A DNA stretch of 64,000 nucleotides from Protula sp. h YS-2021 (Eukaryota > Annelida > Polychaeta > Sabellida > Serpulidae): NCBI GenBank assembly GCA_949752745.1, contig OX457028.1:6134095-6198094 (forward strand). The letters run 5' to 3'. A program made the position numbers and the translations under genes. The notes under the pieces were generated by a model, which did not search any database, was not told the DNA's origin, and saw only the letters and a list, made by a program, of their open reading frames with translations. Positions 1 through 64,000 of the stretch are shown here, one piece after another; the stretch's first letter is position 1; each line of letters opens with the position of its first letter.

Positions 1-960
1 GGGAGAGGGAAAGGAGGGAGGTATAATCAGTCAAGATCCCTTGTTTTGTTTTTTTTTGTTTTTTTTTTTTTTTGTTTTTTTTTTGTTTTTTTTTTTTTTG
101 AGTACTTGAGCGGCTGCTTGATCATTCAAGAACTACCAACGCGAGCCCGTATACCTAACATTTTATCTATCACAGCGTATTGCCCAAATTAATGGGCGAT
201 GGTTTCGCAGTTTGTAGCTGTCAATCGTAGTTCCTAATTCGGAAACCAATGTCGGATCCCGAGCGGGATAGGGGGGGGATGAGGAGTTGTAGCCATCTAC
301 TTCGTGTTTTCAACAACAACAAAATGTTTGGTATACTGCAAATTAATTCGTTTTGGAATCATGCTAATTGGTTCAATTTGCATCCTGTTAGTTGAACATA
401 TTATTTCATTCATTTTCACTCTATAAAATAAAACATAAATGTTTTAGAAGAATACCACTCTTCTTTCTTATGGAAGACTTTTCCTATTGCTATGTATAAT
501 TCTAGACAGATTGCTGCAAAGACCTCCATCCATCACAATCGGAAACGAGGCTGTCAATTTCCTTCAGTTTGTTACCAACCGACACTTGCTAAAACATGCG
601 ACCATGGAATCCGGTAATATCTGTCACGCTTACATTTGCCAATTTATTAAGGCTGGCACTAAGCAAATTGTTGTGAAGCAAATACAAATGAATTACAGGA
701 TTAACTCGGAGTTTCTCTAATTTGATTCCCGAAATGGGGTTTATTTATTATTATTTTTTTTTTTTTTTCATTATTTTTATTTTTTAGGCTACATGTAATA
801 TTAATTTGAAAAGCAACTTTGTGTTATGTTAGTATATTCAAGGTCATATTGCAGGCCGTAGACGTAGTTTCTACACCCATTTACAACCAAAACGGTACGT
901 TAATCTGATGTCGTCGTCTATCCAAGGTGATCAAACGCAGCAAAGTTTACCAAGTATACA
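1..960. other. AT-rich stretch, no gene recognised
   Basis: Non-coding as far as I can see. It opens with a purine-rich end, then an interrupted poly-T tract at about 47-98 and a further T-rich tract at 745-785. One 77-codon open frame at 487-720 has no recognisable domain, no clear promoter and no homology I can name, so I do not call it a gene. Confidence 0.5.
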
Positions 961-961
961 G

Positions 962-1590
962 GTCCATAGGGCACACATATGTTAGCTAGATAAGGCCAAA
1001 CGACAGACATATGTTAGCTGGATAAGTACATATGGCACACGTATGGTAGCTAGATAATCCACATAAATGCATATGGCAGACATATGACAGCTAGATAAGG
1101 CCACATGGCAGACATATCTTAGCTATAAGACCACATTTATTAGCTGGATAGGGCCATATGGTTCACATATGGTAGCTAGATAAGGCCATATGGCCGACAT
1201 ATGGTACCTAGATAAGGCCATATGGCAGACATATCTTAGCTATAAGGCCACATGCATTAGCTGGATAAGGCAATATAGCATACATATGGAAGGTAGAGAA
1301 GGTCATATGGCAGACATATGACAGCTAAATAAGGCCAAATAACAGACATATGTTAGCTACATTAGGCCATATGGCAGACATATGGTAGCTAAATAAGATC
1401 ATATGGCACACATATGGTAGCTAGATAAGACCATATGGTACACATATGATAGCTAGATGAGGCCATATATCACACATATGGCAGCTGGATAAGGCCACAT
1501 GGCAGACATATGGGCAGCTAAATAAGGCCATATGACACACATATGATAACTAGTTAAAGCCACATGGCAAGCATATGTTAGCTAGATGTC
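962..1590. repeat. Minisatellite, unit about 31 bp
   Basis: About 20 degenerate tandem copies built on GGCCATATGGCAGACATATG followed by GTAGCTAGATAA. The unit contains the palindromic hexamers CATATG and CCATATGG, so both strands read alike. Copies vary by substitutions and short deletions (for example near 1115-1140 and 1230-1260), so the array is old. No open frame runs through it. Confidence 0.85.
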
Positions 1591-1610
1591 AAATGCACGA
1601 AAATATGCAA

Positions 1611-1841
1611 TGCTAGCAAACACTGGCGCCACGTGTGCTAACACATGTGTTTATGGCTGAGAACACGTGTTTATCACCACACTGTACTGCTAGCATACAC
1701 TGGCGCCACGTGTGCTAACATATGTGTTTATGGCTGAGAACACGTGTTTATCACCACACTGTACTGCTAGCACACACAGGCGCCACGTGTGTTCACACAT
1801 GTGTCTATGATTGAGAACACGTGTTTATCACTGCATTGTAC
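1611..1841. repeat. Tandem repeat, 77 bp x 3
   Basis: Three copies starting at TGCTAGC (1611, 1688, 1765). Each contains GGCGCCACGTGTG and GAACACGTGTTTATCA. The copies are more than 90% alike by eye, and the CACGTG E-box hexamers occur twice per unit. It directly follows the 31-bp array. Confidence 0.85.
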
Positions 1842-1999
1842 ACAACACGACCGACCATAAGATCATCATATATTCATGTATTACCCAAACGGCACGTGGC
1901 GCTCGTCATTTCCGGTTGTTGTGTTCTTTTCATTCCATCACGAGGCATTTGTATTGCTTATATATGAACCACCGCAGCAGCAAACTGACCGCATGGTTA

Positions 2000-2263
2000 A
2001 CACAATTGAAGGGGTCCATGCATAAACCTGATAACTGCAGTTATCAGCAGTAGAGAAAAACTCTTCTAAAGTTTGAAATTTTAGTAGCAAACATAGGTTT
2101 TTCCCACCGCATTTTCTTAAAAAATGCCCGCTTCTAATCGGTTTTGAGGTGTAAGACTTACATATGTGATAGAACAGAGGCCAAGAAATACTGTGGTGGT
2201 AATAGTGCATTTTCCCTGTAAGTGGAGTTATCAAGTTTATGCATGGACCCCTTCAATTATGTC
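2000..2263. mobile_element. MITE-like foldback element, about 265 bp
   Basis: An inverted repeat of about 33 bp bounds this segment. The left copy at 2000-2035 reads AATTGAAGGGGTCCATGCAT then AAACCTGATAAC. The right copy at 2228-2263 is its reverse complement with one or two differences. The interior has no coding capacity. I could not settle a target-site duplication, so the exact ends and the superfamily are open. Confidence 0.55.
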
Positions 2264-3740
2264 CCTGTAACACCATACTGCTAACGATGTCGTTATTACT
2301 GCATGAAAGAATATGGGGGGGGGGGTGGAGTGGGGGTTGGGGGTGCTTTATGATAGACAGATGAAGCACCTGCTCCCCTCCTACCCAATCAGAGAGGCAG
2401 ATCAGTTGTGGCTTTACAGTGTTTAACTGCGATTTTATCTGAATTCACAGCTGTGTGAAGTCTGGGCGGTGTTTGGTTACCTGTCTCGCTGAACCCGCCG
2501 AAAAATGAACTAAGTGGGCCAACAGGATACCTCCTTCCCTGTAAACCCCCGACGTTAACAACCGTCAGAGCGTCGTTAATAAAGAAAAGGAGAGGGCGTT
2601 ACTTTTGTTCTATAAATGTTGCCAGCCCCTTCTCTCCAACCCCCCCCCCCCAACCCCAACACCGCTCCCCCCACCCGCCCAGAAAACAAATCCCATAGAT
2701 AACGGGACGCCCCTCACTAGTGTTGGTAACTGTGGATGTCAAAGGCCAGATGAGCCGATTGAATGGGGCTTGAAAGCTTTTGGTAAATGACAGGAAAGCT
2801 TTGTATATTGTATAGGCTGTTAGTAAACCTCTGAAATCAAAAAGAGAGAGAGAAAAAAAAAGAAAAAAAGTAAAAAGAAAAAGAAGAAAAAAAGAAGGAA
2901 AGAACCCAAAAGGTTGAAATTGCTAGACAAATGTTGGCTGAGTCTAAATGTTAGTAAAACTTAGACATCAAAAAAAAGGAAAAAAAAAGAAATGAAAGAA
3001 AAAAAAGAACTTGAAAGATGATTGCTGATTTTTGATATTACGTACTAGACAAATGTTGGCTGAGTGTGGAATGCCGGATCATAAAATGCTGTAGAAAATA
3101 ATTTGGAAATGGTTTTATCGCCCATATTCTGATTGACGAACATACCCAATTTTCATATAACGACACTTGCCAAGTCCGAGTCCCTGGTTACCGCATAAAG
3201 TTGTGCTTAACAGCCTCCTCCATGCCAAATTAGCATGTAGAACGAAGTCACGATGGTGAATGTTAAGCACGATGGCGGGTTAAACAGGGGTTCTGAGATG
3301 AATATTAAGCACAATAATGAGATAATATGCAACTCTTCTTCAGCTTAAATTGGATGAGCTAAATATCTTAATGGAAAGTATGTATTTTCCATCAGGGCTG
3401 GCTTTGAATGAAGGGGACTTTTATGAGGTTGGGCGTACGACTAATTTGCTGATTTGAGAGGGAATGTGTTTGAAAAAAATGGACTTATAGTGTATTCACA
3501 ACATCCTGATATCTGTTACGTCACTAATCCGGAATAGCCAATTAGAGGCGGAGTTGAGAAGCAGTCACAATCCTGAGATATTGATGCCTCCACTCCACCC
3601 CCACCACTCCCCTCTGATTTTTACTTGTATGTTTACCCTCACTGCCCCTCCCTTCTTCCGCCCACCTTATGTGTAGATCCGCCCAAGACGTTTGAAACTG
3701 TCTCAAGCAGGTGGCAGAGATCACTCTTCTCACAGTGTCT
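2264..3740. other. Non-coding, homopolymer-rich stretch
   Basis: No gene seen. It contains a G-run with GGGGTTGGGGG near 2310-2345, a C-rich run at 2639-2680, and a purine-only tract (A with scattered G) at 2840-3008. A short near-duplicate of CTAGACAAATGTTGGCTGAG occurs at 2922-2942 and 3046-3065, flanking part of the purine tract. Confidence 0.5.
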
Positions 3741-3741
3741 T

Positions 3742-3880
3742 GATGCAACGTTGTGCTGTTGTCACAGTGTGCTGTTGTTGTAGTGTGCTTTTATCACAGT
3801 GTGCTGCTGTCATAGTGCACTGTTGTCATAGTGTGCTGTTGTCACAGTGTGCCGTTGTCATAGTGCATTATTGCCAAACC
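3742..3880. repeat. Degenerate minisatellite, unit about 15 bp
   Basis: About nine copies of a unit close to GTGCTGTTGTCACAG or GTGCTGTTGTCATAG. An open frame through it translates to Cys/Val/His-rich repeats, which is a by-product of the array. Confidence 0.75.
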
Positions 3881-4189
3881 GTGTCATTGCCAGAAAGTCC
3901 AGTTCTACAGAACGCTTTTTTATGATTAAATTATTGGTTCTGGGCCCAAAAAAAAACAACAAAAAACAACCGAAAACAAAAACAAAAAAAAAAAGCAAAC
4001 TCCTATGAAGGTGACTGAGGTCCCAGGACTCCACACAGAAGGCCATAAGACATCTTGGGTAACGCTTCCACAAGGTTGTACCGATTAGCACAATTCTTGT
4101 GTTATTGTAATATCCGCAGCGTAATGGCCTTTTGGTTGTGTTTTTTTTTCTTTTACTCACAGACTATGTGGTTTGGGGAGGGGAGGGAG

Positions 4190-4310
4190 GAGAGGGAGGG
4201 GAGGGGGGGTCACTCGCGACCCAACTGGTTACCATGCGTATCTATGACTTTTCATTCAAAACGACACCTAAATACGGAGTGCTATATCCGAAATACGAAA
4301 GACTGTGTCT
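4190..4310 (-). repeat. Dispersed GC-tract repeat, copy 1
   Basis: On the minus strand this reads as the same unit seen at 47.4 and 48.2 kb: a GGAGTGC-like start, AAAACGA, an AAAAGTCATAGATACGCATG core, GGTAACCAGTTGGG, then GAGTGACCCCCCC and a C-rich tract. Several copies in one window show that it is a mobile or once-mobile family. I see no tRNA promoter or protein in it. A second GC-tract with ATGTGATACCAAGTGCCCCC lies at 4388-4450. Confidence 0.6.
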
Positions 4311-4356
4311 GTCCTGAAAGTAATCCTCAATATCCGCGTTTTTTTTATTTATTTAT

Positions 4357-4387
<31 letters not shown>

Positions 4388-4689
4388 TGGGGGGGGGGGG
4401 GTTCAAACATATGTGATACCAAGTGCCCCCGTCCCTACTCCCCCACCCCCGCACCCTCGGATAGTTATGTGGTACATATTGACAAATTTGCTACCTGTTT
4501 CCCTGTGTGAACATTGAGGAGACAACCATGATGACATCGCGATAACACGATACGCCTCTCACGGTTCCGAGCCATTGAAGAAACAGTAAAAACCAATACA
4601 GGGCTTTTATTCCGACGGTAAATCGTCACATATTTGTGGCATCCAATATTATAGCGAATTACATTACACTTGCCATATGTTCCACATGT

Positions 4690-4932
4690 ACTCCACTGTG
4701 TGTTCCACCACCTGATCTACCATATGTTCCACCACATGTTCCACCATATGTTCCACCACACGTTGCACCATATGCTCCATCATGTTTCACCACGTGTCCC
4801 ACCATATGTTCCACCATGTGTTTCATCACCTGTTCCACCTTGCGCTCCACCACCTGTTCCACCTTGCGATCCACCACATGTTGCACGATATGTTCCACCA
4901 CATGCTCTACCACATGTTCCACCATATGCAGT
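4690..4932. repeat. Minisatellite, unit 12 bp (CCACCATATGTT)
   Basis: About 20 copies of a 12-bp unit, CCACCATATGTT, with variants CCACCACATGTT and CCACCTTGCGCT. The unit length is a multiple of three, so several frames stay open on both strands; these are not genes. Confidence 0.9.
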
Positions 4933-5053
4933 ATTAATTATACTAATACGGTGACTGTGTGAGCTCACCATATGTGGTGAATTCAAAAGCGATTTGAATT
5001 TTGGCGACATTGGCAATCGTTGCCGTACACAAACTAGCGTTATTACTTGTAAA

Positions 5054-5078
5054 TTATTATTATTATTATTATTATTAA

Positions 5079-5160
<82 letters not shown>

Positions 5161-5172
5161 TTTATTTATTTA
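5054..5172. repeat. (TTA)n microsatellite
   Basis: An almost pure TTA/ATT run of about 38 units, ending in TTTATTTATTTATT. Confidence 0.97.
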
Positions 5173-7550
5173 TTGCATCAGGCCGAAAAACGAATGCCGT
5201 TGTAGCAATTAGCAGACATGACTTATTTCGCGTGAACACAAAGAATTACTGACAAGCAAAGTCAACATTTTTGTAACTAGGTTAATAATATGTTTATGTT
5301 CTCGTGAAATAAGTCAGTATCAGCTAATTGCTGCATGTACCCAAGCTATGTAGCAATAATCTTTTTTATCTTTTTTTAATTTGTTTTTATTTTATTTGTT
5401 TATTTCATTTATTTATTTATTTTTGCAATGTACAGAAACGAGCAGGACAGTGTGTCAGCCAATTATTCTAATCAGCGATTGTTTCTCGGCTTTTCTTCTA
5501 GATTATAAATGTTTCACCGTTGCTCTTATTACGTTTGATTTTAGTAATATCACATATTCAGTTTCACGTTTTTTCTTTCTACTTATATAAGGAAGTTGAG
5601 GCCTAATTTGTTTGTGTGCTAAAACAAGATGTAATTATTTAAATTATTCTCGATAGGACGAAACTGGTACTGGCGAAGATCAAACGACAGCCGCGCGATA
5701 TCTTCCCCACTGGAGCACAAATTAACAAGTCATTAGTGATGAATGTCTCCCGCCACGAACTATGGTCGAATCGAAAAATAATGCGACGTCGCACAACTTC
5801 GATATATGTATTTTCACTGTAGCAACAATCAAAATCCAGGGTTGAATAGCGGCTGAGATATCGCGTGCACAAATTTGTGCTTCCAAGTGTCGCCAGACGG
5901 ACATACGGACGGACGAACGGACAGATCCGAATACTATAGTCCCCTGCTCCGCGCTGCGCGGCGGCGTGGGAGTAATAAACAGGGATATAAATTGTAAACC
6001 GCCATTGAAACAATCGTTTATTTTGTATGAAAACATTGTTATGTTTTACATATTCATACTCTGAATAAGGGCTATGAATTGGAAAAATCCCTCGTAAAAG
6101 CAGACACCATGTATGACCAATTCAAGGTAGACAAAAGATTCTCAGACACAGTGACATATGTCAGCGAAGAACAACCAAACATCAACACACCCTTACCAAA
6201 CATTAATCAATCAATTTTCTTCACCTCAAGTTGAACCGAAAAAAACCTCAATATATCTGGAATATATCCAAAAGAAATTCTTCACAGTGACTACAATGCA
6301 GTCAGAAACAAGTATTCCATTACATTCTATTTATATTCTAACACTTTCCATATTTTGCAGGAGTTTCATCAATGAAATAAAATACACCCAGTTTTTGTAG
6401 GGTCTGCCATTGAATAGCCCAGTCGATGGTATCACAAATCAATCTATATGTATTCTTAAGGTTTTTAAAATGAAATTGAAAGGTGGAAACTGGAATAATT
6501 GCTAGACAGATCAAAGCTGTGCAGAATTGGCACCAGAAAGTATAAAGATACATGAAATAGCCGCTAAAGATAAAAGCAGGGATCTGAAAAGATCGAGGTA
6601 TTTGTATTTTACACAAATAGACCTGTTATTGTATTTTATGCATTCAATTGTTATATTTGTATACATTTAAGCGTTAAATTATTACGAGCTGTTTTTTTTT
6701 TTTTTTTTCTTATTCTTTTTTTTTTTTTTTTTTTGTTTTTTGTTATTTTTTTTATTTTTTTTTTTTTTTGGTTAATTTTTTGTTTCTTTGTTTTTGTTTT
6801 TGGTTTCTGCAGGTTTTTTTACTTGGGTTACCTAGTTACCATTGTGACGTATACCAACGTTGAAAGGAGATCGGATCCGAGGTCGGAGAACGATTTTGCA
6901 AATGTTTTATTTACAACCATTCGGGTATTCTTATTGCCACAAATACATCTAGAACAGTATGTACATTTACAATGGCGATCTTTGTTTGTTCCCATAGAAG
7001 CTACATAACAAGTTTCAGTGTAATTCTTTAAGCAGTTTTTAAGTTATCGTGTTAACAAGCTGTTGATGACAGACCGACAGACCGACACACGCTCGATCGC
7101 ATATATTCCCCACCTGTGGGGAATAAATAAAATGCTTTCAAGAAGAATTTGAAATGCTTCGAAAGCAATGACGTAAATTCCGGAAAATGTGTACGGCCAG
7201 CGATTACCAACCAGGTGTCACATTTCCCACACAGCCCTAAGCAATAATAAACGCAGGGAAATCCGTAAGTGAAGAGACAGTCTAAAATAACGACTACACA
7301 GTAACAACAAAATAAACAGTTTGGTGAGCACATTTTTTGTAGCTCTGCGCCCACCCAACTTTAGTAATGCTTTCTGTAAGCTTCGCAGAAAATATTAAAG
7401 GGAAAATAATTGAAAGTAAATTTTGCCTGAAGTAACCTCTCGCATTAGTTGTGTAATTTTGTTCAAAACAATATGAGGCTGGTTTACAAAGAAAGGAAGC
7501 TGCTTTAGTCTTATAAAGTGGAATCGAAAACTTTATAGAAATAAGCCTGG
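5173..7550. other. Non-coding stretch with repeat-tail motifs
   Basis: No gene recognised. At 5890-5925 a run of GGACGGACGAACGGACAG is followed by TCCGAATACTATAGTCCCC. At 7070-7100 GACAGACCGACAGACCGACA is followed by ATATATTCCCC. Both resemble the (GGAC)n/(GACA)n tails of dispersed invertebrate repeats, and related tails occur at 22.92 and 48.84 kb. T-rich tracts lie at 6690-6805. Open frames here are short and show no domain. Confidence 0.4.
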
Positions 7551-7552
7551 AC

Positions 7553-7648
7553 GGCTTCCGTAGCTATACTCGATAACTTCCGTAGGTATACTCGATAACT
7601 TCCGTAACTATACTCGATAACTTCTGTAGCTGTACTCGATAACTTATT
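7553..7648. repeat. Minisatellite, 22 bp x 4
   Basis: Four tandem copies of CTTCCGTAGCTATACTCGAT followed by AA. The last copy has diverged to TTCTGTAGCTGTACTCG. Confidence 0.85.
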
Positions 7649-8099
7649 GGGCTCTATAATCATACAACAGCTTTTTTCACACACTAATCGAAGCCACTTT
7701 ATTTCATGTTATTGTTATGCTTTGAATAAACAACACGGAAAATGTACAAGCTTACAATTTGACACAATTTTTATGACGTAATGGGAATGTTTACAACAAC
7801 TTAGAATTGATAGGACTATAAAACATATTATCTTTTCTGCTACAGGAACAGCTCAGTTCAATTTAGATTCTAGTACTAGTGGCCCTGTGGGATAACTGCG
7901 CATAAGTGAGAAGCACAAGTAACATAGTATTCGATCAAATTAAGACAAAGTAAATCCATACTTTATTATAAATAGTCAAATAAAACCTGACAAACTGTCT
8001 CCTTAAATTTAGAATATTTCGCGCATCGTTGGCAGATATTGATCGACAAATAGAAATGTGTTTCATAAAAACCTTCAACAGTCTAAAACTAATTATCGG

Positions 8100-8556
8100 A
8101 GGCTCACATTAGAGAACTTCAAGTCCTTAGAAAACTTCAAGTCATTAGAGAACTTCAAGCCATAAGAGAATTTCAAGTCATTAGAGAGCTTCAAGTCATT
8201 AGAGAACTTCAAGCCATTAGAGAACTTCAAGTCATTAGAGAACTTCAAGTCATTAGAGAACTTCAAGCCATTAGAGAATTTCAAGTCATTAAAGAACTTC
8301 AAGTCATTAGAGAACTTCAAGCCATTAGGGAATTTCAAGTCATTAGAGAACTTCAAGCCATTAGAGAATTTCAAGTCATTAGAGAATTTCAAGTCATTAA
8401 AGAACTTCAAGTCATTAGAGAGCTTCAAGCCATTAGGGAATTTCAAGTCATTAGAGAACTTCAAGCCATTAGAGAATTTCAAGTCATTAAAGAACTTCAA
8501 GTCATTAGAGAACTTCAAGCCATTAGAGAACTTCAAGTCATTAGAGTATCTTAAGC
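8100..8556. repeat. Minisatellite, 18 bp x about 25
   Basis: About 25 copies of an 18-bp unit (TTCAAGTCATTAGAGAAC) with a common variant TTCAAGCCATTAGAGAAT. The alternating 'GTC' and 'GCC' variants hint at a higher-order period of 36-54 bp. On the minus strand it stays open and reads as a six-residue Phe-Ser-Asn-Asp-Leu-Lys repeat. I treat that as a consequence of an 18-bp unit and not as a gene. Confidence 0.92.
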
Positions 8557-9865
8557 CAAACCTACCAATCATATATTTCTATGGAAGTGGATGCGCAAGT
8601 TTGGAGATATCTCAGGGAAAGAGGACAATAATTTCCTTCAGATTCCATCCAAGTTCAGTTACTATGTTGCTACCTTTATGCAATGTATTATGGTTGTATT
8701 TGCATAAGAAACTTTAATCTTTTAGGTAAACAGAAGTAATGAATTTGTACCCAAAATGAAAATTGTCAAACAAATACTTTGTCCAAACTCTACTGCAATA
8801 TTTTAATTTACCTGTCTTCCTTATTTCAGTGCTTAAATTTCCCAATTTAATATTGGTATCTACGCATTATGTGATAAATCTCTCTATGAAAATTGTTTCA
8901 TATTTTTAAACCAAATAATAAGTAATAATCAATAAAGCTTTATCTGCTTAAGCACTAAGCACTTTTAAGCTATAACGTTTTCGTCAACGTTAAATAATTT
9001 CAGTTCATTTATTCTTTATGTCCAAAATGGATGCAATTGTTTTGTGCAAGATATTTCATGCACAGCCAAAAAAACTGGATAAGCCTACCTATAAATGAAG
9101 ACAATCTTAAAATAAAAACCGCTTCATCGTTGAGATACATAATGCAGCCTTTATTAGTTGCTCTGGTGGTCTTCATATGGTGTAGTTTCATTACTGAATA
9201 GGACATTTAATCAATGACGTTACCATAGCTTTACTCTTTTTTTGCTGTAATCTTGCTTCGCATTTATTTTATTTTACTTGCATTTTGTACTTGTTATTTT
9301 TATTTTAGTTTCATTGTTGTGTGGCCCATTTTGTAATTATTTCTTAGTTGTAGCTATTGCAGACTTTATGGGCGATAGTTCTTACGGTTTATCGGAATTC
9401 ACTTCTCCAAGTTGTTTAAGCTGTTTCCAACACTTATTCGCAGTTTACTGCTGTTTTGTTGCTTTTCTACATTGTTTTATGCAGTGGCTCTACCAGAGGG
9501 GGGACTTCAGGGATTGCACCAACCCTCCCTTCCGAATTGCCCTAAATTTGAAAAAAAATAGACTATAAAGTTTGACTTGAAAACTCGCTTCTTTGTGTGA
9601 TATTTTCATCCCCCATACACACATACATACACTCACATACTCATGTCCGAAACCTGTATCGACACTGCTGTATGTACTGTAAAATGGCGGTTTGTCACTT
9701 TCAGAAGCATGATATTACAGCTTTACTGGCATCGTTAAGTACAGATCGATAATGTTTTTCGGCACCTCGTAGTCACTTAACATCCTTTCTCTTGCTCATA
9801 TTACGTCATATCACTTCGGTCTTTACTTAAACAAACGTAATCATACTTAATATATGAAATCAAGT
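8557..9865. other. Unique-looking AT-rich DNA, no gene seen
   Basis: No repeat or gene stands out. A 96-codon open frame at 9278-9568 is hydrophobic and low in complexity, and its end lies in sequence with CAGTGGCTCTACCAGAGGGG (9483-9502), which resembles the end of a MITE seen at 30.6 kb. I do not call it coding. Confidence 0.4.
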
Positions 9866-10262
9866 CAAGATATTACGTCAAATATCACTGCAAAAATCAT
9901 GTCAAATATCTCATCCTATGGATTGGATAAGTGCCACCATCTAGGTCATCTGGACTATTTCTTCACACTATACGTCATACAATACTACGAAGATCATTTC
10001 AGTATCTCAACGGTAAGGATTATATAAAAGAGACCATCTTCTTAACAACAATTAACCGTCTGCATGTATATTACATCATACTATAGTGCGAAAATCATGT
10101 CAAGTATAACATCTTATCGACTGTAAAATGAGGCCATCTAGGCTTGACTCCTTCCCCCCACTACTGTCGTCTGCCTGTATATAATGTCATAGAATACTGC
10201 GAACATCATGTCAAGTATATCATACTATCGACCGCATAAATGCCGTCATCTCCCTCCCAACA
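9866..10262. repeat. Degenerate tandem repeat, unit about 105 bp x 4
   Basis: Four diverged copies, each with an AAATCATGTCAAGTATATCA-like core (near 9892, 9991, 10091 and 10201) followed by TCGAC, TAAATG and CCATCTAGG. Spacing is 100-110 bp. Confidence 0.65.
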
Positions 10263-12022
<1,760 letters not shown>

Positions 12023-12164
12023 TAAAACATTGAAATTCCAAAAATGATTATCTGATATAGTTGGATCGTGTTATACAACGCAACTCTACAGTGCAGTGGT
12101 GTGTACTATTTTAGGTGGAATCAGGTTTCACTTACACTAACAAGCCGTTTAATAAACGTTATCA

Positions 12165-12515
12165 ATCTTAATGTACAACATGTAAACCACAATGTCACTT
12201 CAATGTACAACAAGTAAACCTTAATGTCATATTACTGTAAAACATGTAAACGTTAATGTCAACCTTAATCTGCAACATGCAAACCTTAATGTTAGCCTTG
12301 ATGTGCAACATGTAAACCCTAATGTACAACATGTAAACTTTCATACTAAACATGCAAACCTTAATTCCAACCTGAATATACAACTTGTAAACCCTGATGT
12401 AAGCCTTAATGTACAGCATGTAAACCTGATGTCAGCCTTAATGTACAGCATGTAAACCCCGATGTCAGCCTTAATACAAAACATGCAAACCCTGATGTCA
12501 GCCTTAATGTACAGT
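12165..12515. repeat. Degenerate minisatellite, unit about 30 bp
   Basis: Roughly a dozen degenerate copies around AATGTACAACATGTAAACC with CTTAATGTCAGCC spacers. The unit carries the short palindrome TGTACA. Open frames on the minus strand (Tyr/Ile/Lys repeats) follow from the array. Confidence 0.8.
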
Positions 12516-13383
12516 AAAATGTAAAATCTAGTCCTTTTAGGCACAAAGATGCCACAGTTTGCGAATCTAGAAAACTTCTCACTTTCCCACACTTTCCCAC
12601 AATGTTCATTCAGCCCTCAGTTATTTATTTTTGCAAAACAGTAACGAGGATTTTGGTCCCGCACAGCCACTTTGAATGAAATAAAATGTGAAAGTACCCA
12701 TGTTTGGCCTAGTAGCTTCCATTGCATCTGAAACATGAAAGCCTTTTACGGTTTTTTTGCAATTTACATTTTTTATGTCCATTGAGGGAGCATGGAGATG
12801 AGATTTATGTAAAGCGGATGGCTCTAACAGCTATAACGTAGCTCATTCTTAGCTTATTGGCAATCAGCACAGCGCAAAACACATATACACATATCAATAA
12901 ATGGATTCTCTGTAAGGAAAGTTATTAAATGCTATCATTGAAACCTGTATAGAGCACAGCTTTATTGAGCTCATTTTTAAAAACCGACTGCGAAATGTGC
13001 GTATAACTGAGCATTTAAGGCATGAATGGTTTCTTTGAAAATTATATAACTTTTGATCAAAGAAGGTACAGCGACCAACTGTCTGTTTTTAAATAAGCGT
13101 ATCTGTTAAAATAAGCATAAGACGTCACATTGAAACGTCAGATGAGCTGAGTAAGGGCTTTTCTTTATTGCGCTTGCGTTTGATAGTTAACGGAAATAAG
13201 TTTCATTGCGTACTTTAACAACCACCATTGTTTTAGTAATGTGTTCTTATTGGACGAGAAAACATTCTTTTGGCAACTGATTTGCATCAACAACTTGTAT
13301 TCATCTCGAAACTTTTTGCAATTACAATCACAATTAGCAGGAATGGAATAGAAACTGAATTCCAATGTGTGAAAACTCACTTG

Positions 13384-13850
13384 ATGACGTATATGCCCGC
13401 TGTGTGGCTTACGTCATCTGCGCATACTATCTGGCCTGCTAAACGACGACTCATCTTTCAACTCTTTGGCGTAATAAATGAGTTATTTACCTACTGTGTG
13501 ACTAACTGGATGACTTATTTGCCCACTGTATGGCTTACCAGATGACATTTGCACACTCTATGGCTTGCTGGAAAGTTTACTTACCAGCCTGTGGCTTACT
13601 AAATGATATTTTTTACCCACTGTTTGCTTTACTGGATGACTCATTTAACCACTATATCCCTAAGCGGATGACTTATTTACCAGATGTGTGACTTACTGGA
13701 TGCGTATGTGGCTAATGTTAGTCTTATTGGATAACTTATTTCCCCAATCTATGACTAACATAACCAGTGTGTGATCTACTGAATGACTTACTTACTCATT
13801 GTATGGTTTACTTGATCACGTCTGTGCCTAATGTGTAGCTTGCTGCATGA
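13384..13850. repeat. Degenerate leading part of a tandem array
   Basis: Loosely periodic units of 40-60 bp with TGTGTGACTTACTGGATGAC and TATTTGCCCACTG motifs. They grade into the regular 64-bp array that follows and look like its older, diverged edge. Confidence 0.65.
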
Positions 13851-14905
13851 AGTATGCGCCCACCCTGTGGTTTACTCGATCATATCTGTGCCTAATGTGT
13901 AGCTTACTGCATGACATATGCGACCACTCTGTGGTTTACTCGATCATGTCTGTGCCTAATGTGTACTTTGCTGCATGACGTATGCGACCACTCTGTGGTT
14001 TACTTGATCATGTCTGTGCCCAATGTGTAGCTTGCTCCATGACGTATGCGCCCGCTTTGTGGTTTACTTGATCATGTCTGTGCCCAATGTGCAGCTTGCT
14101 GCATGACGTATGCGACCACTCTGTGGTTTACTTGATCATGTCTGTGCCCAATGTGTAGCTTGCTGCATGACGTATGCGACCACTCTGTGGTTTACTTGAT
14201 CATGTCTGTGCCTAATGTGCAGCTTGCTGCCTGACGTATGCGCCACCCTGTGGTTTACTTGATCATGTCTGTGCCCAATGTGTAGCTTGCTCCATGACGT
14301 ATGCGCTCACTTTGTGGTTTACTTGATCATGTCTGTGCCCAATGTGTAGCTTGCTCCATGACGTATGCGCCCACCCTGTGGTTTACTTGATTATGTCTGT
14401 GCCCAATGTGTAGCTTGCTCCATGACGCATGCGCCCGCTTTGTGGTTTACTTGATCATGTCTGTGCCCAATGTGTAGCTTGCTGCATGACGTATGCGACC
14501 ACCCTGTGGTTTACTTGATCATGTCTGTGCCCAATGTGTACTTTGCTGCATGACGTATGTGACCACTCTGTGGTTTATTTGATCATGTCTGTGCCCAATG
14601 TGTACTTTGCTGCATGACGTATGCGCTCACTTTGTGGTTTACTTGATCATGTCTGTGCCCAATGTGTAGCTTGCTCCATGACGCATGCGCCCACCCTGAG
14701 GTTTACTTGATCATGTCTGTGCCTAATGTGTAGCTTGCTGCATGACGTATGCGACCACTCTGTGGTTTACTTGATCATGTCTGTGCCCAATGTGTACTTT
14801 GCTGCATGACGTATGCGACCACTCTGTGGTTTACTTGATCATGTCTGTGCCTAATGTGTAGCTTGCTGCATGACGTATGCGACCACTGTATGGTTTACTG
14901 GATGA
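13851..14905. repeat. Satellite-like array, 64 bp x about 16
   Basis: About 16 copies of a 63-64 bp unit containing TGTGGTTTACTTGATCATGT, CTGTGCCCAATGTGTAGCTT, then GCTGCATGACGTATGCGACC. Variants such as GCTCCATGACG and TACTTTGCTGC recur at intervals, so there are higher-order groupings. Each unit carries TGATCA and TGACGTA, the latter a CRE-like half-palindrome. Identity between central units is about 90% or more by eye. No open frame spans it. Confidence 0.93.
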
Positions 14906-16670
14906 CCTACTTACCCACTGTGTGTATGTATGTGCCCACTGTGTGGCCAGCTGGATGAATTATATGCCCAGTATATGGACGAGTGAGCTGTACGTTTCAC
15001 TTTCTAGACGTACATTCATATGTCTATCAATCAATTATTTAAATACGATACAATACAATAATATACACATAACGACAACGACTTAACCAGCTGCTTATGT
15101 GTATACAAAAGCTGCTTTAATTAAAAGATTATTTTCCCGCTTTGAAGTCCTTCCTGTCAAGTCTTACAGTTGATGCACTCAAGTCTCAATAGCAATTAAA
15201 CGACAACTAAATACCATGTTGTCGAGACCAGTTGAATGCTGTAATTAGGTGTGTACTGAGATGTAATCAGGTACTAAACAGGCATTTCTTTGATATCTGT
15301 TAGACATAATACAACATGTTGTAGTTAACAGAGACTCCGGATCAAGTCCATAAGTCTATTCAGGAAGGAAAAGAGGTTCCGAGTTGAAACTTTCAAACTT
15401 TGAACAAAAAGATGTATCACAATCAATATAAAAAATCTAGAAGTACCCACAACCGAATTCCAATTGCAAGACATTTTCTGTAATACAAAAAGCTTGTACA
15501 GAAATCGTCGCTTGTAGGATATGCCAACTTGTTTTGGGTCACCGATACGCAGTCAAACATCCGGGTTCTAAATTGAGCGCAGAAAAACATACAAGCGTCG
15601 ATTCTGAGAACAGACGAAAGGCCCATGTCGTCTGCCATTTACTGCTCAAACAAGGACAGTGCCATTTATACATTTGTCAGTTCAAGCAAACACGGGTGTA
15701 AAAGGAACTTGACAGAACACTGAAGGGCACTTAGTGCCAACAAACTTTTCAGGAACATAAAAGAAATCAATCAAACATTGCTCATTTTAAAGCTCATTTC
15801 GGATTTCTATGCACAATTGCACCCTATTTGAATCGAATTACAATGAACGAACACACACACACACACACATATATATATATTCAAAGAATTTTTATCGTTA
15901 TGGTTCCAGTCTAAAGCAAAGCATATAACCACGAGAAAAGAAGCCAACAATAAAATAAAGAATTCAAGCAAAGCTGTCGTTGATACTTCTGCACACAAGC
16001 CATGGCTACATGATTTGTAATTACCATTACCACTTGTCACTAAGTAAATCAGTTGAGTTTCAGTAGCATTGCATGCACTTGAAAGAAAGCTGTTAAAGAC
16101 TAAAGGGAAAGCTACAATTAACGTCTGATAGGCCTAAAGATCAAATGTTAATAGCAACGCGCCACTGGTTTCCATTAAATCTAGACACTTCTATAACTAC
16201 AACTGATGTATTTATTTTACTGTCTTGAGAAAGACAAGGCTATCAACATAACGCAAAGAAATGAATGTGGGCATGTTTCAGATTTCAGCTCATCCGGTGC
16301 TTAAATGAAAAATTTGTCAATTTCTCTAGGCAATACTTTTTCAAAATTTATAGATAAGAAAAGTGATAAATAGCATGAATAGATAAGAAATACTGCATAT
16401 ATATATATACAGAAATAACATCCCACAAGGAGTTCACAAATAGAACTGTAAACCCCGTATGATCCATGATAAACCATAGAAACAGTTTGAATACATTTGT
16501 GAGGCCCCGAAAGTGTGCAATGTGACCCGCTTGTGACTTGTGCTCCCTAAGTCAAATTCTCCACATTTCGTACTTTTTTAGACAGACAGCAGACTGGAAT
16601 AATGATAATGTTACCTTTCACATGTCAAGTGGTCGAACCTTTTTTCCTAAACTAGCACAAATATTTTTAT
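14906..16670. other. Unique-looking stretch, no gene supported
   Basis: There is a short (CA)n(TA)n tract at 15,850-15,882. Frames of 71 and 77 codons on the minus strand (15,423-15,638 and 15,807-16,040) have no recognisable domain. I see nothing else. Confidence 0.4.
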
Positions 16671-16674
16671 ATGT

Positions 16675-16922
16675 CCTGGATCACCTGTCTTCTGAGCAAT
16701 ACTGCGGCACTAGTATGACTGTAGCACTGGTCGGTAATGATAAGTCTTGTATCACTTTATTGTCTTCTGGGCAATGCTGCGGCACCACTGTGTCTGTAGC
16801 ACTGGTCGATACTGATAAGTCCTGGATCACCTGTCTTCTGAACAATACTGCAGCACTAGTGTGACTGTAGCACTCCTCCATAATAGTAAGTCCTGGGTCA
16901 CTTTTTTGTCTACTGAGCAATA
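16675..16922. repeat. Tandem repeat, 71 bp x 3.5
   Basis: Three and a half copies beginning CCTGGATCACCTGTCTTCTG, each with GCAATACTGCGGCACTA and TGTAGCACTGGTCG followed by ATAAGT. Both strands stay partly open through it for that reason only. Confidence 0.85.
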
Positions 16923-19900
16923 CAATGTTACAACTATTGTCTTAAATATCTGTTCGGCGGTCTTCAATGGAATAACACAAAACATAACCCAAAGAATACA
17001 AGATTACGCTAAATGAGCATTTCGGAGGCCAACTTAATACCTTTAATAGCGAATCATTTTTATTGAACAATTTCTGGTATTCTGAAACATCTTCAATCAC
17101 ACACCAATTATGCGACTATTCCCTAACCATCTGACACATTCCTATAAAACTGAAAACACAAAGCGACTTGCCTGACATCATAGCATAAATGTATCCTTGA
17201 TATTAACGAGCGATTATAAATTTATAAGTCTGAATGAATCAATTAATTTTAAGTTGTAATTAACAAGGTGAAGGGTCAAATGGAGTAAGAACATCTGATA
17301 TCGTAAGCAATACGTACCGTATATAATTTTTAATCAATTGATAAATACAGGCTTGACATCTAAAATCACGCATCAGTATCACTTTGTCATATGTTTGAGA
17401 TCTTCTTATTGCTTTTCATAGGCAACCTTCACCCTCACCTTATGTACTGTTTCATTCGCTCTTACAATTGCAGATATAAACAAGAACATGCACAATACAT
17501 AGACAATACCACGGGCATCAAATAAAATGAAATCCTCCGCTCTCTGCTGAAGAAATCGAGTTGAAAAATAATAGATACCTAGTTCAAGCTCCCATTCATT
17601 CCTCATGCCACAGACGCTTTTCTCTTCAAATTAAAAGTCAGGGTTGTGCTGCTCTTTGGGGAAATAAATGCTACTACTCTCGGTTAATAAAGTTTAGAAC
17701 AAGTACCTCAGATGCCAATCATTATATAATTACATTCTGGTTTTACTTTTTTTGCAATAGCAGCAATGTAGCCGCCACCAAGCATGGAAAACTCTGTCTT
17801 CTTTATTATTTAGTCTGGTTTACTTTTATTAATGCTTCACCATTTTACAGAGACAGCAGTATAGCCACTAGGCATATTACTAAATACCCTCGTTTGCTAT
17901 ATCGCCCTTTAACATCTCGGTATTTTTCACAACAGTAGCAGATAAGCACAAAGCGTAGAAACACTTCTGTGTTCTTGATTTTACGTCTGGTTCGCTATTA
18001 TTTCGTTTAATGTCTAGCACTTTTCACAATGGCAACATTATAGTCTCGCATAAGCACTCGTGGTGCTAACACGTCATCATTGTTGTTTTTTTTTAATGTC
18101 ACTTGGTTAACATAACACTTGGTTTACAGAAGTAGTTGACTTTTTTTAACATGTTTGCTTGAACACCGTACCATTGGTAACATGTCAAAATAAACGCTCC
18201 AGAAATATCAGTTAATTTTGTTTACTAATGTTGAAAAAAACCTCAGTGCACAATAATGATGTTCTGACAGCTTGCAGTTACTCTAGATAGAATTACATCT
18301 AATGATACGCTCCTTAACGCAGCCTTCCTCTTTTACTTCATTGGCTATACACGTTGTTATTTACAAGCATACACTTCAAATTCTACAGGACACACTCTCA
18401 GATAAACAAATACATGCAGACGCATTCTCATGCGCATGTACCAACATACACATAGAGAGTAATAGGCTCTGAAAGAGCCAAATATAATTATCGACATTTA
18501 CCTTTAGGCCAAAACCAACACATCATTGCAAGCCACATGACAATGGCTTACTTTTGAAATTTAAATTTCAAGTTAAAGATTAACCTTTATATTCATATGA
18601 ATAATAACGCGCTAATTATACTTTCTCAGGATATATCTTTGTTGAGTGTAGAACCAATGGTAAGAACACACCATTTGTTTTGTAGGTTTATGTTTGGACT
18701 TATGTTCATTGAGGTAGTAAAGCATCCTTAGATGCTACTACCACAAGAGCTTTATTAACCTTCACGTGACATTAGAAGAACGGTAAATGAAAGAAGAAGG
18801 AGCAAGGTGAGCAAAGAGGAGTGTGTCCACTAAGGAAAAGAGTTGATAAAAGTGTGACTGATGGCGTGTAAGATAAGAGGACGAGTGACACCAGACACAA
18901 TGGAGAGCCATCATTGTGGGGGCTGTAATTATCAGATAACACATCGCGTGTAAGCAAAACCTGGCGGGCAACGAAGTGTTACATTTGGTATTAGCAATAA
19001 ATAAAGCCGTTTGATGAGTAGTTGAAAGACCGACACTTGCTCAAAATCAGTTTCATTTCTCTGTCTGGTGGTTGATAAGTTTGAAAACTCCTGTTAATAA
19101 AGTCTTCTTCAGTCACCAAAATTAGTCTTTTCTTTTCATCCATGCTTCGGATGTGACGTCATTTTGACATGTTTTTGTAAAGACCTTTTACTTTTGCCAA
19201 CAGCTGAAATTTCATAGGGACTTAATAAAATGTACTTTTTTAATCTCTGCCCAATATATGAATGCTTCCCTTTCAATTTTTTGTTGGAACCGGCATGGTG
19301 AAAGTTAATTTCGTTATAAAAACGGCGATCAGGCATCCCACTCAATGATGATGCGTTGTACTTGAAAAGGCTTTTGAAGGGATTCTTGCATGCAATCCTT
19401 ATTATTAAAGGTTTAATTTAAATTCTCATTCAGCTATTACAGTTTTACTGCATTCAAATTTACCATGTATAAATATTTAATTAATTATTATGCTTGTCAC
19501 GTATTATAATTTTTCGTGCTTTTTAACGGGTCTACCTATATGTACATAAAAGAAATCAATTAATTTGGCACTACAACGATTACGCGTTACTATAAGCACA
19601 TACTACATTGACCCTATATATCGCGTGAGTTCTAACTTCAGTCCATTAACAGTATCAGGTATTTTCTTTTTGTATTACCTCCAAATACGTAGGTGATACA
19701 GAAAGAAAAAACCTTATGTAACTGTACAGCGTTCAAGTCATATATAGATTACATGTCACCCAAAGAAACTAGTATAATAGATATGTGTCGCAATAATTAC
19801 TTGACCACGTGACTTCATGAACTGCATTAATTAGAAGTGAAGAAGGTTCAATGTATATGTCCCAGTATTTTCATTGGGACAGCCGATTGTCAATTATCTA

Positions 19901-20650
19901 GAAGCACACTCTGCGTTTTTTATTAATTATTTCAGCCAAAATCACCTCATATATATACATTCTTTCTCCTTGTTCATAAGGATGCTCTTGTTTTGCTATT
20001 ACGCACAGATTACAAATTCTACCATTAAATATATTTAAGTGCATATAAATACATGCTCTTTAAATTGACGTTGGTTCTTGGTAAATGCTCCTGAAAAACT
20101 GCTGTGTGAAAAACTTGTAGTGCAAATACAAGAATGTCCGGGACATTGTGACCAGCCGAGATCAAGTCAATCACATATGAATAAGTTTGTATGGTTGCCG
20201 AAAAGTCACATTGTACAAGTTTGTCCAAGACCAAAGTCTTACAAAAAGCGATAAGACCAATTCCAGCGTGCATGAGCAAGGAAATTTCCCTGAACAGTTG
20301 GGCTTCAAAATACCAAATGGCAAACAGCTAGCTAACTAACTAATTTCGCAACGGATCTGAACATAGACCAATAAATACATACAAAGATTTGTTTCCCAGA
20401 AAAATGGGAAACAGATCTTGTGTATCCCCGGTAGTCTGGGTAGTCTACCAGAGAAACCTTCGAACAACGTATCGAAATTGTATCCATACACGTGTACTGC
20501 TGGTCGGACATATGCATTTACAACAAGGAACAAAACGATCAGTGAATGATGATATGATCAAATACATGTGATTACGTTTGCGCTTGCGTTTTGATAAGAA
20601 GAAAACACCACGTCTAAAGTAGTATTACTTAAGTTTTGATGTTTTGATAT
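16923..20650. other. Long AT-rich stretch, no gene supported
   Basis: No frame above 125 codons and no recognisable domain. Between 17,730 and 18,060 a loose period near 120-130 bp is visible (TCTGGTTTAC or TCTGGTTCGC, then TTTCACAA and CAGCA or GGCAAC), possibly three decayed tandem units. The rest (18,100-20,650) looks unique. Some frames at 18,760-19,345 and 20,025-20,571 are under 90 codons and unconvincing. Confidence 0.4.
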
Positions 20651-20654
20651 GTAT

Positions 20655-21645
20655 TATTTTGTTGGGTTTGCATTTCGGACCAGTGCGCATGTTTATTTAA
20701 CTTCCCGTTATGCTCTGTTCACATTTCGGAATAGTTTTTACCTTGCGTTGATGTGCGGTTCGCAGTTCGGCCCAGTGCGCACGCTTATTTAACATGCATT
20801 GTTGTGCGATTCGCCTTTCGGACCACTGTGCATGCTTATCTAGCTTGTGTTGCTACGCCATTATTTTGGACCAATGCGCGTGTTTACTTAACTTGCTTCG
20901 ATGCGCGGTTGGCATTTGGAACCAGTGCGCATGTTTGTTTAGTTTGTGTGGATGCGAGGTTCACTTTTCGGGGCCACTGCGCATGCTTATTTAATTTGCG
21001 CTAATGCGCGGTTCTTATTTTAGACCAGTGCGCGTGTTTATTTAACTTGCGTCGATGTGCTGTTCGCATTTTGGACCAGTTCGCATATTTATTTAACTTG
21101 TGTGAATGCGCGGTTCGCATTTCGAACCAGTGCGCGTGTTTATTTAACTTGCGCCAATGCGCGGTTCGTATTTCGGACAAATGTGCATATTTATTCAACT
21201 TCCATTGATGAGTGGTTCGCATTTCGGACCACTGCACATGTTTATTTAGCTTTCGTTGATGCGCGGTACACATTTAGGATCACTGCACATATATGTTTAA
21301 CTGGCGTTAATGCGCATTTCTTATTTTAGACCCGTGCGCATGTTTTTTTTTAACTTGTGTTGATACGCGATTGATATTTCGGACCAGAACATATGTTTAT
21401 TTACCTTGCGTTGATACGCGGTTGGCATTTCGGACCAGTGCGCATGTTTATTTAACTTGTCTTGATGCGCGGTTGGCATTTTGGACCACTGTGCATGTTT
21501 ATTTAACTTGCGTTGATTATTATTTCGGGCCATTGCGCAGGTTTATTCAACTTGCGTTGATGCACGGTTTGCATTTCGGACTAGTGTGCATATTTATTTA
21601 ACTTGTGTCGATGCGCGGTCCGTATTTCAGATCAATGAGCATTTT
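20655..21645. repeat. Satellite-like array, 51 bp x about 19
   Basis: About 19 copies of a 50-52 bp unit: GATGCGCGGTTCGCATTTCG, then GACCAGTGCGCATGTTTATT, then TAACTTGCGTT. The unit is close to a multiple of three, so both strands carry 60-90 codon frames (Ala/His/Tyr-rich on one strand, Lys-Leu-Asn-Lys-His on the other). These are array artefacts. Confidence 0.92.
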
Positions 21646-21649
21646 CAAA

Positions 21650-22912
21650 TTTAAGCATCAATGGATTCAAAATACCCCCTATTTAGCAATTTTTGGCGTA
21701 GCCAAAAAAGTAAGGTTTTAAGCGAGCCCTACTTAGAGAACACTCGTACAAAAGTTAAATAAAATCTTATCAAAATTGTGGATGAAGAAGAGGTTTGAAT
21801 ATTGGCAACATAAAATTATAAATGCCCCCATTTGGCCAATTTTTGGCGGATTGCCTAAAGAAGTAAGACTTTAAGAGAAGCCGATGTAGGAAACATTCGT
21901 ACGAAATTGGAAAGAAATTGTGGGAGAAGAAACATTTTGAAAATTAAATGCCACTAAATTTTTAAAAAATCCAATCACATTTCTGAGAGAAGATTTTGAA
22001 GATTGGAGGCCAAAAAAAATAATAAATTCCTCCCATTCGGCCATTTTATGAGAGGTCTACCTGGCGAACATTCGTAAAAGAAAATAAAGAAAATCTTATC
22101 AAAATTGTGGGAGAAGAAGCCTTTGAAAATTGGCTACCAAAAAGTTATAAATGTCCAACAAAATTTAAATGCCCCCCTTTGGTCAATTCTTGTCGCATCG
22201 CCATAAAAAGTAACTTATCAAGCCTACCTAGAGACCAATTATGCAAAACTGGAAAGGAATTCAATCAACATCGTGGGACAAGAAGCATTTTCAAAATTAA
22301 AGTGCCAATGAATTAAAAAATGCCCCTATTTAGCCAATTTTTGGCGCATAGCCAAAAAAAGGTTTTCAAGCGAACCCTGCCCACAGAACATTCGTATAAA
22401 AGTTAAAGAAAATCTGATCAAGAATGTGGGAGAAGAAGCATTTTGAAAATTGGCAACCAAAGAATTATAAATGCTCCCATTTTGCCAATTTTTTGGCTGA
22501 TCGCCAAAACAAATTTGCAAGAGAGGCCTACCTAGAGAACAGTTGCACAAAATTGGAAAGGAATTCAATTAAAATTGTGGGAGAAGCATTTTTAAAAATT
22601 AGACACCGAAAAATTTAAAAATGCCCTCCATTTGGCCAATTTTTGGCGGATCGCCAAAATAATTAAATTTCCAAAAGCCTACGTAGAGAATATTCGTACA
22701 AAATTTAAAGAAAATCTGATCAGAATTGTGGGAGAAGAAGCATTTTGAAAATTAGCAATCGAAAAATTTTAAATGTCCTCCATTTCGCTAATTTTTCAAA
22801 GATCACCAAAATAATTTTTTTTCAAGAGAGACCTACCTAGAGAACATCCGTACAAAATTTAAAAGGAATCCAATCAAAAAGGACGGAGAAGAAGCATTTT
22901 TAGTATAAGTTT
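21650..22912. repeat. Tandem repeat, about 150 bp x 8
   Basis: Eight diverged copies. The unit includes TTTGGCCAATTTTTGGCGGA, TCGCCAAAA, ACCTAGAGAACATTCGTACA, AATTGTGGGAGAAGAAGCAT and GAAAATTGGCAACC. Cores recur near 21,690, 21,835, 22,040, 22,180, 22,333, 22,483, 22,635 and 22,785. TTGGCCAATTTTTGGC is itself near-palindromic. The array ends directly at the (ACAT)n tail below, so it may be the body of one dispersed repeat. Confidence 0.85.
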
Positions 22913-22915
22913 ACA

Positions 22916-23012
22916 CACGTACATACGGACATCCGTACATACATACATACATACATACATACATACAGACGGCGAATGCCCCGCTATTGATGTGATAAGA
23001 CCGCCCGGCGTA
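22916..23012. repeat. (CATA)n tail with CAGACGG boundary
   Basis: ACACGTACATACGGACATCC is followed by a (CATA)n run, then CAGACGGCGAATGCCCCGC. The tetranucleotide tail plus CAGACGG resembles the ends of dispersed repeats at 5.9, 7.07 and 48.84 kb. Confidence 0.5.
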
Positions 23013-23554
23013 GTCGGCTGGTTTAAAAAAACGCTGTACGTACTCTTCTACGATCTATCGGTCTCTTTTTTATCAATGCTACGCATTTAGTGGTTCATGT
23101 TTTGAAAACAGAGAACTTTACTGTGGGGATTATTTGAGCGAATATCAGAGCCCAATATTGGAGTCCAATATTCCTTCCATTTCGAATTATCAGGGATTAT
23201 CGAACTGTGACCCAACAAAATGAGACGCTGAGAGCATTTGTTAACATTGATTGACAGAAATTCTTCGATTGTGTTGTTTGATCTACTAATTACCCACTCA
23301 ACACTCCGATAGAATTATCTCAGATTGTCTTCTCGAGCAACCCCACGCCAAATTACGGCTGCTTAATTACATGGCACGACTTTGCCCTCACAGTAGAGTA
23401 CTCGTCGTGCCGAAGTCGTCAAATGTTTTGGGTTGTGAGCTAAGAAAATGTCACCCTTGTCTTTTCACTTTTCCTGATGTTGCAATTATCCCAGATTTTC
23501 AAAACCCGGTGAGGTCAAATATGGCATAAACAGAGAATCTTTACAAATTTGTCA

Positions 23555-23830
23555 GAATTGTGCAAAAAGTACTGTCCAAAAGCATTTATTTTCAATTTCT
23601 TATTGACGATATTCATTTTTTTTTTACCTGTCTTTTGCCCATGGACGCCGCAGTGGTTGAATGTCAGCATCTGTTTTATAAAGTTTGCAAATTTTTCCCA
23701 GCTGACCTAGATTGGCTGTGGAATTCCTCACGTGACCCACTTTAATTGGGGCTGATTGGTTGACCTCGATTTCTTGGGGAATTCCCCACCTGGCCGACTT
23801 TAATTCGTGCCTTGATTAGTTGACACCGAT
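23555..23830. repeat. Dispersed repeat E, copy 1
   Basis: Shares an ordered set of blocks with 28,505-28,770: TCCAAAAGCATTTATTT, GATATTCATTT, CTTTTGCCCAT or CACTTGCCCAT, CAGTGGTTGAATG, GACCTAG and TTGATTGGTTGAC-like. The two copies differ by substitutions and indels. I see no coding capacity and do not recognise the family. Confidence 0.6.
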
Positions 23831-23944
23831 GAGAATATCGCGAGGCACGTGAGTGTGAGTGTGATTAAGCTCACAAAGGTTGGCGCCTTGCACGAAAATC
23901 CATGCACATTTATGGAATGCCATTTTAACATTTAATGCTTATTT

Positions 23945-24765
23945 TTGATATCAAAATACAATTAAAGATATCAAGAAATCAATGTATATCTCAATAATTT
24001 ATGTTTTTCTATCAATAATTGAATTTTAGATGGCAAAAATATATTTTTGAGATCACAAAATCAAATTTCCAAACTTAAAAAATCTCAAGGGAGACATATT
24101 TACATAAAATTTAACGAATCGTGAATTAAATTTTGGATATGAAAACTTGAATTATTGAGATCAATAATAACAACACAATTTTTGATCTCAAGAATGGCTT
24201 CTTTTTTTATACAGTAAAAAAATTAAAGAAAGATTCTGTATACAAGGACCAGTCATTTTTAATTAGCAGATGTGCACTTCTGAATTTTTTATTTACAAAT
24301 ATAGACTGATGTTTTGATATCAAAAATCAGTTTTTGAGATCAAAAAATCAATTGCAGATTTCAAAATACAAATTAAAAAAGTCTCCTTCTGAAATAATGA
24401 AATCTGAAATAAATTCTTAACACAATAAGAGGAAAATGAATTATTCAGCTCAAAATTGATATTTTGCTCTCTATTTATTTCATTTTTGCTATCAAGAATT
24501 GAATTTTTGATCTCAATTTGGGATATCATTAAATCACTTTGATATCAATAAATATTTCTTGATATCTCTAACTATTTATTGATATCAAAAATTATTTTTG
24601 GAGATCAAGAATACATTTAGAGATACCAAAGATACAATTACAGATAGCAAAAATTAATTCTTGATATCAAAATATGGATTTTTTGACACCAGAATTTAAT
24701 TCTTGATATCAAAAAATCAATTTTTGAGATCAAAAATTAATTTTTTATATCAATAATTCCCTAAT
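23945..24765. repeat. GATATC/GAGATC-punctuated foldback-rich repeat
   Basis: Some 25-30 short blocks of the form GATATCAAAAATTCAATTTT or its reverse complement, in both orientations and separated by 10-40 bp. Because both orientations alternate, the region is full of short inverted repeats, unlike the head-to-tail minisatellites elsewhere. No gene. Confidence 0.7.
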
Positions 24766-24964
24766 AAATGTGAAAATTGCATTCCATACACATTAACGGG
24801 CCGTGAACGCGGTGAAGGGGTTTGTGGAGGGGGGATTTTAGGGGTTGTAAAAATTAGATTGTTAAACTTCACGTTTTCACAAAAGGTTTCACTCGCGATT
24901 TCTTTTAATATTTTAAAAGTTCAAACCCATTTTAACAAAAAAATGTGTTCGCCGCTGGAAAGTT

Positions 24965-24968
<4 letters not shown>

Positions 24969-25060
<92 letters not shown>

Positions 25061-25072
25061 TATATATATATA
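24969..25072. repeat. (TA)n microsatellite
   Basis: A TA run of about 50 units with one phase break near 25,053. Confidence 0.97.
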
Positions 25073-25689
25073 AATATCAAACCAATTGCAGTCTTAAACG
25101 TTTAGTTATTTCTAGGAAGAAGGCAGCGAGATCGTCATTGACAGTTTCCTTGTGACATCCAAAGTAATTGTCAACATTTGTCATCTGACATAATAAAGCA
25201 ATACAGATCAGAATGGGCTGTTTCGTTCACACCGCTGGCACCAGTTTCAACAAATCTCTCAAAATTGGAAACAATGGCATTAAGATAGAGGGAGATAAGT
25301 CTTTATAAAATAGAAATAAGACAAGGTGGCAAATGGGTAGTACTTTTTAATAGAAGTGGTGTAATGCATTAGCTTCATAGCATGAAGACTGGTCAAAGGT
25401 GTAGCGCCCCCCCCCCCCTCCTCCGTATTTCTCATCATTACAGAGCCAGTTATTAGCAGATGAAAATGCATAAAATCATTTATGGAAGGAAATTAAAGGA
25501 AATGTTTTCTGTTCCCAGAAACCTCCGGGTTTTCTTACAAAGGAGTTATTTTTCTAACAATTTAATAGTTTTTGTGCCGTATTTAAAATCCTAATTCAAA
25601 GAAAAAAGGTGTTTTAATTAGATATTTGAGCAGAAAGTTAAAAGATAATGCGCGAAATAAATCATGTGTTAGACAAACAAAAATGGGGC

Positions 25690-25975
25690 TACCTGACTAA
25701 CACGACTAGAGGCTGCTTGGCCTGACTAACCGCCTACGTAGCCTGACTAACATCTACAGGCTACTGAGCTTGACTAACACGACTTAGGGCCTTCTCAGTC
25801 TGACTAGCACGACTAGCGACCATTTAGCCTGACAACACGACTATGGGTCCTAAGTTTGACTAACACGACTAGGGGCTTCATAGCCCGACTAACACGACTA
25901 GGTGCTTCATAGCCTGACTAACACGACTAGAGGCTTCATAGCATGACTAACACGACTAAGGGCTTCTCAGCAAAG
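25690..25975. repeat. Minisatellite, unit about 30 bp
   Basis: About nine to ten copies around CCTGACTAACACGACTAGGG then GCTTCATAG. The first few units are the most diverged; the last four are nearly identical. Confidence 0.88.
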
Positions 25976-26039
25976 GATAATGCGACACATTTGCTTGACA
26001 TTTGCGTGTGTCGATAAACCTATACTCATCACAAACAGC

Positions 26040-26096
26040 AAGCCATTACACTAGTTGGGGTGGGGGTGGGGGTGGGCAGGGGGGTGGGGGTGATAG
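26040..26096. repeat. G-rich tract
   Basis: Repeated GGGGTGGGGGT units, including runs of at least four consecutive G-tracts, which could form a G-quadruplex on the plus strand. Confidence 0.6.
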
Positions 26097-26331
26097 GAAT
26101 AGTTGTTTCTCTCTGTTCCCTGACCATCACACTATATTGCCTGTCAAGAGAATGCCCCAATTACCAATCGGTATCTAAGCAAAAATAAAGTCGCGTGTCG
26201 TTAAGGCCTGATATAACTGTGTGTTTAGATAGCGCTGTCTGCAAAGGTGAAAAAATAACAAAAAAAAAGCATTGTAAAAGAGGTCGAAAATCGGTACAGT
26301 GTTTAAATTCCAGCACGTATCAATTTTCACG

Positions 26332-26334
<3 letters not shown>

Positions 26335-26411
<77 letters not shown>
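26335..26411. repeat. (TA)n microsatellite
   Basis: A TA run of about 37 units. Confidence 0.97.
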
Positions 26412-26413
<2 letters not shown>

Positions 26414-26479
26414 AAGGAACAGTTAGATTTAGCCCCGTTTAAAGATACACTAAAAATATCGATTTTCTTAACGTTTGCA

Positions 26480-26678
26480 GCCTGCACGTCGCTGTTAGGG
26501 ACAAAATCCGCTAGTTGGTGTCCCCTATAGAGGGGTGTGACTGCCTTCACGCCGCTGTTATTGACACAAAGAGCTAGTCTGTGTCCCCTACAGAGGGGTG
26601 TGACAGCCCCCCCCCCCCCCCGCTTTTAGGGACATAAACCGCTAGTCGGTGTCCCCTAAAGAGTGGTTTCACTGTATC
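26480..26678 (-). repeat. Tandem repeat of a pogo/Tigger-like terminus, about 60 bp x 3
   Basis: Three units of GGTGTCCCCTATAGAGGGGT with GTGACTGCC, CGCTGTTAGGGACA and CCGCTAGT. Read on the minus strand from 26,678, the array begins TACAGTGAAACCACTC then TTTAGGGGACACC, which is the general form of pogo/Tigger-type terminal repeats (CAGTGAAACC, TA insertion). It looks like a transposon end amplified in tandem. A C-run interrupts it at 26,607-26,620. Confidence 0.6.
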
Positions 26679-26749
26679 CCAGATAGGCTAATTTTGTAAG
26701 CAATCAAAACGGTTTATCTGTTTTCAAGCAAGTTTCTTGACATAACTCA

Positions 26750-26912
26750 TGGTCACGACCGACCCGCTTACCACCCCATCACAAGACCCCCCCCCCTCCC
26801 CCTCCCCCCCCCCCTCCCCACGCTTACCACCCCGAGCCGGATTCAAACCAGGGTCTTTGGGGATTACTGGACCAACGCTCTACCCAACTGAGCTAACCGT
26901 CAACCCTCGCCC
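26750..26912 (-). mobile_element. tRNA-derived SINE-like unit, copy 1
   Basis: On the minus strand the segment has a tRNA-like A box (TAGCTCAGTTGGGTAGAGCG) and, about 40 bp on, a B box (GGTTTGAATCC), followed by GGCTCGGGGTGGTAAGCG. The anticodon arm does not fold properly, so it is not a working tRNA. The same A box, B box and GGTGGTAAGC order recurs at 52.93 and 61.11 kb, which argues for a SINE family. C-rich expansions interrupt both ends. Confidence 0.6.
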
Positions 26913-27190
26913 CCCCCCCCCCCCCGCCCATCACCGCAACTCCGCCTCCTCCCGCGTACCACCCGCTCACCACCACCCCTCTCTCCCCATCCTTTGTAGA
27001 ATTAGGAATCATGGGAAAATACAATGCAATATTCTGTCACATTCTTTCAAACGGAATGGTCGCCAGATAAGGCCTTCCGCTGGATACGTCTCTGTCGGGC
27101 TCAGCCATCAAAACCAACTCTCCATCTTTCTTACCTGTTGTTTTTGTTCCCTCATTCATGAACGCCTTCACAGTGTTATCCACTAATTAG

Positions 27191-27308
27191 TGCGTCAGAG
27201 TGGCCTTAATTCTATTACAGTAAAACCTGCGTAATACGGACAACATAAGTGCGTCAGAATGGTCTTAATTCAATTACAGTAAAACCTGCTTAATACGGAC
27301 AACATTGG
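27191..27308. repeat. Tandem duplication, 59 bp x 2
   Basis: GTGCGTCAGAGTGGCCTTAA through CAGTAAAACCTG and AATACGGACAACA occurs twice head to tail (27,191 and 27,250), with four or so differences. It duplicates the left terminus of the pogo-like MITE that follows together with its flank. Confidence 0.85.
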
Positions 27309-27878
27309 GACTGACAAAATTTGTGCAGGTTAATCAGGTGTCCCGTTTACTAAGGTTATTCTATAACAACATGAGTTTTTAATAGGGGCAAGTACTGGGT
27401 ATTCCAAACCGGAGGGACAGCTGGGACTGGGGGGGCCGTCTTCACCACAATGGTTCCTTTCCTAACACATTTCCCGTGCTTTTCACCAAACTGTAAATTG
27501 TTTCTTTTGTCCCTATTTTCAATTTCGATTAACAATACCACTTCGATAAATTTCCCTTGATTGTGATGGACAACATCAGACACTTGTATAACGCAATGTC
27601 AGACACGATGCTCGTTTCGGGATTAAAAATCTGCAAAAACAGATTGCGGAACAGTCTTGTTGACATAATATGTTATACACGGCAAACAGCACCCAAAGAT
27701 TATGCACTACTATACCCGAATGACGTCTGAAAAACTGTGCCGCTGTCCGGAATAGGGAGGTATCCGAATTATCCAGGTTCTTACTGCATAGAAACCACGG
27801 GAAAATTAAAGAAATTGATTTTTCCGAATTAGGGAGTTGTCTACATGATGCCGGTTTGTCCGGAGACAGGTTTTACTG
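27277..27878. mobile_element. Pogo-like (Tc1/mariner superfamily) MITE
   Basis: Left end CAGTAAAACCTG at 27,277 and right end CAGGTTTTACTG at 27,867-27,878 are exact inverted repeats over 12 bp, each flanked outside by TA, as expected for Tc1/mariner-type insertion. Internal sequence next to the ends keeps further loose symmetry (ACGGACAAC and TGTCCGGAGAC). About 600 bp, with no transposase frame, so non-autonomous. Confidence 0.75.
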
Positions 27879-28504
27879 TAGCATCAGTCATAACAAAGAG
27901 CTTTCTGCTCTGCTGCTGATTTTATTTTGCTCCGACGTGGAAAGGGAATAAAAATGTAAAGTACGTCGGGCTTAATTTTCATGTCATTTTTATGAACACA
28001 CAGGAGAGTTAAAGGCTTAAAGCGAAAACGCAGTAATTTCAGAAATCCATAATTTTTTTTTGGATTTCCAAACACTTTGCAACCGGACATTTTCCAACCC
28101 ACAATTTACCAACCGGACACTTCCAAACCGGACATTTTCCAACTGTAAATGACGTTGTGAAACCATCCGTTCCCAGGAATTCGCCACACAGTTAGTCGTT
28201 TAAATGAAGAAGTAATGTTGACATAGTTCCGATGCCCATTCCTCCCCCCCCCCCTACCATCGCCCCCCCCCCCCCTTTCCCTCCTGCCTTAAGTCACAAG
28301 CGACCTCATGAATCATCCCGGTGATTAAGTGAATATTAAGTTAATAGATGGACTACATCTGACGAGAGAGCATGGCGTAGTGATAGCCGTAAAGAAAATA
28401 GGTTCCAACAATTAGCGAAATCACACCCTCAGATTCCGGTGACGTCATCCGGGTAATCAGCGAAATATCTTGAGATCGAGTGTACACCTTTTTGCTCACT
28501 GGCC
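27879..28504. other. Non-coding stretch
   Basis: AACCGGACATTTTCCAACC-like blocks repeat four times between 28,078 and 28,148. C-runs lie at 28,243-28,278. No gene seen. Confidence 0.4.
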
Positions 28505-28770
28505 AGACTTGCAAAAAATTACTCTCCAAAAGCATTTATTTCTTTTTCTTTTATTTATGATATTCATTTACATATCATTTACATATTATTTGCATGTTAT
28601 TTACCTTTCACTTGCCCATAAACGTCTCAGTGGTTGAATGCCTGTATCTTTTCCGATACAAAGCATACACAAAGTTGACCTAGTTGACCTAGTTTACTTC
28701 TAGAGTTTATGCCCTGACCGAATTCGCGTTTTGATTGGTTGACACAAACGAAACTACCAGCACCACGGGA
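28505..28770. repeat. Dispersed repeat E, copy 2
   Basis: Second copy of the family at 23.56 kb, with an internal expansion of ATTTACATATCATTTACATA-like units (28,565-28,612) and a duplicated TTGACCTAG (28,675-28,693). Confidence 0.6.
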
Positions 28771-28839
28771 CTATCATTGGACTTGTATATCCTATTTAGT
28801 ACATAATGTAAATTGATACGCAAGGGCAATAGACGAGCC

Positions 28840-29217
28840 GATCATAAGCCCTTCTCAATCCGGTCACAAGCCCTTGACAAACCGGTCACAAGCCCTTCAA
28901 AAATCGGTCACAATCCGGTCACAAGCTCTTCACAAACCGGTCACAGGCCTTTCTCAAACCGGTCACAAGCCCTTTACAAGTCGATCACAAGCCCTTCACA
29001 AACCGGTCACAAGCTCTTCAAAAACCGGTCACAAGCCCTTCAAAAACCGGTCACAAGCCCTTCTCAAACCGGCCACCAGCCCTTCACAAGCCGCTCACAA
29101 GCCCTTCTCAAAACGGTCACAAGTCCTGTACAAACCGGTCACAAGCCTTTCACAAGCCCTTCACAAGCCCTTCACAAACCATTCACAAGGCCTTCCCAAG
29201 CTGGTCACAAGCTTTTT
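28840..29217. repeat. Minisatellite, unit about 21 bp
   Basis: About 17 copies of CCGGTCACAAGCCCTTCACA then A, with some units shortened to 12 bp (CACAAGCCCTT). Two frames stay open through it (Ser-Gln-Ala-Leu and Thr-Gly-His-Lys repeats); not genes. Confidence 0.9.
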
Positions 29218-29997
29218 CTTTCCCCTGTTTCATTTTCTGTGAATTTCATTCAGTATGACTTCTTCCATAAAATCGTTTGATGTCGGTTTGTTTTTCTTTT
29301 TTCGAAAATAAATTTATTTAATTTTTTGTTTGATTCGATTGATTTGATTCATTTTTGTAAATAAATGACAATTCAACAATGAAAAACCAAGTTTCAGAAA
29401 TCTTAGCAAAAATACGAGCCTTTTTTCTCTCTTCTTTTACTGTCAAAGAGCAATTTCCTACTTAATTGAGAAAAAAACAGACTTTTATCAATGAATAATC
29501 AAAGAAATAAGCCCCAGCTTGTGCTGCCGCTCTGAGTATTGGGTGTTTTTTAATAATGTTTGTATATAAATGTATTCCAGCATTTCTATCCCGGTATAAA
29601 TGGCAATAAATCTAAACAAATCTAGCAAAATCATATGACATTTGGAAACAAAGTATATTCATGCCAGTCATTCATGTGAGGCGTGAGATAATAAAGTGAG
29701 GTGGTAAACTTATCCCGAAAAAAATGGCGTTAAGCATGTTTTCGTGTTGTTTATTAAAGTCATTCGAGAAGCTAGAACGCCCCTCCCCCTCCCACCCTTA
29801 AGCGTTGGTTACATGGGATCCCTCTCCGGAAACCAGAGTGTTCTTTGGCCTAGATCCCGATTAGCTTCGTCATGCCTCTGCCCTCCGAACCTGGTGTTAA
29901 TGCTGATAAATAAAACAAAAAAAAACATTTGCTAATGTTTCCAGTTTTACTCCTGTCAAACATATACCCTGATTATTTATAATGCCACTCACATTTC

Positions 29998-30180
29998 TAA
30001 GATCTAGGATCGAAAATCTAGGATCAAGGATTTAGAATCAAAGAACTAGGACTGAGGATCTCTGATCTAGGATCGAGACTGTAATATTTAGCATCAAGGA
30101 TCAAAGACCGAAGATCAAGGATATAGGACCGACGATCTATATCTAGGATCTAGGATCGAGGATCTAGGATTCGAGGATTT
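29998..30180. repeat. Degenerate minisatellite, unit about 14 bp
   Basis: A dozen or so units of GATCTAGGATCGAG or GATCAAGGAT. GATC occurs in nearly every unit. Confidence 0.8.
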
Positions 30181-30597
30181 CTGTTTCATTCCAAACCACA
30201 GCGTCTGTTTTTCTTCTTCTTTTCGTTTGGTCATTTCGACACTTCATGTGTCCAGTGTTTTGTTTACTGTTTTGTTTACTGTTTTTGTTACTTACAGAAG
30301 CTTAATATGTTTACTGACAGGACATTTTCTTTCATTGACCTATTTGAAGTAATCAATTCCATCCGTATCTGTGTTACTTTGAAAATGCGCATCTGATTCG
30401 ATGTTTTCTTAATTGGAGACATAAATAAAATAATTCCGATAAACGCACAAATTATTGGAACATAATTGAAATTAACGGTGACTTCAATTAAATTAAATCT
30501 TTAAAATAATTTTAAAAACTGCAGATAGATTGAAATCCTCTCTACTTTAGCTTACTTAAATTAATTACACTTATAATAATCGTATATGTTACTTTAA

Positions 30598-30806
30598 TAG
30601 TGGTGGATACAGATTTTGGAAAAGGGGTGGCGTGAGGGGGGTTGAGTGGTGGGGTGAGGGGTGGGAAGGGGCGGAGTTCAACTTCAAATAATCCCCCGAA
30701 GTTTAGCAGATTGATTTTTAGAATTGGATGGTGAGAGGTGCAACCCCTGAACCCCCTCTTACCCCCCCCCCTCACCACCACCACCCCCTTTCACTGGCCA
30801 CTGCAT
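30598..30806. mobile_element. GC-tract MITE, TIR AGTGGYGGAT-like
   Basis: Left end AGTGGTGGATACAGATTTTG and, on the opposite strand from 30,806, CAGTGGCCAGTGAAAGGGGG give short imperfect inverted ends bounding G-rich then C-rich interior tracts. A similar object lies at 37.97-38.23 kb. The interior has no coding capacity. The target-site duplication is unclear. Confidence 0.45.
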
Positions 30807-31075
30807 AGAGTGAGGTATCTGCTATCTTTGACAAAGTGGACTGGCACAACGATATCCAATAACAGAGTTCTTTCAATCAGAAGACAACCCCCAATTTATA
30901 AATAATCCGCTGTTTTCCGAGTGATAGAGACCACAAGAATTGCAAGGGAATAGCATTGTCTTTGCTAAAATCTTTAAAATTCGTACGATAACATTCCTAT
31001 GATGGCGCTCTTCTGCAGCTCCAAACACCTCGATTCGAGTGAAAAAAATAGCCCACAAATGGCTTCACTTGTTAG

Positions 31076-31094
31076 AGCTCTCTCTCTCTTCTCT

Positions 31095-31193
<99 letters not shown>

Positions 31194-31200
31194 CTCTCCT
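31076..31200. repeat. (CT)n microsatellite
   Basis: An uninterrupted CT run of about 50 units, continuing into CTTT/CTTC variants to about 31,250. Confidence 0.97.
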
Positions 31201-31825
31201 TCTATTCTCACTCTCTTCCTTATTCTTTCTTTCCTTCTTTCTTTCTTTCACTCAGCTTATATTTGGATGATCCTTAAGTTTGGTACTAGTATATCAAATA
31301 AGAAGTCGGAATGTAGTAATTTAGTCAACTGATTTCAAGTGCATTCCAGCAGTACGACTGTTGAAATAAAATTACGGCCACCCGGTGCCAGAAAGACAAC
31401 CGTGCCTCTTCGCTTTATCTATTAAAAGGTAGTACCCCCTCTCTCCCTCCCCTCCCGCTTCCCCTCCCCACTCCGCCTTTTGATTTTATTGCCACCCTCA
31501 GGTTAACTCCGTTTCTTCATTATCTCGTGTAACATTGCACAGAAGTTGGTTATCAGGCGCCTGAGGGACAACAGATTCCCGGTAAGCCGGAAAAGGAACA
31601 ATAGTTTTAGATTTTGCTGCCTCAATAGTTGTTAGAATTTCTGAACTGGAATTCGATTCTGTTCTTTTTTTTCGCTGGGACTGACTACTGCTTATCTTAT
31701 TCAGATTCATAAAATTTAAATAAAAAAAAAACAATAACAAAACAAAACCATGTGCACGTCTATTATATGTGCAACTTGACCAATCGCAAGAGCAACATTG
31801 ACTCCCAAAACTGCCTTCGCAGCAG

Positions 31826-32000
31826 GACCCACGGAGATAACACACTCTACCCACACAACCGTGCCCACGGGGATAGCACGCCCTACCCACACAACCGCCC
31901 ACGGGGATAGCACACCCTACCCACACAACCGCCCACGGGGATAGCACACCCTACCCACACAGCAGCCCCCCACTCCACCCCTCGGGGATAGCACACCCTA
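31826..32000. repeat. Minisatellite, unit 34 bp x 4-5
   Basis: Units of CACGGGGATAGCACACCCTA then CCCACACAACCGCC. The last unit is interrupted by a C-rich insertion at 31,963-31,980. Confidence 0.88.
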
Positions 32001-32214
32001 TCTAATACTCTATTACGGTTTTCTAGTATGAGAAAATTTACAAATAGGACCACTCCTAAAATAGGACCACTTCTATATTAGGAACCCTCAGATCAGTTCT
32101 ACTTGTGCTCCTATTACCGATTTCGACAGTGCACACAATAATGAGGGTTTTATATTTGCTTTGTTGACAATACAAAAGGAAACAGTGTACTCACGTATGT
32201 AATCATTGGTACAT

Positions 32215-32290
32215 TCCACGCCCCTGCGATTCGAGCCTCGGTCTCGCACGTATCCTCTGGACCAATGAACGCCAAGGCCTTGTGGTTGTA
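32215..32290 (-). mobile_element. tRNA-like segment (SINE head or tRNA relic)
   Basis: On the minus strand CATTGGTCCAGAGGATACG and GAGACCGAGGCTCGAATCGC resemble the A and B boxes of a tRNA. The arms do not all pair, so it is not a functional tRNA. It differs from the family at 26.8 kb. Confidence 0.4.
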
Positions 32291-32515
32291 CTGTGACGTC
32301 ATACCGCGTATGGATGTGAGCGAGTGCGCTCGCGTATCATTATAAATATACGTCAGCCGGTGACCTTGAAGTCTTCTCGGGTCTTTGTTGATATCGTTTA
32401 TCGCACAGACAAACGCTCCTACGTGGTACTTACTTAACGTGGGACTCTTGAGATTCGAAAAAGTTGGGCAGAAATCCTATCGGTAACTCCCTCATATCCA
32501 CACCAGTGACCTCTA
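32290..32515 (+). promoter_or_regulatory. Promoter-like GC-balanced block, possible LTR relic
   Basis: GTGACGTCATACC (a CRE), a GC-rich block and then TATAAATA at about 32,341-32,348 stand out from the AT-rich surroundings. The arrangement CRE, TATA, then CACACCAGTGACC downstream at 32,500-32,512 is reminiscent of a retroelement LTR followed by leader sequence. I find no second LTR, no reverse transcriptase and no flanking duplication, so this is weak. Confidence 0.25.
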
Positions 32516-32730
32516 GAAGAACTGTTAAACACAGTCTCACTACAAGATTCAACTGTCGCCTTTGAATTTTCATTTTCTCTCATATTTTGTGTGATCTATC
32601 CTGTGAAGTATATTTACCTTTTTTTAGTAATCCAAAATTCAACTTCCGACTGTGTTTATATTGTCCCGTAGGATCATGTCTTTCCAGCCATGATTCGTTA
32701 ATCCAGGAAGCTTTAAACTTGAAATTTCCA

Positions 32731-32734
<4 letters not shown>

Positions 32735-32818
<84 letters not shown>
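32735..32818. repeat. (CT)n microsatellite
   Basis: A CT run of about 41 units. Opposite strands read as Ser-Leu or Arg-Glu repeats. Confidence 0.97.
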
Positions 32819-32819
<1 letters not shown>

Positions 32820-33136
32820 GTCATACAAACGTGTTCCTTTAATGAACGATGATTCAACTCTTGGCAACCGGCCGGTGGATTTTTTAATTCACTGTCCCAT
32901 TTTAAAAGCACTGCTGTGTTCTTCATCTGCTGTCAGATCAATGCCCAGGTTTTGACTGCAAAATACAGTGATAATAAATCTTATAATATACTTCTAGCAT
33001 TGGAATGAAATGAAAAGAAAACTGATCGGTGTTTTAAGTCAGAATCACACCTCGATGCGAGCCCACAAAGCTGCTGTTGCATCGCGTGCACAGATTGAGT
33101 AAGAAGGAGAGACAAGCGTAAAAGACAGACAGACCT

Positions 33137-33255
33137 CCCCCCTCCCCCTCCCCCTCCCCCTCCTGTCTCCCATTCACACATCGCCGTCAACCAGCCAAGA
33201 GGAAGGGGGAGGGGAGTGAGACTGGGAGTGGGGAGTGGGGAGGGGGAGGGAGGGT
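33137..33255. repeat. C-rich then G-rich tracts
   Basis: A (CCCCCT)n tract at 33,137-33,163 is followed 35 bp later by a (GGGGAGT/GGGGGA)n tract at 33,201-33,254. The two tracts can pair with each other or form quadruplexes on opposite strands. Confidence 0.6.
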
Positions 33256-33365
33256 CACGCTATCCTGTAATAACCCTCATGATTCAAGTCTTTCCGGTTT
33301 TATTTTAGTTGACCATTTTCTGTCGTGTACTTACGGACCATCGCCGAAAACTGTCGAATGATTTA

Positions 33366-33483
33366 TTGTTATTATTGTAATTATTATTAATGTTATTACT
33401 ATTATTATTATTGTTATTGTTGATGTTGTGGTTGTTGTTGTTGTTGCTGTTGTTGTTGTTGTTGTTGTGCTTGTTGTTGTTTA
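33366..33483. repeat. (TTA)n/(TTG)n compound microsatellite
   Basis: ATT/TTA units pass into TTG units with a few interruptions. Confidence 0.9.
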
Positions 33484-33584
33484 TCAGTTTATCTAACTAT
33501 TATTATTGTGCAAATACAGCACTGTACTACTGCCAAATTAATTACCCGGATCAGTTAACACGGCGTGCGTTGATCATGGGGTGA

Positions 33585-34080
33585 CGGATATGGTGTCCTG
33601 GGTATCGTGTCCCGGATATAGTGTCCCGGATGTAGTGTCCCGGATCCGGTGTCTGGGATCTGGACTCCCGGATATCGTGTCCAGGATCTGGTGTCCTGGA
33701 TCTGGTGTCCCGGATATGGTGTCCCGTATCTGTTGTCGTGGATCTGATGTCCAGGATATACCGCCCCGGATATCATGTCCCGGATATCGTGTCCCGGATC
33801 TGGTGTCCCGGATATATCGCCCCGGATATCATGTCCCGGATATGGTGTCCCGGATATCGTGTCCCGGATCTGGTGTCCCGGATATTGTGTCCCGGATCCG
33901 GTGTCTGGGATCTGGTGTCCCGGATATCGTGTCCCGGATATAGTGTCCCGGATGTAATGTCCCGGATCCGGTGTCTGGGATCTGGCCTCCCGGATATCGT
34001 GTCCCGGATCCGGTGTCTGTGATCTGGTGTCCCGGATATCGTGTCCCGCATGTCGTGTCCTGCATGTGGTGTTCCGGTGT
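33585..34080. repeat. Minisatellite, unit 13 bp x about 38
   Basis: About 38 copies of GTGTCCCGGATAT with regular variants GTGTCCCGGATCT, GTGTCTGGGATCT and CGCCCCGGATATC. Variants recur in blocks of four to eight units (for example around 33,630-33,720 and 33,945-34,045), so larger segments were duplicated later. Frames on both strands (Val-Ser-Arg-Ile, Asp-Thr-Arg) are artefacts. Confidence 0.93.
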
Positions 34081-34289
34081 CACCTGCGGTTCCAGCATTT
34101 GTGAATTATTGCTGACACTTTCTAGCAAATTCTTGGCCGACAAATAACGTACAAATTGGCATATTCCTTTGAAGTTATCGATTTATAAGCTCCGTTTGGC
34201 AAACAGAAAAAAATGTGATTGGCGTGTGTTGTAAGCTAATAATTGGTATGCTGCGGAAATCGCGCAAGGGCTCACACAGCTCGTTACTC

Positions 34290-34660
34290 CAACGCACCCC
34301 CCTTCCTCCCCCACCCCCTCCCCCACCCCCTCCCTCGGGGCACATGGTATCACATGTGTTACCATGCATGTCCAAAAATGCGGAGAAAAGAGGGTAGTGG
34401 GGCATAATTTTGAGGTCAGGCACGGTCCGTGCAGATTGCAATTTCATTTAAAACATGAGATAGTTTTCGTTTAGCATCCCGAGCTTCTCAAAGAAGGGGG
34501 ATTCTTTTGAAACTGTGCTCCGCGTTTGATTAAAAAGAGGAAGGGGGAAGGGCTATTATTTCAAATTTAGCACTCCACGTTTCGGCTTCGTTTTTGAACA
34601 GTGAAGGACACACATGCTATTCAATTGGAACCTGCCCCCCCCCCCCTCCCCCGGGAGAAC
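34290..34660. repeat. Dispersed GC-tract repeat, copies near 34.3-34.66 kb
   Basis: GGGGCACATGGTATCACATG and TGTTACCATGCATGTCC follow a C-rich tract (34,297-34,335). At 34,450-34,660 GTTTAGCATCCCGAG, GTGCTCCGCGTTTGAT, AAATTTAGCACTCCACG and TTCGTTTTTGAA precede a C-run (34,635-34,651). These blocks are shared with the copies at 4.2, 37.1, 47.4, 48.2 and 58.7 kb. Confidence 0.55.
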
Positions 34661-34661
34661 T

Positions 34662-35340
34662 AGTGGGCTATTCCTGCTGTGATAATATATGCCAGAGTAA
34701 CCTCATTACTGCAATGCACATCGCTGGAATTCAAATATAAAATATAAACACTACAGTTGTTTTGTAACATCTTGGAATACCTTGAAATACTCTAGTTATA
34801 GGAGATTTGTTAATCATGTCCTTTTAGTGAAAGGAAATAATCCCTGTTATTATCCGCTGAAGACGGGCCGACTGGCGATAAAGAAAATGGGGGAAGGTGG
34901 GGGGGGGGGGGATGAGCACACTTCAGTTTCCAAAAATTCAAACAATTATCCGTATAAATAATAACAATGTATGTGCATTTCTTGTTAAAAAGGGATATAT
35001 CAAGCATAAATTGTAATGAACTTTTTAGATATTGAATTTTTGGCAATATTTTTGGCAAAATAGATAATTACCCCCCCCCCCCCCCCCACCGCCCCCTCAA
35101 ATAAACCTCAATTAGGTGGACAAATGACAGACAAGTAATGGCTATTTCAATGGGCGATAATAGAAGAAGAAAGGCGTATTGTGATAACATGTTTTGTTAC
35201 TCACAATGTTAACAAAACAAACAAGATGAAAAAAGCTAAACAAAATATCCACTTGATAAAGCCACAAATCAATAAATCACACTCGTGTCTAACAGGGTGG
35301 ATAGGGTGGTAACTCGCCAAACATGCATGAAAGAACTTCG
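34662..35340. other. Non-coding stretch
   Basis: A G-run lies at 34,899-34,911 and a C-run at 35,072-35,087. No gene seen. Confidence 0.4.
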
Positions 35341-35357
35341 TTTTGGAAGAATCTCTC

Positions 35358-35463
35358 CATTTATTTATCTATTTATCTATCCACCTATCTGTCTATCTAT
35401 CTATCCATCTATCTATCCGTCCATCCATCCATCCATATCTCTGTCCGTCTACCTGTTTATCCC

Positions 35464-35510
<47 letters not shown>

Positions 35511-35690
35511 GTCAATAAATTCATGCATCTATCTATCTATCTATCTATCTGTCAATAAATTCATGCATCTATCTATCTATCTATCTGTCAATAAATTCAT
35601 GCATCTATCTATCTATATATCTATCTATCTATCTATCTATCTATCTACCTATCTATCTATCTAGCTATCCCCCTATCTATCTGCCTATTT
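35358..35690. repeat. (CTAT)n microsatellite with nested unit
   Basis: CTAT runs in which a larger unit, CTGTCAATAAATTCATGCAT followed by four to six CTAT units, occurs three times (35,509-35,610). The nested unit has therefore been amplified as a block. Confidence 0.93.
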
Positions 35691-36690
35691 GTTCTCTAGA
35701 TGTCCTGTCTTTCATTTTGTTAGGTTCATTTCAATAACTATTATATTTAATTATGAATAAATACGAATTGAATAAACTAAATACAAATCAACCTTTAATT
35801 ATATTTAAACTAATTATAAGAATTAGATTACGTGCGTTGAGTATAAAATTCCAGAATATCTGCTTCAGACCTTAAACTGATCCACATTTTTTTGTTTACC
35901 TGAGCTAATAAAGCCAGTTCTTGTCGATGCCATCATGGGATTTTGCTCAATCCGTCAATGCGCTATTTGGAATTGAAAAACACAAACTTATCGTGACAGC
36001 GAACACTCAACCATGGACACTTGAGATTGGTATATCCGTTTCAGCCCACACAAGAGTGTCACCTTTCAGTGTTTTCTTTTTTTTTCTATCTCTCTCTCTC
36101 TCTCTTCATTGACAATAATTATTCCATTATTTCAAAAAACACCAAATGAACAGTAACTGTTTTTTATACAGACTTATCATGAAATCTGATAACTTGTAAT
36201 TCAGCGGTGGTTGTATGGTAGCTGCACTCCAGACTAAACTATCAAATATCAAACATTAATAATAAAATACTGAATAAACAAGCGGTAATGTGCAAGCTTG
36301 GGCGCCATGTTTGTTTGTTTGTTTGTTTTTGTTTATTTTTGTCTATGTTTTTTTCTCACGTAAAGCCACGGGCCTTGTTTCATATCTTTATTAATCTCTG
36401 TTGATGAAATCAGTATAAGAAATTGCACTCATTTCTTTTAACGCGATTATTGAGTAACCTGTTCTTTTGACAATTGAAACGCAAAATGGTGCAATGCAAT
36501 TGATAGTGTCAAGGTTGCTTAATGCAAATACAAACTATGGACGAGGGGTCTGGATGAGCATTTCGGGGAGCAGGAGGGAGGGGGCGGGGGCGGGGGCGGG
36601 GGAGGGGTTCATGGGAAGGGGGTGCATTTCGTTGAGATCCTTGGGGTATTGAGATGCTAAATTTTTGGTCTCATTTTTTGCATCTTTCTG
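35691..36690. other. AT-rich stretch, no gene supported
   Basis: A small (CT)n lies at 36,089-36,106 and a GGGGGC run at 36,577-36,606. Nothing else recognised. Confidence 0.4.
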
Positions 36691-36694
36691 GTCT

Positions 36695-36905
36695 TACATA
36701 TGCAGTGGAACCCAAGAAATAGGATTATATACAGTGGAACCCCGAAAATAGGAACATATACAGTGGAACCCCGGAAACAGAAACATATACAGTGGAACCC
36801 CGGAAACAGAAACGTAAACGCTGGAACCCCGGAAATAGGAACATATACAGTGGATTTCCGGAAATAGGAACATATACGCTGGAACCCCGGAAATAACCCT
36901 GATCA
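36695..36905. repeat. Minisatellite, 27 bp x about 7.5 (TIR-like unit)
   Basis: Units of ATACAGTGGAACCCCGGAAA then TAGGAAC, with variants AAACAGAAAC and ACGCTGG. The core CAGTGGAACC resembles the terminal inverted repeat start of pogo/Tigger-type elements, so the array may be an amplified transposon end. Confidence 0.88.
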
Positions 36906-37089
36906 AACACTGGATCATTCGATATCGCGCTGTTTTTCCTCTCCTTAAGTTTTGACCCTATTTGGGATTTGTGTGTATTTGTGTGTATTTGTGTGTATTT
37001 CGGGACCGGTTATTAGTACCAGGGGGTAATTCGAACGATTTTACCTGGTTCCAAGTGACGTTTAGTGATGGACATCACCCCCACCCACC

Positions 37090-37285
37090 ACCCATCACCC
37101 CATGTACTTGTCATTCCTCCCAAACATGCTCCTAATGGAAGACTTCCTCCGGGGGCTAACGGGGTGCGGGCGGGAGGAGGGCGGGGCATTCGGTAGCACA
37201 TGTGTCACGACGTGTAATGCAGAGAAAACCGGAGAGAAGGGTCGTAACGAATTTGTAGGTGAGAAGGAGGGAGGGGGGATCAATG
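37090..37285. repeat. Dispersed GC-tract repeat, partial copy
   Basis: GGGGCATTCGGTAGCACATG and TGTCACGACGTG followed by TAATGCAGAGAAAAC parallels the block at 34,335-34,395. It is preceded by CACCCCCACCCACCACCC. Confidence 0.4.
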
Positions 37286-37412
37286 ATGCTTAACTAAGCT
37301 GTAGGAGTCAAACGCGAGGGTCAACGCCGCGCCTGCCGCGCTGCTTACTGGCGCGTCTATCCTATGACGCGTGCAACCAGCTGAGCGGAACTACACGATA
37401 AAGGAATATATC

Positions 37413-37668
37413 TAGGTGTGTCTGTGTTTGTGTGTATGTGTGTGTATGTGTGTCGTGGGGTGGAGTGTGGGGTGTGTGGCGGGGGTGTGGGGTGTATGTG
37501 TGTGTAGGGGGTGGGGTGTGTGGCGGGGTGTGTAGGGGTGTATGTGTGTGTAGCTGTGTGTGCATGTATGTATGTGTGTATGTGTGTATATCTGTGGTGT
37601 GTGTATGTGTGTACGTATGTGTGTGTATGTGTGGGTTTGTGTGTGCGTGTATGTGTGTGTTTGGGTGT
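37413..37668. repeat. (TG)n-rich compound repeat
   Basis: TGTGTATG and GGGTGTGTGGCGGGGTGTG units. Cys/Val/Tyr or Thr/His frames on the two strands are artefacts. Confidence 0.9.
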
Positions 37669-37964
37669 TTTCTTGAAATGACTCGTTTTGACAAGAGTCA
37701 TTTTTGAGCAGATTATTAGCTCATACTTAGAAGCCGCCAGGAAATTCACACGCCGTCTGCGTAAACTTCCGTACCAATTACAGAAAACTACTGAAGTCAA
37801 TATTATTCATAGGAGATTGTACACATTGGGGTCTATATATGAAAAACACAAAGCTTTGTTCTTGCCATGGTTTGCACTCAGACAGCTGCGAATGTTAGGG
37901 GTTTTTATTATTATTTTTTTAATATTCCCCAAAGTACTCCCCTGCTGCCCCATCTATAATCCAA

Positions 37965-38232
37965 TAGCGAATACAGGTTTTGGTCAAGGGGGAGGGGTAG
38001 AGTGGGGGGGGCGGGGGTAGGGTCAGCTCAAAAAAAAAACAAGGGATGTAGCGAGTTTACCCGTAAATCTTCTCATTTTTGTGAAAATGCCTCGTTTATC
38101 AGTCTTTTTTTTTTTTAATTTGAGGGGCGGAGGGGGCTGAGAAGTTTTGCGCCCAACCCCCATAAATTCGAAAAAAACCCTGAATCTCCCCGTTTCTCCC
38201 CCCTCCCACTCCATCCTTGATTCGCCACTATA
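37965..38232. mobile_element. GC-tract MITE, second example
   Basis: Left end TAGCGAATACAGGTTTTGGT at 37,965 and, on the opposite strand, TAGTGGCGAATCAAGGATGG from 38,231 are imperfect inverted ends bounding G-rich then C-rich interior tracts. The layout parallels 30.6-30.8 kb. A second pair of G-rich and A-rich tracts occurs inside. Confidence 0.45.
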
Positions 38233-38569
38233 TATATATACCGTCAACTTCAAATCGATGCGCTTGAAGATTCGATTTGTAGAGGAGACCTTTTGTGAAG
38301 GATCATCAGGACAAGCCTTCCTCTGCGACGGATCAACGGAGCACCAATACATAATTGCAACGAATAAATGAATCAGCTTAAAAGCTTAAGGAAAATATTG
38401 CTCTATTTTCTGGTTATTTTTTTTATAATACCCATTCTACATCGGATCTCACCCAGGGTCTATTCTTATTGCTTGAGTCAAAAGTTCAATGGCATAAGGC
38501 AAAGTAAATAAGTAAACAAGTAAACAAGTAAATAGGCTGCCCGTCATGAAGTATGGAGTTCACTAAAGT

Positions 38570-39250
38570 TCTGGCATGTAATTTGGTTCTGGAACATCTA
38601 TATATATTGTATGATATCTATATTTAATTACTGGATACAAACAACGGTCAAAGCACAGAGGGGAAATTTTAAATGTCAAGTCCCTAATACACGAGATGTC
38701 CTCCTCGAGCATTGGCTGTTGCCATACATCTGAGTCACATAAGAGTATATTAGTCTGCGAACGTTCTTCTTCGAGGTATCCACTCTCCTTTAAGAGCAGT
38801 AATAAGCTGTACTTTGTTGGGCGGTTATGCCTTGCCGCTATCCTTTGGCCCAGTTGGTTCCATAAGTGCTCGATATGATTGAGATCGGCAGAAATGGACA
38901 GCCTCCGGTAGGACTGTGATATCTTCAGCATGGTGATAATCTGTGGTTTCGACTGCTGGATGTCGGTGCGCGTTTTCCTGTTGGAAGATGGTCAGTGCTT
39001 GATATTATTTCTTGTGCTCTGTTCTATGGGAGGATGGGGCGAGGCGGGGGGGAGGGGGAGGGGGGTCCACACACGCTTCAGGCGAAAAGAACGGTCACGC
39101 TAGAACTGTGATACCATCAGCATGGTGATAATCTGTAGTTTCGGCTTCTGTATATGCGCGCACGTCATCGTACTGGTAGCTGATCAACTCTAGGTGTTAC
39201 TCCATCAAAGGCACGGTGCGGCTCACGAACATTACGTCTCTGTAACGACG
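38570..39250 (-). pseudogene. Tc1-like transposase fragment
   Basis: Read on the minus strand, the segment carries in order a TDRRYRD-like block (39,249-39,215), FQQENAR (around 38,990-38,965) and SADLNHIEHLWNQLG (38,895-38,845). These are the hallmark blocks of the catalytic domain of Tc1/mariner-superfamily DDE transposases (usual FQQDNA and SPDLNPIEHLW forms). The second catalytic aspartate is a glutamate here, and the frame is broken between the first block and the rest, so it cannot encode an active enzyme. A GGTGATAATCTGTRGTTTCG block is duplicated at 38,930 and 39,122. After the IEHLW block the frame remains open to 38,563. The full-length family is about 340 residues; roughly the C-terminal 60% is present. 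No terminal inverted repeats found. Confidence 0.8.
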
Positions 39251-39284
39251 GTCTGTCAGGGTGCCTGTCAGTAATGATTAAAAG

Positions 39285-39350
39285 TGCTCTGCTGGTAGAG
39301 GAGATTCGAACCCACACCCATTACAGTGGCACCAACGCCATCGAGCAGAA
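39285..39350 (-). mobile_element. tRNA-like segment
   Basis: On the minus strand GTGGGTTCGAATCTCC is a good B-box/TpsiC-arm match, preceded by TGGCGTTGGTGCCACTG. The plus strand gives GCTGGTAGAGGAGATTCGAA. The remaining arms are not clear, so I call it tRNA-like only. Confidence 0.35.
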
Positions 39351-39560
39351 CTCTGGAACGCTACAATTTGCGCACCGCTCGCGGCGCCTTCTCCGCACGC
39401 GCTCGCGTCCCGTCAACACGATGAACGCAAAATCGCGATTCGTCCAGTGGTTTCTGCGGCGAATTGGTGTCATTTATTTTATATAGAAACATTAATAGCA
39501 AGAAATCTTGGTCCAGCAAAGCATAGTCACAACACCATTTACGCTTGAACATTTTAATGA

Positions 39561-39790
39561 CAGGGCTCGTATTCACAAAAGTTAACTGTACAGTTAACCA
39601 ATTCCGTTAACTGCTCCTGAAGATAACAGAATTTTTGAAAATTAGTTAATAAATTTTACTTTTATATTGAAACACACCGTATCGCAAAATTAGTGTGCGT
39701 AATTCAGCTAAATAGGCTGGTTTCCCTTGTAGGGTGTAAAGTTAACTGCACAGTTAACTGCACAGTTAACTTTTCTGGATACCGGGGCAG
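39561..39790. mobile_element. MITE with GTTAAC-rich inverted ends
   Basis: Left end CAGGGCTCGTATTCACAAAA followed by GTTAACTGTACAGTTAAC. The right end, read on the minus strand from 39,790, is CTGCCCCGGTATCCAGAAAA followed by GTTAACTGTGCAGTTAAC and one more copy of that unit. The ends are inverted over about 38 bp with several differences. The 230-bp element has no coding capacity; the flanking duplication is unclear. Confidence 0.65.
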
Positions 39791-40319
39791 ACGGTATATA
39801 TAGTCTGAACATTGTGACACATGCCGGAATTATTAGGAATTTTTCCTTCGGCTACCACAACACCGCAATTTAAAAAAAAATACACTTAACAATATAGTGT
39901 TAAGAATACTGATAATCTATTGTTAACCAATGATGTGATAACGCCAGATTAGATTAGACATTGCCGCTTATCAAAGCTTATCGTTGTAGGGATGCCCCGT
40001 ATCCCAATGTTCTGGATGTAACAGCCGGAACAAATGCGTTTTTATAGGAACAGCTGACCTCCGAGGAGGAGATCGTTCCGTTATGTAAAAACATAGCGCG
40101 CATGGATATTTTCAAAAGTAGTTCCTCTCTTTTATGAGTGCTATTTTCACCGAATCCCCAGTGGATCTGCCGAATAAAAAGGTATTATGCACGACAGATC
40201 GAACTGCTGTAGAGGTTGGCTGTTGGGCAACAACGGGAATAAATGCTATTATGAATAAATGCTATTATGATGAACCTATCACTCCGCACTTGTTTTCTAC
40301 GCACCTCCACCCATTCTCA

Positions 40320-40324
<5 letters not shown>

Positions 40325-40413
<89 letters not shown>
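40325..40413. repeat. (CT)n microsatellite
   Basis: A CT run of about 43 units. Confidence 0.97.
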
Positions 40414-40414
<1 letters not shown>

Positions 40415-40762
40415 CACACTTAACTTCCTTCGTTTGATAGAAAGACATCAGTCGCCTTATTTGGTCAAAATAATGTGTGAATACCAACCAGTGCCCGGTC
40501 TCAGTAACCGCGGAAACAGGAACAGATGTAGGACCAGAGGTAGGACTTATCAAAAGTGGTCCTATTTCCGGTGTAATCCTATGTGTGGGGTTCTCAATAA
40601 CAGAAGGCTGGCAGAAAAGTGATCCTGTTTTGCGATGTGTTCCCATTTGTGAGGGACTTGGGGAGGGGGGGAGGGGGAGGGGGAGGGGGGATGGAGGGGG
40701 TTGGCAGAGAGTATTGATAAAGCACCATTCAGCATGCTTGTGAAGTTTCTTAGAATTCCATG

Positions 40763-40768
40763 AGTGGC
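40763..40768. repeat. Left target-site duplication AGTGGC
   Basis: AGTGGC directly precedes the first base of the palindromic element and is repeated directly after its last base at 47,043-47,048. The bases outside these hexamers do not match, so the direct repeat is exactly 6 bp. Confidence 0.88.
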
Positions 40769-40802
40769 AGTAGTAGATAAACGACAGTTTTGGCTCACTT
40801 GA

Positions 40803-41140
40803 TGACGTCATACTCTCTGGACCGGAAGTGACGTCATAGGCATAACCAAGGCGTAACCATGGTGATAATGACGTCATCAGTCACGTGACCAATGAAAAGC
40901 CAATGAAGACAATGAAGCCTCGCCCACTATCTGTCTATCATACTGTCTGGACCGGAAGTGACGTCATAGCGTCTGGACCGGAAGTGTTGTCTGGACCGGA
41001 AGTGCTGTCTGGACCGGAAGTGACGTCATGTCTGGAAGTGACGTCATCATGTCTGGACCGGAAGTGACGTCATAGTGTCTGTTTGTTTCTATCTGCTTCA
41101 GTTTTTGGATGGAGCGCGCGCGCGTGTTGGGATGACGTCA
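40803..41140. promoter_or_regulatory. Left subterminal ETS-CRE cluster
   Basis: Eight TGACGTCA palindromes, and six full plus one shortened copy of TCTGGACCGGAAGTG. Four of these run directly into a CRE to give ACCGGAAGTGACGTCA, the overlapping ETS-CRE composite known from mammalian promoters. Unit spacing is irregular (about 19-110 bp). It lies 34 bp inside the left terminus. It could bind host ETS and CREB/ATF-type factors, or it could be the subterminal binding array for an element-encoded protein; the sequence cannot decide. Confidence 0.7.
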
Positions 41141-41229
41141 TGATGAAGGGTAAACGTCACAGCAGAGTGTGCGTAAACAAACGTCATTTTGTTTTCGTAA
41201 TTTGAAATAACGGACTTCCGTTGAAGTGT

Positions 41230-42170
41230 GGAACTTATATTTGTAACATGTCGCCATTTTAACTGTGTAAAAAGTGAAAAAGTGGGATAACTTTCGTTAT
41301 AGTTGACCGATTTGAATGAAAATTTCACTGTTTGATTCAGTTTTATATCTAGTTTTGTTATAAAGTGGTCACAGGCTATTTACACCGGTGGCTATATGCA
41401 TTTTAGTAACATGCCGCCATTTTAACTTTGTAAAAAGTGAAAAAGTGAGATAACTTCCGTTATACGTGGTCGATTTACATGAAAATTTCACTGTTTGATT
41501 CAGTTTTATGTAAATTTTTAATATTAAGTGGTCACAGGCTATTTACGCCGGTGGCTGTATGCATTTTTGTAACATGCCGCCATTTTAACCTTGTAAAAAG
41601 TGGAAAATTGGCATAACTTCCGTTATACTTGGTTGATTTACATGAAAATTTCACTATTTGATTCAGTTTTATATCTAGTTTTGTTATAAAGTGGTTATAG
41701 GCTATTTGCGCAGCTGGCTGTATCATTTTTGTAACATGCCGCCATTTTAACTTTGTAAAAAGTGAAAAATTGAGATAACTTTCGTTATACTTGGTCGATT
41801 TACATGAAAATTTCACTGTTTGATTCAGTTTTATGTAACGTTTTAACATTAAGTGGTTATAGGCTATTTACACCGATGGCTGTATGCATAATGTGACATG
41901 CCGCCATTTTAACTTTGTAAAAAGTGAAAAAATGAGATAACTTTCGCTATAGTTGGTCGATTTGCATGAAACTTTCACTGTTTGGTTCAGTTTTATATCT
42001 AGTTTTTGTTATAATGTAGTCATGGGCTATTTGCGCAGCTGGCTGTAGGCATAATTTGACATTCGCCATTTTAACTTTTTAAAAAGTGGAAAAGTGTAAT
42101 AACTTTCGTTATGGTTAACCGATTTGAATGAAAATTTCACCATTGAATTCAGTTTGATGTCTTAGTTTTA
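41230..42170. repeat. Left-arm 162-bp tandem repeat x 6
   Basis: Six copies with GCCATTTTAAC cores at 41,253, 41,416, 41,579, 41,741, 41,903 and 42,065 (spacing 162-163 bp). Each copy has GTAACATGCCGCCATTTTAA, TTTGTAAAAAGTGAAAAA, ATAACTTTCGTTATA, ATGAAAATTTCACTGTTTGA and GTGGTTATAGGCTATTT. The complement of the core, AAAATGGCGGC, fits the YY1 consensus AAnATGGCGGC in four of the six copies. ATAACTTTCGTTAT is a near-palindrome. Open frames on the minus strand follow from the 54-codon unit. Confidence 0.9.
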
Positions 42171-42295
42171 CAGTAGTTTGTGCATAGGTGGGTTGTTGGA
42201 ATGGCGCGCGCCCACCATTCAAACATGTGTTTGAATTATTTTTTTTACGTCAAACTATTGTTCCACAAGTTGTTTAGCAATTGTACAACAATTGT

Positions 42296-42556
42296 TCAAC
42301 GAGCTGTTGTTCAACATGTTGTTGAACATGTTCAACATGTTCAACAACATGTTCAAGAAGTTGAACATGTTCAACATGTTCAACATGTTCACAACATGTT
42401 CAACAAGTTGAACATGTTCAACATGTTCAACAACATGTTCAACAAGTTGAACATGTTCAACATGTTCAACATGTTGTTGCACAAGTTGAACATGTTCAAC
42501 ATGTTCAACTTGTTCAACAACATGCTGTTTAACAAGTTTTTCAACAAGTTGTAGTT
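42296..42556. repeat. Left outer GTTGAACATGTTCAAC array
   Basis: A run of overlapping palindromes (GTTGAACATGTTCAAC, TTCAACAACATGTTCAA) directly downstream of the zinc-finger gene's 3' end. Each GAACATGTTC fits the p53-family half-site rule RRRCWWGYYY. Both strands stay open through it (Asn-Met-Leu-Phe or Val-Glu-His repeats), which I regard as an artefact. Confidence 0.9.
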
Positions 42557-42665
42557 GAAGCAAAGAAAAAAAAAAGAAATATGTTGAATAGGTTTATTAA
42601 TACACTTAAATACACTTAAATACACTTAAATATATACAGCTTAAATCTATAACAATATTATAACA

Positions 42666-42690
42666 TTTATTGATTTACAAAGTCTTTATT
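42666..42690 (-). terminator. Left-arm polyadenylation signals
   Basis: On the minus strand AATAAA at 42,690-42,685 and again at 42,671-42,666 lie 23-42 bp beyond the stop codon of the left zinc-finger gene, in the right place to end its transcript. Confidence 0.65.
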
Positions 42691-42712
42691 ATAAATGTTT
42701 AGTCAAATAAGT

Positions 42713-43450
42713 CTATTTTTCTTCATCTGCTTCACTCTGTTCACTGGCATCCATGTCACTTTCTTCGTCACTGCTTTCATCTTCCTCCTCCTCATCTAGA
42801 AGCTCTTCAAAGAATGCATCGTTTCTTCTTATAGCCGCCTTTAGTGCCTTTGAATACTCGTAATGTTTTTCATCAACAAAGTAATTAAAGTCTTCTAAAA
42901 TGGTTTCATAATGTTCGTTTTGTTGTAGGCGTTGGGCATATTTGAATAGTCTCATAAACAGTTGTTTAAGTCGACGCTTATAAATGGGTCGAAAGTCATC
43001 ACTTGCTATGTCACGCGCATCTTCAAGCCCTTGTTCTTCATAGTCTGAAACCTTTTCTTGAAATTTGGTATCATATTCATCGTAGACTTCTTGAACCATA
43101 TCATACCAAACAGAGTCTGCTTCTGGCTCACTTTCAGAGTCTGTTTCTGACTCACTTTCAGAGCTGCCGTCATTATCACCCTCAACACAATGTTCCATAT
43201 GTTTGAACAAAGCTTCTTGACTGCTGTATAACGCACCACATTCTGTACAAGCATGTGCATTCTTTTCAGTCATGTTGACGCTTTGACTTTCCATAGAAGA
43301 CTCATCTAAAGTTTCAGTGATAGGTGGTTTCACAGGGTTTTCCACATCTATCTCCAATTCTTCTTCTTCTGAAGTGTGAGCATTCTTTAAGTGTCTTTTA
43401 AGACTTTATGGCCAATTGTAAGATTTCAAACAAATGTTGCATTTATACAT
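42713..43450 (-). CDS. Acidic C2H2 zinc-finger protein gene, left arm (in-frame TAA)
   Basis: The frame starts at an ATG (43,450-43,448) with A at -3, 61 bp after a TATA box. It enters a standard C-x2-C-x12-H-x4-H finger, but a TAA at 43,408-43,406 falls between the second Cys and the first His. After the TAA it runs open to the stop at 42,715-42,713. No ATG lies between the TAA and the long open part; the first usable downstream ATG is at about 43,294, giving about 193 residues. This part holds a second finger (Cys-x2-Cys-x12-His, then His/Cys within CTECGALYSSQ...HMEHC), a Ser/Glu/Asp tract, a helical middle section starting WYDMVQEVYDEYD, and a strongly acidic tail. It differs from the right-arm copy by one residue (Ser for Asn after ALY). 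It may be a pseudogene, a readthrough product, or start downstream. Function unknown; nucleic-acid binding is inferred from the fingers. Confidence 0.65.
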
Positions 43451-43504
43451 CCTTTCGGTTCAACATACACTTTTCAAGTGATGAAAAAGCCTTTAAATAT
43501 AGCC

Positions 43505-43511
43505 TTATATA
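43505..43511 (-). promoter_or_regulatory. TATA box, left zinc-finger gene
   Basis: TATATAA on the minus strand, 61 bp upstream of the ATG and directly next to the inner GTTGAACATG array. It mirrors the right-arm TATA box exactly. Confidence 0.65.
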
Positions 43512-43515
43512 CAAT

Positions 43516-43612
43516 TTGTTGAACAACATGTTGAACATGTTCAACATGTTGTTGAACATGTTGTTGAACATATTGTTGAACATGTTGTTGAACATGTTGT
43601 TGAACATGTTGT
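43516..43612. repeat. Left inner GTTGAACATG array (5 units of 12 bp)
   Basis: Five 12-bp units (TTGTTGAACATG, one with ATA for ATG) next to one GAACATGTTCAACATGTTG block, directly upstream of the left TATA box. The right arm has six of the 12-bp units, so the array length differs between arms. Confidence 0.88.
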
Positions 43613-43648
43613 CTACGCCTAGGGGAGTTTAACGTCATAACGTCATTA

Positions 43649-43731
43649 TGACGTCATCATTATGACGTCATTATGACGTCATCATTATGACGTCATTATG
43701 ACGTCATCATTATGACGTCATAATGACGTCA
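43649..43731. promoter_or_regulatory. Left central CRE array, 7 x TGACGTCA
   Basis: Seven perfect TGACGTCA palindromes spaced 11 or 14 bp apart (start to start), i.e. near one helical turn. They lie between the axis and the left gene's promoter. CREB/ATF-type bZIP proteins bind this octamer in animals. Confidence 0.8.
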
Positions 43732-43760
43732 TTGGAACAGGCGCGTGCTTAATCAAAAAC

Positions 43761-43770
43761 TGACTCAGCA
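43761..43770. promoter_or_regulatory. Half-MARE/AP-1 site, left
   Basis: TGACTCAGCA is an AP-1 core with one Maf half-site; it is mirrored at 44,023-44,032. Confidence 0.45.
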
Positions 43771-43889
43771 GAATTTATTGCTGTTTGATATGGATGAAAT
43801 GCATGTCTCACTCTTCCTTTTATGCTACTTAGATGTAATCAAAATATGGTGTGTAACTCGTCAAAAATGCCAAACTTGTTAAAATTGCT

Positions 43890-43912
43890 AAAATTGCTGA
43901 CTCAGCAATTTT
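43890..43912. promoter_or_regulatory. Palindrome axis with Maf recognition element
   Basis: The turning point contains AAAATTGCTGA-C-TCAGCAATTTT. Its core TGCTGACTCAGCA (43,895-43,907) is identical to the consensus T-type Maf recognition element. The left side carries an extra 9-bp AAAATTGCT, so the arms join through a short imperfect hairpin and not at a clean unique spacer. Confidence 0.75.
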
Positions 43913-44022
43913 AACAAGTTTGGCATTTTTGACGAGTTACACACCATATTTTGATTACATCTAAGTAGCATAAAAGGAAGAGTGAGACATGCATTTCATC
44001 CATATCAAACAGCAATAAATTC

Positions 44023-44032
44023 TGCTGAGTCA
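44023..44032. promoter_or_regulatory. Half-MARE/AP-1 site, right
   Basis: TGCTGAGTCA, the mirror of the site at 43,761. Confidence 0.45.
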
Positions 44033-44061
44033 GTTTTTGATTAAGCACGCGCCTGTTCCAA

Positions 44062-44144
44062 TGACGTCATTATGACGTCATAATGATGACGTCATAATGA
44101 CGTCATAATGATGACGTCATAATGACGTCATAATGATGACGTCA
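44062..44144. promoter_or_regulatory. Right central CRE array, 7 x TGACGTCA
   Basis: Exact mirror of the left central array: seven TGACGTCA octamers with 11/14-bp spacing between the axis and the right gene's promoter. With the left array, 14 sites lie within about 500 bp between two divergent promoters. Confidence 0.8.
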
Positions 44145-44180
44145 TAATGACGTTATGACGTTAAACTCCCCTAGGCGTAG

Positions 44181-44288
44181 ACAACATGTTCAACAACATG
44201 TTCAACAACATGTTCAACAACATGTTCAACAATATGTTCAACAACATGTTCAACAACATGTTGAACATGTTCAACATGTTCAACAAAT
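44181..44288. repeat. Right inner GTTGAACATG array (6 units of 12 bp)
   Basis: Six 12-bp AACATGTTCAAC units (one with AATATG) and a GTTGAACATGTTCAACATG block, ending three bases before the right TATA box. One 12-bp unit more and one AAC triplet fewer than in the left arm. Confidence 0.88.
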
Positions 44289-44290
44289 TG

Positions 44291-44297
44291 TATATAA
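44291..44297 (+). promoter_or_regulatory. TATA box, right zinc-finger gene
   Basis: TATATAA followed by GGC, 61 bp before the first ATG of the zinc-finger frame, with transcription expected to begin near 44,320. Confidence 0.65.
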
Positions 44298-44351
44298 GGC
44301 TATGTTTAAAGGCTTTTTCATCACTTGAAAAGTGTATGTTGAACCGAAAGG

Positions 44352-45089
44352 ATGTATAAATGCAACATTTGTTTGAAATCTTACAATTGGCCATAAAGTC
44401 TTAAAAGACACTTAAAGAATGCTCACACTTCAGAAGAAGAAGAATTGGAGATAGATGTGGAAAACCCTGTGAAACCACCTATCACTGAAACTTTAGATGA
44501 GTCTTCTATGGAAAGTCAAAGCGTCAACATGACTGAAAAGAATGCACATGCTTGTACAGAATGTGGTGCGTTATACAACAGTCAAGAAGCTTTGTTCAAA
44601 CATATGGAACATTGTGTTGAGGGTGATAATGACGGCAGCTCTGAAAGTGAGTCAGAAACAGACTCTGAAAGTGAGCCAGAAGCAGACTCTGTTTGGTATG
44701 ATATGGTTCAAGAAGTCTACGATGAATATGATACCAAATTTCAAGAAAAGGTTTCAGACTATGAAGAACAAGGGCTTGAAGATGCGCGTGACATAGCAAG
44801 TGATGACTTTCGACCCATTTATAAGCGTCGACTTAAACAACTGTTTATGAGACTATTCAAATATGCCCAACGCCTACAACAAAACGAACATTATGAAACC
44901 ATTTTAGAAGACTTTAATTACTTTGTTGATGAAAAACATTACGAGTATTCAAAGGCACTAAAGGCGGCTATAAGAAGAAACGATGCATTCTTTGAAGAGC
45001 TTCTAGATGAGGAGGAGGAAGATGAAAGCAGTGACGAAGAAAGTGACATGGATGCCAGTGAACAGAGTGAAGCAGATGAAGAAAAATAG
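44352..45089 (+). CDS. Acidic C2H2 zinc-finger protein gene, right arm (in-frame TAA)
   Basis: Mirror copy of the left-arm gene. ATG at 44,352 has A at -3. An in-frame TGA at 44,340 just upstream rules out a longer 5' frame without splicing. TAA at 44,394-44,396 interrupts finger 1 between its Cys pair (CNIC) and its His pair (HLKNAH), with the 12-position spacing kept when the TAA counts as one position. The open part then runs 231 codons to TAG at 45,087. Finger 2 has Cys-x2-Cys-x12-His-x2-His-Cys. After it come a Glu/Ser/Asp tract, a helical section with DARDIASDDFRPIYKRRLKQ, and an acidic tail of about 30 residues. I do not recognise the family with certainty; it resembles, from memory only, uncharacterised C2H2 proteins found with Polinton-type elements in invertebrates. 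Confidence 0.65.
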
Positions 45090-45111
45090 ACTTATTTGAC
45101 TAAACATTTAT

Positions 45112-45136
45112 AATAAAGACTTTGTAAATCAATAAA
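45112..45136 (+). terminator. Right-arm polyadenylation signals
   Basis: AATAAA at 45,112-45,117 and 45,131-45,136, 23-42 bp after the TAG stop codon. With the TATA box this completes a compact transcription unit of about 0.85 kb. Confidence 0.65.
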
Positions 45137-45245
45137 TGTTATAATATTGTTATAGATTTAAGCTGTATATATTTAAGTGTATTTAAGTGTATTTAAGTGT
45201 ATTAATAAACCTATTCAACATATTTCTTTTTTTTTTCTTTGCTTC

Positions 45246-45506
45246 AACTACAACTTGTTGAAAAACTTGTTAAACAGCATGTTGTTGAACAAGTTGAACA
45301 TGTTGAACATGTTCAACTTGTGCAACAACATGTTGAACATGTTGAACATGTTCAACTTGTTGAACATGTTGTTGAACATGTTGAACATGTTCAACTTGTT
45401 GAACATGTTGTGAACATGTTGAACATGTTGAACATGTTCAACTTCTTGAACATGTTGTTGAACATGTTGAACATGTTCAACAACATGTTGAACAACAGCT
45501 CGTTGA
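45246..45506. repeat. Right outer GTTGAACATGTTCAAC array
   Basis: Mirror of the left outer array, directly downstream of the right gene's polyadenylation signals. Confidence 0.9.
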
Positions 45507-45640
45507 ACAATTGTTGTACAATTGCTAAACAACTTGTGGAACAATAGTTTGACGTAAAAAAAATAATTCAAACACATGTTTGAATGGTGGGCGCGCGCCA
45601 TTCCAACAACCCACCTATGCACAAACTACTGTAAAACTAA

Positions 45641-46590
45641 GACATCAAACTGAATTCAATGGTGAAATTTTCATTCAAATCGGTTAACCATAACGAAAGT
45701 TATTACACTTTTCCACTTTTTAAAAAGTTAAAATGGCGAATGTCAAATTATGCCTACAGCCAGCTGCGCAAATAGCCCATGACTACATTATAACAAAAAC
45801 TAGATATAAAACTGAACCAAACAGTGAAAGTTTCATGCAAATCGACCAACTATAGCGAAAGTTATCTCATTTTTTCACTTTTTACAAAGTTAAAATGGCG
45901 GCATGTCACATTATGCATACAGCCATCGGTGTAAATAGCCTATAACCACTTAATGTTAAAACGTTACATAAAACTGAATCAAACAGTGAAATTTTCATGT
46001 AAATCGACCAAGTATAACGAAAGTTATCTCAATTTTTCACTTTTTACAAAGTTAAAATGGCGGCATGTTACAAAAATGATACAGCCAGCTGCGCAAATAG
46101 CCTATAACCACTTTATAACAAAACTAGATATAAAACTGAATCAAATAGTGAAATTTTCATGTAAATCAACCAAGTATAACGGAAGTTATGCCAATTTTCC
46201 ACTTTTTACAAGGTTAAAATGGCGGCATGTTACAAAAATGCATACAGCCACCGGCGTAAATAGCCTGTGACCACTTAATGTTAAAAATTTACATAAAACT
46301 GAATCAAACAGTGAAATTTTCATGTAAATCGACCACGTATAACGGAAGTTATCTCACTTGTTCACTTTTTACAAAGTTAAAATGGCGGCATGTTACTAAA
46401 ATGCATATAGCCACCGGTGTAAATAGCCTGTGACCACTTTATAACAAAACTAGATATAAAACTGAATCAAACAGTGAAATTTTCATTCAAATCGGTCAAC
46501 TATAACGAAAGTTATCCCACTTTTTCACTTTTTACACAGTTAAAATGGCGACATGTTACAAATATAAGTTCCACACTTCAACGGAAGTCC
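45641..46590. repeat. Right-arm 162-bp tandem repeat x 6
   Basis: Mirror of the left array. Differences from the left include one T-to-G change (CACTTGTTCAC near 46,356) and one A/G-type change in TTAATGTTAAAA near 46,277. Confidence 0.9.
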
Positions 46591-46661
46591 GTTATTTCAA
46601 ATTACGAAAACAAAATGACGTTTGTTTACGCACACTCTGCTGTGACGTTTACCCTTCATCA

Positions 46662-47008
46662 TGACGTCATCCCAACACGCGCGCGCGCTCCATCCAAAAA
46701 CTGAAGCAGATAGAAACAAACAGACACTATGACGTCACTTCCGGTCCAGACATGATGACGTCACTTCCAGACATGACGTCACTTCCGGTCCAGACAGCAC
46801 TTCCGGTCCAGACAACACTTCCGGTCCAGACGCTATGACGTCACTTCCGGTCCAGACAGTATGATAGACAGATAGTGGGCGAGGCTTCATTGTCTTCATT
46901 GATTTCATTGGCTTTTCATTGGTCACGTGACTGATGACGTCATTATCACCATGGTTACGCCTTGGTTATGCCTATGACGTCACTTCCGGTCCAGACAGTA
47001 TGACGTCA
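46662..47008. promoter_or_regulatory. Right subterminal ETS-CRE cluster
   Basis: Mirror of the left cluster: eight TGACGTCA and the CACTTCCGGTCCAGA units. It carries a 9-bp tandem addition near 46,895-46,910 (CATTGATTTCATTGG) that is absent from the left arm. Confidence 0.7.
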
Positions 47009-47042
47009 TCAAGTGAGCCAAAACTGTCGTTTATCTACTACT

Positions 47043-47048
47043 AGTGGC
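47043..47048. repeat. Right target-site duplication AGTGGC
   Basis: Direct copy of the hexamer at 40,763-40,768, beginning at the base after the element's terminal CT. Confidence 0.88.
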
Positions 47049-47339
47049 TCTATATTGCCATACTTGTCCAGACGAAAAAGGAGCATTTTTCAGGTACACG
47101 CGGACCGCGCGGAATGGCAATTTCGTTAAGGGTTGGGGTGCGGTAATTTTTATTCAGTACCCCGCGTTTATCCAACAGAAAGGGTATTCTTTCGGAATTG
47201 CACTCAACGTCCAACGAAGACAGACAAACAAATTGTGCACACACTTCTCAATGTAAGTGTCTGTCTAGTTTTTGTTTTTGTAATTGCGGTAAAGTGCATT
47301 TTAGCCGCACCTTTCATAAATACACAATTTGATTAAAGT

Positions 47340-47610
47340 TGTCTTTTTTTTCTCTTTTTTTTTTTCTTTTTCTTTTTAAATTTGGCACTCTGCGCTTCTG
47401 CGTTTAAGGTTCGTTGTAAAAAGTCATGGACACGCATAGTTACCAAATCCTGCACGAGTGCCCCCCTCCCCCTCTCTCCGGGCTTTCTCTGGTTTATATT
47501 ACCCAAAACAATGTCCATGAATCCCCATTATTGTGGCCTTGTAATCACAGGCGAGTGCCCCCCCCCCTCCCCTTCCCTGGTTTATATTAACCAAAAATGT
47601 CCCTGAATCA
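47340..47610 (+). repeat. Dispersed GC-tract repeat, copy near 47.4 kb
   Basis: AAATTTGGCACTCTGCGCTT, AAGGTTCGTTGTAAAAAGTC, ATGGACACGCATAGTTACCA and GAGTGCCCCCCTCCCCC match the family. A second GCGAGTGCCCCCCCCCTCCC end follows at 47,551, so two partial copies lie in tandem. TTTGGTTTATATT-like blocks follow each GC tract. Confidence 0.55.
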
Positions 47611-48180
47611 CGTCTTAAGTTATGGCCTTGTAATTAGACGAGATCTCCGGTGAGGTGACACCCAGTTAAAAGCTGAGCAAACAGCCGCCCATCATAACAG
47701 ATTAACTCAATGCAACATTTTCACTCTGTCATTCTGAAAAAAGCGGACAGCTAAATATTTAGCTTACATTCTTTCTGTAGACCATGAGCTGAAAATAAAC
47801 CATTAAAAATAAACAAATTAGCAAATAAGGTGTTATAATCGTGATTTAATGTATTAACCTTGAATGTTTTCGCAAAGCTGAGCTATTTTTGGGGTGACGG
47901 AATCTGTTTACAAGGTCCTGGTGGATCCAGTACAGCATTCACACAGATATATGAGGCCTTAAATAAGCTTGATGTGCTTTTTCAGGTAAGTCAGTCAAAG
48001 AATCGCAGCAACAACACACTTTCCAAACGACCTTTTTGCGATTTTTTCTTCCAAACGTTTAAAATTTGTAGATTCTTTTAACCACATAAATCGTTGAGCA
48101 TGACACTTCCCCCACCCCCCTCCCCACCTCTAAGCCAGTGGCGGGGCCGTTCAGTACTTCAGTGTTTCCTGTAAAGGAGG
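47611..48180. other. Non-coding stretch
   Basis: No gene seen; a 73-codon frame at 47,860-48,081 has no domain. CCAGTGGCGGGGCCG at 48,134-48,148 resembles the MITE ends at 30.6 and 38.2 kb. Confidence 0.4.
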
Positions 48181-48189
48181 GGGGGGTGG

Positions 48190-48440
48190 CTGTTTCGGAG
48201 CTGCACTCCACGTTTGGATAAAAAGGGGTACTATTTGAAATTTAGCATCCCGCTTTAAGGGTTCGTTTTAAGAAGTCGTGGATACGCATGGTAACCAGTT
48301 GGTACGCATGGTAACCAGTTGGTACGCATGGTAACCAGTTGGTACGCATGGTAACCAGTTGGTACGCATGGTAACCAGTTGGTACGCATGGTAACCAGTT
48401 GGTACGCATGGTAACCAGTTGGTACGCCAGTATCTCCCAC
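48190..48440 (+). repeat. Dispersed GC-tract repeat with internal 20-bp array
   Basis: GAGCTGCACTCCACGTTTGG, AATTTAGCATCCCGC, GGTTCGTTTTAAGAAGTCGT and GGATACGCATGGTAACCAGT match the family seen at 4.2, 34.5 and 47.4 kb. Here the ACGCATGGTAACCAGTT part is expanded (next entry). Confidence 0.65.
48281..48428 (+). repeat. Minisatellite, 20 bp x 7, identical copies
   Basis: Seven head-to-tail copies of a 20-bp unit, GGTACGCATGGTAACCAGTT. Apart from the first base triplet of the first copy they are identical, so the expansion is recent. GGTAACC in the unit is palindromic. Confidence 0.95.
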
Positions 48441-48599
48441 CCCTTCTGGGAGGGGGTTGGGTTTCCAGTGCATGCTGAGAAGTTCAAATCTTTACCAAAA
48501 AAATCGCTGCGTTTTTAAGTTCGAACTCGTTCCCAGATAATTTAACGAATTCAAAAGTTTTACACATCCATTTTCTCTTCAAATATGAAATTACGCGTG

Positions 48600-48762
48600 T
48601 ATACTATGGTGTCAGGGTGTCATGATGTCATGCTCACATGGTGTCATGGTGCCATGATCTCATATGTCATGGTGCCATGATCTCATGCCGTCATGGTACC
48701 ATGGTGTCATGACACTATGATGTCATGGTGCTATGGTGTCATGAAGCGATGGTGATCTCATG
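48600..48762. repeat. Degenerate minisatellite around TCATGGTG
   Basis: About 14 units of 8-12 bp (GTCATGGTGCCATGATCTCA style). CCATGG/CATG palindromes make it locally self-complementary. Confidence 0.75.
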
Positions 48763-49148
48763 GGCCATATTTCAACAAACAATTTTTTTGGCTATCCAGT
48801 GTCCAGAAAAGTACAATTTAATCAACGTTTACTGGCAAACGGATATACGGACATACGGACAGACACCATTGGTCATAAACCACATGCGCTGAACACTTAT
48901 AGCACCGGAATCAGCTATACTTATAGCTATAGTAATCAAATGCAAAGACGGATGTTGACAAACACATAAACATACAAATAATAAATAAGTAGTAAGTATA
49001 CAGCAAGTCAGTAGAGACCTTTTGCAAGACGTAACGTCATTTTACTTCCCATTTATTTTATTTCTTTTCTTTTGAAAGTTTTAACTTGAGGAATACGAAA
49101 GCCTAAATGACACAAAAGTACTTACTGAAGAATTTGCCATGTAATACA

Positions 49149-49220
49149 CTCTTCTTCTTCTTCTTCTTCTTCTTCTTCTTCTTCTTCTTCTTCTTCTTCT
49201 TCTTCTTCTCCTCCTCCTTC
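49149..49220. repeat. (TTC)n microsatellite
   Basis: A TTC run of about 22 units followed by TCC variants. Confidence 0.96.
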
Positions 49221-52105
49221 CTGTCTCCGATTGTTTATTATTTATAATGAAAACTGACTGACTATTAAATGAACCAAAGCTATTTACACATTTACCTCCT
49301 ATTACTTTTACTGTACATGAGTGCCGTGTGCAAAATGAAAGGTTTTTTTTTTCAACTTGAATAACACGATTTAGAAGCAAACTTCTAAAATAGTATGATT
49401 TTACAATGACACATTTAGCACATTGGTGTAGTTTATAATTCCCCCTGAATCACTTGCACAGATGTTACATATATTGTATAACATTTGAATTAGAATATTC
49501 AGCTTTATAATACGACACAAAAGACCTGATGGATTTTGTATAGATTTAGTTCCTTTCAAAGTACAACTGCGTTTCATGTTGAAATCTTTGTGTAAGTGCC
49601 TCAAATTATTTCATGTTTGGAACAAAAACATAACATAAAGTAATTCATACTTCTTTTCAGAATAGTGGATATTAACTCGTTTCTATCTCAAAATTAATTT
49701 TGCTTCTTTCAAAACACCTTTTCCAAAAGATTTTACTTCTCATTTCAGAAGTCTCAGACGGAACATTTTAAAAGTTAACTTCTTGCAAAATGTCTCTAGT
49801 GTCGATGGAATACCGTGTGTTTTTATGGCGGACAAATCAGCCTTTTAGGGTACTGGAGATACTTATTTTTAATAGTGTATTTCTCAAGCAGTACTAAGCC
49901 TCACAGATACTCGAACCATCCTTAATTATGACTCTACAGTGAGTACGCGAACCCGGTGATCTTGGCCACTTGCCACAATTAATTTACCATTGACTTCTTA
50001 CACCACATCCGGTATTCTGGCTCCTTCACTACCTTGAGCCAAGCCAACAGTCGTAAAGCAAATGTAAACACAATAGAAAAACGAAAACGAAACAAGAGAC
50101 ACGTTTGTACGAAAGCCCATTTCGTTTTTCTTACTACCTGTTTTTCTGTGTAAAGTTCCATATAAGTTAGTTGTAATTACTAGTTACTTAGTACTAAGGT
50201 AAACCCGTAAGTATGGGCGGTAATTGCAGTTTTATGTTCTTAGCACTAACTTTCTACAAAGTTTGTACTTAGCTCCTAGTAACTTACTGGTAAACTGGAT
50301 ACCTAAGCAGTTTTCTTTCTTTATCTTTGTAGTAGCCGTTTATACAAAAGGTCAAGGATGCGGCTCGTAACATACTCAATTTTATTTATACTTGATTAGG
50401 TACATGCTCCGTGGCCACAGTATGCATCTGGGCAAGGAGGAAAGGTTGAATCAAGAACTGGTTTAATTAAAGGGTACTTTAAGGCTAGGTATACGTACAA
50501 GGATATTGTACTGAAAATATAGGATTTCAGTTTCCTACTGGCTACTTGGTACTAAGTAACTGGTAAGTTACTGGAAAATATCTTGTAAGAAAGTGGGTGA
50601 CAATTGGTAAAAAAAAGTTCCGGAAAGTAAGTGGTAAGTTTTTTTTCTAGCTTTCCTGTGCTAAATCAGGTGTTAAGAAAAACAACGAAATTGTCTTTGG
50701 TACTTTTGCATGGTCTGCTAATGTAATACCTCCTTAGGACTTTCATTAAATATGAATAAACACTGTACTTAGAACTAAAGAATCAAAGAAACCCGGAAGC
50801 CCGAACAGTAATGCAGGGGTTCTGCATTACGATTCTACAAAAGTAGTTTATTAAAGAGGGTTCTTCTGAAGGGGTTGTTGAATAACTACACGAATATAGC
50901 AGAACAATGCTGGAGTGAACTTTGAAACCAAAATACATTAAATACTCACATAAAATAATAAAAACATAAATAAATGAGTTCCATTTTTGCTTCTGTGATA
51001 TCACCAGAAATAAAACTCCACTACATTAAAAAACAGCTGTTTTTCATTTCTTAACTTGTGATCATATTCTATTCTGTCATTGTGAATATTGGATATTGGT
51101 TAACCAAAGAGATGCCAGTTTGTGAATCGTCGGTACTTAAATAAACAAATTCTTTGGCTGAAATTATCCGGAATGTTTTTGGAACGTGAGGAAAAAATTC
51201 AGACAAAGTCACAAACATTTTGTTGTTAAATGATTCTGAAAAGGCAAATAAAACATTTCTAAATGACCAATATTCTTTTCGCTTTGGTTAATATCTTTTC
51301 ATATATAGCTTAAAATATGGAGTAATTCTTTTTTAAAGATTAGATTAGACCCTTTTACTTTTCTAAAATATCCTTTCTATGAGAGAAATAATGAATTTTT
51401 ATTTCTTTATGTGTGGTTAAAACTGATCACATTCGAGTATTCATTCTAAGATGACAGAAGACAACGGACCCCCACCCCCCCACCCCCCTTCATCCTATGC
51501 ATTACTCTATGCATCCTCTCTCAGTACTTACAGGTTTGGGAATTTATGACGTGATCCCTGAACAACGACATATAGGTTTGAACGTTATATTTATATATTG
51601 GGATCAGCAAACCTAAAAATATAACTGCAATTTTACCCCTTTAATATAAGTATTACTGGAACAGCCCACAATGATAGTGACGTTTATTTTTGCGATTATA
51701 ACTGTGTTTAGAGTATTTAATTTTGTAATATGTGAAGAAAGTTTATCAAAGAATTATCTGGTTTTATATTGTATTAAAGACACCATTTTTAGAAAATGAA
51801 AAGACTTTTTAAACAGAAAGACCAAAACCGATTTCGCAGACTATTAGCGAAATGAATACTTAGCAATTGAACAGTTCATTTTCATTACCAATATTTAGGT
51901 TCTTCTTCAAAAGCTGAAAACAACCTTGATAATGAAAAAAAAACTACTCGCATTTGTTTTTGTGCTTAACTCATATAGACAATTTTGAAAATGTTAATTA
52001 CACACTCAGGACCCCAGTCTTACTGTGACATGCTCTGGTGGGACAGACTCGCAAGTTTCAGTTCAGAAATACTTTTTCAACAAGCTGTCAATTGCACAAC
52101 CTGGT
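49221..52105. other. AT-rich stretch, no gene supported
   Basis: No frame above 75 codons. Loose GTTACTTAGTACTAAG- and AGTAACTGGTAAGTTACTGG-like words recur at 50,170-50,300 and 50,540-50,645. A CCCCCACCCC tract lies at 51,469-51,488. Nothing else stands out. Confidence 0.4.
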
Positions 52106-52924
52106 TTAAACCGTAATTACATAGCCAGGGTGGGTGAATGTTCTGTCATTAAACTGTTAACGGATATTTTTTGAAAAGGGTCCGACTTTACTATAAAAGT
52201 GTAGGTATGAGTTGAACTGTCCACTGGTTAACAGACTCAATCCTATCTTTATACCAGCACGTCAGATTGGTCAATTCGTATCAATGGTAGAAGTAGGTGG
52301 TATCCTTCATCTGGAAAATCATCCTGGATGGTCCGCTATAGAAAAATCACTTTTGGTTTGCAATAGATGCAACTAACTCAAACAAATATTTCTTACGCTC
52401 ACCCAATAACAAAGTCAAAAAATACCATTTTAGTGGGAAATAACTCCTGTTTCTCATCTTTCACACAGCAATACTTAGCAGTTAGTAACATTGTAGAGTA
52501 ATATTTTCCCATTTTATAGCAAAATGTTTTCTTGTTTTGTACGTATGGCAAACATAAAACGTTTCAGAGAATTTCAGTATCCCTGCAGCGAATATTGAAT
52601 ACCCTGATAATCAATTACATAACACCTAAATTTTAAAAAGATAAAATCATTACTAAATGCTAAAAACATCCACGAATCTTTCTCATACACAGCAATTAGT
52701 AAATCAAAGGCATTTTCAACCGATAGATCCTACATCGAATGTCAGCTAAAATCAGTCAAGTTCAGACGTAGATGGCAAGGTGGGAGAAAATACGGGGCGT
52801 TCCAAATACGTTACTAAAAATATCAAAGAACAAGTAGGGAAGATTTTTTAATTAAAGGTATGTCCGAAAACTTTCTGTTCATTTTGAAGTCTTTGAAGGG
52901 TAATCGTTAAGTGAAGACAACGGG

Positions 52925-53035
52925 GCCGTGCGTTAATCTCCTGCTCACCACCACGGGCAGGGGTGGAACTCGGAACGGTGGGCTTTACCTGATCAACGCT
53001 CTAAGAAGATGAGATAATTGATAGCCCTTAGTAAC
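52925..53035 (-). mobile_element. tRNA-derived SINE-like unit, copy 2
   Basis: On the minus strand GGGCTATCAATTATCTCATC, TTAGAGCGTTGATCAGGTAA and CCGAGTTCCACCCCTGCCCG then TGGTGGTGAGC follow the order of the unit at 26.8 kb. It sits at the same place in both copies of the segmental duplication, so insertion came before the duplication. Confidence 0.5.
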
Positions 53036-55014
53036 GAGCAAACAACACATTTCTAGAGTTGTTATCATTCTTTATTACTTAAAAGGGGGTACGAATAGGT
53101 TAGGCTCAATGATAACAGAACTTTTCAAAGAAGGTGTGTTCTTTGTATAGCTGCAATGCCACGATGTCAGCTAGTGTATCAAAACTTGATACCACAGGGA
53201 TGTTGGAGAATTTGATACCACTTATAATCATGGTAATAGCAAAAAAGATTATTGTGAAAACAAATGCATCCTATATCTTCAATTACAACCACGGGTTACA
53301 TTACAGGCAAGTTACGTCATGGAATCTTGTAACTCCTACGCGGAAAACTAACTCATGTAATTCAGTACCTCATGAAAATACTGACATTTCAGTGTACAGA
53401 ATGTAAATAAAAGGTTTTACTGGTAAGAATGGCGATCAGATCAATGGTTAGTGACGCATTGATACCAGCTCATAAATGAAATAAGAACCTAATATAACAC
53501 CAAAAACACGCAATCGCAAGCGGGAAATTATTCATAGACTAATTTAAAAACGTTTATATTTCGGTTTCGTTTACAAGGAAAAGGCAGTTCTGAAGTGAAC
53601 ATATACAAAACTGATATGCAACTACATACTTCTTATACCGATGGAATCTCTGATTTGATATTTTAATTGTCTAAACAAATCAACTGTGTTTTTGTTTTCC
53701 ACATAAAACAGATTAAGCAATAATATAGTAACTACAACGAAAATCCACCAGAATAAGGCCAAGTAAGTGTTATTGTTGGAACAACTTTTATGACAAAGAC
53801 AAAACATGCATTTATTTGCAGATATACACCAGAACCCCGGGAGTCGAACCACCGTAGGTACATTGTTGCATATGGAACTACTGAAATGGGAATACTCCAC
53901 CAATCCGGATGTGGAACTATTCTGGCTTAGTCCCAAACATGATCCTTTTTCTCATGTTCAGGAAAATTTCCAACCGGCTACCTATCTTAAATGCTCTTAG
54001 ATAAGTTCAATAAACAAAGCATGTCTCAAGACTACTCATATCTGGATACAACTGACTTTGCGTCACGGTATTTCCACAGAAAAATGTTTAAAATTTAAAA
54101 TTTGAAGTACAGCAAAATAATTATTAACTGCAAACAGTTATTACAGCGTACACCTGTTGATGTCCTTAAATAAGGTGTTAGTTTTACGTAATGGATATGC
54201 ATTGAAAAAAAGATTTTTTTTGCTTCTATGCTTTCAAAGCAGCGATGTAACATCCACAGTAAAGCTCATTGGCATCAGTCAATTTCTTTACAAAAAGTTA
54301 AGGAAATGAAGAGAAACAGCTGTGTGTGCATTTGTCGAACGAGTTCATCCATTTAGTTTCAATTCATAACACTAATTTTTTTAATTTTAACTTTCATTTT
54401 AAACAACTTTTTTTCAGTTCTTTTATAATTTTGATATTGTAATCTTTGTTTTTAATTTGCAAAGCCATTTAATTATCTAGCCAACTCGTCTTCAAATCAA
54501 TAACAAATAAAAAACGAGATGGCTGAAATTCTACTATTGCATTAACTGCTATAGTTTTCAAAGCTTTTACAAAATATAACTGGTGTTATCTTTGCAATAA
54601 AAAGTGTCATTCCCTTTTAACTCCAGTATACTTCCTTTCTGATGCTTTTAATTCATAAATGCCATTTAAAATTCGGATTGTTATTATGAAAAGAGTTGTT
54701 GCTTAACCCTACACCGATGACGTCACAGACTCATATTTAAGTCAAAATGGCTAAATAAATATCCCAATATTAGTTGTGGTTGATCTTCATCCTGTGGCGG
54801 TTATGAGGCTAACAAATGAACCACACGGGATAACTGAAGCATGGTGTAGTAGCTGTTCAAAAAGAAAGCCCCCTCATCAGGTACCGGCGTAGACGGTGCT
54901 GTACTTAGGTCGTTGTTGATTTCCAAATGGAGCGATCAATTATGAAGATGTCGCAGTTTTGGTAAATTAAAGTTTGCTTTGCTACAAAGATCTGCCACAG
55001 CTGGTGTACTTACA

Positions 55015-55155
55015 ATTGGTCTAACGACAACCGACAATTGGTCGAACGACATTTGATTTATCGACATTTGGCCTATAGATAATTGGTCTGCCTAAAATTC
55101 ATTTATCGACAAATGGTCTGGCGACAATTCACATGACATTTTGTCTAACCTCAAT
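55015..55155. repeat. CGACAATTGGTCTA repeat, left copy
   Basis: Eight or so degenerate units of 14-21 bp (CGACAATTGGTC, CGACATTTGATTTAT). The matching array in the duplicate at 63,440-63,745 is twice as long. Confidence 0.75.
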
Positions 55156-55640
55156 TCATCTGTATATTTAAATTTAAAAACCGGATTAAAATAGTGGTAA
55201 ATGATGTGATGTGTAGGCAGACGGAGATTATCCACTTCGAAGAAAATCCCTTTCGGGTAAGATCCCATATTTTTCGTAGTGGGATGACAACCCCCTTCAC
55301 ATCTTGTCGCAAATAAACAATGTCCCCTTCGCTTTAACTTCGCAATAACTTGTGGTGTTTTGGAGATGTGTGTCTACCTGAGATAAGAGTTGAGCTATGT
55401 ACAAATATGGCATCAATTATATCTTCAAGGAAAGTTTTCCTTTTATCTCTTCAGTGTAAGATCACGGATTAGTCAGTCTTGAGAGATCGATGTCATTTTG
55501 CCTTTCACTAATAATCGGAAATTATTCACCTTCTTGTATGCTATGTAACGTTGCAATTAACGTTGATTTACGTTGATAGTGGAAACACGTTGGTATAAAT
55601 AATGATTTCAGGCTGCGTATCTTGCGTTAAATAAAATTCA

Positions 55641-56040
55641 CTTTCCTCAACCGTTATAATTTTATTTACAATCAAGTTTAGGTTAAGGTTTTATCATGCA
55701 CTTCTAATTCCCTGCGTGTTGAAACATCACTGGGAATGTTTTAAAAAGTTTGTTTCTCATACTTTTATTCAATACGATCTTATACCATTTGAACGATTCA
55801 GAGGGGATGTTCTCCATCTAATCAAGGGGATATTTTCTGATTGTGCCCAAATGAAGGGGATTTTATTCCAAGAGGATTCTCTCTAAATAGGCAGTCTCTG
55901 GTATTCAAAGATGTGGCATTTCAATTAAAATTTAAATTGAAGTTTTTTTATTTAAATTAAAGTGTAACATTTTCATCTTCAACCAGTTCAAGGGAATCAG
56001 AAAAAATACTAAAAAGTCATTTTTAATGTCTAATTTCTGA
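55641..56040. other. Non-coding stretch
   Basis: AT-rich, with GGGGAT-containing words at 55,803-55,860. No gene seen. Confidence 0.4.
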
Positions 56041-56056
56041 ATATATATATAGATAA

Positions 56057-56152
<96 letters not shown>
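56041..56152. repeat. (TA)n microsatellite
   Basis: A TA run of about 50 units with a few interruptions at the left end. Confidence 0.97.
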
Positions 56153-56849
56153 CTTTTTCTGGTACGGCATATATGCCGCATCCATGTACTACAGATACAA
56201 TGGGTATTTATACTAGAAAACAAAAGAATTAAAATGAACTGAATTCTTGAAAATCAGCCAATGAGGGGTACCGCTCTAAAAATGTGAAAATGTGTGACGA
56301 TATAAATGCGTTGTTATAAAGCAACTGACGTCTGGAGACATTCTAGCACTCTAGTTTTAGCACTGTGCGTTGCTTCATAAATTTATAAAAAATACAGTCT
56401 CAATGTATCAAAGGCACACATACCTCCTCCCCAACCCTTCATCTAAGGCGGGTGATAGTTTTTTATTTTAAAAAATCTGATTAAACATTGGTCTGAATTC
56501 TGTGGCAGACTGTGTAGGTATTTAAGAGTTAATATAGTTTTTTCTCGCTACATTTAAGTGGTAAGTATCGTGTGCTTTGTTAACGTTTTTCCCTGATAAA
56601 TACACCAATTTTCAAAATCTAGACATTTATCCTAGTATGGTAAAGATTGAGCTCAACGCACGCTACTAACAGGCGTCTGTATGTGATTGCGTAGTGAAGT
56701 TAATAGCCAATGGCCAACTACAGACAAGATCCATCGCAGTTTACAAACAACAAACAAAATATTGAGTAAATGCATGGATTGAGCGCCAGTTACAACAAGT
56801 ATAGTATAGAAATAATAAAGACCCGTTAGCAGTACTTTGAATGACTGCT

Positions 56850-57665
56850 AGAGAGTATGCCCTTTTAAAAAGAAACTTCTTAAGACAAAATTAAAAACTT
56901 GGATAGTTTTAGCCTTTCGAAGCTCTTATGGTGTACTATTTCACAATCTAGGAACGTAATAAGGAAAGCAGGCTAACAATATGTTTTGAGATTAAAGTTA
57001 GGCTCTACAAGTCTCATTGCATTTTGCGGAATAAGTGTTCTTTTTGGCACTTATGGCGCAAGCGAATCACTTAGATATTTTGGAGCCTCTCCATTCAAAC
57101 ATTTATAACCATACGGTATGATATCGGGAGCCAATGTAGATACTGGAGCAGAGGTGAGATATGGGATCGACGGCGTGTCAATGTGATAATCCTTGCTGCC
57201 AGATTCACCACCTCCTGCAGCTTGTACGTAAGGCGATCCGGTAAAGCACAGAATAAGCTGTTGCAATAGTCGAGTTTTGATAACACAAGCGCATGGCAGA
57301 GGGTTTTTGCTGTAGCTTCATCTATAAGCTTGCAAACTTTACGGATGGCAGTAAGCTGTATGTAGCATTATTTGCATATATTGTCAATGTGCGTTTGAAA
57401 TGAGAGTTCTTACTCTAAATAGACTCAAAGGCTCTTTGCCACGGGGGCTGAAGCTATGACACTGTTCCCTGCATTTAGAGAGTCCACGGAGATTTTAATC
57501 TTTTGATACGCACTTCGCAAAATCATAAATTCAGACTTACTTTCATTTAGCTGAAGTTTGCTAGCGTACATCCTTGTTTTGATTTGGGTTGCACTAGCTT
57601 GTTTCTCAGGTGAATAGGGACTAGCTGCGTTTTGTAGCTGTGTATCATCGGCACAGAAATGATAT
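56850..57665 (-). pseudogene. 5'-truncated LINE reverse transcriptase (CR1/L2-type)
   Basis: On the minus strand the RT catalytic block FCADDTQLQ (Asp-Asp codons near 57,643-57,651) is followed by LNESKSEF, then LSKLDYCNSLFCALPDRL (about 57,285-57,230), AARIITLTRR and LLQYLHWLPISYRM. After a frameshift come YKCLNGEAPKYLSD (about 57,110-57,065) and, in decayed form, PRL-NS-P-ELRKAK. These are the ordered landmarks of the C-terminal RT region of CR1/L2-type non-LTR retrotransposons. Stops and at least two frame changes show it is dead. The endonuclease and the N-terminal RT part are missing, as expected from 5' truncation. A 21-bp minisatellite abuts the broken end. Confidence 0.85.
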
Positions 57666-57691
57666 CCAGAATGACGGAAGCCAGAGATTTT

Positions 57692-58012
57692 ATGATCTGA
57701 TCTTGTGAAAATGTGATCCGATGTTCTCCTAATTTAATCTCGTCTTGTCAAAATGTTATCTGTTCTTGTGAGAATATGATCCCATATTGTTTGAATGTGA
57801 TCTGATCTTGTGAGAATGAGATCTGATCTTGTCATAATGTGATCTGATTTTGTCACTATGTGAGTTGATCTTGTCAGAATATGATATGATCTTGTCAGAA
57901 TGTGATCTGATCTTGTAAGAATGTGATCTGATCTTGTCAGGATGTGATCTTATCTTATCAGAATGTGATCTGATCGTGTCGGAATGTCGTCTGATCTCGT
58001 CAGAATGTCTGG
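57692..58012. repeat. Minisatellite, 21 bp x about 15
   Basis: Units of GAATGTGATCTGATCTTGTC then A. GATCTGATC is frequent. Minus-strand frames read Arg-Ser-His-Ser-Asp-Lys-Ile repeats because 21 is divisible by three. The array begins at the 5'-truncation point of the LINE. Confidence 0.9.
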
Positions 58013-59285
58013 TCTCATCCTCCTTACCGACAAGTATGAGGCCTGCCACCGTTGTCACGGATTAATTTTACATATTAACTCTTAAATCAACTTAAACTTA
58101 AATCATAAATATTGCCAACCAAAAAAGAAAGGGTTGTTATTTTTACGACCAGTAAAATGACTCGGTTTTGAAGGACACGAATCTGAAATAGTTGTCGTAG
58201 ACCCGTGCGCTTTTCCGTTTCTAGTTTTTGTTTATTTCAGCTTCTCACCCGAGGGCACAGATGATTGCGCCACCTGTAGGCTAATCCCGTGCAGGGCGTG
58301 ATTAAGACTGACGTCCATGGGTGGCTCAGTTTACGCCTTTGTTTCGACACAGGTCATCTTTGAAACACAGATTTTTATCCAACGGTGCGCAGAAAAAGAG
58401 TGAAAAAAACTAATCCAAATATAACAGGCAATATGTTACCCACATGGAATGCAAGTTGAAACCTTTCTTGTGTTGTTGTGTTTTTGCAGCAATCGTTTGC
58501 CCACACAAACACTGTAAACTTACGTTCTACATTTTATGCAAGTCCGGGGGAGCACTCACGTACCAAGAGGTTGCCAAGTGTGTTATTGACTTTAAAAAAT
58601 TGCCCTTTAAACACAGAGTTCTACGTTTGATAAAATAAACACCTTTTCAGAGCGAATCTCCCTTTTTGTGGGTGTGCTGAGTGAAAATTACTCTCTCTAT
58701 CGAAATTAACACTCCACCCGGACTACCTCTGGCCCCAGAAGTACTCATTTCTCTGCGTTTTTTTATATTATGGGCACGCATTATAACACATATCATGCCA
58801 AGTGCCAAGTGCCCCCCCCTATCCGAGAGGGATTGAAGGCACACCAACACACCGGATTGAGAGTGTACGAGAAGTAGGGAGGATGGTATCCTCCATACAT
58901 GCGCAGACTGCACATGAAGTATCTGTCATTTATAGAGGCAGTCAGCTGTCAGCTATTATCCCCCGTGCACGTCTCACTAATCAAGATCTATAATAGACTT
59001 CGCATTTGCTTCACATTGTTAATTATATAAACCCGCCAATCATATCTGAGCAGTTCGTTTGTTTTAAATCCACAGGGGAAATCTCACTTTTTCAGTTTCA
59101 ATGCAAAATTTCAAGCTTGTAAAGTAGTTTTGCCAATAGAAAACTACTCGTTTACTTGTACATTATTGCGTGATAGGTGCTGGAAAATGGCTCACTCTTT
59201 TATGGAAGCGTTTTCGCAAAAACACGTGCCTAATCTCGTCATGACGAGATAATGGGCTTGAGCTGACCTTCTTTAAAGAACATCA
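58013..59285. other. Non-coding stretch with one repeat relic
   Basis: 58,650-58,840 has CACTCCACCCGG, GGGCACGCATTATAACACAT and ATCATGCCAAGTGCCCCCCC, related to the dispersed GC-tract repeat. Frames here are under 90 codons and show no domain. Confidence 0.45.
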
Positions 59286-59309
59286 CATCAGATTGATTTC
59301 GATATTTAA

Positions 59310-59525
59310 TGGCATTACAAAACCGACATAACGAGCTTTCCTAGCCAAACCGCCATGAAGAACTTCCCTTATCAAACGCACATGACGAGCTTTCCTTATC
59401 AAATCTACACGAAGAACTCTCCTTATCAAACCAACATGACGCGCTTCCCTTACCATAACGAAATAACGAGTTTTTCTTATCGAAACGACATTATAACCTT
59501 TTCTTATAAAACAGTCAGGACAAGT
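59310..59525. repeat. Minisatellite, 27 bp x about 7.5
   Basis: Units of AAACCGACATAACGAGCTTT then CCTTATC. The 27-bp unit keeps a frame open (Phe-Pro-Tyr-Gln-Thr repeats), which I do not take as a gene. Confidence 0.88.
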
Positions 59526-60390
59526 ATGCCTTTGGGTAAAATACTGATTCTTCGACTTTCTTCAACCAAAGAGTATAAAATTGTAGAATTGTTCCATCAG
59601 AATTGTTCCATCTCTAACCGATTTTGAGGTGACGGTCAACCATCAGTTTTCACATTTTGTCTTCACCAACAATGTCAAGGTCACCGTGGTAACGGTTGTG
59701 TAACGTGTTTTAGGCCTGCAGGGTTCAACATGAGCTGAAAATCGTTTTTCCGGATAAATCGACTTGATGCTACCACTTTATCAATCCACATGTGTCTTGG
59801 AATAGGAACTTAAGTGCTTTTTCCAGCCATATAAGTAGTAAACAGAGGTTATAAGATATGTTGAGCTTCTTTGGAAGTAGGCAGTAACCTAGCAACTTAT
59901 GTTTGCGAACTCAATGAGATCTTAACGCCCTCTGTACGTGTAGTAAATTTCATCTTGGTAGGTAAAACGGTGTAGGAGTTGTCTGAAAACCATCCAAATC
60001 GAAAAAAATGAAAAGGGCACAAAAAAGAAAGTTTGCGGAATAGCTACAAACTTATTTAGAAACGTTGCTTCCAAAGAGAATAAATATTTATCCATGTTTA
60101 AAAAAATAAGGTCTGCGTTGCTCATAAGTTAGAAGAAACATTGTCAAATACAACCTCTCAATAGCTCAAGGTTGCCACATTTTTGCTCCGACTTTGTTTT
60201 CATTGCCTAGGTCTGTCCACACCGGCAGGTAAGTTATTGCTGGCATGCGAAATGTTCACTTCTTAGCTGTGCTTGATGTGCGCAAGAAGCTGTTTTTGAA
60301 ATGATTTACTTACCAATCAAAGTGAGCAGCTGTAACCTTTAAATTGTGTACACTGGTCTTAATCTACCAAATAGCAAGCCTATGTGTTTA
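59526..60390. other. Unique-looking stretch, no gene supported
   Basis: Nothing recognisable beyond short frames. Confidence 0.4.
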
Positions 60391-61104
60391 AGCTGTAATT
60401 AGATATTCATGGTAGGTGAATGCTCCCCGATTAAAATGTTAATGGGTATTTTTGAAAAGGGTACTACTTTACCATGAAATGTGGGTATGACTTGATTATA
60501 GAGAGGATAATATCTGTCATATGCAAACTCCTCCGGGATGTTTCACTATATTCTGTCACAGAAAAAAATTTAGCAGTTGGTAAAATTGCAGAACAAAAAA
60601 TTCACATTTTATAGAAAAATGTTTCTCTTGTTTTGTATATATAGCAAACATAAATATTCCAGAGAATTTCAGTAGTACTATATGGTCGCAGCGAATACGT
60701 AAAAACCCTTATAACCACAAACCAGAACACCTAAATTAAAAAATCATAACCAGATGTTAGGAAACATCCGCAAATATTTCTGACACTCAAGCATTTGTAA
60801 ATTAGAGGCATATTGAACTGATCCTAGATCCTATACCGAACTGATACATCTCATATTGAACTGATCACATAAGAATCCTTTTACACAATTTCATTCACAA
60901 TCTTTACAATGATTTAAGCGTCATCTGTCAAGTCCAGACGTAGATGGCAAGGTGGTAGAAAAACACGGGGCGTTCCCAAATACTTTACTAAAAATATGAA
61001 TCGTTTCCAAAACAAATAGGGAACCTGTTTTAATTAAAGGGATGTCTGAAAACTTTGTGTTCATTTTGAGATCCTAGAAGGGTAATTGTTTGGTCAAATA
61101 ACAG

Positions 61105-61240
61105 CCTGAACGTCAATCCCTTGCTTACCACCACGAACAGGAGTGAAACCCGCTTGCTTACCACCACGAACAGAAGTGAAACCCGGGGCGTTGGGCGTTA
61201 CCAGATTGCTCTAAGAAGCTGAGATAACCGATAGCCCTTA
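61105..61240 (-). mobile_element. tRNA-derived SINE-like unit, copy 3
   Basis: On the minus strand GGGCTATCGGTTATCTCAGC, AGAGCAATCTGGTAACGCCC, CGGGTTTCACTTCTGTTCGT and GGTGGTAAGCAAGC match copies 1 and 2. The last 32 bp or so (GGTTTCACTYCTGTTCGTGG with TGGTAAGCAAG) are duplicated in tandem here. Confidence 0.55.
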
Positions 61241-61584
61241 ACAAGGAACAAAACATTCTTTACTTTTATGGCCCCGCATAGCACATTTTCTACAGTATAG
61301 TTTAATTCACAGTGCAAATGTTATTTTGTATTATTTTTTTCACTCTTTCGCTGTTATTATTCTTTATTACCTAACAGGGGGCACGGATAGGTTAGGCTCA
61401 ATGATAAGAGAACATGTCAGAGATGGCATGTTTTTGTATAGCTACAATGCCAATATGTCATTTAGTGTATCACAACTTGATGCCACAGGGATCGTTGAGA
61501 ATTTGATATCACTTTTAATCATGATGATAACAAAAGAGATTATTGTGAAAACAAATACATCCTATATCTTATATTACAAGCACA

Positions 61585-61960
61585 AATTACATTACAGGCA
61601 CGGGTTACATTACAGGCACAGGTTACATTACAGGCAAGGGTTACATTACAGGCACTGGTTACATTACAGGCATGGGTTACGTTACAGGCACTGGTTACAT
61701 TACAGGCACGGGTTACATTACAGGCACTAGTTACACTACAAGCAAGTTACGTCATGGAATCTTGTAACTCCTCCTTTACAGGCATTGGTTACATTACAGG
61801 CACGGGTTACGTTACAGACACTGGTTACATTACAGGCACGGGTTACATTACAGGCATTGGTTACATTACAGGCACTGGCTACATTACAGGCACTGCTTAC
61901 ATTACAGGCACGGGTTACATTACAGGCACGGGTTACATTACAGGCAAGTTACGTCATGGA
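61585..61960. repeat. Minisatellite, 18 bp, in two blocks
   Basis: About 19 copies of GGTTACATTACAGGCACG in two blocks. Both blocks end in GCAAGTTACGTCATGGAATC then TTGTAACTCCT (61,742-61,772 and 61,944-61,974), so the block and its flank were duplicated as a unit. The left copy of the segmental duplication has only one unit at this place (53,292-53,310). Confidence 0.93.
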
Positions 61961-62953
61961 ATCTTGTAACTCCTACGCATATTCATAGACTAATTGAATA
62001 TCGTTTATATTTCGGTTTCGCTTACGAGGAAAAGGCAATTCTAAAGTGAAAATAAACAAAACTACAGAAGAACAGTCATGGGACTGATATGCTACTACAT
62101 ACTTCTTATATCAGTGGGATCTGATGTTATATTTTGATTGTCTAAACAAATCAACTTTGTTTTTGTTATACATATAAACCCGATTACGCAATAATGTAGT
62201 AACTACAATGAAAATCCATCCCAATAAGGCAAAGCAAGTGTTTTTGGAACAATTTTTGTGACAAGGACAAAATATGCATTTGTTTACAGATATAAATCAG
62301 AACCCCAGGAGTCGGACTATCGCAGGTACATTGTTGCAGATAGAACCAAGGAAATGGGACGACTCCTGAAATGGAAGTATTTTGGTTCAGTCCCAAGTGT
62401 GGTCCGATATACCCAGGCTGGAAGACCTCCAATTGGCTACCTATCTTAAACGTTATTTAAAAGGTCCAATAAACGAATTTTATCCCAAAACTACCCATAT
62501 CTGAATACAGTTTTATTTAAATTAATGTTTAAAATTTAAATTTTGAAGTACAGTAAAATAATTAATTATTTTACAAAAACATTTGTTACAGCGTAAAGCT
62601 GTTGATAACCTTAAGTAAGGGTCTTAGGTTTAGATACCAGATATATATATTTTAAGAAAAAGTGACTTTGCATCTTAAATTGAAGGAAGTGGTGCAAAGT
62701 CTCCACAAAAGCTTACTGATATCTGGCATTTTCTTTCTAAAACGTTAGAAAAATAAAGAGAAACAGCTGTGTATGAATTTGTCGAACGATTTCATGCATT
62801 CAGTTCCAATTCGTAACACAAATTCATTTCATTTTGACTTTCAAACTACATGTTTTTACGTCTTTTCTAATTTTGTGTTTCAACTTTTGTTTTTAATTCG
62901 TAAAGTCGTTTTGATTATTTAGCAAACTCGTTTTCGAATCAATAACGAATCAA

Positions 62954-62954
<1 letters not shown>

Positions 62955-62985
<31 letters not shown>

Positions 62986-62987
62986 TC
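62955..62987. repeat. (CTA)n microsatellite
   Basis: An ACT/CTA run of about 10 units, absent from the matching position in the left duplicate. Confidence 0.93.
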
Positions 62988-63439
62988 GCAATGACGGCCA
63001 CAGTTTTCAATGTTTTTACCAAATATAACTAGTTTTGTCTTTACAACAGAAAATGGCTTTTCCATTTAATTCCAGCATATTTCCTTTTTGATGTGTTTTA
63101 GTCATTAATGTTATTTAAAATTCGGATAGTTATTATAAAAAGATAACCGGTTGCGCATTCCGACACCGGGCACGTAACAGATTCATATTTCAATCCATGG
63201 CCAAAATTAAATATTATGTTATTAGTTGTTGGTGATATTCACCGCTAACAGATGATCCACGCGGGATAACTGAGACATGGTATAAGAGCTGTTCAAACAG
63301 ACTCATCAGCGCCATGCTGAAGAGGTTTTAGAATTAGCTCATTGTTGATTTCCTCATGGTGCTATCAATTGTGAAGATGTCGCAGCCTTTGTTAATTAAA
63401 ATTCGCCTTACTACAAAGATATACCACAACTGGTGTATT

Positions 63440-63745
63440 TACATTTGATCTAGCGACAACTGATCCAACGACAAATCACATAGCGACAAATGGTCTACAG
63501 ACAATTTGTCTACTGACAATTGATCTAGCCACAACTGGCCCAACGACAAATCATCTAGCGACAACGCTCTACCAACAATTGATCTACTGACAATTGATCT
63601 AGCCACAATTGATCTAGACACAAAATGGTCGGCGATAATTCATCTAGAGACGATTCACCTGGCAACAATTCATCCGGAGATTATTCATCTGGCAGCAATT
63701 GGTCTAGGGAAAATTCATGTAGTGACATTTTTTCTAGCCATAAAT
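63440..63745. repeat. CGACAATTGATCTA repeat, right copy
   Basis: About 20 units of 13-15 bp (CGACAATTGATCTAG, CGACAAATCATCTAG). AATTGATC and CAATTG recur. A minus-strand frame reads Leu-Ser-Leu-Asp-Gln repeats, an artefact. Confidence 0.85.
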
Positions 63746-64000
63746 CATCTTTTTTAATATAAAAACGGGATTAAAATAATGGTTAAAAATGTGAGATTTT
63801 AAACTGACACGTACAAATGTAGGCAGGCGGGGATATGCTTTTTCAGTAAGGTCCCATCTTCCTGTATGTCATGTAAAATTGCAATTAACTTTAATAGTGG
63901 AAAAATGTTGGTGTAAATGATTTTTTCAGGCAACGCGTCTCGCCTTTAATTGCAATTTACTTTCCTGAGAAATGAGAATAATTTAAAAAGTTCACTCTTC

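Follow-up and report, generated by a model that had tools for sequence, protein, structure and literature searches.

The 64,000-nucleotide stretch of DNA analysed here (the window) contains a 6,274-bp mobile element, at positions 40769-47042, that forms one inverted repeat across its entire length, aligning with its own complement (47042-40769) at 98.98% identity. We consider it probable that this element is a non-autonomous Polinton satellite, whose strands fold back and prime themselves, whose symmetrical genomes are mobilised by Polinton enzymes and whose arms are mutually corrected. The observations from which this reading starts are the anatomy of the element, its target-site duplications, the ends it shares with Polintons, the family to which it belongs, the concerted change of its arms and the existence of several turn points.

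The palindrome and its gene

The initial annotation had described inverted 3.1-kb arms over the full length, AG...CT ends within a 6-bp AGTGGC duplication, and a single gene type. All of this agrees with what we find: the arms match at ~99% identity around a 14-nt spacer, the duplication and the ends are seen on inspection of the sequence, and the one gene is present once per arm, the two copies diverging from the centre (Table 1). Because of this match over 3.1 kb, and because the terminus counts given below exceed those of the control, the inverted-repeat element between the AGTGGC duplications is confirmed to be real and not a product of chance.

Table 1. Coordinates of the element's features within the window
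Feature	Position	Strand	Remark
Left target-site duplication AGTGGC	40763-40768	.	direct repeat outside the element
Left arm, 3,121 bp, begins AGTAGTAGATAAACG	40769-43889	+	self-alignment
Outer terminal region, motifs presumed to be ETS/CRE-like	40769-41060	+	~93% identity to ends of 17.4-kb Polinton over ~270-290 bp
~162-bp repeat, 5.7 copies, left arm	41240-42169	+	mirror 45633-46562
GTTGAAC-type repeats, downstream of gene	42320-42519	+	mirror 45283-45482
Zinc-finger/acidic protein gene, left copy	42713-43450	-	in-frame TAA 43406-43408 (codon 15)
GTTGAAC-type self-complementary repeats, upstream of gene	43516-43612	+	mirror 44181-44267
TGACGTCA repeats adjoining centre	43640-43733	+	mirror 44061-44153
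14-nt centre (spacer) AAAATTGCTGACTC	43890-43903	.	
TGCTGACTCAGCA, small hairpin at turn	43895-43907	+	
Right arm, 3,139 bp, complement of left arm, terminates CGTTTATCTACTACT	43904-47042	-	self-alignment
TATATAAG box upstream of right gene	44291-44298	+	mirror at 43504
Zinc-finger/acidic protein gene, right copy	44352-45089	+	same TAA at 44394-44396
Right target-site duplication AGTGGC	47043-47048	.	direct repeat outside the element

Between 40,000 and 48,000, AGTGGC occurs on the + strand as the two flanking copies only, and the window contains AGTAGTAGATAAACG once, at 40769, and its complement once, with its end at 47042. The ends read AGTAGT...ACTACT, of the (AGT)2 type, with AGTAGG instead in several relatives. 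Five substitutions and 3 indels separate the two arms; of the indels (9, 3 and 12 bp), the second and third fall within a tandem repeat. Across the 14-nt loop AGCA (43904-43907) is able to pair with TGCT (43886-43889). An assembly or long-read fold-back artefact, of the kind on record (PMC12870357), would be extremely improbable here: different flanks on each side are joined by a perfect duplication, the arms differ, and many copies stand at different sites.

The gene, with a pN/pS of ~0.35, appears to be under constraint of its own, which would make the element a satellite-like Polinton dependant with its own constrained gene. The same in-frame TAA interrupts both gene copies, a feature absent from the initial description. 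When solved structures were searched with an alignment of the protein, 79 matches had E values up to 1, and the best 60 of these 79 are nearly all zinc-finger proteins; searches of the protein database gave two and then four relatives, each on one short ENA contig. Viral contigs searched for the 25-nt terminus did not contain it, and the search of viral contigs for relatives of the protein gave 192 pattern matches, none of them confirmed. In the open-frame lists the element has no other frame of the size of an integrase, ATPase, protease, capsid or protein-primed polymerase gene; the family search of its frames covered the zinc-finger frame only.

Copies, ends and the Polintons of the same genome

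At least 29 sites, the present one included, are listed for the element in the genome. Its zinc-finger gene belongs to a family of at least 125 loci among 150 matches listed, 25 of these loci being gene pairs, and the family also includes elements in which long terminal repeats enclose just one gene. The palindrome is one form of this larger family, which refines the initial reading. Perfect 6-bp duplications flank all four elements with the exact terminus and, among the sites listed, 13 of the 15 for which both ends were covered (the present element counted in each), as well as 9 of 10 further sampled elements, the tenth being without a duplication. At C1:4.90 the duplication matches in only 5 of 6 bases, and C2:96.12 has seven duplicated bases, with one base of slip. 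C9:40.81, at one point taken to be without a duplication, has AGCATG on both sides in a wider search of its ends.

The 15-nt terminus occurs in the 863-Mb genome five times forward and five times in reverse, against 0 and 2 for a control in which the pattern was read backwards. It also bounds a 17.4-kb Polinton, with which the element has in common the 15-mer and a further ~280 bp at ~93% identity. Two checks proposed by the initial annotation, a full-length Polinton with the same terminus and many copies with differing 6-bp duplications, have therefore come out as it anticipated, and its assignment of the element as a non-autonomous Polinton relative stands. In the 17.4-kb partner, rve (integrase core), Chromo and the ATPase families Pox_A32 and Adeno_IVa2 match above the cut-offs of Pfam, while a Peptidase_C5-like protease falls just under its cut-off (20.2 vs 21.3). 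Its putative capsid frame was unmatched in the searches of its frames; a candidate polymerase is assigned by the motifs YADFE and DTDS, no polymerase family having matched in Pfam, PHROGs or solved structures. Of the 106 integrase genes scored among the matches listed, 102 are free of stops, and all are 99-100% identical; Polintons (Mavericks) are abundant in the host genome, with many recent copies. The terminus of another palindrome (C2:78.62) has 177 occurrences (control 0), and ends of its type form 41 pairs among 100 places listed, 27 spanning 12.4-18.9 kb and 14 spanning 0.65-8.3 kb.

Vertebrate Mavericks have an (AGT)2//(ACT)2 end motif and 6-bp duplications (PMC8097293), and the element resembles Polintons in its AGT-repeat ends, its duplications and the sequence shared with the Polinton of its own genome. 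It differs in being 6.3 kb rather than ~17 kb long, in having no core genes, in that the inverted repeat is the whole element, and in its one zinc-finger gene, which was not found in those parts of the 17.4-kb Polinton that were examined. Foldback/Galileo elements have ends of another kind. Like the element, they possess long inverted repeats that contain internal repeats, and Galileo is described with a P-superfamily transposase (PMC3573991). A cut-and-paste transposon of that type, whose inverted repeats grew long through gap repair and which had no tie to Polinton replication, would be a very improbable source of the element: the element shares its ends, its 6-bp duplications and its subterminal sequence with the genome's Polintons, and its open-frame lists, of which the zinc-finger frame was searched against families, hold no frame of transposase size.

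Concerted evolution of the two arms

The arms of a pair change in concert. Within 11 copies the cores of the two arms diverge by 0.27%, versus 1.63% between copies (424 pairs), and 37 private changes are present in both arms versus 26 in one arm, with a re-paired control mean of 0.04. Among 49 genes, three different stop codons are private to one copy apiece, and in that copy both arms carry the codon. For the outer 300 bp the difference is 3.5% within 11 copies; between copies, gap columns counted, it averages 59% and is at least 12%. The concert is incomplete: the tree does not join the two arms as sisters in 6 of 18 pairs, and C2:96.12 and C7:1.40 each have 8 sites at which their arms differ, the arms being closer to another copy than to each other, though for one arm of C7:1.40 by a hair. 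Differences between the arms near the centre have been inherited by several copies, so that the arms are not fully rewritten each round, and a scheme in which they are wholly rebuilt from one arm per round was dropped for that reason.

One might instead consider very long terminal repeats kept alike after insertion by chromosomal gene conversion, as in sex-chromosome palindromes, with replication playing no part. The identity of the arms by itself would fit such a process, and so would the survival of differences near the centre. We regard it as unlikely, however, because the outermost 300 bp, up to the insertion duplications, are so unlike between copies and so alike within them that ends must have been exchanged on both arms, most simply before insertion; in addition, C2:96.12 and C7:1.40 retain their 8 arm differences, and the turn points are left unexplained.

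Turn points, proposed origin and comparable systems

The present element turns at TGCTGACTCAGCA, and as expected of a snap-back genome the turn sequence is found unfolded in the parent: the Polinton carries it unfolded, two Polinton-type ends reading GACTCAGCA|GAATTTT where the palindromes read GACTCAGCA|ATTTTAAC, a copy of their own upstream strand. Spacers vary among the palindromes (14 nt, 25 nt and 174-222 nt); other turn points lie in repeats 5' of the gene, and one convergent palindrome is folded 3' of it. Because several different turn points are seen, fold-back (snap-back) synthesis, which the initial annotation did not propose, is the likely cause of the palindromic form. The turn hairpin has a stability ordinary for its composition (z 0.31 and -0.12), and the idea of an exceptionally stable hairpin was dropped. 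Also dropped was the idea that each private centre form stems from a fold-back of its own, since C8:1.79, C5:82.02 and C1:71.79 fit deletion equally well.

Alternatively, one founder palindrome may have spread, the other centres being later central deletions or slippage between self-complementary repeats. This is a possible but clearly less favoured account. A 14-nt centre palindrome, in some cases with 1-2 bases changed, is present at 11 of the 29 listed sites, the present one included; GACGTC and GTTGAAC repeats occur both inverted and direct; copies in which one of the arms is cut at its position 1904 have an altered 14-nt-type centre in common with palindrome C8:46.90; and some turn points could be central deletions of the founder. 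The convergent palindrome, however, has its fold beyond the opposite end of the gene, where a central deletion could not have produced it, and several centre forms have GACTCAGCA as one exact edge, as expected of a recurrent 3' end. Furthermore, the junction of class F recurs as a mirror image in class E, about a second turn, and class E looks like a palindrome class folded twice.

Returning to fold-back synthesis, we infer a protein-primed replication step, mobilisation in trans, and correction of the arms during replication rather than on the chromosome. Because the element's ends are Polinton ends, Polinton integrase would insert it with a 6-bp duplication and Polinton polymerase would copy it. 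A single strand, either displaced or nascent, with ...GACTCAGCA at its end in the small hairpin would fold back, AGCA pairing with the upstream TGCT, and the strand would then copy itself outward to its own end. The product would have two identical Polinton ends and the zinc-finger gene as its sole gene, now twice, and such palindromic genomes would replicate and re-insert as palindromes. Within the family fold-back would have taken place more than once, at other points. Being an inverted repeat from end to end, the element has strands that might form a full-length hairpin in each replication cycle, allowing one arm to correct or rewrite the other. Whether the element amounts to a self-correcting palindromic replicon, a satellite lineage born repeatedly by fold-back with arms copied onto each other during replication, we judge to be evenly poised. 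If so, each genome would carry its own repair template, but damage would also be fixed in both copies, as the stop codons common to both arms show.

To our knowledge, Polinton replication has so far been deduced from gene content and not watched. The insertions look like fixed footprints of a folded-back single-stranded intermediate, and would therefore open the mode of Polinton replication to testing in a genome where many Polinton copies are recent. They also offer a natural system of co-evolving palindrome arms, in which exchanged ends and private mutations can be counted.

Symmetrical defective adenovirus genomes are self-complementary and carry the same viral end twice. For the snap-back genomes of adeno-associated virus (AAV), a role as satellite-like regulators has been described (PMC8235507). 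The element is like both in being self-complementary with one end duplicated, but theirs are particles of infection, whereas the form described here is integrated in the host assembly, where it occupies many sites flanked by insertion duplications and persists as a lineage. In yeast, fold-back inversions involve hairpin priming with small or large loops, two sequential hairpins being rare (PMC7467729); these arise at chromosomal breaks, with no mobile element. Invertron linear plasmids (pAL2-1, kalilo) are linear and protein-capped with large terminal inverted repeats, and racquet or panhandle intermediates have been proposed for them (PMC1864894); they differ from the element in being mitochondrial plasmids with their own polymerases.

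The palindromic element and its Polinton ends

The initial annotation had described a palindrome over the full length of the element and a 6-bp target duplication, and both descriptions hold: the window element (6,274 bp) is self-inverted from end to end at 98.98% identity, and AGTGGC stands on either side of it. The arms are separated by a 14-nt spacer, and 5 substitutions and 3 indels distinguish them. From end to centre, the order is a motif-dense terminal region, whose motifs we take to be ETS/CRE-like, a 162-bp repeat array, a gene and TGACGTCA repeats; the gene is directed from the centre outward with GTTGAAC-type repeats on both sides, and CCGGAAGTGACGTCA occurs 8 times within the element as against 0 elsewhere in the window.

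Coordinates of the window element, of other features of the window and of individual loci in the same genome (C, contig; L, locus)
Feature	Location	Strand	Remarks
Window element	40769-47042
Left arm	40769-43889
Right arm	43904-47042
Exon-like open frame	32153-32476	-	matches ANF_receptor of Pfam (E 2e-12) and probably belongs to a host receptor gene
Tandem repeat	13804-14903		64-bp unit present about 17 times, the copies about 90-92% alike
Direct repeat, 1.5 kb	53529-55031 and 61980-63460		74% identical; short tandem repeats nearby
655-bp element	C4:46864032-46864686		19-nt Polinton end at both sides; possible miniature
Fifth pair of the exact 15-nt terminus	C9:42581626-42590363		faces outward, 8.7 kb apart
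Polinton polymerase-like frame	L052, 1326-4220		contains a stretch resembling endonuclease VII (PHROGs, E 7.5e-6; in Pfam below cut-off at E 9.5e-4)
Palindrome centre L062	C6:1175580-1176430		includes sequence not found in the arm of the window element; may be a nested insertion
Palindrome L045	C8:12668700-12675400		second, nested inverted rearrangement at the centre

In the genome searched (863 Mb, 218 contigs), the 3.1-kb arm gave 325 matches, and those listed fall at 29 sites including the window's (29 candidates scored; at least 29). Duplications were judged at the 15 sites with both ends in the examined stretches. Many copies with different duplications had been named as support for a Polinton relationship, and 13 of these 15 carry perfect 6-bp duplications, mostly different, with TTATAA matches inside arms excluded from the count. 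Nine were found directly and four when every AGTAG end was tried (C8:12.67, C9:40.81, C5:82.02 and C6:18.80, named by contig and position in Mb), those of C5:82.02 and C6:18.80 being less certain as they sit in repeat-like sequence. C9:40.81 as a case without a duplication was thereby dropped. At C2:96.12 the duplication measures 7 bp, with a slip of one base, and at C1:4.90 5 of 6 bases agree.

The family's ends are Polinton ends, and its insertion is accompanied by 6-bp duplications. The 15-nt terminus is present at 10 places in the genome (5 forward, 5 reverse; controls 0 and 2) and bounds four elements, of 17,368 bp (C2), 5,479 bp (C3), the window element and 4,504 bp (C5), all four with perfect and different duplications (ATCGTG, ACTGTT, AGTGGC, CCATTC). 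The first of these is a full-length Polinton with a shared terminus, a finding that, by the initial annotation, would support the Polinton reading. Above Pfam cut-offs it has an integrase core with chromodomain as well as a packaging ATPase of A32/IVa2 type; a Peptidase_C5-like protease match falls just short of its cut-off. A polymerase is presumed from motifs only; no polymerase profile matched. Its capsid gene is our guess from position and letters. Of 9,098 first-look candidates for its integrase, 106 matches were scored; every one of these is 99-100% identical and 102 are stop-free, so that this genome contains a Polinton population of recent expansion.

The end of palindrome C2:78.62 has 177 genome occurrences against 0 for the control. 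Among 100 listed places of this end, 41 elements were paired: 27 of 12.4-18.9 kb, with a listed integrase in 5 and a listed zinc-finger gene in 0, and 14 of 0.65-8.3 kb, with a listed integrase in 0 and zinc-finger genes in 4 (three from the best-150 list described below, plus C2:78.62). Duplications flank 9 of the 10 checked (integrase-bearing 5/5, small 4/5).

The zinc-finger gene

The element gene encodes C2H2 zinc fingers, one with E 4.5e-5, just under its cut-off, and an acidic tail; its protein relatives are P0001 (45%) and P0002 (59%). A TATATAAG box lies 5' of the right gene copy and AATAAA signals 3' of it, with the left copy as mirror. The gene was not found in the examined pieces of the 17.4-kb element, and the 5.5- and 4.5-kb elements have one each, stop-free. 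The P0001 search gave 150 scored matches, the best of 6,795 candidates (148 without a stop, 2 with). Of these, 100 genes stand singly and the rest form 25 neighbouring pairs, of which 23 are divergent, 1 is convergent and 1 is tandem. Being the top 150 by score, they leave out weaker copies, among them the broken genes of the window element, and a gene counted as single may have a partner outside the set. Among the best-scoring zinc-finger and listed integrase matches, 3 of the 150 genes lie within 25 kb of an integrase. The pN/pS of 0.35 (0.0147/0.0422; 872 of 1,176 gene pairs, those with at least 10 differences, pairs not being independent) argues that selection holds the gene in much of the family, though it is broken in the window copy, where codon 15 is an in-frame TAA in either arm. 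We guess that the protein is a DNA-binding regulator of the motif-rich ends.

The arms and the turn between them

As a pattern, the two arms of a copy are corrected against each other. Over the ~950-bp gene core (30 arms, partial arms left out), arms within a copy differ by a mean of 0.27% (maximum 0.87%, 11 copies), against 1.63% between copies (least 0.10%, 424 pairs). Among 50 cores, taken from matches of about 880 bases or more, there are 18 arm pairs, in which 37 changes private to a copy occur in both of its arms and 26 in one arm only; random re-pairing of arms gave a mean of 0.04 shared changes, with a maximum of 1 in 200 trials. In six of the 18 pairs no private change is shared; these either show one or more single-arm changes or differences between the arms, or have identical arms. 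In the tree, sister arms were recovered in 12 of 18 pairs, and in most of the six non-sister pairs the neighbours are almost identical. The arms of C2:96.12 have 8 differing sites and are each closer to C1:4.90 than to one another, as are those of C7:1.40 to another copy, narrowly, by distance. Stops occur in 8 of the 49 full-length genes of the examined loci, spread over five copies: those at codons 15 (window), 48 (C2:33.73) and 186 (C2:78.62) are in both arms of that copy and in none of the rest of the 49, and those at codons 56 (C2:96.12) and 129 (C9:4.47) in a single arm.

The outermost 300 bp differ by a mean of 3.5% within copies (11 copies; window 6%, C7:1.40 28%; gap columns counted) against 59% between them (least 12%, 220 pairs), so the ends too were exchanged, on both arms. 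Close to the centre, C1:4.90, C1:71.40 and C2:96.12 have one arm-to-arm difference in common; it was thus inherited through transposition and speaks against complete arm renewal.

At the right end of the 17.4-kb Polinton the strand reads ...TTAAAATTGCT GACTCAGCA GAATTTTACTTG. Another end of Polinton type, adjoining C9:40.81, reads GACTCAGCA GAATTTTACTTATG. The centre of the window element reads ...TTAAAATTGCT AAAATTGCT GACTCAGCA, followed by ATTTTAACAAG, a copy of the preceding sequence; if a strand with its 3' end at AGCA paired, over a 14-nt loop, with the TGCT upstream of it, exactly this centre would result. The folding energy of the turn hairpin is ordinary for its composition and lends fold-back no support. 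Among the 29 sites, 11 are palindromes with the 14-nt centre, and the window element is one of them. Of the 23 divergent pairs, 20 were read together at the centre, C4:12.72 and C6:14.36 having been read separately and C2:92.40 lying outside the set; the 20 centres are 14-nt in 2, 25-nt in 8, class F in 5, class E in 3 and other in 2. In class F, the spacer is 174-222 nt and GACTCAGCA is joined to TGACGTCA repeats, as read in two loci (L058, L060) and inferred from spacing in the other three; class E has this junction in mirror image about a second turn, which lies within the TGACGTCA repeats. C6:14.36 (arms 98.4%) turns in GTTGAAC repeats 5' of the gene. Some of these centre forms could be deletions of a founder, an explanation with which the twice-folded class E is hard to reconcile and which cannot apply to the convergent C3:106.13, where the turn lies in repeats 3' of the gene.

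Proposed mechanism and known systems

We propose that Polinton integrase would insert the element in trans, because the ends are shared and the element has no integrase gene. A protein-primed polymerase might copy from both ends, displacing single strands, as kinship with adenoviruses and the AGT repeats lead us to suppose; such repeats are expected to serve jumping-back (PMC8097293). The junction sequences suggest that a strand could then fold back, using a hairpin or a self-complementary repeat, and prime itself. Copies with the inherited arm-to-arm difference in common spread as palindromes; in the remaining copies, the common centre could also reflect repeated folding at the same place. 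Because the ends were exchanged on both arms, we suspect that arm correction takes place on folded strands during replication.

The window element has the ends, duplications and shared terminus of a non-autonomous Polinton and falls outside the definition of an autonomous one (general features as outlined in PMC6431247). No description of palindromic Polinton relatives was found in the open-licence literature at title and abstract level, which is weak evidence of absence. Adenoviruses repair one end from the other via panhandles; in the window element, an end of this kind makes up the entire genome. By the proposed mechanism, the element works like adeno-associated virus snap-back genomes (PMC8235507) and fold-back inversions (PMC7467729).
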